Below are positions 1 through 64,000 of a stretch of 64,000 nt of DNA, piece by piece (within the stretch, counting starts at the first letter, position 1; every line of letters begins with the position of its first letter). The notes under the pieces are model-generated. The model saw only the letters and a list, made by a program, of their open reading frames with translations, was not told the origin of the DNA and searched no databases. The stretch spans positions 3,782,001 through 3,846,000 of the forward strand of contig NZ_AP022573.1 in assembly GCF_010729105.1 (NCBI RefSeq). Direction: 5' to 3'. Made by a program: the position numbers and the translations under genes. This DNA is from Mycobacterium saskatchewanense. GTDB taxonomy: Bacteria; Actinomycetota; Actinomycetes; Mycobacteriales; Mycobacteriaceae.

Positions 1-1
1 C

Positions 2-313
2 TACATCCGCAAGGGAATTCCCGGCCCGCGCTGGATTCCCAGGCCCCTGTGGAAGGTGTTGTCCGCGCCGCTGAACGCCTACACCCGGCTCGTCCTGGTG
101 GGGACCCTGCCGCCGCAGATGCGCGAAGTCTGCCGACTGGAGTGGGACGCCAAGAAGGAGAGGCGCTTCCAGCGCTTTGCCGCCGCCGTGCGGGCGCTGA
201 ACCCGCTCATCAACCGGCTGCCCGTGCGGGCGATCTACCTGCCCTGGGCGGCCGCGGCGTGGGACCGGACGGGCGTCGACCCGCGACGGCTGCACAACCG
301 CCCGGCCGCCTGA
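2..313 (+). CDS. MpaB-like oxygenase (DUF2236), C-terminal end
   Basis: Only the last 103 residues are present; the gene begins before the window and is open from base 2 to the TGA at 311-313. The fragment has the tail typical of DUF2236/MpaB-family proteins: a proline-rich turn (GTLPPQMRE) followed by a helical stretch rich in Arg and Ala ending in a hydrophobic YLPWAAAAW segment. The family contains heme-dependent oxygenases such as latex-clearing protein and mycophenolic acid pathway MpaB; mycobacteria carry several paralogues of unknown substrate. The heme-binding part lies outside the window, so the exact subgroup cannot be judged. It reads toward the acyl-adenylase at 571, with about 257 bp between them, so a separate promoter there is likely. 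Confidence 0.7.
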   Translation, partial: YIRKGIPGPRWIPRPLWKVLSAPLNAYTRLVLVGTLPPQMREVCRLEWDAKKERRFQRFAAAVRALNPLINRLPVRAIYLPWAAAAWDRTGVDPRRLHNRPAA

Positions 314-570
314 GGCGCCCTCGGGCCTCGGGTGTGCATCCGGGGCGTCCTGTGCGCGTCGTGGGCTCCCGATCTGCGAAATCTCTACCCCCAGATCACA
401 CTCGACTCCTTGGGCGCACACTCGACGGGCGCCTAGGCGCGCCACGAGCTGGCGGCGCGTTGAACGGCGCGTGGACGGCGTCGAAACACGTTGTGAAGTA
501 AGGCGGCACGGCGCGCCGGCGACGGGCGGGGACGTGGCGGTCCGGTCGAAGATGGGACAGGATCGACGGC

Positions 571-1665
571 GTGGCCGATGCCGACTTTTCGTTGCTGGAT
601 GTCCCGAGGTCGGTGCCCGTCGACGACCCCGAGGCGTTTCTGCGTGCGGCGATCGCCTGGCACTTCGGCGCGGACACCGGCTCGCCGTTCTGGCTGCGGG
701 CGGCACGGACTCTCGACTTCGATCCGCTGGCCGATGTGAACACCTTCGCCGACCTGCGCTTGTTCCCCAACCTTGTCAACGAACTGCGCAGCGTGCCGAC
801 CGAACAGCTCATCCCGCGGGGCTACGGGACACCGCCGCCGGTGCCGCAGATCTTCGAATCCGGCGGCACGACCGGCGCTCCCAAGCGGACCGTCCAGATG
901 CCCGACTGGATCGCGCAGGTGATCGAGTGGCAGACCGAGGACTTCGCCGCCGGCGGCTTCGTTCCGGGCCGGGCCTTCCTGTGCCTGATGCCGAGCGGCC
1001 CGCACGGAGTCGGCTACTTCTCGCGCCGGGTCGCCGAGCGACTGGGCGCGACGTTCCACGCGATCGACCTGGACCCGCGCTGGGTGAAAAAGCTGGTCGC
1101 CCGCAACGCGTCGGCCGAGGCGGCCGCCTATGTCGACCACGTCGTCGAACAAGCGGTGTTCGTCCTGCGGACGCAGCACGTGGCGAACCTGCACACCACC
1201 CCTCCGCTGCTGGAGGCCATCGCCCGCAACGACGACGTGGTGGACCTGGTGAACGAGAAGGTCCGCTACATGTTGCTCAGCGGCGCGCATGTCGATCCGG
1301 ACACCCTGGACCTGCTCCGCGACATCTTCCCGGCGACCACGATCACCATGGCCTTCGGCAGCACGATGGTGCTCTCGCAGGCGGTGACCGAAGTCGCCGA
1401 CGGCGGGTCGTTCGTCTTCCACCCGCGGGCGCCGTACGTGCTGTTCTGGGTGGTCGATCCCGACACGGGCGAACGGGTGCCCTACGGGCGGCGGGGCCAG
1501 CTGGTGATGAACCACATCAGCAAGGGCATGTTCATCCCCAACAACCTGGAGCGCGATCTGGCGATCCGGATGCCCGGTCCCGCCGGCGATCTCAGCGATT
1601 CGGTCAGCGAGGTGGGGCCGGTGGACACCTTCGAGGGCGAGGCCGTCATCGAAGGGGTGTACTGA
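571..1665 (+). CDS. Acyl-adenylating enzyme, EhpF/LuxE-like (single-domain ANL)
   Basis: This 364-residue protein is a short member of the adenylate-forming (ANL) family. The phosphate-binding loop ESGGTTGAPKRT lies near residues 91-102, and an LSGAH stretch and an AFGSTM stretch fill the usual A4/A5 positions. It ends without the C-terminal lid domain of about 110 residues found in acyl-CoA ligases, which fits LuxE acyl-protein synthetases and EhpF of griseoluteic acid (phenazine) biosynthesis. Expected chemistry is ATP-dependent activation of a carboxylic acid to an acyl-adenylate. The GTG start at 571 has GGACAGGA upstream. The next gene starts 2 bp after the stop and encodes an ALDH-fold reductase, so the pair probably reduces an acid to an aldehyde. 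Substrate unknown. Confidence 0.75.
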   Translation: MADADFSLLDVPRSVPVDDPEAFLRAAIAWHFGADTGSPFWLRAARTLDFDPLADVNTFADLRLFPNLVNELRSVPTEQLIPRGYGTPPPVPQIFESGGTTGAPKRTVQMPDWIAQVIEWQTEDFAAGGFVPGRAFLCLMPSGPHGVGYFSRRVAERLGATFHAIDLDPRWVKKLVARNASAEAAAYVDHVVEQAVFVLRTQHVANLHTTPPLLEAIARNDDVVDLVNEKVRYMLLSGAHVDPDTLDLLRDIFPATTITMAFGSTMVLSQAVTEVADGGSFVFHPRAPYVLFWVVDPDTGERVPYGRRGQLVMNHISKGMFIPNNLERDLAIRMPGPAGDLSDSVSEVGPVDTFEGEAVIEGVY

Positions 1666-1667
1666 GC

Positions 1668-3065
1668 GTGGCGCAGGGGCCGGCCGGCGCCACGGCCGAT
1701 CTGCTGCAGGTCGACGCCCTCGGCCCGTCGGGCGAGTACCGGACCCGCAACCGCGAGGTGGTCCTGAGCACCTCCGGGGACCCGGTTGCCGAGCTCAGTC
1801 TGGTTCCTCCCCTGTTTGTTTCGCGCACCCTGGCCGCGCAACGCAAGGTGACGCCGCTGTCGGCCGAGCGGCGGGAGGCGGGGCTGTCCGCCGCGGCCCA
1901 CATCTTCGCCACCGGGGTCGTCGCCGGACTGGACTTCGAGACGTATGTCGTTCTGGCCAGCCGGATCTCGGGACTGCCCGTCGGGGTGACCCGCGCGGGG
2001 GCGCGCGGCGTCGCTGACGCCGTCGGCGCCGCCTTCCCCGCCGTGCGCGCGGCGAGGCCGGTGGGCGCGGCTTTCGACTGGCGCGAGGAGCGGACCCGCG
2101 GTGGCGGTGCGGTGTGGGTCCGGCGCGGCGAGGTGTTCGCGGTGCACGCGGCCGGCAACGGGCCCGGCGTGCACGGCCTGTGGCCGCAGGCGCTCGCGCT
2201 GGGCTACCGCGCCGCGGTGCGGCCGTCGCGGCGCGAGCCCCTGACCGCCCACCGGCTGGTGAACGCGTTGCGGCAGGCGGGGTTTCGCGCCGAGGACGCG
2301 ACGTACCTGCCCACCATGCACGCCGCCGCCGGCGAGCTCATTCGGTCGGCCGATGTCGCCGTGGTGTACGGCGGCCAGGACGTGGCGGACAAGTACTCCG
2401 GCGATCCGGCCGTGGTCGTCAACGGGCCGGGACGCAGCAAGATCTGCATCACCGCCGACCGGGATTGGCGCGACTTCCTCGACCTCATCGTCGACTCCGT
2501 CGCCAACCTCGGCGGGGTGGCGTGCGTGAACGCCACCGCCGTGCTTTGCGAGGGCGATCCCGCGCCGTTGGCTCGGGCCATCGCCGAGCGACTGGCGAAG
2601 ATCGAACCGCTTCCGATCGAGGACGAGGCGGCGACGCTGCCCACCCAGCCCGTCGACAGGGCGCGGGCCCTGGCGCGCCACCTGGAGGCCAAGGCCGCCG
2701 GCACCACCCCGCTGCTCGGCGCCGATCAGGTGGTCGCCGACCTCGGAGACGGCAGCGCCGCGTTGCGCCCCGCCGTGCACCTGATGAGCGAGCCCGACCC
2801 CGGAAAGCTCGACGTCGAGCTGCCGTTCCCCTGCGTGTGGGTAGCGCCGTGGTCGCGCGACGCCGGCGTGGGGCCGCTGCGGCATTCGCTGGTCGTCACC
2901 GCGATCACCGGTGACGAGTCGCTGATCGACGACCTGCTCGCCGAGCCCACGGTCGGCAATGTGTACGCCGGCCGGCATCCGACCTTCCACGCGGCGCCCC
3001 AGATCCCGCACGACGGATTCCTTGCCGACGTCCTGATGCGCAGCAAGGGCTGCATCAGGGACTGA
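1668..3065 (+). CDS. ALDH-fold acyl reductase, EhpG/LuxC-like
   Basis: This is a 465-residue protein with an aldehyde-dehydrogenase fold. A nucleotide-binding half (the region around GNGPGVHGLWPQAL) precedes the catalytic loop GGVACVNAT, whose Cys286 sits where ALDH and LuxC carry the thiol nucleophile. The first 80 residues are poorly typical. The GTG start at 1668 is 2 bp after the adenylase stop, so the two are almost certainly cotranscribed. In the EhpF/EhpG and LuxE/LuxC systems an adenylate or thioester is handed to such an enzyme and reduced with NAD(P)H to the aldehyde; I infer the same division of labour here. The 3' end overlaps the convergent VOC gene by 11 bp. Acyl substrate and direction of reaction are not visible from sequence. 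Confidence 0.7.
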   Translation: MAQGPAGATADLLQVDALGPSGEYRTRNREVVLSTSGDPVAELSLVPPLFVSRTLAAQRKVTPLSAERREAGLSAAAHIFATGVVAGLDFETYVVLASRISGLPVGVTRAGARGVADAVGAAFPAVRAARPVGAAFDWREERTRGGGAVWVRRGEVFAVHAAGNGPGVHGLWPQALALGYRAAVRPSRREPLTAHRLVNALRQAGFRAEDATYLPTMHAAAGELIRSADVAVVYGGQDVADKYSGDPAVVVNGPGRSKICITADRDWRDFLDLIVDSVANLGGVACVNATAVLCEGDPAPLARAIAERLAKIEPLPIEDEAATLPTQPVDRARALARHLEAKAAGTTPLLGADQVVADLGDGSAALRPAVHLMSEPDPGKLDVELPFPCVWVAPWSRDAGVGPLRHSLVVTAITGDESLIDDLLAEPTVGNVYAGRHPTFHAAPQIPHDGFLADVLMRSKGCIRD

Positions 3066-3606
3066 GGGGCCGGGGCACCAGGTCGGGCGGTGTCACCTGC
3101 CCCGGCTGTGGCCAGTTGGCGAAAGCTTCCGCGTAGCTGTGGCTCATCAACTCGAGCACGGTGCCCCACGGGTCGGTGGTGTAGGCCAGCGTCCACGGAC
3201 GGCCCGGCACGAACTCGTAGGTGGGAGCCAGCACCGAGCCGCCGTGCTCGACGACGCGGTCCACCATCGCCGCGACGTCGGGATGGGTGATGCACAGATG
3301 CCACAGGCCGCGTTCGAACCACGGCTCCCGCTCCGCGGCCGGCCGCGGCCCGCCGGTCGGGGGGTCGACGAACTGGAACAGCTCGATGCCCACCGAGTTC
3401 CCGCTGAGCAGATGCGCCTGCCACGCGCGGCGGAACCGGGCGCCGAAGAGCGACGCCGTCTCGCCGTGGCCGGCGGCTTCCAGCACGCGCGGACCCATGA
3501 TGCAGCGGAAGCCGAAAACCTCGCCGTACCAGTCGATCGCGGCGTGGATGTCGGGCACGGTCACGCCGACGTGGTTGATGGCAAGGGCGGGCGAACCGAT
3601 CGGCAT
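3055..3606 (-). CDS. VOC/glyoxalase-family protein
   Basis: A 183-residue vicinal oxygen chelate protein. It opens with the family's first beta-alpha module (AINHVGVTVPDIHAAIDWY, residues 8-26), and a second module carries LWHLCITHPD and ends with PWGTVLELMSH. The metal ligands of VOC enzymes would be His in NHVG, His in LWHL and Glu in LELM, all present. These proteins isomerise, cleave or resist small electrophiles, so the reaction cannot be named. The ATG overlaps the stop of the upstream cupin gene by one base (TGATG), which indicates translational coupling. The pair is convergent with the adenylase/reductase operon, so it may act on the same metabolite; this is inference. Confidence 0.75.
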   Translation of the reverse strand: MPIGSPALAINHVGVTVPDIHAAIDWYGEVFGFRCIMGPRVLEAAGHGETASLFGARFRRAWQAHLLSGNSVGIELFQFVDPPTGGPRPAAEREPWFERGLWHLCITHPDVAAMVDRVVEHGGSVLAPTYEFVPGRPWTLAYTTDPWGTVLELMSHSYAEAFANWPQPGQVTPPDLVPRPLSP

Positions 3607-4034
3607 CAGAGGTCCTCCGAGCGGGTGGCCGAAAACTGCTCGGGGTGCGGCTCGTAGCCGATGTCCGCTATGGCGCCGACCCCGCTGAAGAAGTGCAGCA
3701 CCCGGCTGGGCTTGTCGCCGACGTTGCGGAACTCGTGCCAGTTGCCGCGCGGGACGACCAGGAGCTGGCCGGGTTCCATGTCCAGTGTGTGGGTGAAGTC
3801 GCCGGTGAACTGGACGCTGCCCGCGAGCGGAACGACGATCATGTCGGCGTGCGGGTGACGGTGCATGTGATGGATGAACCCGGGCGGGAAGGTCAGTAGA
3901 TCGCCGACGATCGCCGGGGTCCCGGTGAGCGCGCCGCTGAGCAGGTGTTGGTTGACCTGATGGTCGGTGATGTCCCACCGGGTGAAGACCTCCCGGGGAA
4001 CGTTATCGAACGTGAGCAACTGCGTGTCCGCCAT
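3606..4034 (-). CDS. Cupin-domain protein
   Basis: A 142-residue single-domain cupin. The metal-binding motif HHMHRHPHADMIVVPLAG (His-rich with a downstream Gly) is followed about 20 residues later by the second motif around GNWHEFRN. I chose the ATG at 4034 because AGGAGGGG lies 7 bases upstream; a longer reading to 4088 would run through the promoter palindromes. It is the first gene of a two-gene operon with the VOC protein and is divergent from the XRE-cupin regulator. A TATTAT -10 element (complement of 4063-4068) sits inside the operator palindrome, so the operon is likely controlled by that regulator. Small cupins of this type include dioxygenases, isomerases and ligand-binding proteins; no specific function is assigned. 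Confidence 0.75.
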   Translation of the reverse strand: MADTQLLTFDNVPREVFTRWDITDHQVNQHLLSGALTGTPAIVGDLLTFPPGFIHHMHRHPHADMIVVPLAGSVQFTGDFTHTLDMEPGQLLVVPRGNWHEFRNVGDKPSRVLHFFSGVGAIADIGYEPHPEQFSATRSEDL

Positions 4035-4052
4035 CGTCACCCCTCCTAAATA

Positions 4053-4085
4053 CGTAGTGTGCATAATACTGCACGCTACGTGCAG
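4053..4085. promoter_or_regulatory. Overlapping palindromic operators between cupin and XRE genes
   Basis: Two inverted repeats overlap here. CGTAGTGTGCA (4053-4063) pairs across 6 bases with TGCACGCTACG (4070-4080), with one mismatch per arm. CTGCACG (4069-4075) pairs perfectly across CTA with CGTGCAG (4079-4085). They cover the probable -10 box of the leftward cupin operon. The position between a regulator and its divergent target is what one expects of an operator; binding by the XRE protein is inferred. Confidence 0.55.
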
Positions 4086-4113
4086 CATAACGGATGAGCA
4101 AGGCTCGAGTCGT

Positions 4114-4132
4114 CGCAGCTCGACGAGCTGCG
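4114..4132. promoter_or_regulatory. 19-bp perfect palindrome upstream of the XRE regulator
   Basis: CGCAGCTCG and CGAGCTGCG flank a single central base. It lies just upstream of a TACAAT -10 box (4137-4142) whose expected transcription start falls at the ATG at 4148. If the longer start at 4094 were used, this palindrome would be coding; its quality argues for the downstream start and for an autoregulatory site. Confidence 0.45.
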
Positions 4133-4147
4133 GCGGTACAATGCCGG

Positions 4148-4846
4148 ATGCAGACGTACGCGTTACTACACGGCAGGTGGACGGTGGACGATTCGGCGGG
4201 CCGAGCCGGCGGGAGAGCGTCCGACGGTCTGGGCGAGCGGCTCCGCCAGATCCGCACGGAACGAGGCTTGTCGGTGCGAGAGCTGGGACGCCGAGCGGGA
4301 TGCTCGGCGAGTCTGGTGTCCCAGGTGGAGCGCGGAGTGACCGCCCCGTCGGCCCGTGTCGTGTACGCGCTCGCCAACGAGCTCGGGGTGTCGCTGGACT
4401 TCTTGTTCGGGACCGAGGACGTCAAACGGGCGGACCGGCCGCGGCCGTCCGCCGCCGCGCGTCCGTGGGGCCGCGCCAGCGGGAGCGACGGCGCCGGGAT
4501 CGTCCAGCGGGCCGCCGAGCGCAGCGTCATCGAGCTCTCGACGGGCGTGCGATGGGAGCGCCTCACGCCGGCCCACGACGGCCGGGTCGACTTCATGGAG
4601 GTCGTCTACGCGCCCGGCGGCCAATCCTCGGAAACGGGGCGGGCCGTCCGCCACGACGGCCGCGAATACCTCTACGTGCTGCAGGGCGAGCTCGAGGCAG
4701 TGATCGGCTTCGACACCCTGCGGCTGAAGGAGGGCGATTCGCTGGCCTTCGACCCCGCGGCGCCGCACCACTACCGCAACAGCACCACCGGGACCGTGCG
4801 AGTGCTGTCCGTCGTGGTGCACGACGGACAGCACTCGGCGATCTAG
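4148..4846 (+). CDS. XRE-family regulator with C-terminal cupin sensor
   Basis: A 232-residue two-domain transcription factor. An N-terminal helix-turn-helix (GLGERLRQIRTERGLSVREL through SQVERGVTAPS, about residues 28-80) is joined to a cupin domain (about 150-230) with the motif around HDGREYLYVLQGEL. Such proteins bind small molecules in the cupin pocket and usually repress neighbouring catabolic or detoxification genes. The ATG at 4148 is preceded at suitable distance by TACAAT and by no Shine-Dalgarno, consistent with a leaderless mycobacterial mRNA; an in-frame ATG at 4094 is the alternative. It is divergent from the cupin-VOC operon. Its TAG stop shares a CTAG tetranucleotide with the stop of the convergent cutinase gene. 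Confidence 0.8.
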   Translation: MQTYALLHGRWTVDDSAGRAGGRASDGLGERLRQIRTERGLSVRELGRRAGCSASLVSQVERGVTAPSARVVYALANELGVSLDFLFGTEDVKRADRPRPSAAARPWGRASGSDGAGIVQRAAERSVIELSTGVRWERLTPAHDGRVDFMEVVYAPGGQSSETGRAVRHDGREYLYVLQGELEAVIGFDTLRLKEGDSLAFDPAAPHHYRNSTTGTVRVLSVVVHDGQHSAI

Positions 4847-5577
4847 CCGCCGAAGCCGCCGCCGGTGGGCGCGCCCACCGTCCTGGCACCGCCCGCGCCG
4901 AGGTGGCTGGCCGCGAACTGCACGCCCTTGTCGATGAACTGGGTGTCGGTGACGTAGGTGTCGTGGGCGGCGAAGTTGAGGCCGTCGGAGCAGACCGGGT
5001 CCTCGGTGGCGCAGACCTTGATGGTCTTGGGCTGGAACATCGGGCCGATGACGACGGGCGGCTCGCCGAGGAAGTTCATCGCCCGGACATTGGGCGTCCC
5101 GAAGAGCACGACCGAGGAGACGTGGCTGGCGGTATCGGGGTCCAGCGGCTTGGGCACGGTCGCGGGGTCGACGCCGTCGGGCACGGCGGCGGAGGTGACG
5201 AAGCCCATCACCGCGGCGCCCTGCGAGTAGCCGCCGAGCACCATCTTGGTGTTGGGGCAGTCGTGGGCCATATTGACGACGTGGGCGCCCGCGTCGCGGA
5301 TGCCGTCGAGGCCGGTGGCCCATTCGTTGCTGGCGGGGTAGTTGACCGGGTAGACGTCGAACGACTTGGCTCCCAATTGCGAGCGCAGCCCGTCAACGAA
5401 GGCCTGTCCCGTCGGGCCTACGCCGGGGGGCTCACCGGTGCCGCGCGCGAACACCACCTGTACGTCGGGGCAGGGCTGGGCGGCGGCGGGGACGGTGAAC
5501 GCGACGACGGAGCCGGCGAGGCTCGCCGCCGCGACCGCGGCGGGGAACAGTGAACGGAGAGGGTGACGTGCGATCAT
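4843..5577 (-). CDS. Secreted cutinase-like serine esterase
   Basis: A 244-residue exported alpha/beta hydrolase of the cutinase family. Residues 1-33 form a signal peptide (basic start, hydrophobic core ending AAAQP). The mature protein begins with the family block CPDVQVVFARGTGEPPGVG and carries the nucleophile elbow GGYSQG with Ser118. The later blocks KVCATEDPVCSDG (acidic residue and disulfide cysteines) and AAHDTY (His region) complete the triad region. Mycobacterial culp proteins hydrolyse lipid or polyester substrates outside the cell. The tail is Gly-rich (GAPTGGGFGG). The ATG at 5577 gives the complete signal peptide. It is convergent with the XRE regulator and has its own upstream region shared with the SDR at 5773. 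Confidence 0.88.
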   Translation of the reverse strand: MIARHPLRSLFPAAVAAASLAGSVVAFTVPAAAQPCPDVQVVFARGTGEPPGVGPTGQAFVDGLRSQLGAKSFDVYPVNYPASNEWATGLDGIRDAGAHVVNMAHDCPNTKMVLGGYSQGAAVMGFVTSAAVPDGVDPATVPKPLDPDTASHVSSVVLFGTPNVRAMNFLGEPPVVIGPMFQPKTIKVCATEDPVCSDGLNFAAHDTYVTDTQFIDKGVQFAASHLGAGGARTVGAPTGGGFGG

Positions 5578-5772
5578 GCCGCATTGGTGCCCAGCCGTCC
5601 TGGGGCCTAAACACGGAATCTCTGGCACTTTGCTAAGGGTTCGCGGGCCGGTCGGAGCCGGCGGGGCCGGAGCGCGGGCAGCGGGTCGAGTGTGGTCTGC
5701 TAAGTGAATTGGGATTCGGGCTAAGCGGTCAAGCCACGGCCGCACCCCGACAGGAGTGAATGTGGCGAACAC

Positions 5773-6663
5773 GTGAACGCAGTGGCACAGTTGCTCGACC
5801 AGGTGGCCGACCTGGTGGCCAACCCGGGGCGGGTGTCAGACTCGGACCGCTTGCGAGCCGCCGTCTCGGGCAAGACCGTGCTGGTCACCGGGGCTTCCTA
5901 CGGAATCGGCGAGGCGACCGCGCGCCGCATGGCCGGTTGCGGTGCCACGGTGCTCGCCGTCGCCCGGTCGGCCGAACGGCTCGAGGACCTTGCCGCGTCG
6001 ATCAACGCGGGCGGGGGCCACGCCCTCGCCTACCCGACCGACCTCGCCGACGAGGCCGCAATTGGGACACTGACCCGGCGGATCGCCGACGCCCACGGGG
6101 CGGTCGACGTCGTCGTGAGCAACGCCGGGAAGTCGTTGCGCCGCTCGCTGCACCGGCAGTACGACCGGCCGCACGACTTCCGGCGGACCATCGACATCAA
6201 CTACCTGGGGCCGATCTGGCTGCTGCTCGGGCTGCTGCCGGCGATGCGGGAGAGGGGCAGCGGGCACATCGTCAACGTGTCGAGCGTCGGCGTGCGCGTC
6301 GTGCCGGGCCCGCAATGGGGCGCCTACCAGGCGTCCAAGGGGGCTTTCGACCGCTGGCTGCGCAGCGTGGCGCCGGAGCTGCACGCCGACGGCGTGGACG
6401 TCACCACGGTGTACTTCGCGCTGGTCCGGACCCGGATGATCGAACCCACGCCCGTCCTGACCCGCCTTCCGTGCCTGTCGCCCGACGGGGCCGCCGACGC
6501 GATCGCGAAGGCCGTCATCGAGCGGCCCCGCACCAACGAACCGCCGTGGGTGTGGCCGGCCGAGTTGGCTTCGGCGCTGCTCGCGGGACCCGCCGATCGG
6601 GCGGCACGGCTGTGGTACCGGCGGTTCTTCGCCGAATCCGTTGACCGAGGGGGCGTCCGATGA
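5773..6663 (+). CDS. Short-chain dehydrogenase/reductase
   Basis: A 296-residue classical SDR. The cofactor motif TGASYGIG lies near residue 39, the NNAG-equivalent is SNAGKS, the catalytic Ser lies in NVSS, and Tyr185 and Lys189 form YQASK. The N-terminal 30 residues and the C-terminal extension (PPWVWPAELASALLAGPADR) are characteristic of mycobacterial SDRs linked with lipid metabolism. The GTG start at 5773 is the first of a two-gene operon; the TGA overlaps the ATG of the acyl-CoA ligase by 4 bp. The pair probably handles a fatty or aromatic acid/alcohol, with the SDR performing an NAD(P)-dependent redox step. Substrate unknown. Confidence 0.8.
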   Translation: MNAVAQLLDQVADLVANPGRVSDSDRLRAAVSGKTVLVTGASYGIGEATARRMAGCGATVLAVARSAERLEDLAASINAGGGHALAYPTDLADEAAIGTLTRRIADAHGAVDVVVSNAGKSLRRSLHRQYDRPHDFRRTIDINYLGPIWLLLGLLPAMRERGSGHIVNVSSVGVRVVPGPQWGAYQASKGAFDRWLRSVAPELHADGVDVTTVYFALVRTRMIEPTPVLTRLPCLSPDGAADAIAKAVIERPRTNEPPWVWPAELASALLAGPADRAARLWYRRFFAESVDRGGVR

Positions 6664-8258
6664 CGTCCGACGGCGTGATCGGTACCGCGGCCCGGGCGCT
6701 GCTGCGTTCCGGCCTGGCGAGCCCGCCGTCACCGTTGGCGGGACTCAGGCTCCTGCGTGAGGCGCGCCGCGGCGGCACGAACCCCTACACGCTGCTGGCA
6801 ATCACGGCGGCGCGGTGGCCGAACCGGGCCGCCATCGCCGACGACGACGGCGTCCTCACCTACCGCGAGCTGCAGCGAGAGACCGAAGCCCTGGCGTGCG
6901 AGCTGTCCAGGGAGGGCGTCGGACCGGGCCGGGCGGTCGGCGTCATGTGCCGCAACGGCCGCGGCTTCCTCGCGGCCGTCTTCGCCGTGGCGCTGGTCGG
7001 CGCCGACGTCGTCCTGATCAACACCGACTTCCGCAGCGACGCGCTCGCCGCCGCGCTGGACGCGCACGGGATCGCCGCGATGGTCGCCGACCACGAGTTC
7101 GCCGAGCGGGTGGCGGCCGCCGGGACAACCGTCGGTCCGGTCACGCTGATCGACCCGGAGGCGGTGACCGTGCGCGGGGGCCAGCCCCGACCACGGGTCG
7201 CGGCGCCGGGCCGGATCATCCTGCTCACCTCGGGCACCACCGGACGGCCCAAGGGGGTCCCCCGCACGCCCCGGCTACGGTCGGCGGTGGGCGTCTGGGT
7301 GACCATCCTGGACCGAACCCGGTTGCGAACCGGCCCGCGGGTCTCGGTGGCGATGCCGATGTTCCACGGGCTCGGGCTGGGCATGCTGATGCTGACGGTG
7401 GCGCTGGGCGGCACCGTGCTCACCCAGGCCCATTTCGACGCCGAGACGGCGCTCGCCCAGGCGTCGCTGCACCGCGCCGATGCGTTCACCGCGGTGCCGA
7501 TCGTGCTCGCGCGGATCCTTGACCTGCCGGAGCGGGTGCGGGCGCGCAACCCGGTGCCCTACCTGAGGGTGGTGCTGTCCAGCGGGGACCGCCTCGACCC
7601 GACCCTCGGGCAGCGATTCATGGACGCCTACGGCGACGTGCTCTACAACGGCTACGGCTCCACAGAGGTCGGCATCGGGGCGCTGGCGACTCCCGCCGAC
7701 CTGCGGGACGCCCCGGAAACCGTCGGCAAGCCCGTCGCCGGCTGCCCGGTGCGCATCTACGACAAGAACGGCCGTCGCGTCGGCCCCCGCGTCACCGGGC
7801 GCATCTTCGTCGGCGGCGACCTGGCGAGCGAGGGTTACACGGGCGGCCCGGGCGCGGAAAAGGGCACTGAAAAGCCCAAGGCCGTGATCGACGGAATGAC
7901 CAGCACCGGCGACATGGGCTACCTCGACAACGCGGGCCGGTTGTTCATCGTCGGCCGGGAGGACGACATGATCATCTCCGGCGGGGAGAACGTCTACCCC
8001 CGCGCGGTGGAGAATGCCCTCGCCGAACACCCCGACGTCGCCGACAGCGCCGTCATCGGCGTCCCCGACGAGCGGTTCGGTCACCGCCTGGCGGCGTTCG
8101 TGGTGCCACGGCGCGGCAGCCGCGTCGACGCGCAGGCGCTGCGCGAGTACCTGAAGGACAGAGTGTCTCGCTTCGAGCAGCCGCGAGACGTCAACATCGT
8201 CGGCAGCATTCCGCGCAATCCCGCGGGCAAGGTGCTGCGCCGGGAGCTGTCGGGCTAA
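6660..8258 (+). CDS. Acyl-CoA ligase (FadD-like)
   Basis: A full-length 532-residue ANL enzyme. The ATP loop LLTSGTTGRPKGV is near residue 190, YGSTEVG forms A5, STGDMGYLD forms A7, IISGGENVYP is the hinge to the C-terminal lid, and the catalytic lysine is in NPAGKVLRREL near the end. It should convert a carboxylic acid, ATP and CoA to the acyl-CoA. The ATG overlaps the SDR stop (ATGA), so the two are coupled. It resembles the mycobacterial FadD2/FadD12 type but I cannot fix the orthologue. The TAA stop is contained in the 6-bp sequence duplicated by the IS element, so the insertion touches but does not change the coding sequence. Confidence 0.85.
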   Translation: MTSDGVIGTAARALLRSGLASPPSPLAGLRLLREARRGGTNPYTLLAITAARWPNRAAIADDDGVLTYRELQRETEALACELSREGVGPGRAVGVMCRNGRGFLAAVFAVALVGADVVLINTDFRSDALAAALDAHGIAAMVADHEFAERVAAAGTTVGPVTLIDPEAVTVRGGQPRPRVAAPGRIILLTSGTTGRPKGVPRTPRLRSAVGVWVTILDRTRLRTGPRVSVAMPMFHGLGLGMLMLTVALGGTVLTQAHFDAETALAQASLHRADAFTAVPIVLARILDLPERVRARNPVPYLRVVLSSGDRLDPTLGQRFMDAYGDVLYNGYGSTEVGIGALATPADLRDAPETVGKPVAGCPVRIYDKNGRRVGPRVTGRIFVGGDLASEGYTGGPGAEKGTEKPKAVIDGMTSTGDMGYLDNAGRLFIVGREDDMIISGGENVYPRAVENALAEHPDVADSAVIGVPDERFGHRLAAFVVPRRGSRVDAQALREYLKDRVSRFEQPRDVNIVGSIPRNPAGKVLRRELSG

Positions 8259-8259
8259 C
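8254..8259. repeat. Target-site duplication, left copy
   Basis: GCTAAC immediately precedes the left terminal repeat of the insertion sequence and is repeated exactly at 9354-9359. The TAA stop of the acyl-CoA ligase lies within it. Confidence 0.9.
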
Positions 8260-8306
8260 TGTCGTGACCCGGGAGGTTGTTAACGGCGTGCCTGCTTGAA
8301 AGTGGG

Positions 8307-8357
8307 AGGACCTCCTGACGGAGTGGATGTGTCTGGCATTCACCCGTAGGAGGTCCT
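8307..8357 (+). promoter_or_regulatory. Hairpin sequestering the transposase ribosome-binding site
   Basis: AGGACCTCCT (8307-8316) is perfectly complementary to AGGAGGTCCT (8348-8357). With a one-base bulge the stem continues through ACGG (8318-8321) and CCGT (8344-8347). The right arm contains the AGGAGG Shine-Dalgarno sequence of the transposase. In a transcript entering from outside, the hairpin would hide the site, a device known from IS10 and IS50 to limit impinging expression. Confidence 0.6.
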
Positions 8358-8358
8358 T

Positions 8359-9330
8359 GTGTCTCACGCTAACGCCCGTACCAATGTGTTCGCTCGTCGG
8401 TTGATCGTTGAGCGTGTCGCCGCTGGGTGGCCGGCCGCGCGTGTGGCTGAGCAACTGGGGATTTCGCGGGCAACGGTGTACAAGTGGCTGCGCCGATATG
8501 CCCAGGGCGGCAATCCTGCGTTGGCCGACCGTTCGTCACGGCCGATCCGGATGCCCAACCGCACGAGCTATCAGGTCGAGCAGAAGGTGCTCGCCGCCCG
8601 CCGACGCCGTAAGCGCGGCGCTGTGGTGCTGGCCGCCGAACTCGGTCTGACTCCTTCGACGGTTGGGCGGATCCTGGCGCGCCACCAGATGCCGCATCTG
8701 AGTGCGATCGACCCGATCACCGGCGAGGCGGTGCGCTGCTCTCGACGCAGCCCCAACCGCTACGAACACCCCACGCCGGGGGCCATGGTTCATGTCGACG
8801 TCAAAAAGCTCGGCCGCATCCCCCCCGGTGGTGGGTGGCGGCTGCACGGCCGCCACGCCGCGGTCTCAGTAGCCCACCGGCACAAGAAGACCAAGATCGG
8901 CTACGACTACGTCCACACTGCCATCGATGACTACACCCGGCTGGCCTACAGCGAAGTGCTCCCCGATGAGAAGGACCCGACGTGCGCTGGGTTTCTCCAC
9001 CGGGCACTGGCCTGGTTCACCGCCCACGGCGTGCGCGTGCGTCGGCTACTGACCGACAACGCATTGGTCTACCGACGCGGCACCGACTGGGGCTGGGTTT
9101 GTTCGGCCTGGCAACTCAAACGCCGATTCACCCAACCCGGCTGTCCCTGGACCAACGGCAAAGCAGAACGTTTCAACCGCACCCTGCTCAACGAATGGGC
9201 CTACGCCCGCCCCTGGACCAACAACACCCTGCGCAGACGCGGCCTTGACCAATTCCTTCGCCACTACAACACTCGACGAGGCCACTCCGCCCTCGGCGGA
9301 CAACCACCGATCAGCCGACTCGCTGCCTGA
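8359..9330 (+). CDS. IS481-family transposase
   Basis: A 323-residue DDE transposase. An N-terminal helix-turn-helix pair (RVAAGWPAARVAEQLGISR then LGLTPSTVGRILARH) precedes an rve/integrase core. The acidic residues are visible in VHVDVKK, LLTDNALVY and NGKAERFNRTL, and the C-terminal YNTRRGHSALGGQPP block is typical of IS481. It would cut and join the 22-bp ends to move the element. The GTG start at 8359 follows AGGAGG by 5 bases. There is no frameshift or internal stop, so the enzyme looks functional. It reads in the same direction as the upstream acyl-CoA ligase. Confidence 0.95.
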   Translation: MSHANARTNVFARRLIVERVAAGWPAARVAEQLGISRATVYKWLRRYAQGGNPALADRSSRPIRMPNRTSYQVEQKVLAARRRRKRGAVVLAAELGLTPSTVGRILARHQMPHLSAIDPITGEAVRCSRRSPNRYEHPTPGAMVHVDVKKLGRIPPGGGWRLHGRHAAVSVAHRHKKTKIGYDYVHTAIDDYTRLAYSEVLPDEKDPTCAGFLHRALAWFTAHGVRVRRLLTDNALVYRRGTDWGWVCSAWQLKRRFTQPGCPWTNGKAERFNRTLLNEWAYARPWTNNTLRRRGLDQFLRHYNTRRGHSALGGQPPISRLAA

Positions 9331-9353
9331 CAACAACGTGTCAGGTCACGACA

Positions 9354-9359
9354 GCTAAC
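9354..9359. repeat. Target-site duplication, right copy
   Basis: An exact copy of GCTAAC follows the right terminal repeat of the insertion sequence. The ctpI stop codon lies 2 bp further on. Confidence 0.9.
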
Positions 9360-9361
9360 CG

Positions 9362-12300
9362 TCAGTCCTGTTTGGGTTCCAGGGCGGCCACCCGCTTGTT
9401 CAGCCAGTTGGGGGCGAGCACCGAGATCGCGGTGGCGCCGGCGGTCGCGCCGATGACCCCGCTCCAGGCGACCGGCCCCAGCGGAGTGCAGCCGAAGAAG
9501 TGGCTGACGCCGGGAGTCTGGACGATGGCTACCAGGACGCCGGCGCTGCCCAGCGCGGTGCCGAGGACCAGCGGGCTGTGCCGGCGGGTGAGCAGGGTCT
9601 GCGCGAGCTGCGTCGTCACCAGCGCTGTCAAACCCATGGTGGAGGTGCGGCGTTCGGTGCCCGGCGTCCAGCGGCCGATGGCCCAGGCCGCCGTCGCCCC
9701 GGCGGCCGTGACGGCGCCCCGGGTGACGATCTGGCGCATCAGCGGCGCGTCGAGCGAGGGCGACGGCCCGGACAGCGTCGCCAGCTGGAAGGCGCGCTGG
9801 AGCTCCTCGGCGTCGCGGTCGACCCCGTCCTCGGATTCCTCCGGCCGCGCGTATTGCGGCGTGACGGCGACCGCGAGGGCGGGGAACATGTCGGTGAGCA
9901 GGTTCACCAGCAGCAGCTGACGGGTTCCCACCGGGGCCCGCCCGGTGCCCAGGGCCGTGCCGATGATCGTGAAGAGCACCTCGCCGACGTTGCCGCCGAC
10001 CAGGATGCTCACCGCGTCCCGGACGCCGCCCCACATCCCGCGGCCTTCGACCAGCGCGTCGAGCAGCACGCCCAGATCGTTGTCGGTCAGGACGATGTCG
10101 GCGGCGCCCCGCGCGGCCGACGAGCCGCGGCCGCTCACCCCGATGCCGACGTCGGCCATCCGGATCGCGGCGGCGTCGTTCGCGCCGTCACCGACCATCG
10201 CGACCGCCTGCCCACTGGCCTGCAGCGCCGCGACGATCTGGACCTTCTGCTCCGGGCTGACGCGGGCGAACACCTGGACCTCGGCGGCGACCCTGGCGCG
10301 GTCTTCCTCGCCGAGGGCGGAGAGCTCGGCGCCGCTGATCTCCCGCGCGTTCGACGGCAGGCCGAGCTGGCTCGCGATGGCGCGCGCGGTGACCGGGTGA
10401 TCGCCGGTGATCAGCACCACCCGGCGATCGGCCTCCACCAGCGTCTCGATCAGCGGCCGCGCCGAAGCGCGCGCGGTGTCCGCCAGGCCGACGTAGCCGA
10501 TCAGCTCGAGGTCGTGCGCGGCGGCGTCGACGGCGTCGGCGTCGGTGTCGTCTTCGCCGGTCGGGCCGTCCCAGTGGCGTTGCGCCACCGCCAGTACGCG
10601 CAGGCCGCGCTCGGCGAGGCGCAGCACCAGCGACTCCCCCGCGCCGTGGGGGTCGACGTCGTCGTCGGCGAACCGGCAGCGCGGCAGGATCTCCTCCGGG
10701 GCGCCTTTGAGCACCAGCAGCGGGCCGCCGTCACCGGTGACGGCGCCGACCGCGGCGGAGTAGCCCCGGCTGGACTCGAACGGCACCTCGGCGAGCACCG
10801 TCCAGTCCGAAAGACCGTGCCCGTCAAGGGAATTGGCTCCGGTGAGGATCGCCTCGTCGGTCGCGTGCGCGTGTCCTCCGCCGTTGTGCGGCTGGGTGCT
10901 GCTGCGGGCGGCGGCGATCAGTACGGCGGCAGCGCGCGGGTCGTTCAAGTCCGGGAACGGTTCCTCGGGGCCGGTCCCGTGCGGCACGCTGGACACCACG
11001 CGCAACCGGTTCTCGGTGAGGGTGCCCGTCTTGTCGAAGCACACGGTCTCGACTCGGCCGAGGGCCTCGACGGCGCGCGGCGTGCGGACGAGCGCGCCCC
11101 GCCGCGACAGGCGCTGGGCCGCGGCGAGCTGGGCGAGGGTGGCCACCAGCGGCAGGCCCTCGGGGACGGCGGCCACCGCGATGGCGACGCCGTCGGAGAC
11201 CGCTTGCCGCAGTGACGCCCGGTGCGCCAGGGCCAGGCCCGTCACCGTTGCGCCGCCGGCGAGCGTCAGGGGCAGCACCTTGCCGGTCAGCTCCCGCAGC
11301 CGGCCCTGGACGCCCGCCGCCGACTCCACGTCGGCGATCGCCGACATCGCCCGGCGGGCGGCCGTCCCGGCGCCCGTGGCCACCACGATCGCGCGGGCGT
11401 GGCCGGCGATGATCGTGCTGCCCTCGAACAGCATGCTGGCGCGGTCGGAATCCCCGACGGCCACGGGATCCACCTGCTTGTCCACCGGCAAGGACTCGCC
11501 GGTCAGCAGGGATTCGTCCACCTCGAGGTCCTCGGCCACCAGCAGGCGGGCGTCGGCCGGCACCACCTCGGGCGCGGCCAGGTCGATGATGTCGCCGGGG
11601 CGCAGCGATTTCGCGTTCACCGTGACCGTGCGTTCGGTGGTGCGCGCGGCTTCGAGCCGGCGGCGCGCCGTCGCGACCGTGGGGAGGACGACCCGGCGGG
11701 CGTGCTGGTCCTGCTCGGCGAACAGCTCGGCGATGGCCGCCTCGGCCCGCAACCGTTGCGCCCCGCCCGCCAGCGCGTTCGCGGTCATGACGCCCCCGAC
11801 CAGCAGCGCGTCCACCGTGCTCCCGGTGATCGCCGACGCCGCCGCTCCCACCGCCAGGATGGGCGTGAGCGGGTCGGCGAGCTCGGCCCGCGTCGCGGCC
11901 AGCAGCCGCACCACGCGGCTCGCCGGCCCGCGCAGCGGCGCGACGAGCGGGCTGTACGACACGTCGTCGAGAAGCTGGCGCCACGGCGCGGTGCCGGGTT
12001 CCACGGCCAGGGGCCGGGTGCGGCTGGCCAGCCGCGAGTAGACGATCTCGGGGTCCAGGGCGTGCCACGCGGTCAGCGGCTGCGGCGTAGGGTCCGGCAG
12101 CCGCAGCACACGGGTGGCCGCGAAACTGCCCTGCAGCAACGCCGCGGCGGCGGCCGCATTGACGGGGTTGAGCCAGCGCTGCACGGCGAACGGGTTGGCG
12201 GTGCGCGGATCGCCGGTGACCAGCAGCAGCCCGGCCAGGGTGCTGCCGCCCTTGGCGAGGCGCACCGCCGATTCCGTGGCCTCGCGGGCCACCGGAAGCG

Positions 12301-14188
12301 CCGAGATGATCCGCACCGCGGCGGCCAGGTCGGTGCCGGTGATGATGTCCGCGGCCCACGGCGTCGCGGCCTGCGGGTCGTCCAGGGCGACGCCGACGTC
12401 GGCGATCGCCAGGGCCGCCAGCGTGTCGGTCGACGCGAAGTCCCGGTGCACCGCGGTGATCAGCAGCACGGGCCCGCGGTCGGTCCTCAGGTCGCGCACC
12501 AACGTCAACAACGGCGTGCCCGCCGGGTGGCTCACGCCGACGCTGGCAGTCAGGTCCTCTGTGCCGGCGACGTGGCGCAGCACCACCCTGGCCCCGGTGC
12601 GGTGCGCGGTCTGCAGCAGCGGGATCGCGAACGGGTCGACCTCCCAGCCCACGTCGACGCTGCCGACGCGTTCGCCGTCGACGACGAGATCGGCGTGTTC
12701 GAGCCCCTGGGCGGGCGCCGCCGACGGGCCCTGGGCGCGTATCCAGCGCAGTCGCGCGCCGGTGGCCGGTAGCTCGTCGGGGTCGGGCTCCGGGGCCTCC
12801 TCGCCGTGCAGGAGGGCGTCGGCGACCTCGTAGACCCGGTCCTCGTCCCAGCCGGGAACGTCGCCCCGCGCCTGCAGGACGGCCCGGTTGTCGCCGCGCA
12901 GCGCCGCCCCGTCGATGACGATCACCTTCACCCGGTCCAGTCGGCGCAGGGCACCCGGGTCGAGGATCAGTTGCCCGGAGTTGGCGAGGCCACGGCCCAG
13001 CACGGCGGCGAAGGTCTGCCGGCCCACGTGCGCCGCGCGCGGCACACCGGCCAACAGCGCCCCGGCCGCGTCCTCGGTGCCGCCGCCGGCCAGTAGCGCG
13101 CCCGCCGCGGCAACCAGCGACGCGTTGGCGGCCTGGTCGGCGTACTCCTCGATGGGGCCCGCCATCGAGCCCTTCGCCGTGTCGATGGCGGCGTCGATGG
13201 CGCCGCCGACCACCACATGCGACGCCTCGCCCGCGGACGCGGCCGCCGAGTTGTGGCGCGGTGCTTGCGATTTGGGGCCCGCGAAGGAGATCACCGGCAC
13301 CACCGGAGCCTGCGGCCGCTGCGGCGAGGCCAGTTCCGGCTCCCGCGCGCGCCATCGTTGCCGGTGAGCCGCCGCCTCGGAGACCTGCAGGCTGCGTTGC
13401 GCCAGGTCGATGAGGGGCGTTCCGATCGCCTGCGTGAGCCCGTTGGCCACCGCCGCCGAAGCGCTCAGCGCGATGTCGGTGCCGACGCGGCCCAGCCGGG
13501 ATTCCAGTACCGCGACGATCCGCGGTTGGTGGTTGAGCAGCGCCGCGGCGGCGCGGGCGCTGCGCGGCGCGACCGGCAGCCGGCCCACCCAACCGGTCAC
13601 CGACGCCCCGAGGGCCATGACGTCCATGGCCGCCGCCGTGGCCGGCACCAGGATCGCCAGCGGGTTGCCCGGGTCGGCGAACGGTGCGGTCCGGGTGGCC
13701 GACCTCGGGGCCACCAGGGTGAGGTCCGCGGCGACCTGGCACACGGTCTCCCGCACCTCGTCGAGGACGGCGGCGTTGCCGGTGTCGCTTTCGAGTTCGA
13801 TGACGAGGCGGCCGAGCGCGCCCTCGACGTGGGCTGCGGCGACTCCCGGGATGCGGCGGACCGGTTCCTCCACCGCGGGTGCATGCTCGTGCCAACCGGG
13901 GAACGGCAGCAGGGGATCGAGGTCGAGGTGTACCCGGCGTCCGCTCTGCCACCGCACGGGTGGGGTGACGCCACCGGGCACGCCGCCGGCGGCGTCGCCC
14001 GCGCCGATCGCCCGGCCGGTCGTCTGAGCCACCGACTGCACCACCGGGCCGGCGAGTTCCACCACCGGGCTGGCCAACTCCTGCAGCGCGCCCGCGGCCC
14101 CGGCAGCGGTCGACAGCCCGGCCCGCACCAGCAGCGCGGCCCCGCCGGTCACGCCCGCAACGACGCCGGTCACGCCCGGAATTCTCAC
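9362..14188 (-). CDS. ctpI: Giant P-type ATPase CtpI
   Basis: A 1608-residue membrane ATPase close in length to M. tuberculosis CtpI (Rv0107c). The C-terminal half is a complete P2-like pump: actuator motif LLTGESLPVDKQ, a membrane segment with PEGLP, the phosphorylated Asp1052 in DKTGTLTE, the nucleotide-domain KGAPEE, hinge MVGDGANDAAAI, and C-terminal membrane helices. The N-terminal half of about 650 residues keeps the outline of a second ATPase, but VIVIDGAALR stands where a DKTGT motif would be, so it cannot be phosphorylated. The transported cation is not established for the family. The gene is convergent with the acyl-CoA ligase, with the IS element between them. It lies in the same neighbourhood as in M. 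tuberculosis, ahead of the rhomboid gene. Confidence 0.93.
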   Translation of the reverse strand: MRIPGVTGVVAGVTGGAALLVRAGLSTAAGAAGALQELASPVVELAGPVVQSVAQTTGRAIGAGDAAGGVPGGVTPPVRWQSGRRVHLDLDPLLPFPGWHEHAPAVEEPVRRIPGVAAAHVEGALGRLVIELESDTGNAAVLDEVRETVCQVAADLTLVAPRSATRTAPFADPGNPLAILVPATAAAMDVMALGASVTGWVGRLPVAPRSARAAAALLNHQPRIVAVLESRLGRVGTDIALSASAAVANGLTQAIGTPLIDLAQRSLQVSEAAAHRQRWRAREPELASPQRPQAPVVPVISFAGPKSQAPRHNSAAASAGEASHVVVGGAIDAAIDTAKGSMAGPIEEYADQAANASLVAAAGALLAGGGTEDAAGALLAGVPRAAHVGRQTFAAVLGRGLANSGQLILDPGALRRLDRVKVIVIDGAALRGDNRAVLQARGDVPGWDEDRVYEVADALLHGEEAPEPDPDELPATGARLRWIRAQGPSAAPAQGLEHADLVVDGERVGSVDVGWEVDPFAIPLLQTAHRTGARVVLRHVAGTEDLTASVGVSHPAGTPLLTLVRDLRTDRGPVLLITAVHRDFASTDTLAALAIADVGVALDDPQAATPWAADIITGTDLAAAVRIISALPVAREATESAVRLAKGGSTLAGLLLVTGDPRTANPFAVQRWLNPVNAAAAAALLQGSFAATRVLRLPDPTPQPLTAWHALDPEIVYSRLASRTRPLAVEPGTAPWRQLLDDVSYSPLVAPLRGPASRVVRLLAATRAELADPLTPILAVGAAASAITGSTVDALLVGGVMTANALAGGAQRLRAEAAIAELFAEQDQHARRVVLPTVATARRRLEAARTTERTVTVNAKSLRPGDIIDLAAPEVVPADARLLVAEDLEVDESLLTGESLPVDKQVDPVAVGDSDRASMLFEGSTIIAGHARAIVVATGAGTAARRAMSAIADVESAAGVQGRLRELTGKVLPLTLAGGATVTGLALAHRASLRQAVSDGVAIAVAAVPEGLPLVATLAQLAAAQRLSRRGALVRTPRAVEALGRVETVCFDKTGTLTENRLRVVSSVPHGTGPEEPFPDLNDPRAAAVLIAAARSSTQPHNGGGHAHATDEAILTGANSLDGHGLSDWTVLAEVPFESSRGYSAAVGAVTGDGGPLLVLKGAPEEILPRCRFADDDVDPHGAGESLVLRLAERGLRVLAVAQRHWDGPTGEDDTDADAVDAAAHDLELIGYVGLADTARASARPLIETLVEADRRVVLITGDHPVTARAIASQLGLPSNAREISGAELSALGEEDRARVAAEVQVFARVSPEQKVQIVAALQASGQAVAMVGDGANDAAAIRMADVGIGVSGRGSSAARGAADIVLTDNDLGVLLDALVEGRGMWGGVRDAVSILVGGNVGEVLFTIIGTALGTGRAPVGTRQLLLVNLLTDMFPALAVAVTPQYARPEESEDGVDRDAEELQRAFQLATLSGPSPSLDAPLMRQIVTRGAVTAAGATAAWAIGRWTPGTERRTSTMGLTALVTTQLAQTLLTRRHSPLVLGTALGSAGVLVAIVQTPGVSHFFGCTPLGPVAWSGVIGATAGATAISVLAPNWLNKRVAALEPKQD

Positions 14189-14344
14189 TCGGTCACCCTT
14201 CGAATACGCCTACCGCGGCCAATAATCCTGGCGCGCTGGAGAACTGTCCACATGAACAAGCAGACGGGCCGTGTGACGACCCCGATGACCGTGGCGGGCC
14301 TGCAATTCCCGGCGGCAAGGCGTCGTCGCTGCCTGCCGGAGAGT

Positions 14345-15292
14345 TTACCGGGTGGGCGGCAGGCTAAACGCGCTGAACAGGCCGGCGTCCAGGAACACGG
14401 TGAGCGTCGCGATCCCGGTCGCGCCCCTGGTCAGCACGTGGATGGAATGCGCGCGCAGCACACCGTCGGCGGCGCGCCGGTATTCGGCGGCGGCGGGTTG
14501 CCCGTTGGCCGCGGTCGGCAGCATGGCGAGATCGCCCGCATTCGTCAGAGCCCGCGCGGCAAGGAATCGCAGCACCGCGTCGCGTCCGGCGAACCACACG
14601 GGCACGGGCGGCATTTCGAGTTTGACGTCGGACTGCAGCAGCTCGGTCAGCGCCGCCACGTCCGCGTTCTCGAATGCCGCGCAATACCGGTCGAGCAGCT
14701 CGCGCTGTGCGGCGTCGTCGGGCTCGGCGAGGCCGTCCTCGCTGGGTGACACCTCGGCGAGGCGGGCCCGCGCCCGCTGCAGGGAGCTGTTGACCGCGGC
14801 CGGTGTGGTTTCCAGGAGCTCGGCGACCTCGGCCGCGCTGAACTGCACCACATCGCGCAGGATCAGCACCGCCCGCTGACGCGCCGGCAGTTCCTGCAGG
14901 GCGGTCATCACCGCCAGGCGCACGCTCTGCCTCGCGGTGACCGCGTGCTCCGGCGTCAGGGTGTCGGGGATCGGCTCCAGCCACTCGAAGCTTCCGGGGT
15001 GCCCGTCGAGGCTCGCGTTCGGGTCGACCGAGCCCTCACCCAGCCCGGCCGGCAGCACGCGGCGGGCGCGGCTCTCCAGCGCCCGCAGGCAGGCGGTGGT
15101 CGCGATCCGGTACAGCCAGGTGCGCAGCGCCGCTCTCTCCTCGAACGCCGGGTAAGCGCGCCACCCGCGCAGGTAGGTCTCCTGGACCAGATCCTCGGCG
15201 TCGTGCACGGAGCCGAGCATGCGGTAGCAGTGCGCGATCAGCTCGGCACGAAACGGCGCCGCCTGCCCGGTGAAGTCCTCTTGAGCCGGCAC
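14345..15292 (-). CDS. ECF sigma factor, SigG-type with C-terminal SnoaL-like domain
   Basis: A 315-residue extracytoplasmic-function sigma factor. Region 2 is ELIAHCYRMLGSVHDAEDL with the -10-reading RTWLYRIATTACLRAL. Region 4 (ARQRAVLILRDVVQFSAAEV then AVNSSLQRARARL) carries the helix-turn-helix. The last 120 residues form a SnoaL/NTF2-like fold that in this sigma group regulates activity and replaces a separate anti-sigma factor. The family matches the actinobacterial SigG-like group. The GTG start at 15292 has GAGAGGA upstream. It is divergent from an SDR/DUF899 operon, and a perfect 31-bp inverted repeat lies between them, so those two genes are candidate targets. No anti-sigma gene is adjacent. 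Confidence 0.85.
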   Translation of the reverse strand: MPAQEDFTGQAAPFRAELIAHCYRMLGSVHDAEDLVQETYLRGWRAYPAFEERAALRTWLYRIATTACLRALESRARRVLPAGLGEGSVDPNASLDGHPGSFEWLEPIPDTLTPEHAVTARQSVRLAVMTALQELPARQRAVLILRDVVQFSAAEVAELLETTPAAVNSSLQRARARLAEVSPSEDGLAEPDDAAQRELLDRYCAAFENADVAALTELLQSDVKLEMPPVPVWFAGRDAVLRFLAARALTNAGDLAMLPTAANGQPAAAEYRRAADGVLRAHSIHVLTRGATGIATLTVFLDAGLFSAFSLPPTR

Positions 15293-15344
15293 GGTCCTCT
15301 CCTATCGCTCGGACGCTACTCGAATACAGAGACAACCGGCCGCT

Positions 15345-15375
15345 CGAATTCATCGGTCGGCGAGCGATGAATTCG
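15345..15375. promoter_or_regulatory. Perfect 11-9-11 inverted repeat in divergent promoter
   Basis: CGAATTCATCG (15345-15355) and CGATGAATTCG (15365-15375) are exact reverse complements with a 9-base spacer. The arms are AT-rich compared with the surroundings and lie 53 bp from the sigma-factor start and 74 bp from the SDR start. This suits a dimeric regulator controlling both genes. A transcript hairpin is the alternative. Confidence 0.5.
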
Positions 15376-15448
15376 GCCGCCGCGCCGAATCTCAATAACC
15401 GAAGGCCGGCCACTGCCGGCGCGCAAACGGCAGGAAGCGAGAACGACC

Positions 15449-16219
15449 ATGAACCAGGCAGTGCACACCCGCGCCGACGGGCTCGTCGGCACCACCGCGA
15501 TCGTGACGGGGGCGAGCCGCGGATTCGGCCGCGCCGTCGCCACCGCCTTGTCGGCGGCCGGCTCCCGGGTGGTCGGGGTCGCCCGCACCCGATCGGGCCT
15601 GGAGGCCGTGCACGACGAGATCGGCGCGGGCTTCACCGCGGTCGTCGCCGACGCCGCCGACCCCGCGGCCGCCGACCGGCTCATCGCCGAACACCGGCCA
15701 CGCACGCTGGTGCTGTGCGCCGGGGCCGCGCCCCGGATGAGCCCGCTGCAGGATCAGACGTGGGAGAGCTTCAGCGAGAACTGGAACGTGGACGTCGCGC
15801 AGGCGTTCCACTGGATCCGGGCCGCGCTGCGACGCCCGCTGTCCCCGGGAAGCACGGTGATCGTGCTGTCCAGCGGCGCCGCGCTCAACGGTTCGCCGCT
15901 CAGCGGCGGCTACGCCGGCGCCAAGGCGGCGGTCCGGTTCATCACCGGCTATGCCGCCATCGAATCGCAGCGGGCCGGACTCGGCATTCGGTTCGTGTCC
16001 GTCCTGCCGCGGCTGACGCCGGCCACCGACCTCGGCGCGAAGGCCGTCGCCGCCTACGCCGAACGCCAGGGCGTCGACGTCGGCACGTTCGTGCGGTCTT
16101 CCGGCCCCACGCTCAGCGCCGAGCAGGCCGCCCGGTCGGTGCTCGAGATCGCCGGGGGCGACGCCGGCGACTCCGACGCCTATCTCCTGACCGCCGCGGG
16201 CCTGTCCCCGCTCGCCTGA
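15449..16219 (+). CDS. Short-chain dehydrogenase/reductase next to sigma factor
   Basis: A 256-residue SDR with TGASRGFG (about residues 20-27), CAGAA in place of NNAG, the catalytic Ser in VLSSGA, and Tyr155/Lys159 in YAGAK. The ATG at 15449 follows AGGAAG. It starts 27 bp before the end-to-start gap of the DUF899 gene and is probably cotranscribed with it. Both are divergent from the ECF sigma factor. Oxidoreductases beside SnoaL-type ECF sigma factors are a recurrent arrangement, so sigma control is a reasonable inference. Substrate unknown. Confidence 0.78.
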   Translation: MNQAVHTRADGLVGTTAIVTGASRGFGRAVATALSAAGSRVVGVARTRSGLEAVHDEIGAGFTAVVADAADPAAADRLIAEHRPRTLVLCAGAAPRMSPLQDQTWESFSENWNVDVAQAFHWIRAALRRPLSPGSTVIVLSSGAALNGSPLSGGYAGAKAAVRFITGYAAIESQRAGLGIRFVSVLPRLTPATDLGAKAVAAYAERQGVDVGTFVRSSGPTLSAEQAARSVLEIAGGDAGDSDAYLLTAAGLSPLA

Positions 16220-16245
16220 GTGCCCCGAGTGCAGAGGTGCGCAAC

Positions 16246-16989
16246 ATGATGATGAAGACACCCCCGATCGTCTCGGCCCGCGACTGGGACGCCGCGCGCG
16301 AACGACTGCTCGCCAAGGAGAAGGAGCTGACCCGGGCCCGCGACGCGCTGGCGGCCGAGCGCCGCCGGATGCCGTGGCTCGAGGTGGCCGGGAGCTACGA
16401 GTTCGACGGTCCGGAGGGCCGGGCCGGTCTGCTGGACTTGTTCCAGGGACGACGGCAACTGATCGTCTACCGGGCCTTCTTCGAGCCGGGCGTGCACGGG
16501 TGGCCCGAGCACGGCTGCCGCGGCTGTTCGATGATGGCCGACCACGTCGGCCACCTGGCCCACCTGAACGCGCGCGACACCACGCTGGTGTTCGCCTCGC
16601 GGGCCCCGCAGCGGGACGTTCGGCGCCTCAAGGCGCGGATGGGTTGGCGGATGCCCTGGTACACCATCACCGACGGCTTCGATTCCGACTTCGGCGTCGA
16701 CGAATGGCACGGCACAAACGCGTTCATCCGCGACGGTGACCGGGTGTTCCGCACCTATTTCGTCAACAACCGCGGGGACGAGGCGCTGGGCACCACCTGG
16801 AGCTTCCTGGACATCACCGCCCTTGGGCGGCAGGAGAATTGGGAGGACTCACCCGAGGGTTACCCGCAAACGGCGCCGTATGAATGGTGGGAATGGCACG
16901 ACACCTACGGCGAGCGCTCCCCCTCCCGGTGGTTCGGTGATCCCCTCCCCGGCAACCCCAACGATCCACGTCCGCCGCGCGCGAAGTGA
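16246..16989 (+). CDS. DUF899 thioredoxin-fold protein
   Basis: A 247-residue member of DUF899. A charged N-terminal helix (RLLAKEKELTRARDALAAERRRMP, given here only as a region near residues 18-41) precedes a thioredoxin-like domain whose active-site equivalent is GCRGCSMMAD, a CxxC motif. The C-terminal half is rich in aromatic residues (TAPYEWWEWHDTYG). Members are thought to be thiol-disulfide or peroxide-related proteins, but the reaction is not established. The ATG at 16246 has AGAGG 8 bases upstream; a GTG 15 bases earlier is possible. It probably forms an operon with the SDR behind the sigma-factor promoter region. A 17-bp tandem repeat follows its stop. Confidence 0.75.
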   Translation: MMMKTPPIVSARDWDAARERLLAKEKELTRARDALAAERRRMPWLEVAGSYEFDGPEGRAGLLDLFQGRRQLIVYRAFFEPGVHGWPEHGCRGCSMMADHVGHLAHLNARDTTLVFASRAPQRDVRRLKARMGWRMPWYTITDGFDSDFGVDEWHGTNAFIRDGDRVFRTYFVNNRGDEALGTTWSFLDITALGRQENWEDSPEGYPQTAPYEWWEWHDTYGERSPSRWFGDPLPGNPNDPRPPRAK

Positions 16990-17013
16990 GGCGGGCCGTA
17001 CCGAGTTCGGCTT

Positions 17014-17093
17014 GTTTACAGGACGCGCTCGTTTAGAGGACGCGCTCGCCTAGAGGACGCGCTCGTTTAGAGGACGCGCTCGTTTAGAGGACG
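17014..17093. repeat. 17-bp tandem repeat (4 full copies plus flanking partials)
   Basis: The unit GGACGCGCTCGTTTAGA occurs at 17021-17037, 17038-17054 (two changes: CC for TT), 17055-17071 and 17072-17088. A partial GTTTACA lies before the array and GGACG after it. The array starts 24 bp after the DUF899 stop and overlaps the 3' end of the small minus-strand gene; each unit contains TTTAG or CCTAG, so on the minus strand stops recur through the array. It has the form of a variable-number tandem repeat. Confidence 0.85.
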
Positions 17094-17326
17094 TGGTGAT
17101 CCGCCCTGCCGACCTGGTAGCCGACCGGGAACGATTTCTCGATGACCTGCAACTGATGGTCCACCCGGGTCTCGAGTTCTAGGACCACGCAACCGTCGCC
17201 GACGGTCTTCGTCTCGAGAACGATGTAGCGCTGGCCGCCGCCGTTCACATCGGTGATCGGATCACCCGAATGCAGGTTTTCGACGGGCACCAATTCTGAG
17301 CTTCCGTGTGACTCCACCCGAGCCAC
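17084..17326 (-). CDS. Hypothetical 80-residue protein
   Basis: I do not recognise a characterised family. The small soluble protein has a repeated beta pattern: ELVPVENLHSGDPITDV, then GQRYIVLETKTV and GCVVLELETRVDHQLQV. The LxSGD turn recalls beta-rich Hint or SH3-like folds, but this is only a resemblance. The GTG start at 17326 gives the longest frame. The last codons and the stop lie inside the 17-bp tandem array, so array changes would leave the protein end HHVL unchanged. Its position between ctpI and the rhomboid gene corresponds to Rv0108c in M. tuberculosis, but whether they are related is untested. Confidence 0.6.
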   Translation of the reverse strand: MARVESHGSSELVPVENLHSGDPITDVNGGGQRYIVLETKTVGDGCVVLELETRVDHQLQVIEKSFPVGYQVGRADHHVL

Positions 17327-17337
17327 AGTAGGTCAAT

Positions 17338-17718
17338 TCACCGGGGCGCGGAATACGTTCCGGGCGTAGCGGCCTGCTTGAAAAACACGCTGATTCGACA
17401 GATCAACCCGGCGTCGTTCCGCTCGAACAGGATGCATTCCGGCCACTGGGCGGGCGCGCCGTCGATCTCGAAAGCCTCGGTCAGCTCGACGAACGACAGG
17501 CGGTCGTTCACGTGCGAGACGCGCTGCAGCCGCAGCCGGTGGCCGTCGAGGTTGGTCAGCACCTTGCGCAGATAAGCGACGTAATGCGCCTTGCCCTCGA
17601 CGACGTCACAGAAGGGCCCCTCCCGCGTCAGGCCGTCGTCGGCGATCGTCGCCGCCAGGCCGTCCCAGTCGTGGGCGGCCAGGCATTCGAGGTAGCGCTC
17701 GACCACGCCGGTCACCAC
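17338..17718 (-). CDS. SnoaL-like (NTF2-fold) protein
   Basis: A 126-residue NTF2/SnoaL-type protein. An opening helix with VERYLECLAAHDWDGLAATIADDG is followed by sheets carrying VSHVNDRLSFVELTEAFEIDG and a final FKQAATPGTYS. Such domains are small ligand pockets used for ketosteroid isomerase-like chemistry, polyketide cyclisation or binding. The start is uncertain: GTG codons at 17718 and 17724 are both possible and neither has a good ribosome site; reading further upstream would run into the divergent rhomboid promoter. It is adjacent to, but probably not cotranscribed with, the 80-residue gene (11 bp gap, same strand, so cotranscription cannot be excluded). Confidence 0.7.
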   Translation of the reverse strand: MVTGVVERYLECLAAHDWDGLAATIADDGLTREGPFCDVVEGKAHYVAYLRKVLTNLDGHRLRLQRVSHVNDRLSFVELTEAFEIDGAPAQWPECILFERNDAGLICRISVFFKQAATPGTYSAPR

Positions 17719-17768
17719 AAACACGCTAAGGCAACGCCGTGGACGGGGGAACACGCAAGAATGAGCCG

Positions 17769-18635
17769 ATGAGCCAAGCCAGCGCACCGCAGTCGCCGGC
17801 CGAGGCGCCGACCTGCTACCGGCATCCGGGGCGCCAGACCTACGTCCGCTGTAACCGGTGCGGACGGTACATCTGCGCGGATTGCATGCGCGACGCCGCC
17901 GTGGGCTACCAGTGTGTGGAGTGCGTCGCGGCCGGGGGCCGGACCGTCCGCCAGCCGCGGACGCATTTCGGCGGGCGGCAGTGGTCGGCCGCGCCGGTGC
18001 TCACCTACGCGCTGATCGCGATCAACGTGCTGGCGTTCGTCGTCCAGATGGCCTCGGGCAACCTGGAAAGAGACCTCACCTTGTGGCCGCCCGGCGTCGC
18101 CGACGGCCAGTACTACCGGCTGGTGACCTCCGCGTTCCTGCATTACGGGGCGACGCATCTGCTGTTCAACATGTGGGCGCTGTACGTGGTGGGGCCGCCG
18201 CTCGAGATGTGGCTCGGGCGGCTGCGATTCGGCGCGCTCTACGCGTTGAGCGGGCTGGGCGGTTCGGTGCTGGTCTACCTGCTGTCGCCGCTCGACACGG
18301 CGACGGCGGGCGCCTCGGGCGCGATCTTCGGCCTCTTCGGTGCCACCTTCGTGGTGGGGAAGCGGCTCACCCTCGACGTCCGCTGGGTGGTGGCGGTCAT
18401 CGTGATCAACCTGGTCTTCACGTTCGTCGCCCCGGCGATCAGCTCTCAGCAGATCAGCTGGCAGGGGCACGTGGGCGGCCTGGTGACGGGCAGCCTGGTC
18501 GGCGCGGCCTACGTCTACCCGCCGAGGGAGCGCCGGAGCGCGGTGCAGGCGGTGGCGACGATCGCCGCCCTGGCGCTGTTCGCCGTGCTGATCTGGTGGC
18601 GCACGGCCCAGCTGGCCGCGGAGTTCTCCCTGTGA
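17769..18635 (+). CDS. Rhomboid-family intramembrane serine protease (Rv0110-like)
   Basis: A 288-residue membrane protease. An N-terminal cytoplasmic zinc-ribbon-like domain has paired cysteines (CYRHPGRQTYVRCNRC, then CADCMRD and CVEC). Six or so membrane helices follow, with the rhomboid signatures LFNMWALYVVG, the nucleophile Ser183 in GASGAIFG, and His234 in WQGHVGG. It would cleave membrane-embedded substrates. The ATG at 17769 gives the intact zinc domain. The SRPBCC gene starts within the stop codon (GTGA overlap), so they are coupled. This is the positional and family counterpart of Rv0110, one of two rhomboids in M. tuberculosis. Confidence 0.9.
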   Translation: MSQASAPQSPAEAPTCYRHPGRQTYVRCNRCGRYICADCMRDAAVGYQCVECVAAGGRTVRQPRTHFGGRQWSAAPVLTYALIAINVLAFVVQMASGNLERDLTLWPPGVADGQYYRLVTSAFLHYGATHLLFNMWALYVVGPPLEMWLGRLRFGALYALSGLGGSVLVYLLSPLDTATAGASGAIFGLFGATFVVGKRLTLDVRWVVAVIVINLVFTFVAPAISSQQISWQGHVGGLVTGSLVGAAYVYPPRERRSAVQAVATIAALALFAVLIWWRTAQLAAEFSL

Positions 18636-19093
18636 GCTGGTGGGTCGCCCGGGCCGAGCTCGTGGTGAGTGAGGAGGTGCCCGCCCCGCCCGACCGGGTG
18701 CGCGAATTCTATGTGGACCTGGACAACCTCGGGTTGGTCCACCCGCTGATCGTCTCCGTCGAGGCGCTGTCCCGCGACGACACCGCGGACGGCTACTCCC
18801 AGAGCTACCGAGTGACGGACCGGATTCCATTGGGGCCGTTGACCATGCGGATGACCTACCACGCCCGGTTGCACGTGCCCGATCGCGGTGACGTGCGCAC
18901 CGAGGCCGACCAGTCCCCGGGCGTGCGCCTGCGCGGAACGGTCAGTTTCGATCCGGTCGCCGGCGGGACCCGCGTCACCGAGCGCATCCGGATCTCGGCG
19001 CCGCGGCCCCTGCTCGCGGTGACGGCACGCGAAGCGGTCAAGGCACACGCCGCGATGCTGGCGGGCATCCGGCGCCACTTCGAGGACGGCTGA
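18632..19093 (+). CDS. SRPBCC (START-like) protein
   Basis: A 153-residue protein of the polyketide cyclase/SRPBCC fold: an opening strand AELVVSEEVPAPPDRVREF with a short helix, DLDNLGLVHPLIVSVEAL, central strands, a VAGGTRVTERI strand, and a long C-terminal helix (AREAVKAHAAMLAGIRRHF) that closes the pocket. It probably binds a hydrophobic ligand; no catalytic residue can be named. The GTG start at 18632 overlaps the rhomboid stop by 4 bp, so the two are translationally coupled. It is convergent with the SDR at 19104. Confidence 0.75.
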   Translation: MSWWVARAELVVSEEVPAPPDRVREFYVDLDNLGLVHPLIVSVEALSRDDTADGYSQSYRVTDRIPLGPLTMRMTYHARLHVPDRGDVRTEADQSPGVRLRGTVSFDPVAGGTRVTERIRISAPRPLLAVTAREAVKAHAAMLAGIRRHFEDG

Positions 19094-19103
19094 GCCGATT
19101 CGG

Positions 19104-19877
19104 TCAGCCGGGCTTCCACTCCGACGAAAGGGCCCGCTCCGAGAGGTACTTGGTCGCGCTCCAGCCCCCGTCGACGACGATCGTCTGGCCGTTGATGAAC
19201 GCCCCGCCCGGCGAGCACAGGAACGCGACGGTGCTCGCGACGTCCTCGACCGTGCCCAGCCGCTGGTGCGGGGTCATCTCGGTGTTGGTCCTGCGGAACC
19301 GCTCGTCCTCCAGTCGGTGTGCGGTCATCGGCGTCTGAATCACCCCGGGGGCCACCGCATTGCAGCGAATCCCCTGCGACCCGTACTGGCAGGCGATGTG
19401 GGTCGTGAGCGCCGTGAGGCCGCCCTTGGCCGCCGAATACGCGCCACCGCGCATGCCGCCGACGACAGCGAATGTGGAGGTGACGTTGATGATCGCCGAA
19501 CCCGGCCGCAGGTGCGGCAGCGTCTCGCGGATCAGTCGGAACGGCGCCCGCAGCATCAGGCCCAGGAAATGGTCCAGGGATTCGTCGTCGGTCTCGTGGA
19601 CCGGCTTGGGGCTGCCGACCCCGGCGATGTTGACCAGGAAGTCGACGTGGTCCCAGCGGGTGACCGCGAGGTCCACGATGCGCCGGGGCGCGTCGTCGTC
19701 GGTGAGGTCGACCGCGAGCGTGGCCGCCCGGTCGGAATCCCCGATGCGGCGGGCCAATTCGGCGAGCTTTGCCTCGTCGCGTCCCGTCGCCAGCACCGCC
19801 ATCCCCATCCCGGCGAGCTTCGCCACGCAGCCGGAACCGATCCCGCCGCTTGCCCCGGTTACGATCGCTACCTGCAT
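19104..19877 (-). CDS. Short-chain dehydrogenase, last gene of leftward catabolic operon
   Basis: A 257-residue classical SDR: TGASGGIG near residues 7-14, NIAGVG as NNAG equivalent, Ser in INVTST, YSAAK as catalytic pair, and the C-terminal FINGQTIVVDGGWS of the FabG-like group. It probably oxidises a secondary alcohol or reduces a keto intermediate with NAD(P). The ATG at 19877 is one base after the acyl-CoA ligase stop, so it is the distal gene of the four-gene operon that starts at the beta-propeller gene. The final residues (YLSERALSSEWKPG) extend past the usual SDR end. Confidence 0.82.
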   Translation of the reverse strand: MQVAIVTGASGGIGSGCVAKLAGMGMAVLATGRDEAKLAELARRIGDSDRAATLAVDLTDDDAPRRIVDLAVTRWDHVDFLVNIAGVGSPKPVHETDDESLDHFLGLMLRAPFRLIRETLPHLRPGSAIINVTSTFAVVGGMRGGAYSAAKGGLTALTTHIACQYGSQGIRCNAVAPGVIQTPMTAHRLEDERFRRTNTEMTPHQRLGTVEDVASTVAFLCSPGGAFINGQTIVVDGGWSATKYLSERALSSEWKPG

Positions 19878-19878
19878 C

Positions 19879-21468
19879 TCACCGGTCCGCCTCCATCAGC
19901 GCCGCCTTGATCTGGTGCTTCAAGATCTTCCCCGCGTCATTCTTGGGCAGCACGTCCCAAATGACCACCTGCTCCGGCGCTTTGAACCGGGCAACGCCGG
20001 AATCGGCCAGGAAGCTGCGCAGGCTCGCGACGTCCGGTCCGGGCAGCGCCCTCGGCACCACCACGGCGCAGGCGCGCTCGCCCGTGCGGTCGTCGGGCAC
20101 CCCGACGACCGCGACCTCGGCGATGTCCGGGTGACTGCCGAGCACGTCCTCGACCTCCTTGGGGGAGATGTTCTCACCGTTGCGGATGATGATGTCCTTG
20201 GCGCGGCCGGTGACCACGAGGTAGTCGTCGTCGACCCAGCGCGCCAAGTCCCCGGTGCGGAAGTAGCCTTGCGCGTCGAAAGATTCGCTCTCGTCGGCTG
20301 TGCGCTGGTAGCCGACGAGCATCTGCGGCCCCCGGGCGCGGACCTCGCCGGCCACGAGCTTGACGTCGGCCAGCCCGACACGCCCGTCGGTGTCGGCGGC
20401 GTGGTCGGGGCGCCCCGGCGACCCGACCGTGGTGACGGGGACTTCGGTGGAGCCGTACACGCGGGTGACGACCGCCGACTCGAAATAGGCTGCGGCCCTG
20501 CGGATCAGCGACGGGGCCACCGACGCACCGCCGCAGACGAAGAACTTCAGGTCGGGCAGCCGCGTCCCGGCGCGTTGGGCGGCGGCCAGCAGCTGTTCGA
20601 GGAAGGGGGTCGCGCCGGCCATGTGCGTGCACCGCTGCGCCCGCATGAGTTGTACCGCCTCGTCGCCGTTCCACCGGTCCATCAGCACGGCGGTGGTGCC
20701 CAGCAGCAGCGGGCACTCGAACGCGTAGATGGAGCCGCCGATGTGCGCGATCGGCGACGCGACCAGGAACGCGTCGCCCGGCTCGACGAGCCAGTGGTCC
20801 CGGATCTGACGGATCAACGCGTGAATCGAATTATGGCTGTGCAGAACGCCTTTCGGGCGTCCCGTCGTTCCCGAGGTGTAGAGGACCATGCGCACGGCGT
20901 CAGGATCGAGGGCGGGCAGCGGCGCGGGAGTCGCCCGTTCCGAGAGCAGAGACGCCAACGCGGTGTGGCCTTCGGCGGCGTCGCCGCGCACCACCACGAC
21001 CTCGGGCGGGGAATCCAGTTGCGCGGTGACCCGTTGCAGCATCGCGCCGTAGTCGTGGTTGCCGAAATGCGCTGGCACGAAGACGATGCGGGCGTCGGCG
21101 TCGGCGAGAATGAAGCGGAGCTCGCGGTCGCGCATCGACGGGAGGATTGGGTTGGCGACCATTCCGGCCAGCGTCGCGCCCAGGTAGATCACCGCGGCCT
21201 CGTGCCAGTTGGGCAGCATGAACGACACCACGCCGCCGGGCGGAAACCGGGCCTGCAGCGCGTGGGCCAGCGTCGTCGCCTGCTGCCACAGGGCTCGGCA
21301 GTCCACCCGCCGGTCGCCGTCCACCAGGGCCACGCGGTCGGGGGTGGACTGTGCGGCCTCGCGCAGCGAGTCGGCCAGCGTGCCGCGCACCCACCATCCG
21401 CGCGCGTAGGCCTCGGCGGCCCGTCGGTCGTCCCAGCGAACCTCCCGCCCGCCGATCAGCCTGCGCAT
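19879..21468 (-). CDS. Acyl-CoA ligase in leftward catabolic operon
   Basis: A full-length 529-residue ANL ligase. VLYTSGTTGRPKGV lies near residue 195, YGSTEVP forms A5, YFRTGDLARWVDDD forms A7, IIIRNGENISP is the hinge, and the lysine in LPKNDAGKILK is the last core motif. It resembles cyclohexanecarboxylate- and benzoate-type CoA ligases more than long-chain FadD enzymes, but this is an impression. It should attach CoA to an acid formed in the pathway, for example after lactone hydrolysis. It lies 9 bp after the GntR gene and 1 bp before the SDR gene, all on the minus strand. Confidence 0.85.
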   Translation of the reverse strand: MRRLIGGREVRWDDRRAAEAYARGWWVRGTLADSLREAAQSTPDRVALVDGDRRVDCRALWQQATTLAHALQARFPPGGVVSFMLPNWHEAAVIYLGATLAGMVANPILPSMRDRELRFILADADARIVFVPAHFGNHDYGAMLQRVTAQLDSPPEVVVVRGDAAEGHTALASLLSERATPAPLPALDPDAVRMVLYTSGTTGRPKGVLHSHNSIHALIRQIRDHWLVEPGDAFLVASPIAHIGGSIYAFECPLLLGTTAVLMDRWNGDEAVQLMRAQRCTHMAGATPFLEQLLAAAQRAGTRLPDLKFFVCGGASVAPSLIRRAAAYFESAVVTRVYGSTEVPVTTVGSPGRPDHAADTDGRVGLADVKLVAGEVRARGPQMLVGYQRTADESESFDAQGYFRTGDLARWVDDDYLVVTGRAKDIIIRNGENISPKEVEDVLGSHPDIAEVAVVGVPDDRTGERACAVVVPRALPGPDVASLRSFLADSGVARFKAPEQVVIWDVLPKNDAGKILKHQIKAALMEADR

Positions 21469-21477
21469 TGCGGCAGC

Positions 21478-22248
21478 TTAGCCACGAACCCGCCGCATCG
21501 TCATCGAGTGACGGAAGCGGGACGCGGGGTGGGTGTTGATGGTGACCTGGGCGACCTGCCCGTCCGACGTCGTGTAGGTGCGTTGCACTTCCAATCCCGG
21601 GGACTCGGGCAAGACGCCCAGGCCGTCCGCCAGCGGCAGGGGGATCGGCACCGCGGCGATCTGCTGACGGACTTCAACGATGCTCACGCCGAAGAGGTCC
21701 TCGATCAACGGGAAGATGGGTCCCTCGTGGCGCTGCAACAGCCTGCCGACCCCGGCGAACGCGCGGTTGATGAAGTACTCGGTCCGGCACAGGGCGGCCT
21801 CGGGGGGCTGGCTGCCCGGTGCGCGCCGGGAACCGCGGACGGTCAGCCACTGCTCGCGGGGCGTCAGTCCCGTGCGGCCGGCCAGCTCCTCGTCGATCGA
21901 GACCATGGTGACGGATTCGATCGCCAGCCGGGTATCGGTGGCGAACTCCAGCAGGTCGTTGATCGACATGACGTGCTGGACATAGGAATCCGCGGCGGGC
22001 CGGGGCACGACGAGTGTTCCGGTGCGTGGCCGCGACGACACCAGGTTGTCCTCGCGCAGCCGCCGCAGCGCCTCCCGGATCGTGTAGCGGCTCACCGCGA
22101 ACCGCTCGCACAGCTCGTGCTCGGTCGGCAACTGCGACCCCACCGGATACACGCCGTCCACGATTTCCTTGCGCAGGGCGCGCGCGACCTGAAGGTAGCG
22201 GTGGTCTGCCGGCGGGTGGGTGACCCTGGGTTCGGACATGGTCGTCAC
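21478..22248 (-). CDS. GntR-family regulator (HutC/UTRA type)
   Basis: A 256-residue regulator. The N-terminal winged helix is complete (YLQVARALRKEIVDGVYPVG, then ELCERFAVSRYTIREALRRL and SSRPRTGTLV). The C-terminal domain is UTRA-like, with WLTVRGSRR, CRTEYFINRAFAG and a closing EVQRTYTTSDGQVAQVTINTHPASRF. HutC-type members are repressors that release DNA on binding a pathway metabolite. I chose the GTG at 22248 because it overlaps the upstream stop (GTGA) and sits close behind GGGAA; an ATG at 22239 is an alternative. The GTC-YR-GAC palindromes in the divergent promoter at 23.87-23.98 kb resemble sites of this subfamily, so it probably controls both operons. Confidence 0.85.
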   Translation of the reverse strand: MTTMSEPRVTHPPADHRYLQVARALRKEIVDGVYPVGSQLPTEHELCERFAVSRYTIREALRRLREDNLVSSRPRTGTLVVPRPAADSYVQHVMSINDLLEFATDTRLAIESVTMVSIDEELAGRTGLTPREQWLTVRGSRRAPGSQPPEAALCRTEYFINRAFAGVGRLLQRHEGPIFPLIEDLFGVSIVEVRQQIAAVPIPLPLADGLGVLPESPGLEVQRTYTTSDGQVAQVTINTHPASRFRHSMTMRRVRG

Positions 22249-23807
22249 GTTTCCCGGCGCAGTGCCAGCACGCTGCCGTCGGCGTCGGCCGAGACGTAGA
22301 GCGTGCCATCGGGCCCGGCGGCGATGCCGGCGAACGGTCCCTGCGGGCCGGAGAACGGCGCCATGCCGAGCAGGGGCTTGGGGGTCACGCCGGGCGGCGC
22401 GCCCACGGGGAGGTCCGAGGCGATGGTGCGCCGGCACCCGGTGCTCAGATCGAGGGCGATGACTTCCCGGGCGCCGGCGTCGACGACGTACAACTCCCCG
22501 CCGAGTGTGGCGATACCCTGCGGCCGGTGCAAGCCGTCCAGAACGGTGCCGGTGCCGTCCAACTTGACCACTCGGCCACCGCCGGCCTCGACGACCAGGC
22601 ATGCCCCGTCGGGGGCGATCGCCACGCCGACGGGATCGTGCAGTCCGGACGCGAGGACCGCGGTATGGCCCGACCGGATGGACAACACCCGTCCCGCACC
22701 CAGTTCGGTGGCCACGACCCCGCCGCCCGGTGTGACCGCCACCCCATAGAGCTGGTCGAAACCGTCTGCCAGGACCTCGCTTTCGCCGGTTCCGGGCCGG
22801 TACCGGGCGACCTGGCCGTTGGAGGTGGTGACCACGAACTCGCCGGGACCCAGGCTCGCCACCCCGCGCAGGAAGCCGGGATATCCCGGACTGAACAGCA
22901 TGCCGGCCGTGCGCAGTTCGCGACCGGGTTCCATGACGTAGAAGTAGGTCCCGTCCGCGACGTACAGCCGGCCGTCCGCCCCCACCGCGAGGTCCAGCGG
23001 CCAGTTCAAGCCCCCCGGCAGGGCGGTCCGCACCTCGCCCCCGCACAGCACTTCGGTGATCTCGCCGGTGAAATTGGAGACGAACAGCCGGTCGCCCACG
23101 AAGGTCAGGTTGTCCAGCCCGGGGCTCAGGGTGGCCAACACGGTGCGCTCGCCGCTGCGCGGGTCGATGCGCAGCACCTGCCCGCTGTGCACCTGGGTCG
23201 ACACGATGCAACCGGCCGAATCGAACTTCACCGCGTCGGGGACGCCGAGGTCCCCCGCGACCCGCTCGGGCTCGCCGCCATCGAGATCGACGCGCCAGAT
23301 CTCGTTGGCGCCCATCAACGGGAAGTACAGCAGTCCGTCGGGGCCCACCTCCATGGCGTTCGGTGACGGCGCGTGTTCCAGCAGCACCCGCGGCTCGCCG
23401 CCGCCCGGGTCGAGTTCGAGCAGCCGCCCGCCGTCGCGGCACTCCCCGATGAACAGCCGGCCCCGGTGAAAGGTGATGCCGTTGGCCGACGGGACGTCGT
23501 CGCGCAGCACCCGGGTGCGGCCGGTGACGTCGCGCACGCTCACGCGGCCGTCCATGACCTCGGTGGCGTAGAGATTGCCGTCCGGGTCGAACGCCACGTC
23601 GTCGGGTGCGACGATGTCGCCGCCCTTGCCGCAGATCGTGTCGAGCCGGCCGGTCGCGACATCCAGCGCGCTGATCTGGCTGCCCGTCACCTGGGCGATA
23701 TAGACGCGGCCGTCCGGGCCGGTGCGCAGACCGTTCGCCCCGAACAGCCGGCTCGGTGCGGTGAGCCGCGTCAGGCTCCAACCCTCAGCGGCCGCGGGCG
23801 GCTGCAT
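22245..23807 (-). CDS. SMP-30/gluconolactonase-like beta-propeller protein
   Basis: A 520-residue protein built of repeated propeller blades: GPDGRVYIA, DPDGNLYATEV, GPDGLLYFP, GADGRLYVADG, APDGACLVVEAGG and GPDGTLYVSADADG recur at roughly 45-90 residue intervals. This matches the SMP-30/strictosidine synthase-like group, many of which are calcium-dependent lactonases. It is about 1.7 times the length of a usual SMP-30 protein, so it may hold two propellers or a longer one. No signal peptide is evident. The ATG at 23807 is chosen because longer readings run into the operator at 23872; a GTG at 23846 is possible. Next to a Baeyer-Villiger enzyme, lactone hydrolysis is the natural guess. Confidence 0.7.
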   Translation of the reverse strand: MQPPAAAEGWSLTRLTAPSRLFGANGLRTGPDGRVYIAQVTGSQISALDVATGRLDTICGKGGDIVAPDDVAFDPDGNLYATEVMDGRVSVRDVTGRTRVLRDDVPSANGITFHRGRLFIGECRDGGRLLELDPGGGEPRVLLEHAPSPNAMEVGPDGLLYFPLMGANEIWRVDLDGGEPERVAGDLGVPDAVKFDSAGCIVSTQVHSGQVLRIDPRSGERTVLATLSPGLDNLTFVGDRLFVSNFTGEITEVLCGGEVRTALPGGLNWPLDLAVGADGRLYVADGTYFYVMEPGRELRTAGMLFSPGYPGFLRGVASLGPGEFVVTTSNGQVARYRPGTGESEVLADGFDQLYGVAVTPGGGVVATELGAGRVLSIRSGHTAVLASGLHDPVGVAIAPDGACLVVEAGGGRVVKLDGTGTVLDGLHRPQGIATLGGELYVVDAGAREVIALDLSTGCRRTIASDLPVGAPPGVTPKPLLGMAPFSGPQGPFAGIAAGPDGTLYVSADADGSVLALRRET

Positions 23808-23871
23808 GGCCGGGTAGCGGCTGGAATGCAACGAGGGGGCCGTCACCGCTCGCACGATAGCAACCGCCAAT

Positions 23872-23882
23872 AGTCCAGACAA
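23872..23882. promoter_or_regulatory. Putative GntR operator 1
   Basis: AGTCCAGACAA contains the palindromic core GTCCAGAC (one mismatched centre pair), close to the GTCTAGAC core known for HutC-type regulators such as DasR. It lies 65 bp upstream of the propeller start and 95 bp, centre to centre, from the second site. Confidence 0.5.
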
Positions 23883-23950
23883 TAGACAGAAAGCACGCGG
23901 CGCGGCCCTTGACGGCCGCCGCCACGCGAGAGAATCATGTTCTCTGATGA

Positions 23951-24877
23951 GTGCACGCCATTATCTTGTCCGGACAATTGTCTAGTCAGCGGATCGCCAC
24001 GGACCTGTCCCTCGACGGGCGCGTCGTGGTGGTGTCCGGGGCCGGGGGCGGCGGAATCGGTACGGCCGTCACGCGCGCGGTCGCCCGGGCCGGCGCCACG
24101 GTGGTGGCGGTGAGCCGGGGCCGGGACAACCTCGACCGGCACACCGGCCCCCTGCTGGCCGAGGGCCTGTCGGTGGTGCCCGTGTCCGCCGACGCGTCCA
24201 CCGACGAGGGCGTGCGCGCCACGCTCGACGCGGTGCGCCGCACCGACGGCGCACTGCACGGGTTGGTCAACGTCGCCGGGGGAGCGGACCCGGCGACGTG
24301 GATGCCGTCGACCCGGGTCACGCGCCGCGACTGGCGGGAACTGTTCACGCGCAACCTCGAGACGATGTTCTTCATGAGCCAGGCGGTGGCCGCGGAACTG
24401 AAACGGCATGGCCGCCCCGGCTCCATCGTGTCGATCTCGTCGATCAGCGGGATGAACACCGCTCCGTACCACATCGCGTACGGCACGGCCAAGGCCGCCA
24501 TCGTGGCGGCGACGCGGACCATGGCGCTCGAACTCGCCGATGGCGTCGGCGGGTCCGCCATCCGGGTCAACGCGGTCGCGCCCGGTGTGACCGCGACGCC
24601 GGCGTCGGGCACCTACGTCGACGAGGATCCCGAACGGGACCGCCGCGCCATCGCGATGGGACGGCGGGGACGCCCCGAGGAGGTGGCCGGGGCCATCCTG
24701 TTCCTGCTGTCCGACCTGTCGAGCTACATCACGGGCCAGACGTTGCTGGTGGACGGCGGCCTGGACCTCAGATGGGGCCACCTGGGCGCCGACAACACCT
24801 CCCTGTTCCTCAAGGACGACACGTTCCGCGCGGCCATCACGCGCTGGGAAAGCGAGGACCCGCATGGACATGGCTGA
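23951..24877 (+). CDS. Short-chain dehydrogenase, first gene of rightward catabolic operon
   Basis: A 308-residue SDR with SGAGGGGIG (about 29-37), NVAGGA, Ser in SISSISG, and Tyr177/Lys181 in YGTAK. YITGQTLLVDGGLDL marks the FabG-type end, followed by an extra tail of about 38 residues. It should perform an NAD(P)-dependent alcohol/ketone step. The GTG at 23951 is the furthest start but places the operator palindrome in the coding region; TTG at 23978 is an alternative giving about 299 residues. The 3' end overlaps the Rieske oxygenase gene by 14 bp. Confidence 0.8.
   Translation: MHAIILSGQLSSQRIATDLSLDGRVVVVSGAGGGGIGTAVTRAVARAGATVVAVSRGRDNLDRHTGPLLAEGLSVVPVSADASTDEGVRATLDAVRRTDGALHGLVNVAGGADPATWMPSTRVTRRDWRELFTRNLETMFFMSQAVAAELKRHGRPGSIVSISSISGMNTAPYHIAYGTAKAAIVAATRTMALELADGVGGSAIRVNAVAPGVTATPASGTYVDEDPERDRRAIAMGRRGRPEEVAGAILFLLSDLSSYITGQTLLVDGGLDLRWGHLGADNTSLFLKDDTFRAAITRWESEDPHGHG
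23966..23987. promoter_or_regulatory. Putative GntR operator 2 with adjacent degenerate site
   Basis: TTGTCCGGACAA (23966-23977) is a perfect 12-bp palindrome with core GTCCGGAC. GTCTAGTC follows at 23980-23987, one base from the HutC-type core GTCTAGAC. Both lie at the 5' end of the longest reading of the rightward SDR, so repression could block the promoter or the start of that gene. Confidence 0.5.
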
Positions 24878-26237
24878 CGAACTGGCGGCGCCGGTAACCA
24901 TCGACGTCGACGCCTACGTCTCCGAGGCGTACGCCCGCGCCGAGCGCGACAAGCTGTGGCGAAGGGTGTGGCAGCAGGTGGGTCGCGTCGAGGACCTGCC
25001 CAAGGTGGGCAGCTACCTCACCTACGACATCCTCGACGATTCCGTCCTGGTCGTGCGAACCGGCCCGGACGCCCTCGCGGCGCACCACAACGTGTGCATG
25101 CACCGCGGGCGCCGGCTGGTGGACGCCCCCGAGGGCGCGAAACTGGCTTGCGGACACCGGAAATCGTTCGTGTGCGGATATCACGGCTGGACCTACGACC
25201 AGGACGGCGCCTGCGTCCACATCCCGGAACGCGCCGACTGGCAGGGTGCCCTGACGCCGGAGAACACCCACCTGGCGGCGGTCAACGTCGACACCTGGGG
25301 CGGCTGGGTCTGGGTCAACATGGATCCCGCCTGCGAACCCCTGCGTGCCTACCTCGAACCCGCCGCCACCATGCTCGATCCCTTCCGCCTGCAGGACATG
25401 CGCTGCAAATGGCGGAAATGGCTGCACTTCGAATGCAACTGGAAGGTCGCCATGGAGGCCTTCAACGAGACCTATCACGTCGCGACCACGCACCCGCAGT
25501 TCAACAAGTTCGGCAACTTCCGCGGCTGGGCCATGGCGCACGGCAAGCACAGCAACATCGGTTACGACGCACCCAAAGACCTGGCGGAGACCAAGTCGAA
25601 GATCCGCCTGGGCACCGGCGCGGACCCAAGGGTCTCGACGGCCGAGATGCAGGCCTACACGCTGGAGGAGACCAACGCCACCACCACCAAGACACTGGTG
25701 GAAGCCGCGCGCCGCCTGGTCGACGAGCTGCCCGATGACGCGCCGGCCAGCCAGGTGCTCGAGCACTGGTTGACGTCGGCGCGACGGGACGACGCCGCGC
25801 GGGGAGTGGTCTGGCCGACGATCGACCCCGACCACCTGGCCAAAAGCGGCACCGCGTGGCAGATCTTCCCGAACTTCCAGATCGGGCAGGGCCTGACCAC
25901 CGCGCTGTGCTACAGCGCGCGGCCGTACGGCTACGACCCGAACAGGTGCATCTTCGAAGCCTCCTGCTACGAGCTGTATCCCCAGGGTGCGGAGCCGCAG
26001 ACGGAATGGGTTTACGCGCCCCCCGACGACCCGAGCTGGAAAAGCGTCCTGCCGCAGGACTTCTCCAACATGGCCGCCGTTCAGCAAGGCATGAAATCGC
26101 TCGGATTCCCGGGTCCGCGGCCCAACCCCTACATGGAACGCAGCACCGCCAACCTGCACCGAAGCCTCGCCGAATACATGGGCACCGGTGCGCCGCGCGA
26201 GATCAGCTCACGACAGGAAAGAGTGTTCGAACGATGA
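24864..26237 (+). CDS. Rieske non-heme iron oxygenase, large subunit
   Basis: A 457-residue ring-hydroxylating oxygenase alpha subunit. The Rieske cluster ligands are Cys78-x-His80 (CMHRG) and Cys104-x2-His107 (CGYHGW). The 23 residues between them are more than the usual 15-17. The catalytic iron site has His205-x4-His210 in ETYHVATTH. Members oxidise aromatic, steroid or other hydrophobic compounds, or N-demethylate, and need a ferredoxin and reductase; neither is encoded in this block, so electrons must come from elsewhere. No beta subunit is present. The ATG at 24864 overlaps the SDR end, and its TGA overlaps the LLM start by 4 bp. Confidence 0.88.
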   Translation: MDMADELAAPVTIDVDAYVSEAYARAERDKLWRRVWQQVGRVEDLPKVGSYLTYDILDDSVLVVRTGPDALAAHHNVCMHRGRRLVDAPEGAKLACGHRKSFVCGYHGWTYDQDGACVHIPERADWQGALTPENTHLAAVNVDTWGGWVWVNMDPACEPLRAYLEPAATMLDPFRLQDMRCKWRKWLHFECNWKVAMEAFNETYHVATTHPQFNKFGNFRGWAMAHGKHSNIGYDAPKDLAETKSKIRLGTGADPRVSTAEMQAYTLEETNATTTKTLVEAARRLVDELPDDAPASQVLEHWLTSARRDDAARGVVWPTIDPDHLAKSGTAWQIFPNFQIGQGLTTALCYSARPYGYDPNRCIFEASCYELYPQGAEPQTEWVYAPPDDPSWKSVLPQDFSNMAAVQQGMKSLGFPGPRPNPYMERSTANLHRSLAEYMGTGAPREISSRQERVFER

Positions 26238-27406
26238 AAGTCAATCTCGGTTTCGGAGCACACAATTCGCACGACTGGGAGCGCGTGCTGGCGGGCGACT
26301 TCGGCCACCCGCCCGCGACCCCAGACTGGGAGTGCGTGCAGGCCACCCTTGCGATCGCCGACCTGGCCGAACCGCTCGGCTTCGACGGCATCTGGATGCC
26401 CGAGCACTGCGGGACACCGTATGGCATGACCCCCAATCCCATTCAGGCGCTCAGCTATTTCGCCGGGCGCACCGAACGGGTCGGTCTCGGCACATTCGTC
26501 GTGGTCGCGCCGTGGTGGCATCCGGTCCGGCTGGCACACCAGATCGCGTACTTGGACATCATCTCCAACGGCCGGTATACGACCATCGGCATCGGGCGCG
26601 GGGTGTCGAAGGGTGAGTTCGATGCCGTCGGCGTGCCCCGCGAGGAAAGCCGGCAGCGGTTCAACGAAACCCTCGACATCCTGCAGCTCGCCTTCTCCGG
26701 CGAGCGGTTCTCCTACCAGGGGGAGATCTTCACCGTCCCCGAGATGTCGCTGCGCCCCGAACCGCTCAGCCCCGACCTCTTCTCCCGTATCTACAGCTCG
26801 TCGTCGACCGCCGAGTCGCTGGAGATCCTCGCACGGCGCGGCATGGTGCCATTGTTCGTCGGCAACAAGCCCATCGAGGATGCGGGGCGAGAGGTGCAGA
26901 AGGTCAACACCTTCCGCAAGGAGGAGGGGCTGGCCCCCTGCCAACCGAAGAACGTCATGTTCATGTATTGCACGCCGGACGATCCCGCCGAGTCCGAGGA
27001 GTGGATCTGGACGGCCAACCGGGATGTCACCGTGCACTACGGGTTCGCCGACGCCTCGAACTTCAAGGGCGTCAAGGGCTACGAGGCCTACGCCGCCCGG
27101 GAGGCGACGGCCACGGCCGTTCTCGCGTCGTCGGTCACGGGTGACGCCAAAGGCCCGTCGAAGACGCCGGGCTACCACGCGTCGAACCTGCTGATCGGCA
27201 CGCCGGAGGAGATTTTCACCCGGATCAAGGCGGCCCAGGAGGCGTGCTCGTTCTGCGAGCTGACGATTGTCCCGCAGTTCGGCACCATGCCCTACGCCAG
27301 GGCCATGGCCAGCACCGAGCTGTTCGCCAAGGAGGTGCTGCCGGCCGTGCAGAAGATGGACGCGCCCCTGCACCCGGCGGCGCTCCCGGAGAACGCCTTG
27401 GCATGA
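26234..27406 (+). CDS. LLM-class flavin-dependent monooxygenase
   Basis: A 390-residue protein of the bacterial luciferase-like (LLM) superfamily. It has LGFDGIWMPEHCGTPYG early in the barrel, RVGLGTFVVVAPWWHPVRLA, the flavin-phosphate region GRYTTIGIGRGVSKGEF, and the C-terminal LLIGTPEEIFTRIKAAQE. LLM enzymes use reduced FMN or F420; type II Baeyer-Villiger enzymes of the camphor pathway also belong here. The choice between FMN and F420 is not visible. It is joined to the Rieske gene upstream and the BVMO-like gene downstream by 4-bp ATGA overlaps, so it is made in a fixed ratio with them. Confidence 0.87.
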   Translation: MKVNLGFGAHNSHDWERVLAGDFGHPPATPDWECVQATLAIADLAEPLGFDGIWMPEHCGTPYGMTPNPIQALSYFAGRTERVGLGTFVVVAPWWHPVRLAHQIAYLDIISNGRYTTIGIGRGVSKGEFDAVGVPREESRQRFNETLDILQLAFSGERFSYQGEIFTVPEMSLRPEPLSPDLFSRIYSSSSTAESLEILARRGMVPLFVGNKPIEDAGREVQKVNTFRKEEGLAPCQPKNVMFMYCTPDDPAESEEWIWTANRDVTVHYGFADASNFKGVKGYEAYAAREATATAVLASSVTGDAKGPSKTPGYHASNLLIGTPEEIFTRIKAAQEACSFCELTIVPQFGTMPYARAMASTELFAKEVLPAVQKMDAPLHPAALPENALA

Positions 27407-29256
27407 CGAACCCGGATTGCCCCCCGTCGCAGACGCCGGTCGAGATCGATCTGGAGGCGCTCCGCGAGAAGTACCGCCACGAACGCGAGAAGCGGCTGCG
27501 CCCGGAGGGTTCCAAGCAGTACGTCGAACTGGTCGACGACTTCGCCGGATACTACGAGACCGACCCGTATTCGCCGCCGCTGGTGCGCGACCCGATCTCG
27601 GAGGACATCGACGTCGCCGTGCTCGGCGGCGGATTCGGTGGCCTCCTGTGCGGCGCGCACCTGAAGAAGGCCGGGGTCGACGACGTCCGGGTCATCGAAC
27701 TGGGTGGGGACTTCGGCGGCGTGTGGTACTGGAACCGCTACCCGGGCATCCAGTGCGACAACGAATCCTATTGCTACATACCGTTGCTCGAGGAGCTGAA
27801 CTTCATGCCGTCGAAGAAGTTCGCCGACGGCGCCGAAATCTACGAGCATTGCCGGCGCATCGGAAAGCACTACGGGCTCTACGATTCCGCCATCTTCTCC
27901 ACCCAGGTGCGCGAGCTGCGCTGGGACGAGGAGATCAAGCGCTGGCGGGTCGGCACCGATCGCGGCGACGACATCCGCGCCCGATTCGTGGTGTTGGCGT
28001 CGGGGCCCTTTCACCGGCCGAAGCTGCCGGGGATCCCGGGCATAAAAGAGTTCACCGGGCACAGCTTTCATTCGTCGCGATGGGACTACGGCTACACCGG
28101 CGGCGACAGCGCGGGCGGGCTCGACAAGCTCGCCGACAAGCGCGTCGCGGTCGTGGGCACGGGGGCCACCGCCATTCAGATCGTCCCGTTCCTCGGGCAA
28201 CACGCCAAGCACCTCTACGTCTTTCAGCGGACACCGTCGTCGGTGGACGCGCGCAACAACGTGCCCACCGACCCCGACTGGGTGAAATCGCTGCGGCCCG
28301 GCTGGCAGAAAGAGCGGCAGCGCAACTTCCACGCCTGGACCTTCGAGGGGATGGCGCCCGGCCAGCCCGACTACGTCTGCGACTTCTGGACCGAGCTGGG
28401 CCGCAACACCGCGGCCCGCGTCATGGCCCTGGACGATCCGGCGTCCCTGACACCGGAGCAGTTCCTGGCCATCCGGGAGGAGGAGGACTACAAGGTCATG
28501 GAGCGCCTGCGGCGCCGGGTCGCAAGCATCGTGACGGACCGGGACACCGCCGAATCCCTCAAGCCCTACTACCGGTTCCTGTGCAAGAGACCATGCAGCA
28601 ACGACGACTACCTGCAGACCTTCAACCGCCCCAACGTGACGTTGGTCGACGTGTCGTCCACGAAGGGCGTCGAGCGGGCGACCTCGAAGGGGCTGGTCGC
28701 CAACGGCATCGAGTACGAGGTCGACTGCATCATCTATGCCAGCGGGTTCGAGATCACCACCCAGATCAGCCGCCGCTACTCCATCGAGGCGATCGAGGGA
28801 CGAGGCGGCCTGTCCCTGTTCGACCACTGGCACGACGGGTACAAGACGCTGCACGGGATGACCAGCCGCGGGTTCCCGAACCAGTTCTTCACCGGCTTCA
28901 CCCAGGTCGGCATCTCGGCCAACATTGCCGCGAACTACGAGCTGCAGGGCGAACACATCGCCTACATCATCGCCGAGGCGCTGGCCCGCGGCGCGGCGAC
29001 CGTCGAGCCGTCACAGGAGGCGCAGGACCAGTGGTGCGCGACGATCCGGGAAGCCGCGATCGACTCCAGCGCGTTCGACTCCGAGTGCACGCCAGGCTAT
29101 TACAACAACGAGGGCGGCGGTGCCGGCGCCGCGGAGGGAGAGGGGATCCGCTCCCACCTGGGCGAGCCGTACGGACCGGGCTTCTACGCCTTCGCCGATC
29201 TCCTGGCCGGGTGGCGCGCCAAGGGTGACCTGGACGGCCTGGTGCTGGGCACGTGA
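27403..29256 (+). CDS. Baeyer-Villiger-type flavin monooxygenase
   Basis: A 617-residue class B flavoprotein monooxygenase. LGGGFGG (residues 74-80) binds FAD and VVGTGATAIQ near 248-257 binds NADPH. Between them the fingerprint FTGHSFHSSRWDY starts at Phe217 and matches FxGxxxHxxxW, with Asp where BVMOs usually have Pro. An N-terminal extension of about 70 residues is like that of cyclododecanone and phenylacetone-type enzymes. It should insert oxygen next to a ketone to give an ester or lactone. ATGA and GTGA overlaps couple it to the LLM gene before it and the SDR after it. Substrate unknown; the Asp variant should be noted. Confidence 0.87.
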   Translation: MTNPDCPPSQTPVEIDLEALREKYRHEREKRLRPEGSKQYVELVDDFAGYYETDPYSPPLVRDPISEDIDVAVLGGGFGGLLCGAHLKKAGVDDVRVIELGGDFGGVWYWNRYPGIQCDNESYCYIPLLEELNFMPSKKFADGAEIYEHCRRIGKHYGLYDSAIFSTQVRELRWDEEIKRWRVGTDRGDDIRARFVVLASGPFHRPKLPGIPGIKEFTGHSFHSSRWDYGYTGGDSAGGLDKLADKRVAVVGTGATAIQIVPFLGQHAKHLYVFQRTPSSVDARNNVPTDPDWVKSLRPGWQKERQRNFHAWTFEGMAPGQPDYVCDFWTELGRNTAARVMALDDPASLTPEQFLAIREEEDYKVMERLRRRVASIVTDRDTAESLKPYYRFLCKRPCSNDDYLQTFNRPNVTLVDVSSTKGVERATSKGLVANGIEYEVDCIIYASGFEITTQISRRYSIEAIEGRGGLSLFDHWHDGYKTLHGMTSRGFPNQFFTGFTQVGISANIAANYELQGEHIAYIIAEALARGAATVEPSQEAQDQWCATIREAAIDSSAFDSECTPGYYNNEGGGAGAAEGEGIRSHLGEPYGPGFYAFADLLAGWRAKGDLDGLVLGT

Positions 29257-30242
29257 CCGCCGAACTGAGGTTCGACGACCGGGTGGCCGTGGTCACCGGC
29301 GCCGGCCGGGGACTGGGCCGCGCCTACGCACTGCTGCTGGCCTCCCGCGGCGCCAAGGTCGTGATCAACGACACCGGCGGCGCGTTGACCGGCGCCGGCA
29401 CGGATGCCGGCCCGGCGCACCAGGTGGTGAGCGAGATCCGGGCGGCCGGCGGCGACGCGGTGGCGTCCGTCGAGTCGGTCACCACCCCGGAGGGCGGCCG
29501 GGCGATCATCCAAGCCGCGCTGGACAACTACGGCAGGGTCGACACCCTGATCCACAACGCGGGCATCGTCCGGAGGGCCTCCCTGAAGGAGATGAGCTAC
29601 GCCGACTTCGACGCCGTCCTCGACGTCCACCTGCGCGGCGCCTTTCACGTCGTGCGGCCGGCGTTCCCGGTGATGTGCGCCGCGGGCTACGGCCGCATCG
29701 TGCTGACCTCCTCGATCGGCGGCCTCTACGGCAATCACGGCGTCGCCGGCTACGCCGCCGCCAAGGCCGGGCTGGTCGGCCTGTCCAACGCCGTCGCTCT
29801 CGAGGGCGCCGCCGAGGGCGTCAAATCCAACGTGATCGTCCCGGCCGCCGTGACGAGAATGGCCGACGGGCTGGATATTTCGGCTTATCCCCCGATGGGC
29901 CCCGAGCTGGTGGCGCCCGTGGTCGGTCTGCTCGCGCATGAGAGCTGCCCGGTCAACGGCGAGATGCTGATCGCCATCGCCGGTCGGGTGGCCAGGGCCC
30001 TGATCGCCGAGACCCCGGGCGTGCATCGCCCATCGTGGTCGATGGAGGACGTGGCCGAGCAGATCGACGCGATCCGGTATCTCGCCGCCCCGTTGGTGTT
30101 TCCCGTCGTCCCCGACGGCCACGGCGACCACGTACGCTACAGCTTCGAAACGGCCGCACGGATGGAAGGGCGCGCGCCATGGCTGACCGCTCCGACTCCG
30201 CGCCCCCGGGGCCGTTGGCGGGGGTGCGCGTCGTCGACCTGA
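29253..30242 (+). CDS. Short-chain dehydrogenase (MFE-2-like hydroxyacyl type)
   Basis: A 329-residue SDR: TGAGRGLGRAYALLLA near the start, VINDTGG, HNAGI, Ser in LTSSIGG, Tyr167/Lys171 in YAAAK. The sequence order and VINDTGG resemble the dehydrogenase part of peroxisomal multifunctional enzyme 2, which oxidises 3-hydroxyacyl-CoA, so a beta-oxidation step on a ring-opened product is plausible. The last 21 residues, poor in structure and rich in Arg and Pro, are encoded in the region that also starts the CoA-transferase gene: the overlap is 64 bp, far longer than the others in this operon. Confidence 0.8.
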   Translation: MTAELRFDDRVAVVTGAGRGLGRAYALLLASRGAKVVINDTGGALTGAGTDAGPAHQVVSEIRAAGGDAVASVESVTTPEGGRAIIQAALDNYGRVDTLIHNAGIVRRASLKEMSYADFDAVLDVHLRGAFHVVRPAFPVMCAAGYGRIVLTSSIGGLYGNHGVAGYAAAKAGLVGLSNAVALEGAAEGVKSNVIVPAAVTRMADGLDISAYPPMGPELVAPVVGLLAHESCPVNGEMLIAIAGRVARALIAETPGVHRPSWSMEDVAEQIDAIRYLAAPLVFPVVPDGHGDHVRYSFETAARMEGRAPWLTAPTPRPRGRWRGCASST

Positions 30243-31381
30243 CCGCGATGGTGATGGGGCCCTACTGCACGCAGATCATGGCGGACATGGGCGCCGATGT
30301 GGTCAAGGTCGAACCGCCCCGGGGCGACGACACCCGCTACATCTCGGTGGGGCCCGTCCGCGGCATGGGCGGCGTCTTCGTCAACGTCAACCGCGGCAAG
30401 CGCGCCATCACCCTCGACTTGCGCTCCGACTCGGGCAAATCCGTCCTGCGGGCGCTGATCGAGCAGGCCGACGTGTTCATCCACTCGATGCGCTCCAAGG
30501 CGGTCGCCCGGCTCGGGTTCGGCTATGACGAGGTGGCCGCGATCAACCCCGGCATCGTGTACACGAACTGCTACGGGTACAGCCGGCGCGGGCCCAACGG
30601 CGACCTGCCCGCGTACGACGACACGATCCAGGCGGCGTGTGGATTGCCCTTCGTTCAGCAGCAATTGACCGGGGAGCCCAATTACGTGGGCACCATCCTG
30701 GCCGACAAGGTCACGGGCCTCACCGCGCTGTACGCCACGATGATGGCGCTGTTCCATCGGGAACGCACCGGCGAGGGCCAGGAGGTGGAGGTCGGCATGT
30801 TCGAAACCATGGCGTCGTTCATGCTGGTCGAACACGCCAACGGCGCCATGTTCGATCCCCCGCTGGGCCCCGCGGTGTACCCGCGCACGGTCGCCCCTAA
30901 CCGGCGGCCGTACCGCACCAGCGACGGCTACATCGCCGCGCTCATCTACAACGACAAGCACTGGAACGCCTTCGTCGACGCCGTGCGGCCGCCCTGGGCC
31001 AGCGAGCTGTACGCGACGCTCGAGCGTCGCGCGCGGCAGATCGACACCGTGTACGCGTTGCTGGCCGACACGCTGGCGCAGCGAACGACCGGCGAATGGC
31101 TCGAACTGTTCCGTGACCTCCAGATTCCGGCATCGCCGCTGTCGAGTCCGGCAACACTGTTCGATGACGACCACCTCAACGCGGTCGGCTTCTTCGAGAC
31201 CGTCGACACCCCGCACGGCCCCGTGCGTTTCCCCGGCGTGCCCACCTGGTTCTCCCGGACGCCGGGGCGGGTGGCCGGCCCCGCCCCGGAACTGGGCGCC
31301 GACACCGCGGCGGTCCTGGAAGAGCTCGGGCTGGCTCCCGTACGCGTGGAGGCCGACGCCAAACCGGCCGGCTCGGCGTAA
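30179..31381 (+). CDS. Class III CoA-transferase (CaiB/BaiF family)
   Basis: A 400-residue member of the formyl-CoA transferase family. GVRVVDLTAMVMGPYCTQIM and ADVVKVEPPRGDDTR form the CoA-binding start, NRGKRAITLDL follows, and the catalytic Asp147 lies in PAYDDTIQAACG. The C-terminal part has RPYRTSDGYIAAL and PVRFPGVPTWFSRTP. It should move CoA between carboxylic acids in the pathway, complementing the ligase in the opposite operon. The ATG at 30179 gives the intact fold and overlaps the SDR end by 64 bp. It is the last gene of the rightward operon; a GC-rich hairpin follows 22 bp after the stop. Confidence 0.88.
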   Translation: MADRSDSAPPGPLAGVRVVDLTAMVMGPYCTQIMADMGADVVKVEPPRGDDTRYISVGPVRGMGGVFVNVNRGKRAITLDLRSDSGKSVLRALIEQADVFIHSMRSKAVARLGFGYDEVAAINPGIVYTNCYGYSRRGPNGDLPAYDDTIQAACGLPFVQQQLTGEPNYVGTILADKVTGLTALYATMMALFHRERTGEGQEVEVGMFETMASFMLVEHANGAMFDPPLGPAVYPRTVAPNRRPYRTSDGYIAALIYNDKHWNAFVDAVRPPWASELYATLERRARQIDTVYALLADTLAQRTTGEWLELFRDLQIPASPLSSPATLFDDDHLNAVGFFETVDTPHGPVRFPGVPTWFSRTPGRVAGPAPELGADTAAVLEELGLAPVRVEADAKPAGSA

Positions 31382-31402
31382 CGCCCCGTCGACCGCAAAG
31401 CC

Positions 31403-31418
31403 CGCGCGGCCCCGCGCG
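31403..31418. terminator. GC hairpin after the catabolic operon
   Basis: CGCGCGG and CCGCGCG are perfectly complementary around a 2-base centre, 22 bp after the CoA-transferase stop. No U tract follows, so it could act as a weak, mycobacterial-type terminator or an mRNA 3' end. Confidence 0.35.
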
Positions 31419-31607
31419 TGTCTGCTCCGAATCCCGCTGCGCCGCAATTAGGCTTGCGACGATCACGAGGAGGGGCAGCGACGTATCGGCATCGACTTTG
31501 GCGCCGGGCGACAGGTTGGTCAGGGCGCATTAGCCACAAGCGCTGAGCCGGGCGGGACACATCCCGCACCGGCGCTTTCTGCTGGGCGGTCCCGGTGGGT
31601 CGCCCCG

Positions 31608-33611
31608 GTGCGCCGGATCGGCCGGCTGGCGATCTGGGACCAGCCCGAACGGCGCAGCGGCATCCCCGCGTTGGACGGGTTGCGCGCGATCGCGGTGGCG
31701 CTGGTGCTGGTGGGGCACGGCGGCATCGCCGGCGTCACCGGCGGGTTCATCGGTGTGGACGTCTTCTTCGTCCTCAGCGGGTTCCTGATCACGTCGCTGC
31801 TGCTGGACGAACTGGGCCGCACCGGCCGTATCGACCTGAAGGGCTTCTGGGTTCGGCGGGCGCGCCGCCTGCTGCCGGCCCTGGTGCTCATGGTGCTCAC
31901 CGTCGCCGCGACCCGCCAGCTCCTTCCGGACCGGGCGCTCACCGGTCTGCGCGACGACGCGATCGCGGCGTTCCTCTGGGTGGCCAACTGGCGCTTCGTC
32001 GCCCAGAAGACCGATTACTTCACCCAGGGCGCCCCGCCGTCACCCCTGCAACACACCTGGTCGCTCGGGGTTGAGGAGCAGTACTACATCGTCTGGCCGG
32101 TCCTGCTGGTCGCGGTCACCCTCCTCCTGGCCTTCCGCGCGAGGCGCCGCCGCACCCGCGCGACCGTGGGCGCGGTGCGGTTTGCCACCTTCCTCATCGC
32201 CACGGCAGGGGCGCTGGCCTCCGCGGCGGTGGCGGTCCTGCTCACGTCGGACGCGACCCGCGATCGCGTCTACTTCGGCACCGACACCCGAGCGCAGGCG
32301 CTGCTCATCGGGGCCGCCGCGGCGGCGTTGCTGGTCAGGGATTGGCCTTCGCTGAACCGCGGATGGTGCCTGATCGGCACCAGGTGGGGACGGCGGGTCG
32401 CCCGCGCGCTGCCGGCGCTCGGTGTGGCCGGCCTGGCGGCGGCGACGCACTTCGCGACGGGCGGCGCGGCAGAGTTCCGCCACGGGCTGCTGTTGGGTGT
32501 TGCCGTCGCGGCCGTCCTGGTGGTGGCGCCCGTGGCACTGGAGCAGCGTGGGGCCGTCGCCCGCATGCTGGCCTCACCGCCCCTGGTCTGGCTGGGAACC
32601 ATCTCCTACGGCGTGTACCTGTGGCACTGGCCAATCTTTCTCGCGCTCAACGGCGAACGCACAGGTTGGGCCGGTCTCCCGCTGTTCGCGGCCCGGTGTG
32701 GGGCCACCGTGGCGGTGGCCGCGGCATCGTGGTGGCTCATCGAACAGCCCGTCCGCCGCTGGCGGCCGGCGCGGGTGCCGCTGCTGCCGCTGGCGGCGGC
32801 CACGGTGGGCAGCGCCGCCGCGATCACCTTGCTGGTCGTCCCGGTCGGCACGGGGCCCGGTCTGAGCGAGGCGGGTTTGCCGCCGGGCGTCTCGGCCGTC
32901 GCGGCGGTCTCGCCGGCCCCGCCGGGCGGGAGCCAGCCCGTGGGTCCCCGAGACCCCAACCGCCCGTTCACCGTGTCGGTGTTCGGTGATTCGATCGGGT
33001 GGACCTGGATGCACTACCTGCCTCCCACGCCCGGGTTCGCGTTCCTCGACCACACCGTGATCGGCTGCAGCCTGGTGCGGGGCACGCCGTATCGGTACAT
33101 CGGCCAGACGCTGGAACAGCGACCCGAATGCGACGGCTGGCCCATCAGGTGGTCGACCCAGGTCAGCCGGGACCAGCCGGACGTGGCGCTGCTGATCATC
33201 GGCCGCTGGGAAACCGTCGATCGCGTCAACGAGGGGCAATGGACCCACATCGGCGACCCGACCTTCGACGCGTACCTCAACGGGGAACTCGAGCGGGCCC
33301 TGAACATCGTCAGTTCCCCGGGAGTCCGCGTGGTGGTCGCCACCGTGCCGTACAGCCGGGGCGGAGAGAAGCCGGACGGCCGCCTCTATCCGGAGGACCA
33401 GCCCGACCGGGTCAATCTGTGGAACACCATGCTGCGCAAGACCATCAGCCATCACCCGGGCGTGCAGATCCTGGATCTGAACAAAAAGCTCTGCCCCGAC
33501 GGGGTTTACACCCCGAAGGTGGACGGCATCAAGGTGCGCAGCGACGGCGTCCACCTCACCCCCGAAGGCGTGAAGTGGCTGACGCCGTGGCTCGAGGAGT
33601 CCCTGCGTTAA
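31608..33611 (+). CDS. Membrane acyltransferase with SGNH domain (Rv0111-like)
   Basis: A 667-residue protein. The acyltransferase-3 domain (residues about 15-420) has a first block IPALDGLRAIAVALVLVGHG, about ten membrane helices, SLGVEEQYYIVWP and SYGVYLWHWP. A periplasmic SGNH-hydrolase-like domain follows: block I FGDSIGW with Ser462, and near the end DGVHLTPEG with the Asp-x-x-His pair. Such OafA-like fusions O-acylate cell-surface glycans or lipids. The GTG at 31608 is the start. It is the family and positional counterpart of Rv0111, resuming synteny after the catabolic block. Its TAA shares TTAA with the stop of the convergent methyltransferase. Confidence 0.9.
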   Translation: MRRIGRLAIWDQPERRSGIPALDGLRAIAVALVLVGHGGIAGVTGGFIGVDVFFVLSGFLITSLLLDELGRTGRIDLKGFWVRRARRLLPALVLMVLTVAATRQLLPDRALTGLRDDAIAAFLWVANWRFVAQKTDYFTQGAPPSPLQHTWSLGVEEQYYIVWPVLLVAVTLLLAFRARRRRTRATVGAVRFATFLIATAGALASAAVAVLLTSDATRDRVYFGTDTRAQALLIGAAAAALLVRDWPSLNRGWCLIGTRWGRRVARALPALGVAGLAAATHFATGGAAEFRHGLLLGVAVAAVLVVAPVALEQRGAVARMLASPPLVWLGTISYGVYLWHWPIFLALNGERTGWAGLPLFAARCGATVAVAAASWWLIEQPVRRWRPARVPLLPLAAATVGSAAAITLLVVPVGTGPGLSEAGLPPGVSAVAAVSPAPPGGSQPVGPRDPNRPFTVSVFGDSIGWTWMHYLPPTPGFAFLDHTVIGCSLVRGTPYRYIGQTLEQRPECDGWPIRWSTQVSRDQPDVALLIIGRWETVDRVNEGQWTHIGDPTFDAYLNGELERALNIVSSPGVRVVVATVPYSRGGEKPDGRLYPEDQPDRVNLWNTMLRKTISHHPGVQILDLNKKLCPDGVYTPKVDGIKVRSDGVHLTPEGVKWLTPWLEESLR

Positions 33612-34267
33612 TCGCCCGTGCGGCAGCTGATTTCCATGCTGTCGCTGTCGCGGACGAGGAAGTTGAAACTGACGTAGCCGTTCGCTGGGTTGCGCACCCG
33701 GTCCAGGTACGGCTGGGTGTCGGCCGCACTGGTGTTGTCCGCGACGATCAGTACCCCCGCGGAGAACCGCGGTTCGAGCAACTCGATCACCGGCAGGTAC
33801 AGGTCTTTCCAACCGTCGAGCAGCACGAAGTCGACGGAACCGTCCAGGTCGGCCAGCGTGGAAAGAGCGTCCCCCTCCAAGATGGTGATCGCGTCGTCCA
33901 GTCCGGTCTCGGCGAACGTTTGCTTCGCGGCGGCGATCTTGGTGGCGCTGAGTTCGGTGGTTACCACCCGCCCGGCGCCGTTGTCGCGGACACCCGCCGC
34001 CAGATGGATCGCGGAAATGCCGAAGGACATCCCGAATTCGACGACGGTCGCCGGACGGGTCGCCCGCACCAACGAATACAGCAGCCGGCCCGCATCGGGG
34101 GTCACCGGGATGTAGAACTCACTCATCGCCTCGGCGCGCTCCTGCGCGTTCATCGGGCGATCGAAATCGCCGCGCCGCTCGCGCAATAATGACATCTGGC
34201 TCTTCGCTTCGCCGTACATCCGGTCGAGTACCGTCGCAACCTTGGGATCCTGCAGAGTGTTCGCCAT
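33608..34267 (-). CDS. SAM-dependent O-methyltransferase
   Basis: A 219-residue class I methyltransferase of the caffeoyl-CoA/catechol O-methyltransferase group. The SAM-binding motif is VVEFGMSFGISAIHLA, followed by GRVVTTELSATKIAAA, then VDFVLLDGWKDLYLPVIELL and LIVADNTSAADTQPYLD. In this group the two Asp residues (LLDGWKD and ADN) bind a metal and orient a catechol-like substrate. M. tuberculosis Rv0187 is a similar enzyme. The ATG at 34267 is chosen because longer readings cross the divergent promoter and riboswitch. Substrate unknown. Confidence 0.82.
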   Translation of the reverse strand: MANTLQDPKVATVLDRMYGEAKSQMSLLRERRGDFDRPMNAQERAEAMSEFYIPVTPDAGRLLYSLVRATRPATVVEFGMSFGISAIHLAAGVRDNGAGRVVTTELSATKIAAAKQTFAETGLDDAITILEGDALSTLADLDGSVDFVLLDGWKDLYLPVIELLEPRFSAGVLIVADNTSAADTQPYLDRVRNPANGYVSFNFLVRDSDSMEISCRTGD

Positions 34268-34303
34268 GCTTCCGAGGGTAGGCGCTCCCGGCGACACGCT
34301 CGT

Positions 34304-34332
34304 TTGACCGGTTCGGATCCGCGGTGCAAGAT
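34304..34332 (+). promoter_or_regulatory. Probable promoter of the M-box transcript
   Basis: TTGACC (34304-34309) and CAAGAT (34327-34332) are separated by 17 bases. The expected transcription start near 34339 falls a few bases before the first helix of the M-box at 34343. Confidence 0.5.
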
Positions 34333-34342
34333 GGTGGGGCAA

Positions 34343-34509
34343 GCACCTCGGTAGGTGAGGCGTCTGCATGGACACAGGCCACTGACCCCGAACGTCGAGA
34401 GACGCCCCGGGTCAGGACAGCTCTTCCCGGACCCAAGGGTTGAGCCCAAGTGGCTTCCGGAGTAATCCAGATACGCCGTGCAGTGCCGAAGCTCCGACGA
34501 GAGGGGTGC
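34343..34509 (+). promoter_or_regulatory. M-box (ykoK) magnesium riboswitch
   Basis: The sequence carries the conserved blocks of the M-box aptamer in order: GGTGAGGC (34354-34361), AACGTCGAGAGACGCC (34391-34406), then ACGCCGTGCAGTGC and CGAAGCTCCGACGAGAG (34473-34502). The closing helix is formed by GCACC (34343-34347) with GGTGC (34505-34509). M-boxes fold around several Mg2+ ions and switch off genes for Mg2+ uptake when magnesium is plentiful. In M. tuberculosis they precede Rv1535 and PE20. Here it heads a transcript with two small reading frames and an Nramp-type transporter. I see no U-rich terminator, so the switch may act through Rho or through ribosome access. Confidence 0.88.
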
Positions 34510-34606
34510 GGTCGGTCGGTTCGCCACCGTCCATTCGTGCCTCTTCCGTTCAGGTGAAATGTGACGACACCCGCGTGTGTCCCGGCCGTGAGGAGGTGAG
34601 GGCGAG

Positions 34607-34690
34607 ATGAGCGAGACCAGTCCGAGCGATAGTCCGTATCCCAATTCCATTTCGACCCGATCCGGTTCCGGCATGCCCTCCGTGGCTTGA
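34607..34690 (+). CDS. Putative 27-residue Ser/Pro-rich leader peptide
   Basis: An ATG at 34607 is preceded by GAGGAGGTGAGGG (AGGAGG at 34591-34596) and opens a 27-codon frame beginning MSETSPSDSPYPNS and ending at TGA 34688-34690. Eight of 27 residues are Ser and four are Pro. It lies between the M-box and the next small gene, where Pro-rich leader peptides sense conditions in other Mg2+ transporter genes (mgtL upstream of mgtA in Salmonella). Coding status is unproven; the strong ribosome site is the main support. No relation to mgtL by sequence is claimed. Confidence 0.4.
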   Translation: MSETSPSDSPYPNSISTRSGSGMPSVA

Positions 34691-34737
34691 CGATTCGAGC
34701 ACGCGAGCCGATCGGCCCTGCACGACAGGAGAAGATC

Positions 34738-34926
34738 ATGGCTTTCACTACTGCACACCGCTTTTCTGGCGCATCGCTGTGGCGTGGAATCGCCGGCGCG
34801 TTCAGCGCGCGCTGCCGGCTGACCCCCGAGGAGCGTGCCAACCTGTATGTCTCGCGGATGCCCATCGCGGTGGTGACGGCCTCGCTGGGCGGCCATCCGT
34901 CGGCCGGCCCGGGCGACCACCGCTGA
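34738..34926 (+). CDS. Small 62-residue protein downstream of the M-box
   Basis: The ATG at 34738 has AGGAGA at 34727-34732. The predicted protein begins MAFTTAHRFSGASLWRGIAG, continues with a basic Arg-rich turn (AFSARCRLTPEERANLYVSR) and a short hydrophobic stretch (MPIAVVTASLGG), and ends polar. It has no confident membrane helix and I recognise no family. In M. tuberculosis a similarly small gene of unknown function (Rv1535) follows an M-box, which raises the possibility of a conserved small partner; this needs comparison. The transporter gene starts 43 bp downstream and is likely on the same transcript. Confidence 0.6.
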   Translation: MAFTTAHRFSGASLWRGIAGAFSARCRLTPEERANLYVSRMPIAVVTASLGGHPSAGPGDHR

Positions 34927-34969
34927 TCGGTCTCATCCCTCGAACTGGCCTGCGAGAGCGAAACATCCG

Positions 34970-36691
34970 ATGACCTCCCTGTCCACCGGCGGCGACCTCC
35001 GCAGCGCGGATGCCGACATCGTCGGCGCGTTCGGTCGAATCCAGCGCGACGGCGCCGGCGCGTACACGGGCCGGTGGCGGCGCCTGCGGACCCTGATGGT
35101 CATCTCCGGGCCGGGATTGATCGTGATGGTGGGCGACAACGACGCCGGCGGCGTCGCAACCTACGCACAGGCCGGGCAGAACTACGGGATGAGCCTGCTG
35201 TGGACGCTGACGATGCTCATCCCGGTGCTGTACGTGAACCAGGAGATGGTGCTCAGGCTCGGCGCGGTCGCCCGCGTCGGGCACGCGCGGTTGATCTTCG
35301 CCCGCTTCGGGAGATTCTGGGGTGCGTTCAGCGTCGGCGATCTACTGATCCTCAACGCCCTGACCATCGTCACCGAATTCATCGGCGTCTCAATGGCGTT
35401 GGATTTCCTCGGATGTCCGAAGGTCATCGCGATACCGGCCGCCGCCGTGCTGCTGTTCGCTGTGGTGGCCGGGGGGTCGTTCCGGCGCTGGGAGGCGCTC
35501 ATGTTCCTGCTGATCGCGGTGAACGTGTTGATCATCCCGATGGTGCTGCTGGTCCATCCCACCCTCAACCGCACCGCCGCCGGGCTGCTCCCGCATTTCT
35601 CGGGAGGCCTCGACTCCACGGTGCTGCTATTGGTCGTGGCGATCGTCGGCACCACCGTCGCGCCCTGGCAGCTGTTCTTCCAGCAGTCCAACGTGGTCGA
35701 CAAGCGCATCACGGCCCGCTGGATCCCCTACGCCCGTGCGGATTTGATCATCGGCATCGTGGTGGTGGTGGTCGGGGCGACGGCCCTGATGGCGGTGACG
35801 GCCTTCGGGTTGGCCGGCACCGCCGACGTCGGGCACTTCACCGACGCCGGTGCGGTCGCGTCCGCGCTGACCAAACACCTCGGCAGCACGGTCGGCATGC
35901 TGTTCGCCGTCATCCTGCTGGACGCATCGCTGATCGGCGCCAACGCCATCGGCCTGGCCACCACCTACGCCATCGGCGACGCGATGGGCAGGCGACACTC
36001 TCTGCATTGGAAGATCAGCGAGGCACCGCTGTTCTACGGCGGTTACGCGGCGCTGCTTGCGGTGTCGGCAGCGGTGGCCTTCAGCCCCGACCACATCCTC
36101 GGGCTGGTGACCCAGGGCGTGCAGGCGCTCGCCGGAGTCCTGCTGCCGTCGGCCACCGTGTTCTTGGTGCTGCTCTGTAACGACCGGGCGGTGCTGGGGC
36201 CGTGGTCGAACACGGTGCGGCAGAACATCGTCGCCTGGGCGATCTTGTGGTCGCTCGTGCTGCTGTCGCTGGCGTTGACGGCGACCACCTTCTTCCCGAC
36301 CCTGTCCACCGGCACGATCGAGGCCGGCCTCGCTGCCGGCGCGGCGACCGGCATCGCCGGTGGGGCCGCCGCAATCATCACCGGCAATCGCCAGAAGGCA
36401 AGGCGCGCCGCGGAGCTCACCGTCGGGTCCCTCGGGGGTGGGCTGGACCCGCACGATGTCGACGAGCTGGACGACACCCCGTCGCTCACGCGGGCCGAGC
36501 GCCGAGCCGTGCGTCGGCAGGACCGCATGTCGTGGCAGACCCCCGACCTGGCCGGGTTGGCGCGTCCGGCCATGTCGCCGATCCGCCGGGCGGGCCTGTT
36601 CACCCTGCGCGGCTACCTGGTGGTGGCCGTGGCGCTGGTCGTCGTCAAGATCGTGCAGGCGGCCGTCGTGGGGCCCGCCAGTTCACTGTGA
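34970..36691 (+). CDS. Nramp-family transporter with altered metal site, probable Mg2+ importer
   Basis: A 573-residue membrane protein with about 11-12 helices and a C-terminal cytoplasmic tail containing one more helix. The Nramp architecture is clear (GPGLIVMVG start, conserved TM6 region). However, the TM1 metal motif DPGN is D58-A-G-G61, and the TM6 motif MPH is A231-P-W. The Met that makes Nramp proteins prefer Mn/Fe is thus Ala. This substitution is described for NRAMP-related magnesium transporters. An M-box Mg2+ riboswitch heads the transcript, which independently points to magnesium. The ATG at 34970 is used. The 3' end overlaps the convergent oxidoreductase by 9 bp. Classical mycobacterial MntH (Rv0924c) is a different, canonical protein. 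Confidence 0.85.
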   Translation: MTSLSTGGDLRSADADIVGAFGRIQRDGAGAYTGRWRRLRTLMVISGPGLIVMVGDNDAGGVATYAQAGQNYGMSLLWTLTMLIPVLYVNQEMVLRLGAVARVGHARLIFARFGRFWGAFSVGDLLILNALTIVTEFIGVSMALDFLGCPKVIAIPAAAVLLFAVVAGGSFRRWEALMFLLIAVNVLIIPMVLLVHPTLNRTAAGLLPHFSGGLDSTVLLLVVAIVGTTVAPWQLFFQQSNVVDKRITARWIPYARADLIIGIVVVVVGATALMAVTAFGLAGTADVGHFTDAGAVASALTKHLGSTVGMLFAVILLDASLIGANAIGLATTYAIGDAMGRRHSLHWKISEAPLFYGGYAALLAVSAAVAFSPDHILGLVTQGVQALAGVLLPSATVFLVLLCNDRAVLGPWSNTVRQNIVAWAILWSLVLLSLALTATTFFPTLSTGTIEAGLAAGAATGIAGGAAAIITGNRQKARRAAELTVGSLGGGLDPHDVDELDDTPSLTRAERRAVRRQDRMSWQTPDLAGLARPAMSPIRRAGLFTLRGYLVVAVALVVVKIVQAAVVGPASSL

Positions 36692-37627
36692 ATTCGTAGG
36701 CAGCAGAACGATCTTGCCGTGGGTGTGGCGTCGCTCGAGCACCTCGAAGGCGTCGGCCACCCGCTCGAGCGGGAAGGTGTCGGCGATGTCGAGATCGACC
36801 GCGCCGCTTGCGACAAGGCCGGCGATCTCGCTGAGCACCTCGGGCGTCGATGCGTCCATGCTGCCCTCGGTCTTGGCGCCGACCTCCGCGGCCTTCTCGA
36901 ACGAGATGATGGTCTCGATCCGCTCCGGCGGCACACCGAGGTCCACCGCCAGGTCGAGGTAGTCCGGGCCGAACAGGTCGATGAAGGCGTCGACACCGTC
37001 TGGTGCCGCCTCACGCAGCCGGTCGGCCAGCCCGTCGCCATAGGAGACCGGGATGACGCCATGGTCGCGCAGCCACTGGGCGTTGCCCTCCCCGGCGATG
37101 CCGAGCACCACGACCTCCTTCAGAACCAGGAGCTGGACGACGAGGCTGCCCACCCCGCCGGCCGCCGCCGACACGGCGACCGTCTCACCCGGCCGGGGTG
37201 CCACCGCACGTACGGCCGCGTAGGCCGTCACACCCGCTACGTAGAGCGATCCCGCTTTTTCCCAGCTCAATCCGGGCGGTTTGCGGATCAGCTGGCCCAC
37301 GGGCACGGCGGTGTGGGTGGCGTGACTCGACCGGCGCAGGCTGAAACCCAGCACTTCGTCGCCGACGTCGAACTCGGTGACTCCGGGCCCGACCGCGGTC
37401 ACGACACCGGCGAGATCGCTGCCCTCGCCCGACGGGAAAGTGGCGGGAAACATCTCGTGCATCGCTCCGGAGCGGATGCCCGCCTCGCCCGGGTTGATCC
37501 CGGCGGCGCGGACCTCGACCACCACCTCGCCGGGGTCCGGGACGGGCATGTCGATGCTCGTCACATACAAGACCTCGGGCCCACCGTAGCGGTCGAACCG
37601 CACGGCGCGTGCCTCCCCAGCCGCCAT
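36683..37627 (-). CDS. Zinc-independent quinone oxidoreductase-like MDR enzyme
   Basis: A 314-residue medium-chain dehydrogenase/reductase of the quinone oxidoreductase type. It has AVRFDRYGGPEVLYV at the start, AAGINPGEAGIRSG, a GEGSDLAGVVTAVG block, and the NADPH-binding motif SAAAGGVGSLVVQL. The cysteines that bind structural zinc are absent, as normal for this class. It would reduce quinones or enones with NADPH. The C-terminal half is shorter and more divergent than the N-terminal half. It is convergent with the Nramp-type gene and has its own promoter region upstream, shared with the lipoprotein gene. Confidence 0.82.
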   Translation of the reverse strand: MAAGEARAVRFDRYGGPEVLYVTSIDMPVPDPGEVVVEVRAAGINPGEAGIRSGAMHEMFPATFPSGEGSDLAGVVTAVGPGVTEFDVGDEVLGFSLRRSSHATHTAVPVGQLIRKPPGLSWEKAGSLYVAGVTAYAAVRAVAPRPGETVAVSAAAGGVGSLVVQLLVLKEVVVLGIAGEGNAQWLRDHGVIPVSYGDGLADRLREAAPDGVDAFIDLFGPDYLDLAVDLGVPPERIETIISFEKAAEVGAKTEGSMDASTPEVLSEIAGLVASGAVDLDIADTFPLERVADAFEVLERRHTHGKIVLLPTNSQ

Positions 37628-37745
37628 CTGGAATCTCCTCGCCCCGCATGACTTCCCTGCCCCACGCCAGCATAGGCCGCCCGCCCATACCCCAAGGTCG
37701 GCGTGTGCGCGTATGTTCTAGAGGCACGGACCGGAAGGAATTCCC

Positions 37746-38345
37746 ATGGTTGCTCGGATCTCTGTCGCGGCCGTCGCCGCGCTCGTGGCCGGCGCCACGG
37801 TCGCCGGTTGCGGGGGCAACAAGGCGTCTGCGCCGTCGTCGTCCCCCTCCACCACCTCGGCCGCGTCCGGAAGTATCACCAGCCCCTCGCCCGGTCAGCC
37901 GATGGACTACAGCTCCCTGCTGATCAAGGCGAGCGACGTCGGCGGGGACTTCACCGCGCCGCAACCGCCTGTGCTGAATCCGAACAACGCCGCCGGGGTC
38001 GCGCAGTTGTTCGCGAGTGCCGATAACAGCCGCCGGATCGGCGACACGATACTGATCGTCGCCGACCCCGCGGCGGCGGCGGCCGGGGTCGACAACACCA
38101 AGACCAACTACGGGAGCAAGGTCGGCGGAACCTGGCAGCCGGTCGACGTCGGGTCCAACGGCACCATGATCTCCGGTACCTCGCCGGACAATTCGCAGGC
38201 GATCGCCGTGCTGTTGTTCACCGAGGGCAAGGCGCTCGTGAACCTGGAATTCGACAGCACGCCCAACGACCCGATCGATCCCGCCGTCGCCACGGACATC
38301 GGGCGCAAGCAGGACGCCGCGATCAAGAGCAACCTCCCCGGCTAG
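37746..38345 (+). CDS. Secreted lipoprotein
   Basis: A 199-residue lipoprotein. The signal peptide MVARISVAAVAALVAGATVAGC ends in a lipobox VAGC with Cys22 as the lipidated residue. A Ser/Thr/Pro/Ala-rich linker (residues 26-50) is followed by a domain with GGDFTAPQPPVLNPNNAAGV, TILIVADPAAAAAGVD and ALVNLEFDSTPNDPIDPAV. It belongs to a mycobacterial lipoprotein type with a compact alpha/beta sensor-like domain of unknown function. The start at 37746 follows GGAAGGAATTCCC. It is convergent with the carboxylic acid reductase gene (11 bp between stops). Confidence 0.8.
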   Translation: MVARISVAAVAALVAGATVAGCGGNKASAPSSSPSTTSAASGSITSPSPGQPMDYSSLLIKASDVGGDFTAPQPPVLNPNNAAGVAQLFASADNSRRIGDTILIVADPAAAAAGVDNTKTNYGSKVGGTWQPVDVGSNGTMISGTSPDNSQAIAVLLFTEGKALVNLEFDSTPNDPIDPAVATDIGRKQDAAIKSNLPG

Positions 38346-38356
38346 GCCCGGCGGGC

Positions 38357-41300
38357 TCAGACGAGGCCCAGCACCCGTAAATCCGCGACGTACTTGTCGA
38401 GCAAGGCCGCCGACAGATGTGGAATGTCTTCGTCCGCACCGATTTTCGCCGTCTGCACGGCTCTGCGGAACACGTCGGTCGGCGCCGGCGCCCCCCGCAG
38501 CGGCCGCTCCGGCTCCCGGTAGGCGTCCAGCAACGGCAGCGCCGAGTGCTGACGCTGCCTGTCCGGCAGCGCCCGAAGCGCCGTCTCGAACCGGCTGAGC
38601 CACTCGTCGTAGTCGTCGATGCGCCGGATGTCGTGGCCGGCGCCGATCAACCAATCCACGAACACGTCAAGGGAGACGCCGTCGTCGTGCGGGTTCATCA
38701 CGTCGAACGACCGGAAGCCTCCGGAATCCTCGGTGGCATTTGCCATTTGCTCGCCGAGCGTGGTGACCGCCTCGGCTACGAAGTCTGCGGGCAGCCCGTC
38801 GTAGTGGGCGATCGCCCGGGTGCCGTCGTCGCCGGCCCGATAGAACGACGACGGGGCGATGCCGGTCGCCAGGAGGCTGATGATCAAGCGTGTGAACGCA
38901 TCCGGCACGTTCAACTGCCCGGCGTAGCGGCTGTGGGCCAGGATCATGTCCGACCGAAAAACGGCCACCGGCAGACCGCACAGGTGGTGCGCCTCGCGGA
39001 GCAGCACCTCGCCGGCCCATTTGCTGTTCGCGTATCCGTTGGCGTAGCTCGCGTCGAGGGGCCGCGCCGGACTGATGGTGCGGATGTCGCCGTCCTCGGT
39101 GAACCGGCCCGGATCGACCGACATGGCCACGGCCACCGTCGACAAATACGTGACCGGCTTGATCCGGCCGGTGATCGCCAGGCGGATCACCTCGGCGGTG
39201 CCCACGACGTTGGGCCCGAACAACTGGTCGTAGGGCAAAACGTGGTTGACGAGCGCCGCCGGGTGCACGATGTGGTCGACGTCCCGGACCAGCCGGTCCC
39301 AAACCTCTTGACTCACACCCATTTGCGGTTCGCCGATGTCGCCGGCGATGACCTCGAGGTGGTTGGCCGCCAGGTCGCGGAAACGCCTGACCAGTTCCGG
39401 GTCACCGCTGTCGAAGACGTCGCCCAGGCGCCTGGCGGCCGCCTCGTCGTCCACGCCCCGCACGATGCAGATGAGCCGTCCCCCGGTTTCGGACAGTCGC
39501 TCCAGCCACTCCAGGCAGAGGAAGCGCCCGAGGTAACCGTTGGCCCCGGTCAGCAGCACGGTGTGCGGCGTGCCGGCGGCGCTGGGTAGCGTCGGGGCCT
39601 CGGCGAGCGTCTTGGCGTCGATGAACGCCGCCAGCTTCAGGTCCGCCGCGCGGACCTCGGTCGCCTCGCGCCCGTGCACCGTCGCGAATGTGGGGCGCTG
39701 CGATCCCGTTTCGCGTTCGGATGCAATGAAATTCGCGAGTTGACGGAGGTCGGTCGCCGGGCCGATGATCTGCCCCACCGGTACGTCGACGTCGAAGACG
39801 TCGCGCAGCAGGTTGGAGAAGGTCAGCGCCGACAGCGAGTCACCGCCCAGCTCGATGAACCGCGCGTCGGGTTCCGGAGGGCCGCCGGCCAGCCCGAGCA
39901 GCGCCTCGGCCGCGCGGGCCAGCGTGTCGACGACGGGCCGGTCCGCGGCCCCTTCGCGCAACGCGCGCAACTCCGTCGCTCGAGTGGCGGCCAGCTCCGC
40001 GTACAACTGCTCGAGCCGTTCCCCGTAGTGCTCCTTGAGCTTTGGCCGCAGCAGCTTGCCCACCCCGGACAGCAGCCCGCTGTCCTCGCTGAACGGCTGG
40101 TACTCGATCAGGAAGTCGACGGGCACCTCATAGGACTGCAGTTCGGCGAGTCTGGCTGCCTGGCGCAGCGATTCGCTCAGGGCCGCTCGTAACCCGTCTT
40201 CGTCGTCAGCAAATTTCTCGAGCGCGTCGGTGGTGGGGACGACGACCGCCAGCAGGTAGGGGCGTTCGCTGTTGCCGTACACGAAGATCTGCCGGACGAG
40301 CCCGGCGCTGGCGAAGATGGCCTCCAGCCGGGCCACGGCGACGAACTCGCCCTGGGACAGCTTCAGCACGTTGTTGCGCCGGTCGACATACGCGAGCCGG
40401 CCGGGCTCGAGCTCCGCCATCACGTCACCGGTCCGGTAGTAACCGTCCTCGTCGAACGCGTTGGCGGTCACGTCGGGCCGCTTGAAGTAGCCGGGCGTGG
40501 CGGTGAGCGACTTGATCAGTAGCTCACCGCGGGGATGCGGCTTGTCGGTGTGGAAGTAGCCCAGCTCGGGGACGTCGACGAGCTTGTAGTCGAGCACCGG
40601 CGGACTGACGATGCGGCCGTCCTTGGACACCATGCCGACCTCGGTCAGCCCGTACCCGTCGAGCACGTGCACGTCCAGGCACGCCTCGACGAAGCCCTTC
40701 ATCTCCGCGGCGAGCGGCGCGGTGCCGCAGAAGGCGGTGATGATGCGTCCCCCCAGCACGTCTTCGCGCAGCTCGGCCATGGCCTCGGCCTCCGCGGAAG
40801 CGCTATCGGCGCCGTCGCCGACCCGCCGGTCCATCCCGCTCTGGTAGCGCTGATACAACATCTCGGCCACCCGCGGAACCAGGCCCATCTCCGTGGGCCG
40901 CACCAGCGTCCAGTCCTCGAACAAGGTGGACAGGTCGCTCTCCGGCACGAAATAGCTGGTGCCGCCGGCCTGGAACGCCGTCGACAGCGGAATCCGGCCG
41001 CCGAGGTGGTTCAGCGGCATGAAGTTGACGTTGAACACCGGCGTTTCGGCGAGATCCGGCATCAACTGGTTTGTCCAGACCTTGCCGACCATGCGCTCGG
41101 TGTACATGGCGCCCTTGGGCAATCCGGTGCTCCCCGAGGTGTACATGATCATCGCCAACCGCTCATCGGTGCCGCCGAGGTAGACCGGCTCCGGCGGCAA
41201 CCCGCGCCCACGTTCGACGAGCTCGTCGAACGTCTCGATCGTCAGCGTCACTTTCGCGGCGGCCAGCTTCGCCCGTGCGCGATCGAGGTTCTCGCGCTGC

Positions 41301-41926
41301 TCGTCCACCTCGGGCTGGTAGTCGAATACGACGAGTCGACGCAGCGAGGTGCTGGCCAGCGCCGCCTCGACGGCGAGGTCCAGATATCCGGCGCCCGTGG
41401 CGAGAACGCGCGGCTCGGCCTCCTCGACGATCGGCCGCAGCCGCGAGGCCGAAGCGTTGTGCTGCAGTGGCACCGCCACCAGGCCGAGGTACGCGCACAC
41501 CAGGTCGACGGTCAGGTACTCGGGGCTGGCGAAGCCCAAGGTGGCGACGAAGTCTCCGGGCGCCACCGGGTTCGGGGCGTCCCGGCGCCACGCGGTCGCG
41601 ATCGCGCGCACGTTGTCCCAGAGCTCGCGGTAGGTGAGCGTGTCGAAACGCGGCAGCAGTCGCGTCGTGGTGCGGCCGGTCTCGGGATCGGTGGTCACCG
41701 AGCGCGCCCGCCAGCCGACGGCCGGGCGGTCCGCGTAGCCCCGGACGAGCGTCTCCAGGATCTGCGGCAGCCGGAGCCCCGGGCGGCGCGCCGCGGCCTG
41801 CAGGGTGGTGTCGGGCCTGGCGCCCCGGAATTGCGGGTCGTCGGCATACAACCGGGTCAACCGTTCGCGCTGCCTGCCGCCGAGACCTGACGGGGCGCCG
41901 TCCTGGAGCTTCGCATCATCGATCAT
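38357..41926 (-). CDS. car: Carboxylic acid reductase (adenylation-PCP-reductase)
   Basis: A 1189-residue three-domain enzyme. The adenylation domain (residues about 60-650) has [15 protein letters not shown] near 265-280 and [24 protein letters not shown]. The carrier domain (about 660-740) has the phosphopantetheine site Ser697 in LGGDSLSAL. The NADPH-dependent reductase domain starts with [18 protein letters not shown] near 790 and carries the SDR-type Tyr/Lys in [11 protein letters not shown]. It activates an acid with ATP, tethers it as a thioester and reduces it to the aldehyde. It needs a phosphopantetheinyl transferase encoded elsewhere. M. tuberculosis FadD9 (Rv2590) is a homologue. 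The ATG at 41926 has GAGAGG upstream; 14 more residues could be read from 41968. Confidence 0.95.
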
Positions 41927-42028
41927 GGGCAGCCTCTCGTTCCGATTGCTCGTATACCGAGAACTCACTGCCTCTGGGGCATCTTCCGTTCAACCCCTGT
42001 GAGTGCCGTCACAGCAGCGGGGATGGGG

Positions 42029-42811
42029 TCAGGCGACGACCTGGATGGGGTCGCCGACGTTGACCTGGTTGAAGTACCAGGCGGCGTTGTCGGGGCTGAG
42101 GTTGATGCAGCCGTGGCTGACGTTGGCGTGGCCCTGGGAGTCCACCGACCACGGGGCCGAGTGCACGTAGACGCCGCCCCAGGTCACGCGCACGGCGTAC
42201 TGAGCGGTGATCTTGTAACCCTCGGGTGAGCTCAGCGGGATGCCGATCGTCCGCGAGTCCATCACCACGCTGCGCTGCTTCTCCAGGGCGGTGAAGCTGC
42301 CGAGCGGCGTGGGCCGGCTGGGCTTGCCCATCGAGGCCGGCATGGTGCGCAGCACTTCGCCGTTCCGGCTGACCGTGAACGTGTGGTCCGACAGGCTGGC
42401 CACGCCGAGCAACTGGTCACCGGTGTCAAAGCCCGTGTTCAGCGCCTGCACGCCCAACGAGTCGTTGGAGTGGGCCACGGCCACCGAGACGTGGGAGTGG
42501 GCGGGCCAGTACTGCGCCGGGACCCATTGGACGACGTTGTTGCCCACCCACTCGAAGTGCCCGGGCATGGCGCTCGGCGACGAGACCCGGATGGACCGCT
42601 CGGCCGCCCCACGATCGGCGACCGGTGCCGCGAACGTCACCACAACCGGATGGGCCACGCCCACCACCGCGCCGTTGGCGGGCAAAACCGCGGCGACGGC
42701 CGGCACGGGTTCGGGGAGGGGGACGGAGGCCCGCCCGAGGGCGACGTGGCCGAACAGGCCCAGCGTCGTGATCGCCACCATAACGGATAGATAACGAACC
42801 GCTCGACGCAT
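42029..42811 (-). CDS. ldtA: L,D-transpeptidase LdtA (LdtMt1-like)
   Basis: A 260-residue exported enzyme forming 3-3 cross-links in peptidoglycan. A signal/anchor segment (VRYLSVMVAITTLGLFGHVA) is followed by an Ig-like domain (PANGAVVGVAHPVVVTFAAP). The YkuD catalytic domain begins at DHTFTVSRNGEVLRTMPASMG and carries the active-site Cys235 in NVSHGCINLSP, with His at VYVHSAP. The length agrees with M. tuberculosis LdtMt1 (Rv0116c, 251). The ATG at 42811 has GAAGGG upstream. It is the positional counterpart of Rv0116c, but the genes to its right in that genome's order (heptose synthesis) are replaced here by car and others. Confidence 0.92.
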   Translation of the reverse strand: MRRAVRYLSVMVAITTLGLFGHVALGRASVPLPEPVPAVAAVLPANGAVVGVAHPVVVTFAAPVADRGAAERSIRVSSPSAMPGHFEWVGNNVVQWVPAQYWPAHSHVSVAVAHSNDSLGVQALNTGFDTGDQLLGVASLSDHTFTVSRNGEVLRTMPASMGKPSRPTPLGSFTALEKQRSVVMDSRTIGIPLSSPEGYKITAQYAVRVTWGGVYVHSAPWSVDSQGHANVSHGCINLSPDNAAWYFNQVNVGDPIQVVA

Positions 42812-42880
42812 CGCCTTGACCCTTCGGAGTGGTGCAATGAACACAACGCTATTCTACTGTCCGTCTGCCTATTACAGTTT

Positions 42881-42939
42881 TCAGCAAACAACGGTTGCTG
42901 AGCCCCGTCACCATGATCACGATGCGGTCAACCGGTTGA
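42881..42939. promoter_or_regulatory. Two palindromes between ldtA and the isochorismatase-like gene
   Basis: TCAGCAA (42881-42887) and TTGCTGA (42895-42901) are perfect arms around a 7-base spacer. TCAACCGGTTGA (42928-42939) is a perfect 12-bp palindrome. They lie in the 166-bp divergent promoter region. Candidates for regulator binding; no regulator is assigned. Confidence 0.4.
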
Positions 42940-42977
42940 GTTCGATTTCAACGGGGTGAATTTGGGAGGGAGCGGGC

Positions 42978-43625
42978 ATGGGCTTGGACGACCCTTATAC
43001 GCGCCCGTCAGCGGATACCGCCGCGCTGGTGCTCATCGACGTGCAGAGAGATTTCTATGCAGATGACGCCCCGATGCGGATCGATGGTACGAGCGCGGCG
43101 ATTCCGGCGATGGCCAAGCTGGCACGAGCCTTCCGCGGGCGCGGGCTCCCTATCGTCCATGTCGTGCGGCTCTACCAAGCGGACGGGTCGAACGCCGATC
43201 TGGCCCGCCGCCGATCCATAGAGCAGGGCGCGCGGTATGCCGAACCGGGCAGCCCCGGGTCGCAGATCGCCCCGGAATTGCTGCCCCACGCCGTTGATTT
43301 GGACCACGAGTTGTTGTTGGCCGGTGGGTTCCAGCAGGTCGGACCCGCCGAGCACGTGATGTACAAATCGAGGTGGGGCGCCTTCTATGACACCGGCCTT
43401 GACGGGCATCTACGCCAAACCGGCAGTGACACACTGGTTTTCGCGGGTTGCAATTTTCCCAACTGCCCGCGAACCTCGATCTACGAGGCGTCTGAACGCG
43501 AGTTTCGCATCGTCCTGGTTTCCGACGCGGTTTCGGGCCTGTACGGCCGCGGGGCCGACGAATGCCGGGCCATCGGCGTGCACGTGCGGAACCTGCCGGA
43601 GACGCTGGACTGGCTGGCGGCCTAG
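42978..43625 (+). CDS. Isochorismatase-like cysteine hydrolase
   Basis: A 215-residue member of the isochorismatase/nicotinamidase superfamily. The catalytic triad is visible as Asp21 (LVLIDVQRDF), Lys130 (MYKSRWGAF) and Cys163 (GCNFPNCPRTSIYEA). It probably hydrolyses a small amide, carbamate or enol ether. The motif around the Cys reads NFPNCPRTS instead of the common CVxxTA, so it may be a specialised subgroup. The start has GGGAGGGAGCGGGC upstream. It lies between ldtA and oxyS, close to the position of Rv0116c/Rv0117 in M. tuberculosis, where I do not recall such a gene. Confidence 0.82.
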   Translation: MGLDDPYTRPSADTAALVLIDVQRDFYADDAPMRIDGTSAAIPAMAKLARAFRGRGLPIVHVVRLYQADGSNADLARRRSIEQGARYAEPGSPGSQIAPELLPHAVDLDHELLLAGGFQQVGPAEHVMYKSRWGAFYDTGLDGHLRQTGSDTLVFAGCNFPNCPRTSIYEASEREFRIVLVSDAVSGLYGRGADECRAIGVHVRNLPETLDWLAA

Positions 43626-43643
43626 CGACGCGTTAGCCTCAGC

Positions 43644-43677
43644 GGCATTGACAACCGACGGGCATTGACGACCGACG
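43644..43677. repeat. 17-bp direct repeat in oxyS promoter region
   Basis: GGCATTGACAACCGACG (43644-43660) and GGCATTGACGACCGACG (43661-43677) are tandem with one change. Each carries TTGAC, a -35-like element. The repeat ends 24 bp before the oxyS start, so it could give two promoter or activator sites. Confidence 0.55.
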
Positions 43678-43701
43678 GCGCTCTAGGCGGAGGAGGTGTG
43701 G

Positions 43702-44634
43702 ATGCTCTTCCGGCAATTGGAGTACTTCGTTGCGGTAGCGCAGGAGCGCCACTTCGCGCGGGCGGCCGAGAAATGCTATGTCTCCCAGCCCGCGCTGTCG
43801 GCGGCGATCGCCAAGCTGGAACGCGAGCTGGACGTCACACTGATCAACCGTGGGCACAGCTTCGAGGGTCTCACCCCCGAGGGTGAGCGGTTGGTGGTCT
43901 GGGCCAAGCGCATTCTCGCCGAGCACGATGCGTTCAAGGCCGAGGTGCACGCGGTGCGGTCGGGCATCACCGGAACGCTCCGGCTGGGCACGGTACCGAC
44001 CGCCTCGACGACGGCCTCGCTCCTGCTTTCCGCGTTCTGCTCGGCGCATCCACTGGTCAAGGTGCACATACTTTCTCGCCTGGCTGCCACCGAATTGTAC
44101 CGGCGCCTGCGCGACTTCGAGTTGGACGCCGCGATCGTCCACGCCGAGCCCGGCGAGGTTCACGACGTCAACCTGGTGCCCCTCTATGAGGAGCGGTACG
44201 TGTTGCTCTCGTCGGCGGACATGTTGCCCGCCGGCGCGTCGACGCTGAGCTGGCCCGAGGCCGCACAGCTGCCCCTTGCGCTGTTGACACCCGACATGCG
44301 AGACCGTCAGATCGTTGACAAAGCCTTCGCCGATCACGACATCACCGTGACGCCGCAAGTCGAAACGGACTCCGTCGCTTCGCTGTTCGCTCAGGCCGCC
44401 ACGGGCGACTGGGCGTGCATCGTTCCGCACACCTGGCTGTGGACGTCGACGTTGAATGCCGAGATCCGGGCGGTGGAGTTGGTCGACCCGACCCTCAAGT
44501 CCGGCGTTGCGCTCGCCACCAGCTCCGCCGGCCCCGGGTCGCCGATTGCCCGGGCGCTCAGCGCATCCGCCGGACGGCTGCGGCTCGACGAGTTCTTCGG
44601 TGCGCAGCTGACGACGATCACGCGGCGGCGCTGA
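43702..44634 (+). CDS. oxyS: LysR-family regulator OxyS
   Basis: A 310-residue LysR regulator. The N-terminal helix-turn-helix (FRQLEYFVAVAQERHFARAAE through LSAAIAKLERELDVTL) is followed by a linker helix and a two-lobe sensor domain beginning GTLRLGTVPTASTTASLLL. The ATG at 43702 has AGGAGG 5 bases upstream; an upstream GTG at 43696 overlaps the ribosome site. M. tuberculosis OxyS (Rv0117) is in the same position and was linked to oxidative stress through katG repression. It is convergent with oxcA (11 bp between stops). Its relation to the oxalate genes is positional only. Confidence 0.9.
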   Translation: MLFRQLEYFVAVAQERHFARAAEKCYVSQPALSAAIAKLERELDVTLINRGHSFEGLTPEGERLVVWAKRILAEHDAFKAEVHAVRSGITGTLRLGTVPTASTTASLLLSAFCSAHPLVKVHILSRLAATELYRRLRDFELDAAIVHAEPGEVHDVNLVPLYEERYVLLSSADMLPAGASTLSWPEAAQLPLALLTPDMRDRQIVDKAFADHDITVTPQVETDSVASLFAQAATGDWACIVPHTWLWTSTLNAEIRAVELVDPTLKSGVALATSSAGPGSPIARALSASAGRLRLDEFFGAQLTTITRRR

Positions 44635-44645
44635 CCCGCCGCGGA

Positions 44646-46355
44646 TCAGGTGGCCGCCCGCTTCGGGTTGAGACCGGCCAGGTGCCCGCTTTCCACCCCG
44701 GCAGCCGGGTCGAGTTCGCAGTCGATGATCGACGGTCCCCGCGAGGCGATCGCTTCGGTCAGCGCCGACCGCAGCTCGCAGGGCGTGGTGACGTGATATC
44801 CCTTGCCGCCGAACGCCTCGGCGATCCGTTCGTGATGCGCACGCGCATTCAGCACGGTGGGGGCCGGATCGCTGCCGGCCGGCGCCTCGTCACCGCGGTA
44901 GACACCGCCGTTGTTGAGGATGACCACCGTCACCGGCAGCCGGTAGCGGCAGATCGTCTCGATTTCCATCCCGCTGAAGCCGAAGGCGCTGTCCCCCTCG
45001 ATCGCCACCACCGGCTTGCCGGTCTCCACCGCCGCCGCGACGGCATAGCCCATGCCGATACCCATCACGCCCCAGGTTCCGGTGTCGAGCCGGTGGCGCG
45101 GCAGCTCCATGTCGATCACGTTGCGCGCCAGGTCCAGGGCGTTGGCCCCCTCGTTCACCACATACACGCCCCGATTTTCGTGCAGCACGTCGCGGATGGC
45201 GCCGAGCGCGTTGTAAAACCGCATGGGATGCGGGTTTTCGGCCAGGCGCTGACGCATCTTCTCGTCATTGCGTTCTTTTCGGTCGGCCAGTTCGCTGGTC
45301 CACTCCGCGGGCGCAGTGACCGGACGGGCCGCCACCGCATCGCACAGCGCGGTCAGTACCGACCCGATGTCGCCGACGAGTGGCGCCGCGATCGGCTGAT
45401 TGCTGTCGAGCTCCGACGCCGCGATGTCGACTTGCACGAACTTGGCCTCGGAGGACCATTGCGGTGACTGCCCATGGCCCAGCAGCCAATTCAGTCGCGC
45501 GCCGACCAGCAGAACGGCGTCGGCGCGCGCGATCGCTAACGATCGGGCGGCCGCGGCGGACTGCGGGTGGGAGTCCGGCAGCAGCCCCTTGGCCATCGAC
45601 ATCGGTAGGAAGGGAAATCCAGTCGCCTCGACGAACGCCCCGATCTCCCTGTCGGCCTTGGCGTATGCGGCGCCCTTGCCCAGCACGATCAGCGGGCGCT
45701 GCGCCTGCCTGAGCACGTCCAGCGCGCGCTCGACCGCCTCCGGCGCCGGAAGCTGACGTGGCGCCGGATCGGTGACCCGCCAGATGGTGGCGGCCGCGGC
45801 GGAGGCGTCCATGGCCTGGCCCAAGACCTCGGCGGGGATGTCGAGGTAGACCCCGCCGGGACGCCCGGAAACCGCGGTCCGAATGGCGCGGGCGACGCCG
45901 CGGCCGATGTCCTCGATCCGGCCGATCCGGTAGGCCGCCTTCGCGAACGGCCTCGCGGCGTTGAGCTGGTCGAGGTCCTGGTACTCACCGCGCTGCAAAT
46001 CCACCATGGCGCGGTTGCTCGAACCCGAGATCTGGATCATCGGGAAGCAGTTCGTCGTCGCGTTGGCGAGTGCGGGCAGGCCGTTGAGGAAACCGGGCCC
46101 GGACGTGGTGAGGCACACACCCGGGCGGCCGGTGAGGAACCCGGCGGCGGCCGCGGCGTTGCCCGCCGAGGTTTCCTGCCGGAAGCCGAGGTAGCGAACA
46201 CCGGACGCCTGCGCGACCCGGGCGAGGTCGGTGATCGGGATGCCGACGAGCCCGTAAATCGTGTCGACATCGTTGGCCTTGAGGGCTGCCACCACCAGGT
46301 GAAAGCCGTCGGTCAGACGTCGCGCTTCACCCGAAGATGCCGAAACAGTGGTCAT
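44646..46355 (-). CDS. oxcA: Oxalyl-CoA decarboxylase OxcA (ThDP enzyme)
   Basis: A 569-residue thiamine-diphosphate enzyme. The N-terminal Pyr domain has VVAALKANDVDTIYGLVGIP with the catalytic-Glu region FRQETSAGNAAAAAGFL. The ThDP-binding motif begins at EGDSAFGFSGMEIETICRYRLPVTVVILNNGG. It should decarboxylate oxalyl-CoA to formyl-CoA. The ATG at 46355 has AGAGGAG upstream. It is divergent from fadD7, whose product would supply oxalyl-CoA. This is the counterpart of Rv0118c. Confidence 0.93.
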   Translation of the reverse strand: MTTVSASSGEARRLTDGFHLVVAALKANDVDTIYGLVGIPITDLARVAQASGVRYLGFRQETSAGNAAAAAGFLTGRPGVCLTTSGPGFLNGLPALANATTNCFPMIQISGSSNRAMVDLQRGEYQDLDQLNAARPFAKAAYRIGRIEDIGRGVARAIRTAVSGRPGGVYLDIPAEVLGQAMDASAAAATIWRVTDPAPRQLPAPEAVERALDVLRQAQRPLIVLGKGAAYAKADREIGAFVEATGFPFLPMSMAKGLLPDSHPQSAAAARSLAIARADAVLLVGARLNWLLGHGQSPQWSSEAKFVQVDIAASELDSNQPIAAPLVGDIGSVLTALCDAVAARPVTAPAEWTSELADRKERNDEKMRQRLAENPHPMRFYNALGAIRDVLHENRGVYVVNEGANALDLARNVIDMELPRHRLDTGTWGVMGIGMGYAVAAAVETGKPVVAIEGDSAFGFSGMEIETICRYRLPVTVVILNNGGVYRGDEAPAGSDPAPTVLNARAHHERIAEAFGGKGYHVTTPCELRSALTEAIASRGPSIIDCELDPAAGVESGHLAGLNPKRAAT

Positions 46356-46432
46356 GGTGACGACTCCTCTGGGTCGGTGCTGCTGATCACCTATCACCGT
46401 GGTCCGCGCGCGGGTCGGGTGTCCAAGACGTA

Positions 46433-46513
46433 CCCGCTACCCAGCGATTGACGATAGAAACGGATTATCGCTCGTGATCGGATGAGTATTGGACGAGCGA
46501 GCGGGTAGCTGGG
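46433..46513. promoter_or_regulatory. Inverted repeats in the oxcA-fadD7 intergenic region
   Basis: CCCGCTACCC (46433-46442) is matched by GGGTAGCTGGG (46503-46513) with one mismatch. Between them CGATA (46452-46456) and TATCG (46466-46470) form a second inverted repeat over 9 bases. LysR regulators prefer such dyads; OxyS is encoded 1.8 kb away. Binding is speculative. Confidence 0.35.
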
Positions 46514-46558
46514 CATGGTGCCAGCAGAGGCTTTCACCGAACCGGAAGGGGTGCGGCG

Positions 46559-48145
46559 ATGACGATCGACTCAACCACGCAAGCCACGGAGGCACCGGGC
46601 CTGGGGCAGGACCGTATCGCGGACCTGGTCAAGGCGGCGGCACGCCGCTCACCGGACAAATCGGCGCTGGTGGTAACCGCCGGCCGCATCCCGGTGAGCT
46701 ATGGCGACCTGGTGGGACTCGTCGACGACCTGGCCGGACAGCTGACGCGGGCCGGCCTGCGGCCCGGTGACCGGGTCGCGCTGCGCGCGGGGAGCAATGC
46801 CGAGTTCGTCGTCGGCCTGCTGGCGACGTCGCGGGCGGACCTGGTGGCGGTGCCGCTGGATCCCGCCCTGCCGGTCGGCGAGCAACACCAGCGCAGTGAG
46901 GCGGCCGGGGCGCGGGCCGTCCTGGTCGACGGCGAAGGCCCCGGCGACAAGGACCAGGCCGCCCTGCGGTGGTGGCCGATCGCGGTGACGACCGGCGGCA
47001 ACGGCTCCGGGCCCGCGGTCCACCTCGACGCCGCCACGGCACCGAGGGACGACGTGGCGACGCCGGAGGGATTACGCGCCGACGACGCCATGATCATGTT
47101 CACCGGGGGAACCACCGGTGTGCCGAAGATGGTGCCGTGGACGCGCGCCAACCTCGCCACCTCGGTGCGGGCCATCGTCGCCGGCTACGAGCTCGGGGAG
47201 ACCGACGCCACCGTTGCGGTGATGCCGCTGTACCACGGCCACGGCCTGCTCGCGGCGCTGTTGGCGACCCTCGCATCCGCCGGCACCGTGGTGCTGCCGG
47301 CGCGCGGACGGTTCTCGGCGCACACCTTCTGGGACGACATCGACGCCGTCCGGGCGACCTGGTACACCGCGGTTCCGACGATCCATCAGATCCTGCTGGA
47401 GCGCGCCACGGCCGAACACCAAACCGAGCGGGCGGCACTGCGGTTCATCCGCAGTTGCAGCGCACCGCTCACCGCGGAGACGGCGCAGGCATTGCAGGAC
47501 ACGTTCTCGGCGCCGGTGGTGTGCGCCTACGGCATGACCGAGGCCAGCCACCAGGTGGCCACCACCCGGATCGGGGCCGGCGAGAACCCCGCCGCGACAC
47601 CCGGTCTCGTGGGTCGCTCGACCGGCCCGAAGATCCGCATCGTCGGTTCCGGCGGCCAGCCGGTGCCCACGGGCACCGTCGGGGAGATCTGGCTGCACGG
47701 CCCCACCGTGGTCCGCGGCTACCTCGGCGACCCCGCGATCACCGCGGCCAATTTCACCGACGGGTGGCTGCGGACCGGCGACCTCGGGTCGGTTTCGGCC
47801 TCCGGTGACCTGACGATCCGCGGCCGGATCAAGGAACTGATCAACCGGGGTGGCGAAAAAATCTCCCCCGAGCACGTCGAGGGCGTCCTGGCCAGCCACC
47901 CCGACGTCCTCGAGGCGGCCGTCTTCGCCGTGCCGGACAAGCTTTACGGGGAAGCCGTGGCGGCCGTGATCGTTCCGCGCGAAGGGGCGTCGCCCACGCC
48001 CGACGAGCTTGTGGAGTTTTGCCGGGGCCGGCTGGCCCCCTTCGAGGTGCCGGCCAGCTTCGAGACGGCGCGCGAACTGCCGCACACCGCGAAAGGATCG
48101 CTGGACCGTCGCGCGGTGGCAGATCGATTCGGCCGCAAGGCCTGA
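46559..48145 (+). CDS. fadD7: Acyl/oxalyl-CoA ligase FadD7
   Basis: A 528-residue ANL enzyme. FTGGTTGVPKMVPW is near residue 179, YGMTEASHQ forms A5, WLRTGDLGSVSASGDL forms A7, KELINRGGEKISP is the hinge, and the catalytic lysine lies in HTAKGSLDRR. Its match to plant AAE3 and yeast Pcs60, which are oxalyl-CoA synthetases, and its pairing with oxcA suggest it makes oxalyl-CoA from oxalate. The ATG at 46559 is preceded by a ribosome site (GGAAGGGG). The stop is 5 bp from that of convergent fusA2. Confidence 0.9.
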   Translation: MTIDSTTQATEAPGLGQDRIADLVKAAARRSPDKSALVVTAGRIPVSYGDLVGLVDDLAGQLTRAGLRPGDRVALRAGSNAEFVVGLLATSRADLVAVPLDPALPVGEQHQRSEAAGARAVLVDGEGPGDKDQAALRWWPIAVTTGGNGSGPAVHLDAATAPRDDVATPEGLRADDAMIMFTGGTTGVPKMVPWTRANLATSVRAIVAGYELGETDATVAVMPLYHGHGLLAALLATLASAGTVVLPARGRFSAHTFWDDIDAVRATWYTAVPTIHQILLERATAEHQTERAALRFIRSCSAPLTAETAQALQDTFSAPVVCAYGMTEASHQVATTRIGAGENPAATPGLVGRSTGPKIRIVGSGGQPVPTGTVGEIWLHGPTVVRGYLGDPAITAANFTDGWLRTGDLGSVSASGDLTIRGRIKELINRGGEKISPEHVEGVLASHPDVLEAAVFAVPDKLYGEAVAAVIVPREGASPTPDELVEFCRGRLAPFEVPASFETARELPHTAKGSLDRRAVADRFGRKA

Positions 48146-48150
48146 GCGGC

Positions 48151-50310
48151 TCAGACGGTCGCCTTCACCCGCGCGGCGGCGGACTCGGGCATGGGTTCGT
48201 AGCGGGCGAACGAACGGGTGAACGAGGCGGCGCCGTGGGCCAGTGAGCGCAGGTCGATCGCGTAGCGCGTCAGCTCGGCCTGCGGCACTTCGGCCCTCAC
48301 GAAGGTACGGTCGTTGGCCACGGTGTCCGTGCCGAGCACCCGGCCGCGCCGCGCCGACAGGTCGCCCAGCACCGCCCCGACGAAGTCGTCGGGCACCAGC
48401 ACCGAGACCTCGTCGATCGGCTCCATCAGCGCCACCTTCGTCGCGGCCGCCGCCTCCCGCAGGGCCAAACCGCCGGCCATCTGGAACGCGAAGTCGGACG
48501 AGTCGACGCTGTGGGCTTTGCCGTCGAGGAGGGTGACGCGGATGTCCACCATCGGGTAGCCGGCGTGCACACCCTTTTCCATCTGGGCGCGCACACCTTT
48601 CTCCACGCTCGGTATGAATTGCCGCGGCACCGCCCCGCCGACCACCTTGTCGATGAACTCGAATCCGGCGCCCTCCGGCAGCGGTTCGACCTCGATGTCG
48701 CACACCGCATACTGGCCGTGCCCGCCGGACTGTTTGACGTGGCGGCCGTGGCCTTTCGCCTTGCCGCCGAACGTTTCCCGCAGCGGCACCCGGAGTTCCA
48801 CGGTGTCGACAGTGACGCCGTACCGGTTGGCCAGCGCGTCGAGCACGACACCCGCGTGGGCTTCACCCATGCACCAGAGCACGATCTGATGGGTCTCGGA
48901 GTTCTGCTCGATCCGCAGGGTCGGGTCTTCGGCGGCCAATCGCCCCAGGCCGACCGACAACTTGTCTTCGTCGGTCTTGGCGTGTGCCGCGATGGCAACC
49001 GGCAGCAGCGGCTCGGGCAACGTCCACGGTTTCAGCACGCGCGGCTCGGACTTGTCCGACAGTGTGTCACCCGTTTCCGCGCGGCTCAGCTTGCCGATCG
49101 CGCAGATGTCGCCCGCCACCACCGCCTGGGCGGGCCGCTGTTGCTTGCCGAGCGGAAAGGACAGGACGCCGACGCGCTCGTCCTCGTCGTGGTCGGGGTG
49201 GGAGCTCCCGTTCCCGTTGGCCGAGCCGAAGAACGACGCAAAATGGCCCGACACATGGACGCCCGTGTCGGGCCTGATCGTTCCGGAGAACACCCGGACC
49301 AGGCTGACCCTGCCAACGTAGGGGTCGGACGTCGTCTTCACCACCTCCGCGAGCAGCGGCCCGGCCGGGTCACAGGCCAGGGTCGTGTGCGACGCGCCCT
49401 GCGGCGTAAAGACCTCGGGCAGCGGGTGTTCCATGGGCGACGGGAAACCGCGGGTGGCCACCTCCAGCAACTCCAGGGTGCCGACGCCGGTGCCGCTGCA
49501 CACGGGAATCACCGGGAAGAAGGATCCCCGGGCAACGGCCCGCTCGAGGTCCTGGACGAGTACCGACTCGTCGATGGACTCCCCGCCAAGGTACCGCTCC
49601 ATCAGCGATTCGTCCTCGGATTCCTCGATGATTCCCTCGATCAGCGTGCCGCGCGCCTCTTCGATCCGGTCCGCGTCCGACGGGTCCGGCGGCTGCGCGG
49701 TCCGCTTGCCGCCGGCGTAGGAGTAGCGCGTCTGCGAGAGCAATCCGATCAGGCCTTCGCACGCGGGCAGGCCGGTCGGCAGGTATAGCGGTAAAACCTT
49801 GTCGCCGAACGCATTCTGTGCGGCGGTCAGTGCCTCGTAATAGTTGGCGCGGGCATGGTCGAGCTTGGTGATCACCACGGCGCGTGGCATGCCGACATGG
49901 CTGCATTCCCGCCACAGCGACTTGGTCGGCTCGTCGACGCCCTCGTTCGCCGCGATCACGAACAACGCGCAGTCCGCGGCCCGCAACCCGGCCCGCAGTT
50001 CCCCGACGAAGTCGGCGTATCCGGGTGTATCGATCAGGTTGACCTTGATGCCGCTGTGGGCCAGCGACGCCACGGCCACGCCCACCGATCGCTGTTGGCG
50101 GATCTCGGCCTCGTCGTAGTCGGAGACGGTGCTGCCCTCGGTGACCGAGCCGGGCCTCGACAGCACGCCGGCCGCCACCAGGAGGGACTCAACGAGCGTC
50201 GTCTTACCGCCCCCCGAGGGCCCCACCAGGGCCACGTTGCGGATGTCACCCGGACCGTCGGCGGTGGGAGCGGCCCCCGGGCCCGGGGAAGTATTCGTCC
50301 TGTCCGCCAT
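48151..50310 (-). CDS. fusA2: Elongation factor G paralogue EF-G2
   Basis: A 719-residue translational GTPase of the EF-G fold. The P-loop G30-P-S-G-G-G-K-T37 differs from the usual AHVDAGKT. G3 is DTPGYADF and G4 is TKLDHA. Domains II-V follow, ending with FVRAEVPQAELTRYAIDLRSLAHGAASF. Mycobacterial EF-G2 has no translocation activity in vitro and its role is unclear. The ATG at 50310 has GGAGGAAAG; a longer frame upstream lacks support. It is the counterpart of Rv0120c (714 residues). Confidence 0.93.
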   Translation of the reverse strand: MADRTNTSPGPGAAPTADGPGDIRNVALVGPSGGGKTTLVESLLVAAGVLSRPGSVTEGSTVSDYDEAEIRQQRSVGVAVASLAHSGIKVNLIDTPGYADFVGELRAGLRAADCALFVIAANEGVDEPTKSLWRECSHVGMPRAVVITKLDHARANYYEALTAAQNAFGDKVLPLYLPTGLPACEGLIGLLSQTRYSYAGGKRTAQPPDPSDADRIEEARGTLIEGIIEESEDESLMERYLGGESIDESVLVQDLERAVARGSFFPVIPVCSGTGVGTLELLEVATRGFPSPMEHPLPEVFTPQGASHTTLACDPAGPLLAEVVKTTSDPYVGRVSLVRVFSGTIRPDTGVHVSGHFASFFGSANGNGSSHPDHDEDERVGVLSFPLGKQQRPAQAVVAGDICAIGKLSRAETGDTLSDKSEPRVLKPWTLPEPLLPVAIAAHAKTDEDKLSVGLGRLAAEDPTLRIEQNSETHQIVLWCMGEAHAGVVLDALANRYGVTVDTVELRVPLRETFGGKAKGHGRHVKQSGGHGQYAVCDIEVEPLPEGAGFEFIDKVVGGAVPRQFIPSVEKGVRAQMEKGVHAGYPMVDIRVTLLDGKAHSVDSSDFAFQMAGGLALREAAAATKVALMEPIDEVSVLVPDDFVGAVLGDLSARRGRVLGTDTVANDRTFVRAEVPQAELTRYAIDLRSLAHGAASFTRSFARYEPMPESAAARVKATV

Positions 50311-50450
50311 GACTTTCCTCCGTGTTGCCCAGGGCGCGTCGTTGCGTTGACCTACCAGCCACCTTCCCCCCAACCATCGCCGACCACAAGAGCGTGCTGG
50401 GGATCGATCGGGCGGGTGGCGCCAGACGCGGGCCCCCAGGCCCGTTCCGC

Positions 50451-50858
50451 TCAGGCGTGCCAGTTCGACCAGCGGTGCACGGTCACCGAGATCACCGGGC
50501 CTTCCAGTGAAACAAATTGGTATTGAGGGTATTTCGCGCGCAGCAACCGGAGTCCGGCCGTCATCGCGTCGTGGTCTCGGTGGATGGCCGCGACCCCGTC
50601 GGCCCGCACCCACCACAGCCGCGCCCAGTCGTCGGCATAGTGGTCGACGAGCAGGCAGACTCGCGGGTTGTCGGCGATGTTGGTCAGGCGGCGAAGCCGC
50701 CGGGTCGTCTTGGGTTTGGCGTCGACGGCCGTGTACACGACGTCGCCGTCGACGGCGAACACCACCGGCACCAGGTGCGGAATCCCGTCGGGCGATGACG
50801 TGGCCAACCGGGCGACGGGGGATCGCGCAAAACTGGCCCTCGGGTCGAATTCGCCCAC
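50451..50858 (-). CDS. PPOX-class F420-dependent protein (Rv0121c-like)
   Basis: A 135-residue split-barrel flavin/F420-binding protein. [37 protein letters not shown] opens the barrel, and [23 protein letters not shown] and [11 protein letters not shown] continue it. This pattern fits the TIGR03668 F420-dependent family. Such proteins reduce various electrophiles or bind F420. GTG at 50858 is the start. It is the positional counterpart of Rv0121c, 140 bp upstream of fusA2. A 56-bp tandem repeat follows on its upstream side. Confidence 0.85.
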
Positions 50859-50872
50859 CCCCCGAGCCTAGA

Positions 50873-50995
50873 GCCGCGCTAGGCAGGATTGCGCGGCTCC
50901 TCCTCCGACCGTTCCGGTCGGCATCGTCGCCGCGCTAGGCAGGATTGCGCGGCTCCTCCTCCGACCGTTCCGGTCGGCATCGTCGCCGCGCTAGG
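50873..50995. repeat. 56-bp tandem repeat with two hairpins per unit
   Basis: Two identical 56-bp copies (50873-50928 and 50929-50984) are followed by an 11-base third start (50985-50995). Each unit holds two perfect inverted repeats: GCCGCGC/GCGCGGC around the TAGGCAGGATT loop, and CCGACCG/CGGTCGG around TTC. The array occupies almost all of the intergenic space between the Rv0121c-like and SnoaL genes. Confidence 0.9.
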
Positions 50996-51003
50996 TTAAC
51001 CCC

Positions 51004-51471
51004 ATGCGGGCCGAGACCCAGATCGCCAACCTCCTCTATCGCTACGCCGAATGCATCGACACCGGTGACCTTGCGGGCGCGGCCGCGCTGTTCGAGCACG
51101 CCCGCATCAGGGTCGGCCCAGGGGACACCCCCGGGGACACCATCGACGCGGCCGGCCTGCTGGCGATCTGGATGTCGTTGATCGTGCTCCACGACGGGAC
51201 GCCGCGAACCAAGCACGTGACCACCAACCCGATCATCGAGGTCGACGAGGACGCCGGCACCGCGACGTGCCGAAGCTACTACACCGTGCTGCAACAGACG
51301 CCGGACCTCCCGCTGCAGGTCATCGTGACCGGCCGCTACCACGACCGTTTCGAGTGCGTCGGCGGCGCCGACGGGAAGTGGCGGTTCTGCTACCGCGACC
51401 TCACGCTCATCGACATGGTCGGCGACGTCAGCCACCACCTGACCCAGCGCATCGTGGCCGTGGAGTCGTAG
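51004..51471 (+). CDS. SnoaL-like domain protein
   Basis: A 155-residue NTF2/SnoaL-type protein: the opening helices LLYRYAECIDTGDLAGAAALFEHA, a loop rich in Gly/Pro/Asp, then KHVTTNPIIEVDEDAGTATCRSYYTVLQQ and a final WRFCYRDLTLIDMVGD. Related SnoaL_4 proteins are dehydratase-like or polyketide cyclase-like, and some are linked to scytalone-dehydratase chemistry. No catalytic residues are assigned. The ATG at 51004 lies 9 bp after the repeat array; no ribosome site is obvious, so it may be leaderless. Confidence 0.75.
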   Translation: MRAETQIANLLYRYAECIDTGDLAGAAALFEHARIRVGPGDTPGDTIDAAGLLAIWMSLIVLHDGTPRTKHVTTNPIIEVDEDAGTATCRSYYTVLQQTPDLPLQVIVTGRYHDRFECVGGADGKWRFCYRDLTLIDMVGDVSHHLTQRIVAVES

Positions 51472-51617
51472 CGGCAGAGCAAGATGGGCAGTCGACAAGA
51501 GTGCGGCTCTGCTCTGCTTGGCTACCTGCATTACGGTTATAGCCATAGGAGTCCTGCCACCCAGAGCCGGAGGCCGAGACAGTTCTGATGTTTATCGCGA
51601 TGCAGGAAGGTGACGGG

Positions 51618-52691
51618 ATGAGCAAATCGCACCGCCCAGTCTGGCGGTCATGGTCGGTCAGCGTGCTGGCCGTGGTCGGACTGGGCCTGGGTCTGGGCCT
51701 GGGTTCCATACCGGCGTCCGCGGCGCCGTCCACCCCGGCGCTCGACCGGTTCAGCGATCGTCCGCAGGCGCCGCTCGACCCGTCCGCGCTGGTCGGCCAG
51801 GTGGGCCCGCAGGTGGTCAACATCAACACCAAGTTCGGCTACAACAATGCGGTCGGCGCCGGGACCGGGATCGTCATCGATCCCAACGGTGTCGTGCTCA
51901 CCAACAACCACGTGATCTCCGGCGCCACCGATATCAGCGCGTTCGACGTCGGCAACGGGCAGACGTACGCCGTCGACGTGGTCGGCTACGACCGGACCCA
52001 GGACGTCGCGGTGCTGCAGCTGCGCGGCGCGGCCGGGCTTCCGACCGCCGCGATCGGCGACGGAGTGAACGTCGGCGACCCGGTGGTCGCCCTCGGCAAT
52101 GCCGGTGGGCAGGGCGGAACGCCCAGCGCGGTGGCCGGCAGGGTCCTCGCCCTCAACCAGAGCGTGTCGGCGACCGACACCCTGACCGGCGCCGAGGAGA
52201 ACCTGGGCGGCCTGATCCAGGCCGACGCCCCGATCAAGCCCGGCGACTCGGGCGGTCCCATGGTGAACAACGCCGGACAGGTGATCGGGATGAACACCGC
52301 GGCCACCGACAGCTACAAGATGTCCGGCGGTCAGGGCTTCGCCATCCCGATCGGCAGGGCGATGGGGGTGGCCGGCCAGATCCGCTCGGGGGCGGCCTCG
52401 CGCACCGTGCACATCGGCCCGACGGCCTTCCTCGGCCTGGGCGTGGTCGACAACGGTGGTAGCGGCGCACGGGTCCAGCGGGTGGTCACCAGCGGCCCGG
52501 CCGCTGAGGCGGGGATATCGCCCGGTGACGTCATCACCTCGGTCGACGGCGTGCCGATCAACGGCGCCACCGGGATGACCGACGTGCTGGTCCCGCATCA
52601 CCCGGGCGACACCATCGCTGTGAGCTTCCGCACCGCGTCGGGTGAGAATCGCACCCAAAACGTGACGCTGGCGGACGGGCCGCCGGCCTGA
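51618..52691 (+). CDS. pepA: Secreted HtrA-like serine protease PepA
   Basis: A 357-residue exported protease. A signal peptide of about 33 residues ([19 protein letters not shown]...SAA) precedes a trypsin-like domain with the triad His98 (TNNHVI), Asp129 ([10 protein letters not shown]) and Ser211 (PGDSGGP). A C-terminal PDZ domain starts at [12 protein letters not shown] and includes [18 protein letters not shown]. It is the counterpart of Rv0125 (antigen Mtb32A). The ATG at 51618 has AGGAAGGTGACGGG upstream. A perfect 11-bp hairpin follows the stop. Confidence 0.94.
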
Positions 52692-52711
52692 TCCCAATTT
52701 CTACGATGCGC

Positions 52712-52743
52712 GCCTGGCGGCGAATTCCTTTGCCGCCAGGCGT
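52712..52743. terminator. Terminator hairpin after pepA
   Basis: CGCCTGGCGGC (52712-52722) and GCCGCCAGGCG (52733-52743) form an exact 11-bp stem with a 10-base loop, 20 bp after the pepA stop. TAATTCGTTGGTT follows, only modestly T-rich. It separates pepA from treS. Confidence 0.7.
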
Positions 52744-52803
52744 AATTCGTTGGTTATCTGCGTGTGTGATTCTTAACGCCGCACCTCGGGTATCCGTGGC
52801 ATC

Positions 52804-54584
<1,781 letters not shown>

Positions 54585-54588
<4 letters not shown>

Positions 54589-55937
54589 CTGCACCTGCCG
54601 GGAGCCCGGCCAAGCTCCCCTGGTCTGAGTGGCTGCCACAGCAACGCTGGTACGCCGGGCGCAACCGCGAGCTGACGGCCGCCGAGGCCGGTGTCGTCGT
54701 CCCGCTGCGGGAGGACCTCGATCTGGTCCTGGTCGAAGCCGAGTACAGCAGGGGCCCGTCTGAGCGGTACCAGGTGATCGTCGGGTGGGATTCGGCGCCG
54801 GTCTCCGAGTACAGCACGGTGGCGACGATCGGCGCAGCCGACGATCGGACCGGTTTCGACGCCTTGTACGACGCGGACGCGCCGCAATTCCTGCTGTCGC
54901 TGATCGATTCGTCGGCGGAGCGCGACTCGTCGGGTACCCGGCTCACGTTTACCAAGGAGCCCGGCGTCGGGCTGCCGCTGGAGGCGATGCCGCACGTCTC
55001 CGATGCCGAGCAGAGCAACACCAGCGTGATCTTCGACCGGCGCGCGATCTTCAAGGTGTTCCGCCGGGTCAGCAGCGGCGTCAATCCGGACATCGAGCTG
55101 AACCGGGTGCTCGCCCGCGCGGGCAACCCGCACGTGGCCCGGCTGCTGGGCACCTACGAGATGGCGCCATCCGACGGTGAGGCCTGGCCGTTGGGAATGG
55201 TGACCGAGTTCGCGTCCAACGCCGCCGAAGGCTGGGCGATGGCGACGGCCAGCGTGCGCGACCTGTTCGCCGAGGGTGATCTCTATGCCTACGAGGTCGG
55301 CGGTGACTTCGCCGCCGAGTCCAACCGGCTCGGCGAGGCGGTCGCATCCGTCCATGCCACGCTGGCCGAGGAACTCGGCACGGCGCAGGCGCCCTTCCCG
55401 GTGGACACGGTGCTCGCGAGGCTGTCATCGGCCGTGGCATCCGTCCCGGAACTGGAGGAGTACGCGGCCACGATCGAGGAGCGGTTCGGCAAGCTCGCGG
55501 GCGAGACGATCACCGTGCAACGGGTGCACGGTGATCTGCACCTCGGCCAGGTGCTGCGCACCCCCGAGAGCTGGTTGCTCATCGACTTCGAGGGCGAGCC
55601 GGGGCAGCCGCTCGACGAGCGGCGGGCGCCGGATTCCCCGTTGCGCGACGTCGCCGGCGTGTTGCGGTCGTTCGAATACGCGGCCTACGGGCCGCTGGTC
55701 GAGCAGCCCACCGACAAGCAACTGGCCGCCCGGGCCCGGGAGTGGGTCGAACGGAATTGCGCCGCGTTCTGCGACGGATATGCCGCCGTGTCGGGGATCG
55801 ACCCGCGGGACTCGGCGCAGGTGCTGGCCGCCTACGAGCTCGACAAGGCTGTCTACGAGGCGGGCTACGAGTCTCGTCACCGGCCGGCATGGTTGCCGAT
55901 ACCGCTGCGGTCCATCGCCCGGATCACCGGCGTCTGA
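54585..55937 (+). CDS. mak: Maltokinase Mak (Pep2)
   Basis: A 450-residue eukaryotic-like kinase that phosphorylates maltose to maltose 1-phosphate with ATP. An N-terminal cap ([15 protein letters not shown]) precedes the kinase core with [12 protein letters not shown] (catalytic loop) and [16 protein letters not shown] (metal-binding Asp). TreS binds Mak in a known hetero-octamer; ATGA coupling to treS supports equimolar production. Rv0127 counterpart. Confidence 0.94.
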
Positions 55938-56011
55938 GGGCTCCTGGGGACGACATAGGAATTTCCTACGCGCGGCCTGCGATCTGGATGGGCGTCTGAA
56001 ACCATGGTCGT

Positions 56012-56707
56012 GTGGCGGGAGAGGTTTTCAACAGCGAGTCGCGGTTGTCGTGGGTGTTGGCGGGGCTGGCCGGTGTGCTGGGTGCCACTGCATTCACCCA
56101 CTCCGCGGGGTACTTCGTCACGTTCATGACCGGAAACGCCCAGCGGGCCGCGCTGGGCTTCTTTCGGGGTGACAGGGTGCTGTCCATCACGGCGGCCCTG
56201 TTGATCGTGTGCTTCGTGGCCGGCGTGGTGGTCGCGTCGGTGTGCCGACGGCACTTCTGGGTGGCACATCCGCACGGGCCCACCGTGCTTACCACCTTCA
56301 GCCTGCTGGCCGCCACCGTGGTGGACGTCATCGACGAGGGCTGGGAGGAGAACTTCGTCGACTTCGCGCCGATCTTGTTGGTGGCCTTCGCTATTGGCGC
56401 CCTCAACACGTCATTCGTCAAGGACGGCGAGGTGTCGGTGCCGCTGAGTTATGTGACCGGCACGCTGGTCAAGATGGGCCAGGGCATCGAACGCCACATC
56501 GCCGGGGGGCGGGCGGCGGACTGGCTCGGGTACTTCCTGTTGTTCGCGAGTTTCGTTGCGGGGGCGACGCTCGGCGGTTGCATCAGCCTGGTGATCAACG
56601 GGACCGGGATGCTGGTGGCCGCTACGGTGCTGTGCGCGTTGACAACCGGCTACACGTACTTCCACCAGGATCGCCGCGCGCTGCTGCGCGGCCAGGCCGA
56701 AAAATAG
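56012..56707 (+). CDS. DUF1275 (YoaK-like) membrane protein
   Basis: A 231-residue membrane protein with six predicted helices: VLAGLAGVLGATAFTHSAGYFV, then FVTFMTGNAQRAAL, LLIVCFVAGVVVAS, TTFSLLAATVVDVI, ILLVAFAIGALNTSFV, and LFASFVAGATLGGCISLVI with a last helix. The TGNAQR and YVTGTLVKMGQG motifs are typical of DUF1275. Function unknown. It lies where Rv0128 is found in M. tuberculosis; whether they share family is untested. The GTG at 56012 has no ribosome site and may be leaderless. A 17-bp terminator stem starts at its stop. Confidence 0.78.
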   Translation: MAGEVFNSESRLSWVLAGLAGVLGATAFTHSAGYFVTFMTGNAQRAALGFFRGDRVLSITAALLIVCFVAGVVVASVCRRHFWVAHPHGPTVLTTFSLLAATVVDVIDEGWEENFVDFAPILLVAFAIGALNTSFVKDGEVSVPLSYVTGTLVKMGQGIERHIAGGRAADWLGYFLLFASFVAGATLGGCISLVINGTGMLVAATVLCALTTGYTYFHQDRRALLRGQAEK

Positions 56708-56748
56708 GCATCGGCAGCAGCGCTGACCGGTGCGCTGCTGCCGATGCC
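56707..56748. terminator. Strong bidirectional terminator
   Basis: GGCATCGGCAGCAGCGC (56707-56723) and GCGCTGCTGCCGATGCC (56732-56748) form a perfect 17-bp stem with an 8-base loop between the convergent DUF1275 and fbpC genes. An A tract precedes it on the plus strand, giving a U tract for the fbpC transcript. Confidence 0.85.
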
Positions 56749-56767
56749 GGCTTGTGCGTGCTCGCGC

Positions 56768-57787
<1,020 letters not shown>

Positions 57788-57932
57788 TCATCTGCCGCAT
57801 GGTGCGGTCGAATCTCTTCGGAGGCAGTGAAACACAGTGGCGGCGCGCGCCTCGACTGTCGCGGCCGGAGTGCGATGTCGCGGTTGCCTAACGATTGGGC
57901 CTCGGCCCGGGGTCGGTCGGCGCCGAGCGTCC

Positions 57933-58760
57933 CTACGACACGAGGCGGCGCAACAGCGTTGACGCCGTGCCGATTCCGAGCACGGCGGCCACCACGAGTA
58001 CCACGATGTCCAGCGGGTTGAAGGGAGCGCCGATCAGCAGGCCGCGCAGGGCGTTGACCTCGTAGCTGAGCGGGTTGACAGTGCTCAACACGCGCAGCCA
58101 GGCGGGCATCGCGTTGACTGGGTAGAGGGCATTGGAGGCGAAGAACAGCGGCATCGTGATCGCCTGCCCGATTCCCATCAGCCGGTCGCGGCTGCGCACC
58201 AGCCCGGCCAGCGTCATCGACAGGCACGCGAAGAACGCGGCGCTGAGCATGACGATGCCCATGGCGGCCAACACCCGCAACGGGTTGACGGTGAGTCCGA
58301 CGCCCATGACGTAGGCCAGGACCAGGACGCCGACGACCTGCGCGACCGACCGCACGCCGGCCGCGAACGCCTTGCCGGTGATCAGGGCGGATGCTGGCGC
58401 CGGTGTGACCATCAACTTGGCGAGCACGCCGGCGTCGCGATCCCAGATGATCTGGATGCCGTAGAAGATCGAGATGAACAGCGCCGACTGCGCGATGATG
58501 CCCGGGGCCAGGAACGCCAGGTACGACACGGAGCCGGTGTCGATGACGTGCAGGTGGCTGAACGTGGTGCCGAAGATCAACAACCACAACGCCGGCTGCA
58601 CCATGCGGGTGACGAGTTCGGTTCGATCGTGCTGCAGCTTTTGCAGTTCGACGATGGCGAACGCCGCGACCCGGCTCATGGTGGCGCCGACGCGCCGCCA
58701 CCCGCGCGGCGAGCGGACCAGGGTGCCCGGCAGGACGGGGAGGCTGGCATCAACCGACAC
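57933..58760 (-). CDS. ABC-2 exporter permease
   Basis: A 275-residue permease of the DrrB/ABC-2 type with six helices: LVTRMVQPALWLLIFGTTFSHL, YLAFLAPGIIAQSALFISIFYG, VLAKLMVTPAPASAL, LAYVMGVGLTV, IVMLSAAFFACLSMTLAGLV, and AITMPLFFASNALYPVNAMP with a C-terminal helix. It pairs with the ATPase, overlapping it by 11 bp at the GTG start at 58760. DrrAB-type systems export daunorubicin, lipids or polyketides. The substrate here is unknown; MarR control suggests a drug- or lipid-responsive pump. Confidence 0.88.
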   Translation of the reverse strand: MSVDASLPVLPGTLVRSPRGWRRVGATMSRVAAFAIVELQKLQHDRTELVTRMVQPALWLLIFGTTFSHLHVIDTGSVSYLAFLAPGIIAQSALFISIFYGIQIIWDRDAGVLAKLMVTPAPASALITGKAFAAGVRSVAQVVGVLVLAYVMGVGLTVNPLRVLAAMGIVMLSAAFFACLSMTLAGLVRSRDRLMGIGQAITMPLFFASNALYPVNAMPAWLRVLSTVNPLSYEVNALRGLLIGAPFNPLDIVVLVVAAVLGIGTASTLLRRLVS

Positions 58761-59577
58761 GGCGGGCAACCTTTCTGGCGGAACGGATTTCGCGGATCCC
58801 GCCGGCGGATTCCGGTGACGGGTCGTCGTGCAGGCCGGACGCCGCGTAGTGGCGGAAGACATCCTCGAGCGTGGCGCGCGCCGAGACGGTCAACTTCAAC
58901 TTGTCGGGCGTTCCCACGGCGCGCAGCCGGCCGCGGTGCATCAGCGCGACCCGATCGCACAGCGTGTCCGCCTCTTCCATGTAATGCGTGGTCAGCAGGA
59001 CGGTCATGCCGTACTGCGACTGCATCTTCTGCACCTGCGTCCAGACACCGTCGCGCGCGATCGGGTCCAGGCCGACCGTCGGTTCGTCCAGGACCAGCAA
59101 CGACGGGCGATTGACCAGCGCCTGAGCCACTTCCAGCCGGCGGACCATACCGCCCGAGTAGGTGGCGGCCATCCGGTCGGCCACCTCGAGCAATTCCAGG
59201 GCGGCCAGGGCCTCGTCGACGCGGTCGGCGCGGTGGGCTCGGGGGACTCCGTACAACCGGGCGAACCACTCCACGTTCTGGCGGCCCGTCAGCGCCGGCT
59301 CGATCGATAGCTGTTGCGGCACATAGCCGATGTTGCTTCGAATGTCCGTGGTCTCGCGCCGGGCGTCCATGCCGAAGATGCGCAATTCGCCGTGCTGCAC
59401 CGGGGTGAGCGTGGTGAGCATCCGCACCATCGTCGTCTTCCCGGCGCCGTTAGGCCCGAGCAGGCCCATGGTCTCGCCGGGCCGAACCTGCAACGTCACG
59501 TCGTCGACGGCGGTGAATTGGTTGTAGCGGTGGGTGAGGTTCCTGGCGTCGACCGCCAGCGGCAGCGAACCGCTCAT
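58750..59577 (-). CDS. ABC exporter ATPase (DrrA-like)
   Basis: A 275-residue ATPase: Walker A LLGPNGAGKTTM, Q-loop YVPQQLS, signature YSGGMVRRLEVAQAL, Walker B LLVLDEPTVGLDP, and H-loop LLTTHYMEEAD. The C-terminal tail (ATLEDVFRHYAASGL) is typical of DrrA. The ATG at 59577 overlaps the MarR stop by 4 bp and the 3' end overlaps the permease start, so the three genes form one operon. Confidence 0.9.
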   Translation of the reverse strand: MSGSLPLAVDARNLTHRYNQFTAVDDVTLQVRPGETMGLLGPNGAGKTTMVRMLTTLTPVQHGELRIFGMDARRETTDIRSNIGYVPQQLSIEPALTGRQNVEWFARLYGVPRAHRADRVDEALAALELLEVADRMAATYSGGMVRRLEVAQALVNRPSLLVLDEPTVGLDPIARDGVWTQVQKMQSQYGMTVLLTTHYMEEADTLCDRVALMHRGRLRAVGTPDKLKLTVSARATLEDVFRHYAASGLHDDPSPESAGGIREIRSARKVARRVG

Positions 59578-60026
59578 GACTGTCGCTCCTGCAGTTTGCG
59601 GGTCATTGTGTCGATGACCTCCAATCCTTTTGTCAACGATTCGATCTGCTCACCGTCGAGCTCGGAGAGCACCTCGGCCAGCAGGGCGCGCCGCGCGGCC
59701 CGAGACGCGTCGGCGACCTGCTGGGCGGGCTCGGCGAGGCGCAGCTGGCCGACCCTGCGGTCCGTGTCCGCAACCGTCCGGAGCAGCAGCCCGCCGGAGG
59801 ACAGCTTCGACACCAGCGTCGAGGCGGTGTTGGGCTTCAGCCCGAGTTCGGCGGCCGCGGCGCTCACCGAGATGCCCGGCTGCCTGCCCACCAGCCACAG
59901 CAACTCCGCCTGTGCCTCGGTCAGCCGCGACGAGTCGAACGCGCGGCCGGCCGACCTGCGGAGCTGACGACGGAATCTGCCCACCACACGGAACACGTCG
60001 GTGACCAGGTCGGTGCGTGGCTTCAC
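59574..60026 (-). CDS. MarR-family regulator of the ABC exporter
   Basis: A 150-residue winged-helix regulator: FRVVGRFRRQLRRSAGRAF, then LTEAQAELLWLVGRQPGISVSAAAAELGLKPNTASTLVSKLSSGGLLLR (shown as a region) with the DTDRRVGQLRLAE wing, and a C-terminal dimerisation helix. GTG at 60026 has GGTGGG upstream. It is the first gene of the exporter operon, and two palindromes precede it, suggesting autorepression relieved by a ligand. Confidence 0.85.
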   Translation of the reverse strand: MKPRTDLVTDVFRVVGRFRRQLRRSAGRAFDSSRLTEAQAELLWLVGRQPGISVSAAAAELGLKPNTASTLVSKLSSGGLLLRTVADTDRRVGQLRLAEPAQQVADASRAARRALLAEVLSELDGEQIESLTKGLEVIDTMTRKLQERQS

Positions 60027-60067
60027 CCCACCAAGAATACCTCTGTAGGCGAGCTATTTATGGGTAG

Positions 60068-60096
60068 AAGCTGTGCGCAGCTTAGGTAGCAGCTAC
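60068..60096. promoter_or_regulatory. Palindromes upstream of marR operon
   Basis: AAGCTG (60068-60073) and CAGCTT (60078-60083) are perfect arms over 4 bases; GTAGC (60086-60090) and GCTAC (60092-60096) are arms over one base. They lie in the 66 bp between the metallophosphoesterase stop and the marR start, where MarR operators are expected. Confidence 0.45.
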
Positions 60097-60614
60097 TTGT
60101 CGAGGCGGTGCAGAACCACGTCGCCCAGCGCCCCGCCGGCGACGTTCGCGGTCATGTACGTGCAGAAGGGCTGCCGGCGGCGATCCGTCGGCGATCCCGG
60201 GTTCAACAGCCGCAATCCGGTGCCGGTCGTGGTGTCCCAGGGGATGTGACTGTGCCCGAACACCAGGACGTCACAGTCGGCATACAGCCGCGACATTCGC
60301 GCTTCGCGGCCGCCCGCGGCGCCGGTCTCGTGCACCACCGTGAGGCGCACGCCGCCCAGCGTGACGTCCGCCCGCTCCGGAAGCCGCGTCCGCAGCGCCG
60401 GGCCGTCGTTGTTTCCCCAGCAGGCCACCAATCGGGATGCCCTCGCCTCGAGCTCGTCGAGCAATTCGGGCGCCACCCAGTCCCCGGCGTGGATCACCAC
60501 GTCCGCGGCCGTGACTTCGTCCCACACCTGCTGTGGCAGGTTGCGGGCGCGCTTGGGGACGTGGGTGTCGGCGATCAACAACAGCCTCACAGCACCATTC
60601 TGCGCCGGCGTCAT
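60093..60614 (-). CDS. YfcE/MJ0936-type metallophosphoesterase
   Basis: A 173-residue calcineurin-like phosphoesterase with the metal ligands in sequence order: LIADTHVP, VVIHAGDW, CWGNNDGP, VVHETGA and LVFGHSHIPW. It hydrolyses phosphodiesters in vitro in related proteins; the cellular substrate is unknown. The ATG at 60614 is used. It lies upstream of the marR operon on the same strand, but with 66 bp and palindromes between, so it is probably a separate unit. Confidence 0.85.
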   Translation of the reverse strand: MTPAQNGAVRLLLIADTHVPKRARNLPQQVWDEVTAADVVIHAGDWVAPELLDELEARASRLVACWGNNDGPALRTRLPERADVTLGGVRLTVVHETGAAGGREARMSRLYADCDVLVFGHSHIPWDTTTGTGLRLLNPGSPTDRRRQPFCTYMTANVAGGALGDVVLHRLDK

Positions 60615-60629
60615 TCTGCGTTGGCGGAG

Positions 60630-60803
60630 TCAGCCTCGTTCGCTGCGCGCCTCGGCGCCCGATTCACCCGCGTCGAAAGTATCGTCCGAGCCGGCAGCGC
60701 CCACGTAGCTGCCGTCATTCTCGCCCTCGGCCGCGCGCGACCGCGTCTGGTGCGCCTCGGGCTCGACGTCTTCCTCGCTCTTGAAGCCCTTGTTCTCTCC
60801 CAC
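60630..60803 (-). CDS. Small acidic hypothetical protein
   Basis: A 57-residue protein beginning with GTG at 60803 behind a strong GGGAGGAAG site. The sequence is hydrophilic and acidic (KSEEDVEPEAHQ, EGENDGSYVGAAGSDDTFDAGESGAEARSERG), without hydrophobic segments, so probably disordered. I recognise no family. The strong ribosome site and 15-bp gap to the phosphoesterase start suggest real translation and possible coexpression. Confidence 0.6.
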   Translation of the reverse strand: MGENKGFKSEEDVEPEAHQTRSRAAEGENDGSYVGAAGSDDTFDAGESGAEARSERG

Positions 60804-60924
60804 GTTTCTTCCTCCCGCGTCAGCGTTGGATAAGGATTCCCGTTGAGGGGACCGCGAAACCCGCCCGCCCGCCGGGCTTCGATAGGGTGCAGGCTGCACC
60901 GCCACCTTCGATAGAGGACATCCC

Positions 60925-61380
60925 ATGCGCACCTTCGACTCAGTAGCCGACCTGGCCGCCGTGGCCGGCGAGACCATCGGTGCGAGCGATTGGGTGACCA
61001 TCACCCAGGACGACGTCAACATGTTCGCCGACGCGACCGGCGACCACCAGTGGATCCACGTGGACCCGGAGCGGGCGGCCAAGGGCCCGTTCGGCACGAC
61101 CATCGCGCACGGGTTCATGACCCTGGCGCTGTTGCCGCGGCTGCAGCATCAGATCTACACCGTCAACGGGATCAAGCTCGCGATCAACTACGGGCTCAAC
61201 AAGGTTCGCTTCCCCGCGCCGGTGCCGGTGGGCTCCCGGGTGCGCGCACAGACCGCGCTGGTCGGTGTCGAAGACCTCGGCAACGGCGCCGTCCAGGCGA
61301 CGATGTCGACCACCGTCGAGATCGAGGGCTCGCCCAAGCCGGCGTGCGTGGCCGAAAGCATTGTCCGTTACGTCTCCTGA
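60925..61380 (+). CDS. htdZ: 3-hydroxyacyl-thioester dehydratase HtdZ
   Basis: A 151-residue MaoC-like hot-dog dehydratase. The hydratase motif has Asp40 and His45 (DATGDHQWIHVD), identical in position to those of M. tuberculosis Rv0130. GPFGTTIAHGFMTLALLP follows. It hydrates enoyl-CoA to 3-hydroxyacyl-CoA. The ATG at 60925 has a weak ribosome site. It is convergent with fadE1, as in M. tuberculosis. Confidence 0.93.
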   Translation: MRTFDSVADLAAVAGETIGASDWVTITQDDVNMFADATGDHQWIHVDPERAAKGPFGTTIAHGFMTLALLPRLQHQIYTVNGIKLAINYGLNKVRFPAPVPVGSRVRAQTALVGVEDLGNGAVQATMSTTVEIEGSPKPACVAESIVRYVS

Positions 61381-61458
61381 CGCCGGCCGACCGTCGACTT
61401 GTTGCGGGCCAGAGGCGCTATTGGCGCACGAACTCGACGTTCGGCCAGCAGGCGCCCG

Positions 61459-62808
61459 TCAGAACTCGGCGATGGCGTGTTCCAGCCGCTCGGCCAATCG
61501 GGCCTGCGCTTGCGCGCGGCGGGTCGGAATGTGCGCGGACGGGAAAGGTGTTGTCACCGGCTGGTATTCACGTAGTGTGCGCCGGGCCACCGTCATCTTG
61601 TGCAGCTCGGTGGCGCCGTCGGCGATACCCAGCGACTCGGCGGCGACCATCATCTTGACGAACGGCATCTCGTCGGAGACGCCGAGCGCACCGTGCAGGT
61701 GCAGGGCGCGCTGGGCGACGTCGTGCAGCACCTGGGGCATGGCCACTTTCACGGCCGCGATGTCGCGGCGCACCTTCTGGTAGTCGTGGTGCTTGTCGAT
61801 CAGCCAGGCGGTGCGCAGCACCAGGAGCCGGAACTGCTCGATCTGAATCCAGCTGTCGGCGATCTTTTCCTGCGTCATCTGGAAGTCGGCGAGCCGCCCG
61901 TGCCTCGTCTTGCGCGACACCGCGCGCTCACACATCATGTCAAACGCGCTGCGGGCCAATGCGATCGTGCGCATTGCGTGGTGGATCCGCCCACCGCCGA
62001 GCCGGGTCTGGGCGATCATGAACGCCTGGCCCTCACCGCCGAGCACGTGATCGGCCGGCACTCGGACGTCGTTGTAGCGCACATAGCCATGGCTGGCTCG
62101 CTTCGAGGACTCGGCGCCCACCCCGACGTTGCGGACGATCTCGATGCCGGGAGTCTCGGCCGGAACGATGAACAGCGACATCTTGTCGTAGGTACGGGCG
62201 TCGGGCTTGGTGACGGCCATGACGATGAAGAACGACGCGTGCTTGGCGTTGGTGGAAAACCACTTCTCGCCGTTGATGATCCAGTCGTCACCGTCGCGCG
62301 TCGCCGTGGTGACGAACTGTCCCGGGTCGGAGCCGCCCTGTGGCTCGGTCATTGAGTAGCACGAGGTGATCTCGCCGTCGAGCAGCGGCTGCAGGTAGCG
62401 GGCCTTCTGCTCTTCGGTACCGAACAACGCGAGAATTTCGGCGTTGCCCGAGTCGGGCGCCTGGCAGCCGAACACCGACGGAGCCCAGCGCGAGCGGCCG
62501 AGTATCTCGTTGAGCAGCGCCAGCTTGACCTGTCCAAACCCCTGGCCGCCGAGCTCGGGCCGCAGATGCGCCGCCCACAGGCCCTGGTCCTTTACCTGCT
62601 GCTGCAACGGCCGCAGGATGGTCATCATCTCGGCGTTCTTCTTGTCGTAGGGATCGAGGGAGACCAAATCGAGCGGTTCCAGCTCCTCGACCATGAATTT
62701 TTCGACCCAGTCCAGCTTCGCCTGGTACTCGGGGTCTGTTTCGAAGTCCCACACCGTGGTCAACCGTTCCCCAGCGCAACGCCGCACCGGATCGTCGATT
62801 AAAGCCAC
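61459..62808 (-). CDS. fadE1: Acyl-CoA dehydrogenase FadE1
   Basis: A 449-residue acyl-CoA dehydrogenase. The FAD-binding CYSMTEPQGGSDPGQF and WIINGEKWFSTNA blocks are present, the C-terminal helical domain contains RLGGGRIHHAMRTI, and LHGALGVSDEMPF is near the end. It introduces the alpha-beta double bond in fatty acyl-CoA. GTG at 62808 gives the size closest to M. tuberculosis FadE1 (447). Counterpart of Rv0131c. Confidence 0.92.
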   Translation of the reverse strand: MALIDDPVRRCAGERLTTVWDFETDPEYQAKLDWVEKFMVEELEPLDLVSLDPYDKKNAEMMTILRPLQQQVKDQGLWAAHLRPELGGQGFGQVKLALLNEILGRSRWAPSVFGCQAPDSGNAEILALFGTEEQKARYLQPLLDGEITSCYSMTEPQGGSDPGQFVTTATRDGDDWIINGEKWFSTNAKHASFFIVMAVTKPDARTYDKMSLFIVPAETPGIEIVRNVGVGAESSKRASHGYVRYNDVRVPADHVLGGEGQAFMIAQTRLGGGRIHHAMRTIALARSAFDMMCERAVSRKTRHGRLADFQMTQEKIADSWIQIEQFRLLVLRTAWLIDKHHDYQKVRRDIAAVKVAMPQVLHDVAQRALHLHGALGVSDEMPFVKMMVAAESLGIADGATELHKMTVARRTLREYQPVTTPFPSAHIPTRRAQAQARLAERLEHAIAEF

Positions 62809-62848
62809 ACCATCGTAGATTGCGGCGCGGCCGCGAAAGCGCAGGGAG

Positions 62849-63550
62849 CTAGGTGTCGTCGCCCCGGGTGTCGATAACGCTCTTGGCGATGTCGACCAGC
62901 TTCACCTGGCTCTCCTGGGAGAGCATGCGAAGCAGCTCGAACGCGCGGACGTCGTCGACTCCGAAGCGTTCCATGATGATGCCCTTGGCTTGACCGATCC
63001 GGTCCCGGGTCGAAACCGCCGACTGCAGCTGCTCCTCCTGGCGCGCGGACAGAATCGCCGCCGCGGCGTGCGCGGCGAAGACGGAGCCGATGACCTCGGC
63101 TTCGGCGTCCCACGCCCCGGCTTCGAAACTGAAGAGGTTCAGCGCGCCGGCGGTACGGTCCGCGGTGTACAGCTTGAACGACAAGCTGCCCAGCACGCCA
63201 TGCTCGACGGCCGCCGGTGCGTAGCGCGGCCAGCGCGATTCACGGCGCAGGTCGTCGGTGCGCACAACGGTCTCCTGGAGGGCGGCTTCGGCGCACGGCC
63301 CTTCGCCGAAGTCGTGTTGCAGCTTGTCCAGTTTCGCCGCCAGGCTGTCGGTGTCGGCCACAGACTCGAACTCTCCACCCTTTTTCACCAAGAGCACCCC
63401 GGCGACGTCGGTGCGCGGTATCACCTCGACCGCGGCGGCGGTGACGTCGGCCAGCAGCTGATCGAGCGGTCGGGGCGAAGCGATCTCGCGCACCAGCTCG
63501 GCCATGCGCAGGGCAAGTTCGTGCTTGGCATTGGGGTCCGCAATGTCCAT
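62849..63550 (-). CDS. GAF-ANTAR RNA-binding regulator
   Basis: A 233-residue protein. A GAF-type sensor (about 20-165) has VAGVLLVKKGGEF, GEGPCAEAALQETVV and SRWPRYAPAAVEHGVLGSLSF. An ANTAR domain (about 175-228) follows with RDRIGQAKGIIMERFGVDDVRAFELLRMLSQES. ANTAR proteins bind dual-hexaloop RNAs to prevent termination; related mycobacterial proteins respond to stress. The GAF ligand is unknown. It is divergent from the catalase gene. Confidence 0.88.
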   Translation of the reverse strand: MDIADPNAKHELALRMAELVREIASPRPLDQLLADVTAAAVEVIPRTDVAGVLLVKKGGEFESVADTDSLAAKLDKLQHDFGEGPCAEAALQETVVRTDDLRRESRWPRYAPAAVEHGVLGSLSFKLYTADRTAGALNLFSFEAGAWDAEAEVIGSVFAAHAAAAILSARQEEQLQSAVSTRDRIGQAKGIIMERFGVDDVRAFELLRMLSQESQVKLVDIAKSVIDTRGDDT

Positions 63551-63683
63551 GAGATCGGATTCTCCACCATGTGCTTTCGGTTGGTGACGCGGCTACTCGT
63601 AGGCGCCCCGAGCAACGTTTGCCCGCATAGGCCGCGGGTACCCGCCATCGACCCGACCAATCCCGATCCTCAGGAAGGCGCCA

Positions 63684-64000
63684 ATGTTCGTCCACAACAA
63701 AGACCTACAGTTCGAGGTCCGGGTCGAGCGACCGGATCCGCGGTTCGCGTCGCTGCTCATGGAGCAATTCGGCGGCGCCAACGGCGAGCTGACCGCCGCG
63801 TTGCAGTACTTCACCCAGGCCTTCGTGCTACGCCAGAAGAATCCCAAGATGTACGACCTGTTCATGGACATTGCCACCGAGGAGCTCAGCCACCTCGAAA
63901 TGGTGGGGTCGATGATCACCATGCTGCTCGACGGGCTCAACGACAACTTGCACATCGCCAATCAGCGCTGTGACTGGATGCCGTTGGTGTCCAACGGGGA
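63684..64000 (+). CDS. Manganese catalase, N-terminal part
   Basis: The first 105 residues of a ferritin-like manganese catalase are present; the gene runs off the window. MFVHNKDLQFEVRVERPDPR and LLMEQFGGANGELTAALQYF contain the first metal-binding Glu, and IATEELSHLEMVGSMI contains the Glu-x2-His bridge. It dismutates H2O2 without heme. The ATG at 63684 has AGGAAGG upstream. Pairing with the divergent GAF-ANTAR gene may indicate stress control. Confidence 0.9.
   Translation, partial: MFVHNKDLQFEVRVERPDPRFASLLMEQFGGANGELTAALQYFTQAFVLRQKNPKMYDLFMDIATEELSHLEMVGSMITMLLDGLNDNLHIANQRCDWMPLVSNG

Follow-up and report, generated by a model that had tools for sequence, protein, structure and literature searches.

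The window, the whole 64,000-nt stretch analysed here (Mycobacterium saskatchewanense, GCF_010729105.1, NZ_AP022573.1, positions 3,782,001-3,846,000, forward strand), harbours a riboswitch, a leader with small ORFs and a transporter gene of the Nramp family. The riboswitch and the transporter gene, with their associated elements, are located as follows:

34304..34332, + strand: promoter-like TTGACC-17 nt-CAAGAT, ending 8 nt before the aptamer (script, 49 loci)
34340..34512, + strand: M-box (ykoK) Mg2+ riboswitch aptamer (RF00380, Rfam covariance model)
34499..34506, + strand: GAGAGGGG, 3' strand of the aptamer closing helix (Rfam alignment)
34970..36691, + strand: NRMT-type Nramp-related transporter, 573 aa (Pfam, PDB matches, tree, metal site)
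35141..35152, + strand: TM1 metal-site codons D58-A59-G60-G61 (DPGN in MntH)
35651..35668, + strand: TM6 metal-site codons T228-T229-V230-A231-P232-W233 (ATVMPH in the organism's own MntH)

The aptamer is a true M-box: it matches RF00380 over model positions 1-169 of 169 with 142.1 bits (E 2.7e-33), the gathering score being 44. An M-box had been proposed here in a sequence-only reading, and the covariance model bears this out at full length; only the proposed start, 34343, was off, by three bases from the Rfam boundary of 34340. Upstream, a loose TTGAC-type pair with a 16-19 nt spacer is found by script in 35 of 49 loci. A generic promoter scan, which demands four of six matches per hexamer, lists none at this locus; CAAGAT has three.

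By its sequence, the product of 34970-36691 is an Nramp protein of the NRMT kind and not an MntH. It matches the Pfam Nramp family (E 9.2e-68), and a PDB sequence search ranks EleNRMT of Eggerthella lenta first, with 182.5 bits against 51.5 for the MntH ScaDMT; the top Foldseek matches are likewise EleNRMT (E 6.7e-17). The NCBIfam MntH model scores 85.8 bits, far below its cut-off of 430. In a tree built without the Clostridium acetobutylicum NrmT, canonical MntH is separated from the window protein and the EleNRMT side with 100/100 support, and a topology uniting the window protein with MntH is rejected (p-AU 0.007). Between the window protein and EleNRMT branches L007, a Met-bearing Nramp encoded in this same genome, although a single NRMT clade is not rejected (p-AU 0.23).

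The metal site tells the same story. Besides D58, Gly61 stands for Asn in TM1, and in TM6 Thr228 stands for Ala and Ala231 for Met, A231-P232-W233 taking the position of MPH. These residues match the NRMT metal site described for EleNRMT (PDB 7qia/7qji; PMC8806188), which has the same Nramp fold and an Asp/Gly/Thr/Ala/Trp site. D58, E136, T228, A231, W233 and Q385 are invariant across 28 aligned homologues, and the proton-coupling histidines of TM6b are absent, with W233 and Q238 instead. To note, Gly61 is replaced by Ala in at least seven relatives among the rows listed, and two of these (L060, L067) carry M-boxes. The window protein shares 31% identity with EleNRMT and is ~130 residues longer at the C-terminus, where a further helix is predicted (537-567). 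The DAGG-for-DPGN and APW-for-MPH replacements had both been read correctly from the sequence, and the tree, the metal-site residues and the missed MntH cut-off uphold the magnesium-type, non-MntH assignment drawn from them.

The association between the M-box and the Nramp-family gene, also pointed out beforehand, is widely kept: the riboswitch lies upstream of the transporter in 43 of 45 orthologue loci with at least 64% identity, which span Mycobacterium, Nocardia, Streptomyces and others, so that the arrangement is present in Nocardia and Streptomycetaceae too. In a genus sample of 148 genomes, an M-box is found in 45/45 of those with the orthologue and in 31/103 of those without. Among loci at 49-54% identity, only 5 of the 32 searched have one.

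Such an arrangement has precedents, and the earlier claim that it was not a described mycobacterial one is not supported, its novelty being partial. Shin et al. 2014 (PMC4072509) report operons that pair an M-box with NrmT, the majority from Clostridia and Deltaproteobacteria, and D'Halluin et al. 2026 (PMC12810186) list a mycobacterial 'Mn2+-type' M-box class before manganese-transporter-type genes. That class very probably corresponds to the present M-box/NRMT genes, with the same order of M-box, uORF1, uORF2 and Nramp-type gene under a manganese label. The Ca_c0685 operon of C. acetobutylicum likewise carries an M-box upstream of a magnesium-branch Nramp-related gene (PMC4072509). In the operons described there, as here, the M-box serves as a predictor of Mg2+ specificity, often with an MgtE-like fragment alongside and an intrinsic-terminator platform; in the window locus, by contrast, a terminator search came up empty and two small conserved ORFs precede the transporter. 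In the same account, an NrmT linked to an M-box moves Mg2+, one lacking the M-box acted as a Mn2+ transporter, and high-affinity Mg2+ transport is thought to be limited to a subset of NrmT proteins.

The manganese label raises the alternative that the gene is a manganese transporter and that the M-box senses or serves Mn2+ or several divalent ions. Besides the class label of PMC12810186, some close homologues carry the name 'manganese transporter', which makes the misannotation predicted by the sequence-only reading a real one; EleNRMT carries Mn2+ too (PMC8806188), and in A. capsulatum an NrmT without an M-box complemented a Mn2+ defect but a Mg2+ defect only weakly (PMC4072509). However, Ala231 takes the place of the soft methionine ligand, Trp and Gln stand where MntH has the TM6 histidines, the MntH cut-off is far from reached, 43/45 loci are M-box-linked, and the M. 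saskatchewanense genome encodes a separate canonical MntH elsewhere. A manganese transporter is accordingly improbable. We hold with high confidence that the locus is a Mg2+-repressed Mg2+-uptake operon, the transporter's likely function, judged from its residues and relatives, being Mg2+ import induced at low Mg2+. Mn2+ may be a further substrate, since EleNRMT also moves it (PMC8806188). The metal of a mycobacterial riboswitch-operon class would thereby be corrected, the genes being NRMT and the manganese label probably wrong, and an inducible Mg2+ importer is predicted for many non-tuberculous mycobacteria.

The new part of the locus is the leader between switch and transporter, with a conserved, codon-constrained uORF2 and then ORF3:

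34506..34610, + strand: uORF1, GTG start, 34 codons, its stop overlapping the uORF2 start (ATGA)
34540..34547, + strand: CCTCTTCC, a pyrimidine patch at the position of the published anti-SD
34566..34581, + strand: small hairpin GACAC..GTGTC before SD2 (alignment, by eye)
34590..34601, + strand: SD2, GAGGAGGTGAGG (sequence, alignment)
34607..34690, + strand: uORF2 (Rv1805A-like leader ORF), MSETSPSDSPYPNSISTRSGSGMPSVA, 27 codons
34738..34926, + strand: ORF3, 62 codons, motif LTPxERANLYVSRMPIAVVTASLGGHPS (homologue search)

The two small ORFs at 34607-34690 and 34738-34926 were absent from the sequence-only reading, as was the promoter-like pair ahead of the aptamer. The ATGA overlap of uORF1 and uORF2 recurs in 20 of 106 loci examined, and the small hairpin has a counterpart, GGCGC..GCGCC, at the same position in another locus (L032). 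GAGAGGGG occupies the place of SD1 in the pe20 model (PMC12810186). The pyrimidine patch is found in most NRMT leaders inspected; its pairing with SD2 does not exceed shuffles at the window locus (p 0.175), and against shuffled spacers p<=0.05 is reached in only 3/25 loci for the patch/SD2 duplex and in 4/25 for patch/SD1, two loci with no SD2 match (L027, L030) being left out. The published platform is therefore carried over by analogy only. A search for intrinsic terminators in 34200-35000 found none, and the RNAalifold energy of 21 mycobacterial NRMT leaders (-18.0) lies within that of 40 column shuffles (mean -10.4, sd 3.9, lowest -21.0).

ORF3 has 253 homologues at E<=0.001 and is present in 37 of 43 NRMT leaders, with relatives in the leaders of NRMT, MgtE-fragment and cation-ATPase genes. 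Its pN/pS is 0.47-0.61 in nine comparisons (pS 0.42-0.64).

The window uORF2 shows both features by which the uORF2/Rv1805A family is recognised, a strong SD2 ~80-110 nt past the aptamer and a Pro-bearing conserved N-terminal core: the aptamer ends at 34512, SD2 begins at 34590, the ATG lies at 34607, and the core reads SDSPYP, with E3, P6, D8 and P10 within the first ten codons. The pe20/rv1535 copies share this SD2 after the aptamer and the conserved Pro-bearing N-terminus, and the M. tuberculosis copies are reported to be translated in vivo (PMC12810186). It is mostly this acidic, proline-bearing start that is kept. A D[SPDEG]P motif occurs in 99 of 202 M-box leaders and in 0/202 antisense, clipped loci (L104, L105, L110) having been removed beforehand; the motif was first noticed in the same data, and the uORF2 p-values overstate the significance because the loci are related, some from near-duplicate species. 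Within the core, synonymous sites are nearly frozen, on rare codons: Ser is AGT in 136/152 cases in the core and 3/326 in the tail, other T/A-ending Ser codons in the core amounting to one TCT and no TCA, and Tyr is TAT in 78/78. A GAUA..UAUC hairpin in the core was considered as the cause and rejected: GAC occurs with TAT at several loci, with no compensation.

uORF2 also lies behind the M-boxes of unrelated operons: NRMT, PE/PPE, Rv1535/ileS, MgtE-fragment and cation ATPase. The PPE-class count is lowered, since TTG starts were uncounted, and a mixed cluster (C2, MgtC plus chance frames) was not used as a class. A recognised uORF2 is absent from 9/10 loci of class C7, 9/11 of C6 (MgtE), 5/11 of C5 (cation ATPase) and 37/68 unsorted ones. 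The longest member of C7 is an ABC permease. Outside mycobacteria, uORF2 is found in 9/9 Nocardia NRMT loci and under other genus codes of the family, whereas PMC12810186 calls it mycobacteria-specific. The leader ORF of mycobacterial M-boxes is thus a codon-constrained feature that other actinobacteria have as well, and not a gene peculiar to mycobacteria, which makes its function directly testable in harmless hosts.

These observations bear on the proposal of PMC12810186 that uORF2 is translated into a functional small protein, such as a partner of the transporter, its conservation reflecting the protein only; the same paper reports a copy, Rv0115A, that has no M-box. Against this stand its occurrence behind M-boxes of unrelated operons and, unlike in ORF3, the nearly frozen synonymous sites of a frame in which mostly the N-terminal core is kept. 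A small protein is still a serious possibility, somewhat short of an even chance.

Low-GC codons close to the start aid initiation, which counts for another alternative, that uORF2 is the riboswitch's gate only: its translation would shield Rho sites, the codon bias merely keeping the start open. Rho-dependent termination is published for pe20, where a rut site is predicted at 292-370 nt downstream of the TSS and by our reckoning overlaps uORF2 (PMC12810186). However, AGT nearly excludes other T/A-ending Ser codons from the core, the peptide's acidic-Pro core is conserved in its own right, and three leaders belonging to a different class of the phylum (L089, L094, L100), in which a hairpin resembling a terminator is seen by eye before the ORF, also carry an acidic-Pro uORF. 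A mere gate is possible but doubtful.

For the Mg2+-uptake operon as a whole, the mechanism that we infer covers the leader's Mg2+ response, its expression platform, the transport substrate and what uORF2 and ORF3 do. With ample Mg2+, the aptamer (34340-34512) would fold, its closing helix sequestering SD1, and would restrain both translation of the leader and the passage of transcription into the operon, probably via uORF2 initiation and Rho, as modelled on the M. tuberculosis pe20 leader (PMC12810186). At low Mg2+, uORF2, ORF3 and the NRMT transporter would be produced, and the latter would import Mg2+, probably along with Mn2+.

MgtL and MgtQ of E. coli/Salmonella (PMC11282234, PMC8092293) are also short leader ORFs of Mg2+ transporters with early acidic and Pro codons: MgtL has EPDP at codons 2-5, while in uORF2 the stretch from about codon 3 to codon 12 holds one or two acidic and one to three Pro residues, a likeness in residue pattern. 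By this analogy, many Actinomycetota M-box leaders might contain a second, ribosome-based Mg2+ sensor, in which an acidic-Pro leader ORF tied to the M-box rather than to the gene would be read as a nascent chain, as MgtL/MgtQ are, the rare AGT/TAT codons being part of the device. We consider this rather unlikely; were it true, RNA aptamer and ribosome would both report Mg2+. The starts of these acidic-Pro leader ORFs are of several types: GDSPYP, SDSPDR, DDPPSRY, DCSSPGHS and ESDPG.

The locus comprises the following features:

34340-34512 (+), M-box Mg2+ riboswitch
uORF1, upstream ORF between the aptamer and the transporter gene
34607-34690, uORF2, an Rv1805A-like leader ORF
34738-34926, ORF3
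34970-36691, predicted Nramp-related Mg2+ transporter (NRMT, 573 amino acids)

The M-box identity proposed by the sequence-only reading is confirmed by the Rfam covariance model RF00380, which matches 34340-34512 over its full length at 142.1 bits (gathering score 44; E 2.7e-33). The source genome (6.0 Mb, one contig, C1, the window being C1:3782001-3846000) harbors three M-boxes, at 312649, 731565 and 3816340, the last being the window's own. A divergent O-methyltransferase ORF (33608-34375, -) is probably overcalled at its first GTG; its start likely lies around 34267, which would free the M-box promoter region.

The transporter belongs to the Pfam Nramp family (9.2e-68), and its metal-site residues come out of the alignment as first read: TM1 has DAGG, TM6 has APW. 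Its best match of solved structure is the Eggerthella lenta NRMT, EleNRMT (7qia, 182.5 bits, E 1.1e-52), the MntH ScaDMT scoring 51.5 bits; the NCBIfam MntH model yields 85.8 bits, below its cut-off of 430. Residues D58, E136, T228, A231, W233, Q238 and Q385 are invariant among 28 aligned homologues, and the invariant metal-site residues agree with the site described for EleNRMT (Asp55, Gly58, Thr224, Ala for Met, Trp for the TM6b His, Glu133, Gln379; PMC8806188). The second TM6b His position differs, being Asn in EleNRMT (PMC8806188) and Gln238 here. Among the matches listed, G61 is replaced by Ala in seven relatives at about 50% identity. The AlphaFold2 model (pLDDT 80.8, pTM 0.82) places EleNRMT at the top Foldseek rank (E 6.7e-17); VIA-align Z scores do not separate NRMT from other Nramps. 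About 130 C-terminal residues (36299-36691) extend past the EleNRMT-aligned part; they include a linker modelled at low confidence (489-502) and one further predicted helix (537-567).

In a maximum-likelihood tree of 31 rows, the canonical MntH rows (the genome's own L004, ScaDMT and B. fragilis) are set apart by a 100/100 branch. The phylogeny suggested by the sequence-only reading rejects a grouping of the window protein with MntH (p-AU 0.007). It does not reject a single NRMT clade that leaves out L007 (p-AU 0.23), but in the free tree L007, another Nramp gene of this genome, falls between EleNRMT and the rest.

Four Nramp-family genes are present in the source genome: L004, a canonical MntH with DPGN/MPH motifs, L005, L007 and the window gene. 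L007 (C1:4526729 region, 1351-2643) has the TM1 motif DTDAG and the TM6 motif MPW, in which the Met is retained and the His after it is not; by its motifs it is an intermediate between MntH and NRMT. L005 is a second NRMT paralogue, 59% identical to the window protein; an Rfam search of its locus returned no M-box. Directly 5' of it is a protein in which a domain search found MgtE_N and CBS but not the MgtE channel domain; the two ORFs lie at 8-1261 and 835-2934 of L005 (C1:1430962 region). A similar pair, there with an M-box, occurs at locus L206, which L233 resembles by appearance. Because of the L206 pair, the 'mgtE-type' in print might in fact consist of a sensor fragment and an NRMT.

A contig scan for the window transporter, for which more than 80 loci exist, was limited to the best 80, and 77 of these (L008-L084) were searched with Rfam. 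An M-box lies upstream on the same strand in 48/77, with 43/45 at 64% identity or more (L008-L052) and 5/32 at 49-54%. Of these 45, the two without a hit are L042 and L012, whose available upstream sequence spans just 573 bases. In a sample of 148 genomes of the genus, an orthologue (over 750 bits) is found in 45, and an M-box in 45/45 carriers versus 31/103 others, a genome-level co-occurrence that is not independent of descent.

Shin et al. (2014) reported NrmT operons headed by an M-box, 'mostly in Clostridia and Deltaproteobacteria', demonstrated Mg2+ transport for a C. acetobutylicum protein and described an NrmT without M-box that acted as a Mn2+ transporter (PMC4072509); because of the latter, the M-box itself is evidence for Mg2+. 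The Mg2+ uptake function claimed earlier is right as far as sequence can tell. D'Halluin et al. (2026) divide mycobacterial M-boxes into pe20-, Mn2+-, rv1535- and mgtE-types, the Mn2+-type preceding 'manganese transporter-type' genes and being absent from M. tuberculosis; none of the terms NrmT, MntH and Nocardia appears in the main text (PMC12810186). As 'manganese transporter' is the database name on some homologues of the window protein, the Mn2+-type is very probably the NRMT class. The claimed novelty of the arrangement is only partly right: such operons (PMC4072509) and, very probably, the mycobacterial class (PMC12810186) are in print. Among the titles listed by a literature search, none deals with an M-box ahead of NRMT genes in Nocardia or Streptomyces. 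The NRMT operon represents a known kind, to which the wrong metal had probably been assigned in this group, and the part worth following is the actinobacterial leader ORF.

The interval from aptamer to transporter holds uORF1, uORF2 and ORF3. uORF2 reads MSETSPSDSPYPNSISTRSGSGMPSVA and is preceded by GAGGAGGTGAGG. A similar ORF follows 3/3 M-boxes of the source genome, the others being SSSDSPDR, with next to it a gene that we liken to Rv1535, and SSDDSPYP, followed by a PPE-like gene. In all, 202 M-box leaders were surveyed: 48 came from the NRMT scan, 54 from other M-box listings, and 100 were chosen from listed M-boxes; three clipped loci were dropped. Under a strict definition, which requires of a small ORF both a ribosome-binding motif and D[SPDEG]P somewhere in codons 2-11, uORF2 occurs in 99/202 on the sense strand and 0/202 on the antisense; dinucleotide shuffles give a mean of 1.6 (maximum 5, 20 runs), and the region 800 nt further on 5/202. 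A wider definition adds DDPP, DEPP and M[DE]..PG starts.

Occurrence of uORF2 (wider definition) by class of downstream gene
NRMT: 45/57
PPE: 15/24
ileS/Rv1535-type: 19/20
cation ATPase: 6/11
MgtE: 2/11
class C7: 1/10
PE: 1/1
unsorted: 31/68

Outside Mycobacterium, Nocardia NRMT loci carry GDSPYPS in 9/9, MDDPPSRY precedes a cation ATPase (L129, L131) and MDDPPSRV MgtC (L125), and Streptomyces and Kitasatospora leaders show a DCSSPGHS-like type. A DSEPGS/ESDPG uORF is found in three genomes from a different class of this phylum, perhaps Coriobacteriia (L089, L094, L100). By eye, these three have a terminator-like hairpin with a T run between aptamer and uORF, then the MDSEPGS or MESDPG ORF and an Nramp-like gene (by cluster only in L100). 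The peptide was published as specific for mycobacteria (PMC12810186); because of the GDSPYP-type uORF2 in Nocardia, this is contradicted for that type, the DDPP, DCSSPGHS and ESDPG forms being candidate homologues.

Among 100 distinct uORF2 sequences, Ser is encoded by AGT in 136/152 cases in the acidic-plus-Pro core and 3/326 in the tail, and Tyr by TAT in 78/78 in the core; six window ORFs taken as coding use AGT for 12/172 Ser and TAT for 14/74 Tyr codons. This bias indicates that the core is constrained in nucleotides as well as residues. ORF3, conversely, behaves like an ordinary small protein, given its 253 homologues, spread over leader classes, and pN/pS of 0.47-0.61. It occurs in 37/43 NRMT leaders of the named scan, 4/11 cation-ATPase, 2/11 MgtE, 0/24 PPE and 0/20 ileS leaders. 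Its motif is LTPxERANLYVSRMPIAVVTASLGGHPS, the SLGGH tail missing from some mycobacterial copies, and no Pfam or NCBIfam family matches it.

The best supported reading is a predicted Mg2+ OFF-switch for a putative Mg2+ importer. By analogy with the pe20 leader, for which reporter data are published (PMC12810186), uORF2 would be the directly controlled ORF, and when it is silent Rho would end transcription. A pairing test of the published SD1/anti-SD/SD2 scheme at these leaders gave no support either way. In the literature searched, Rv1805A is named solely by D'Halluin et al. (2026; PMC12810186). In its first codons, with acidic residues and Pro, uORF2 resembles MgtL, on which ribosomes drop off at EPDP under low Mg2+ (PMC11282234), and MgtQ, in which Asp2 and Glu5 enhance translation of mgtB (PMC8092293). 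It is conceivable, if rather doubtful, that uORF2 acts as a ribosome-based second Mg2+ sensor: its composition, position and M-box linkage are consistent with this, but an M-box-free copy, Rv0115A, is reported.

Beyond single leaders, back-to-back divergent M-boxes a few hundred bases apart occur at L051 (2001-2179, -; 2384-2563, +), with similar pairs at G552:C12, G590:C50 and G060:C1 (genome:contig). Three M-boxes share the same strand of a stretch of roughly 9 kb in G071:C11 (96031, 100617, 102909) and G117:C1 (4115026, 4121214, 4123497), their leaders running into PE/PPE-like ORFs.
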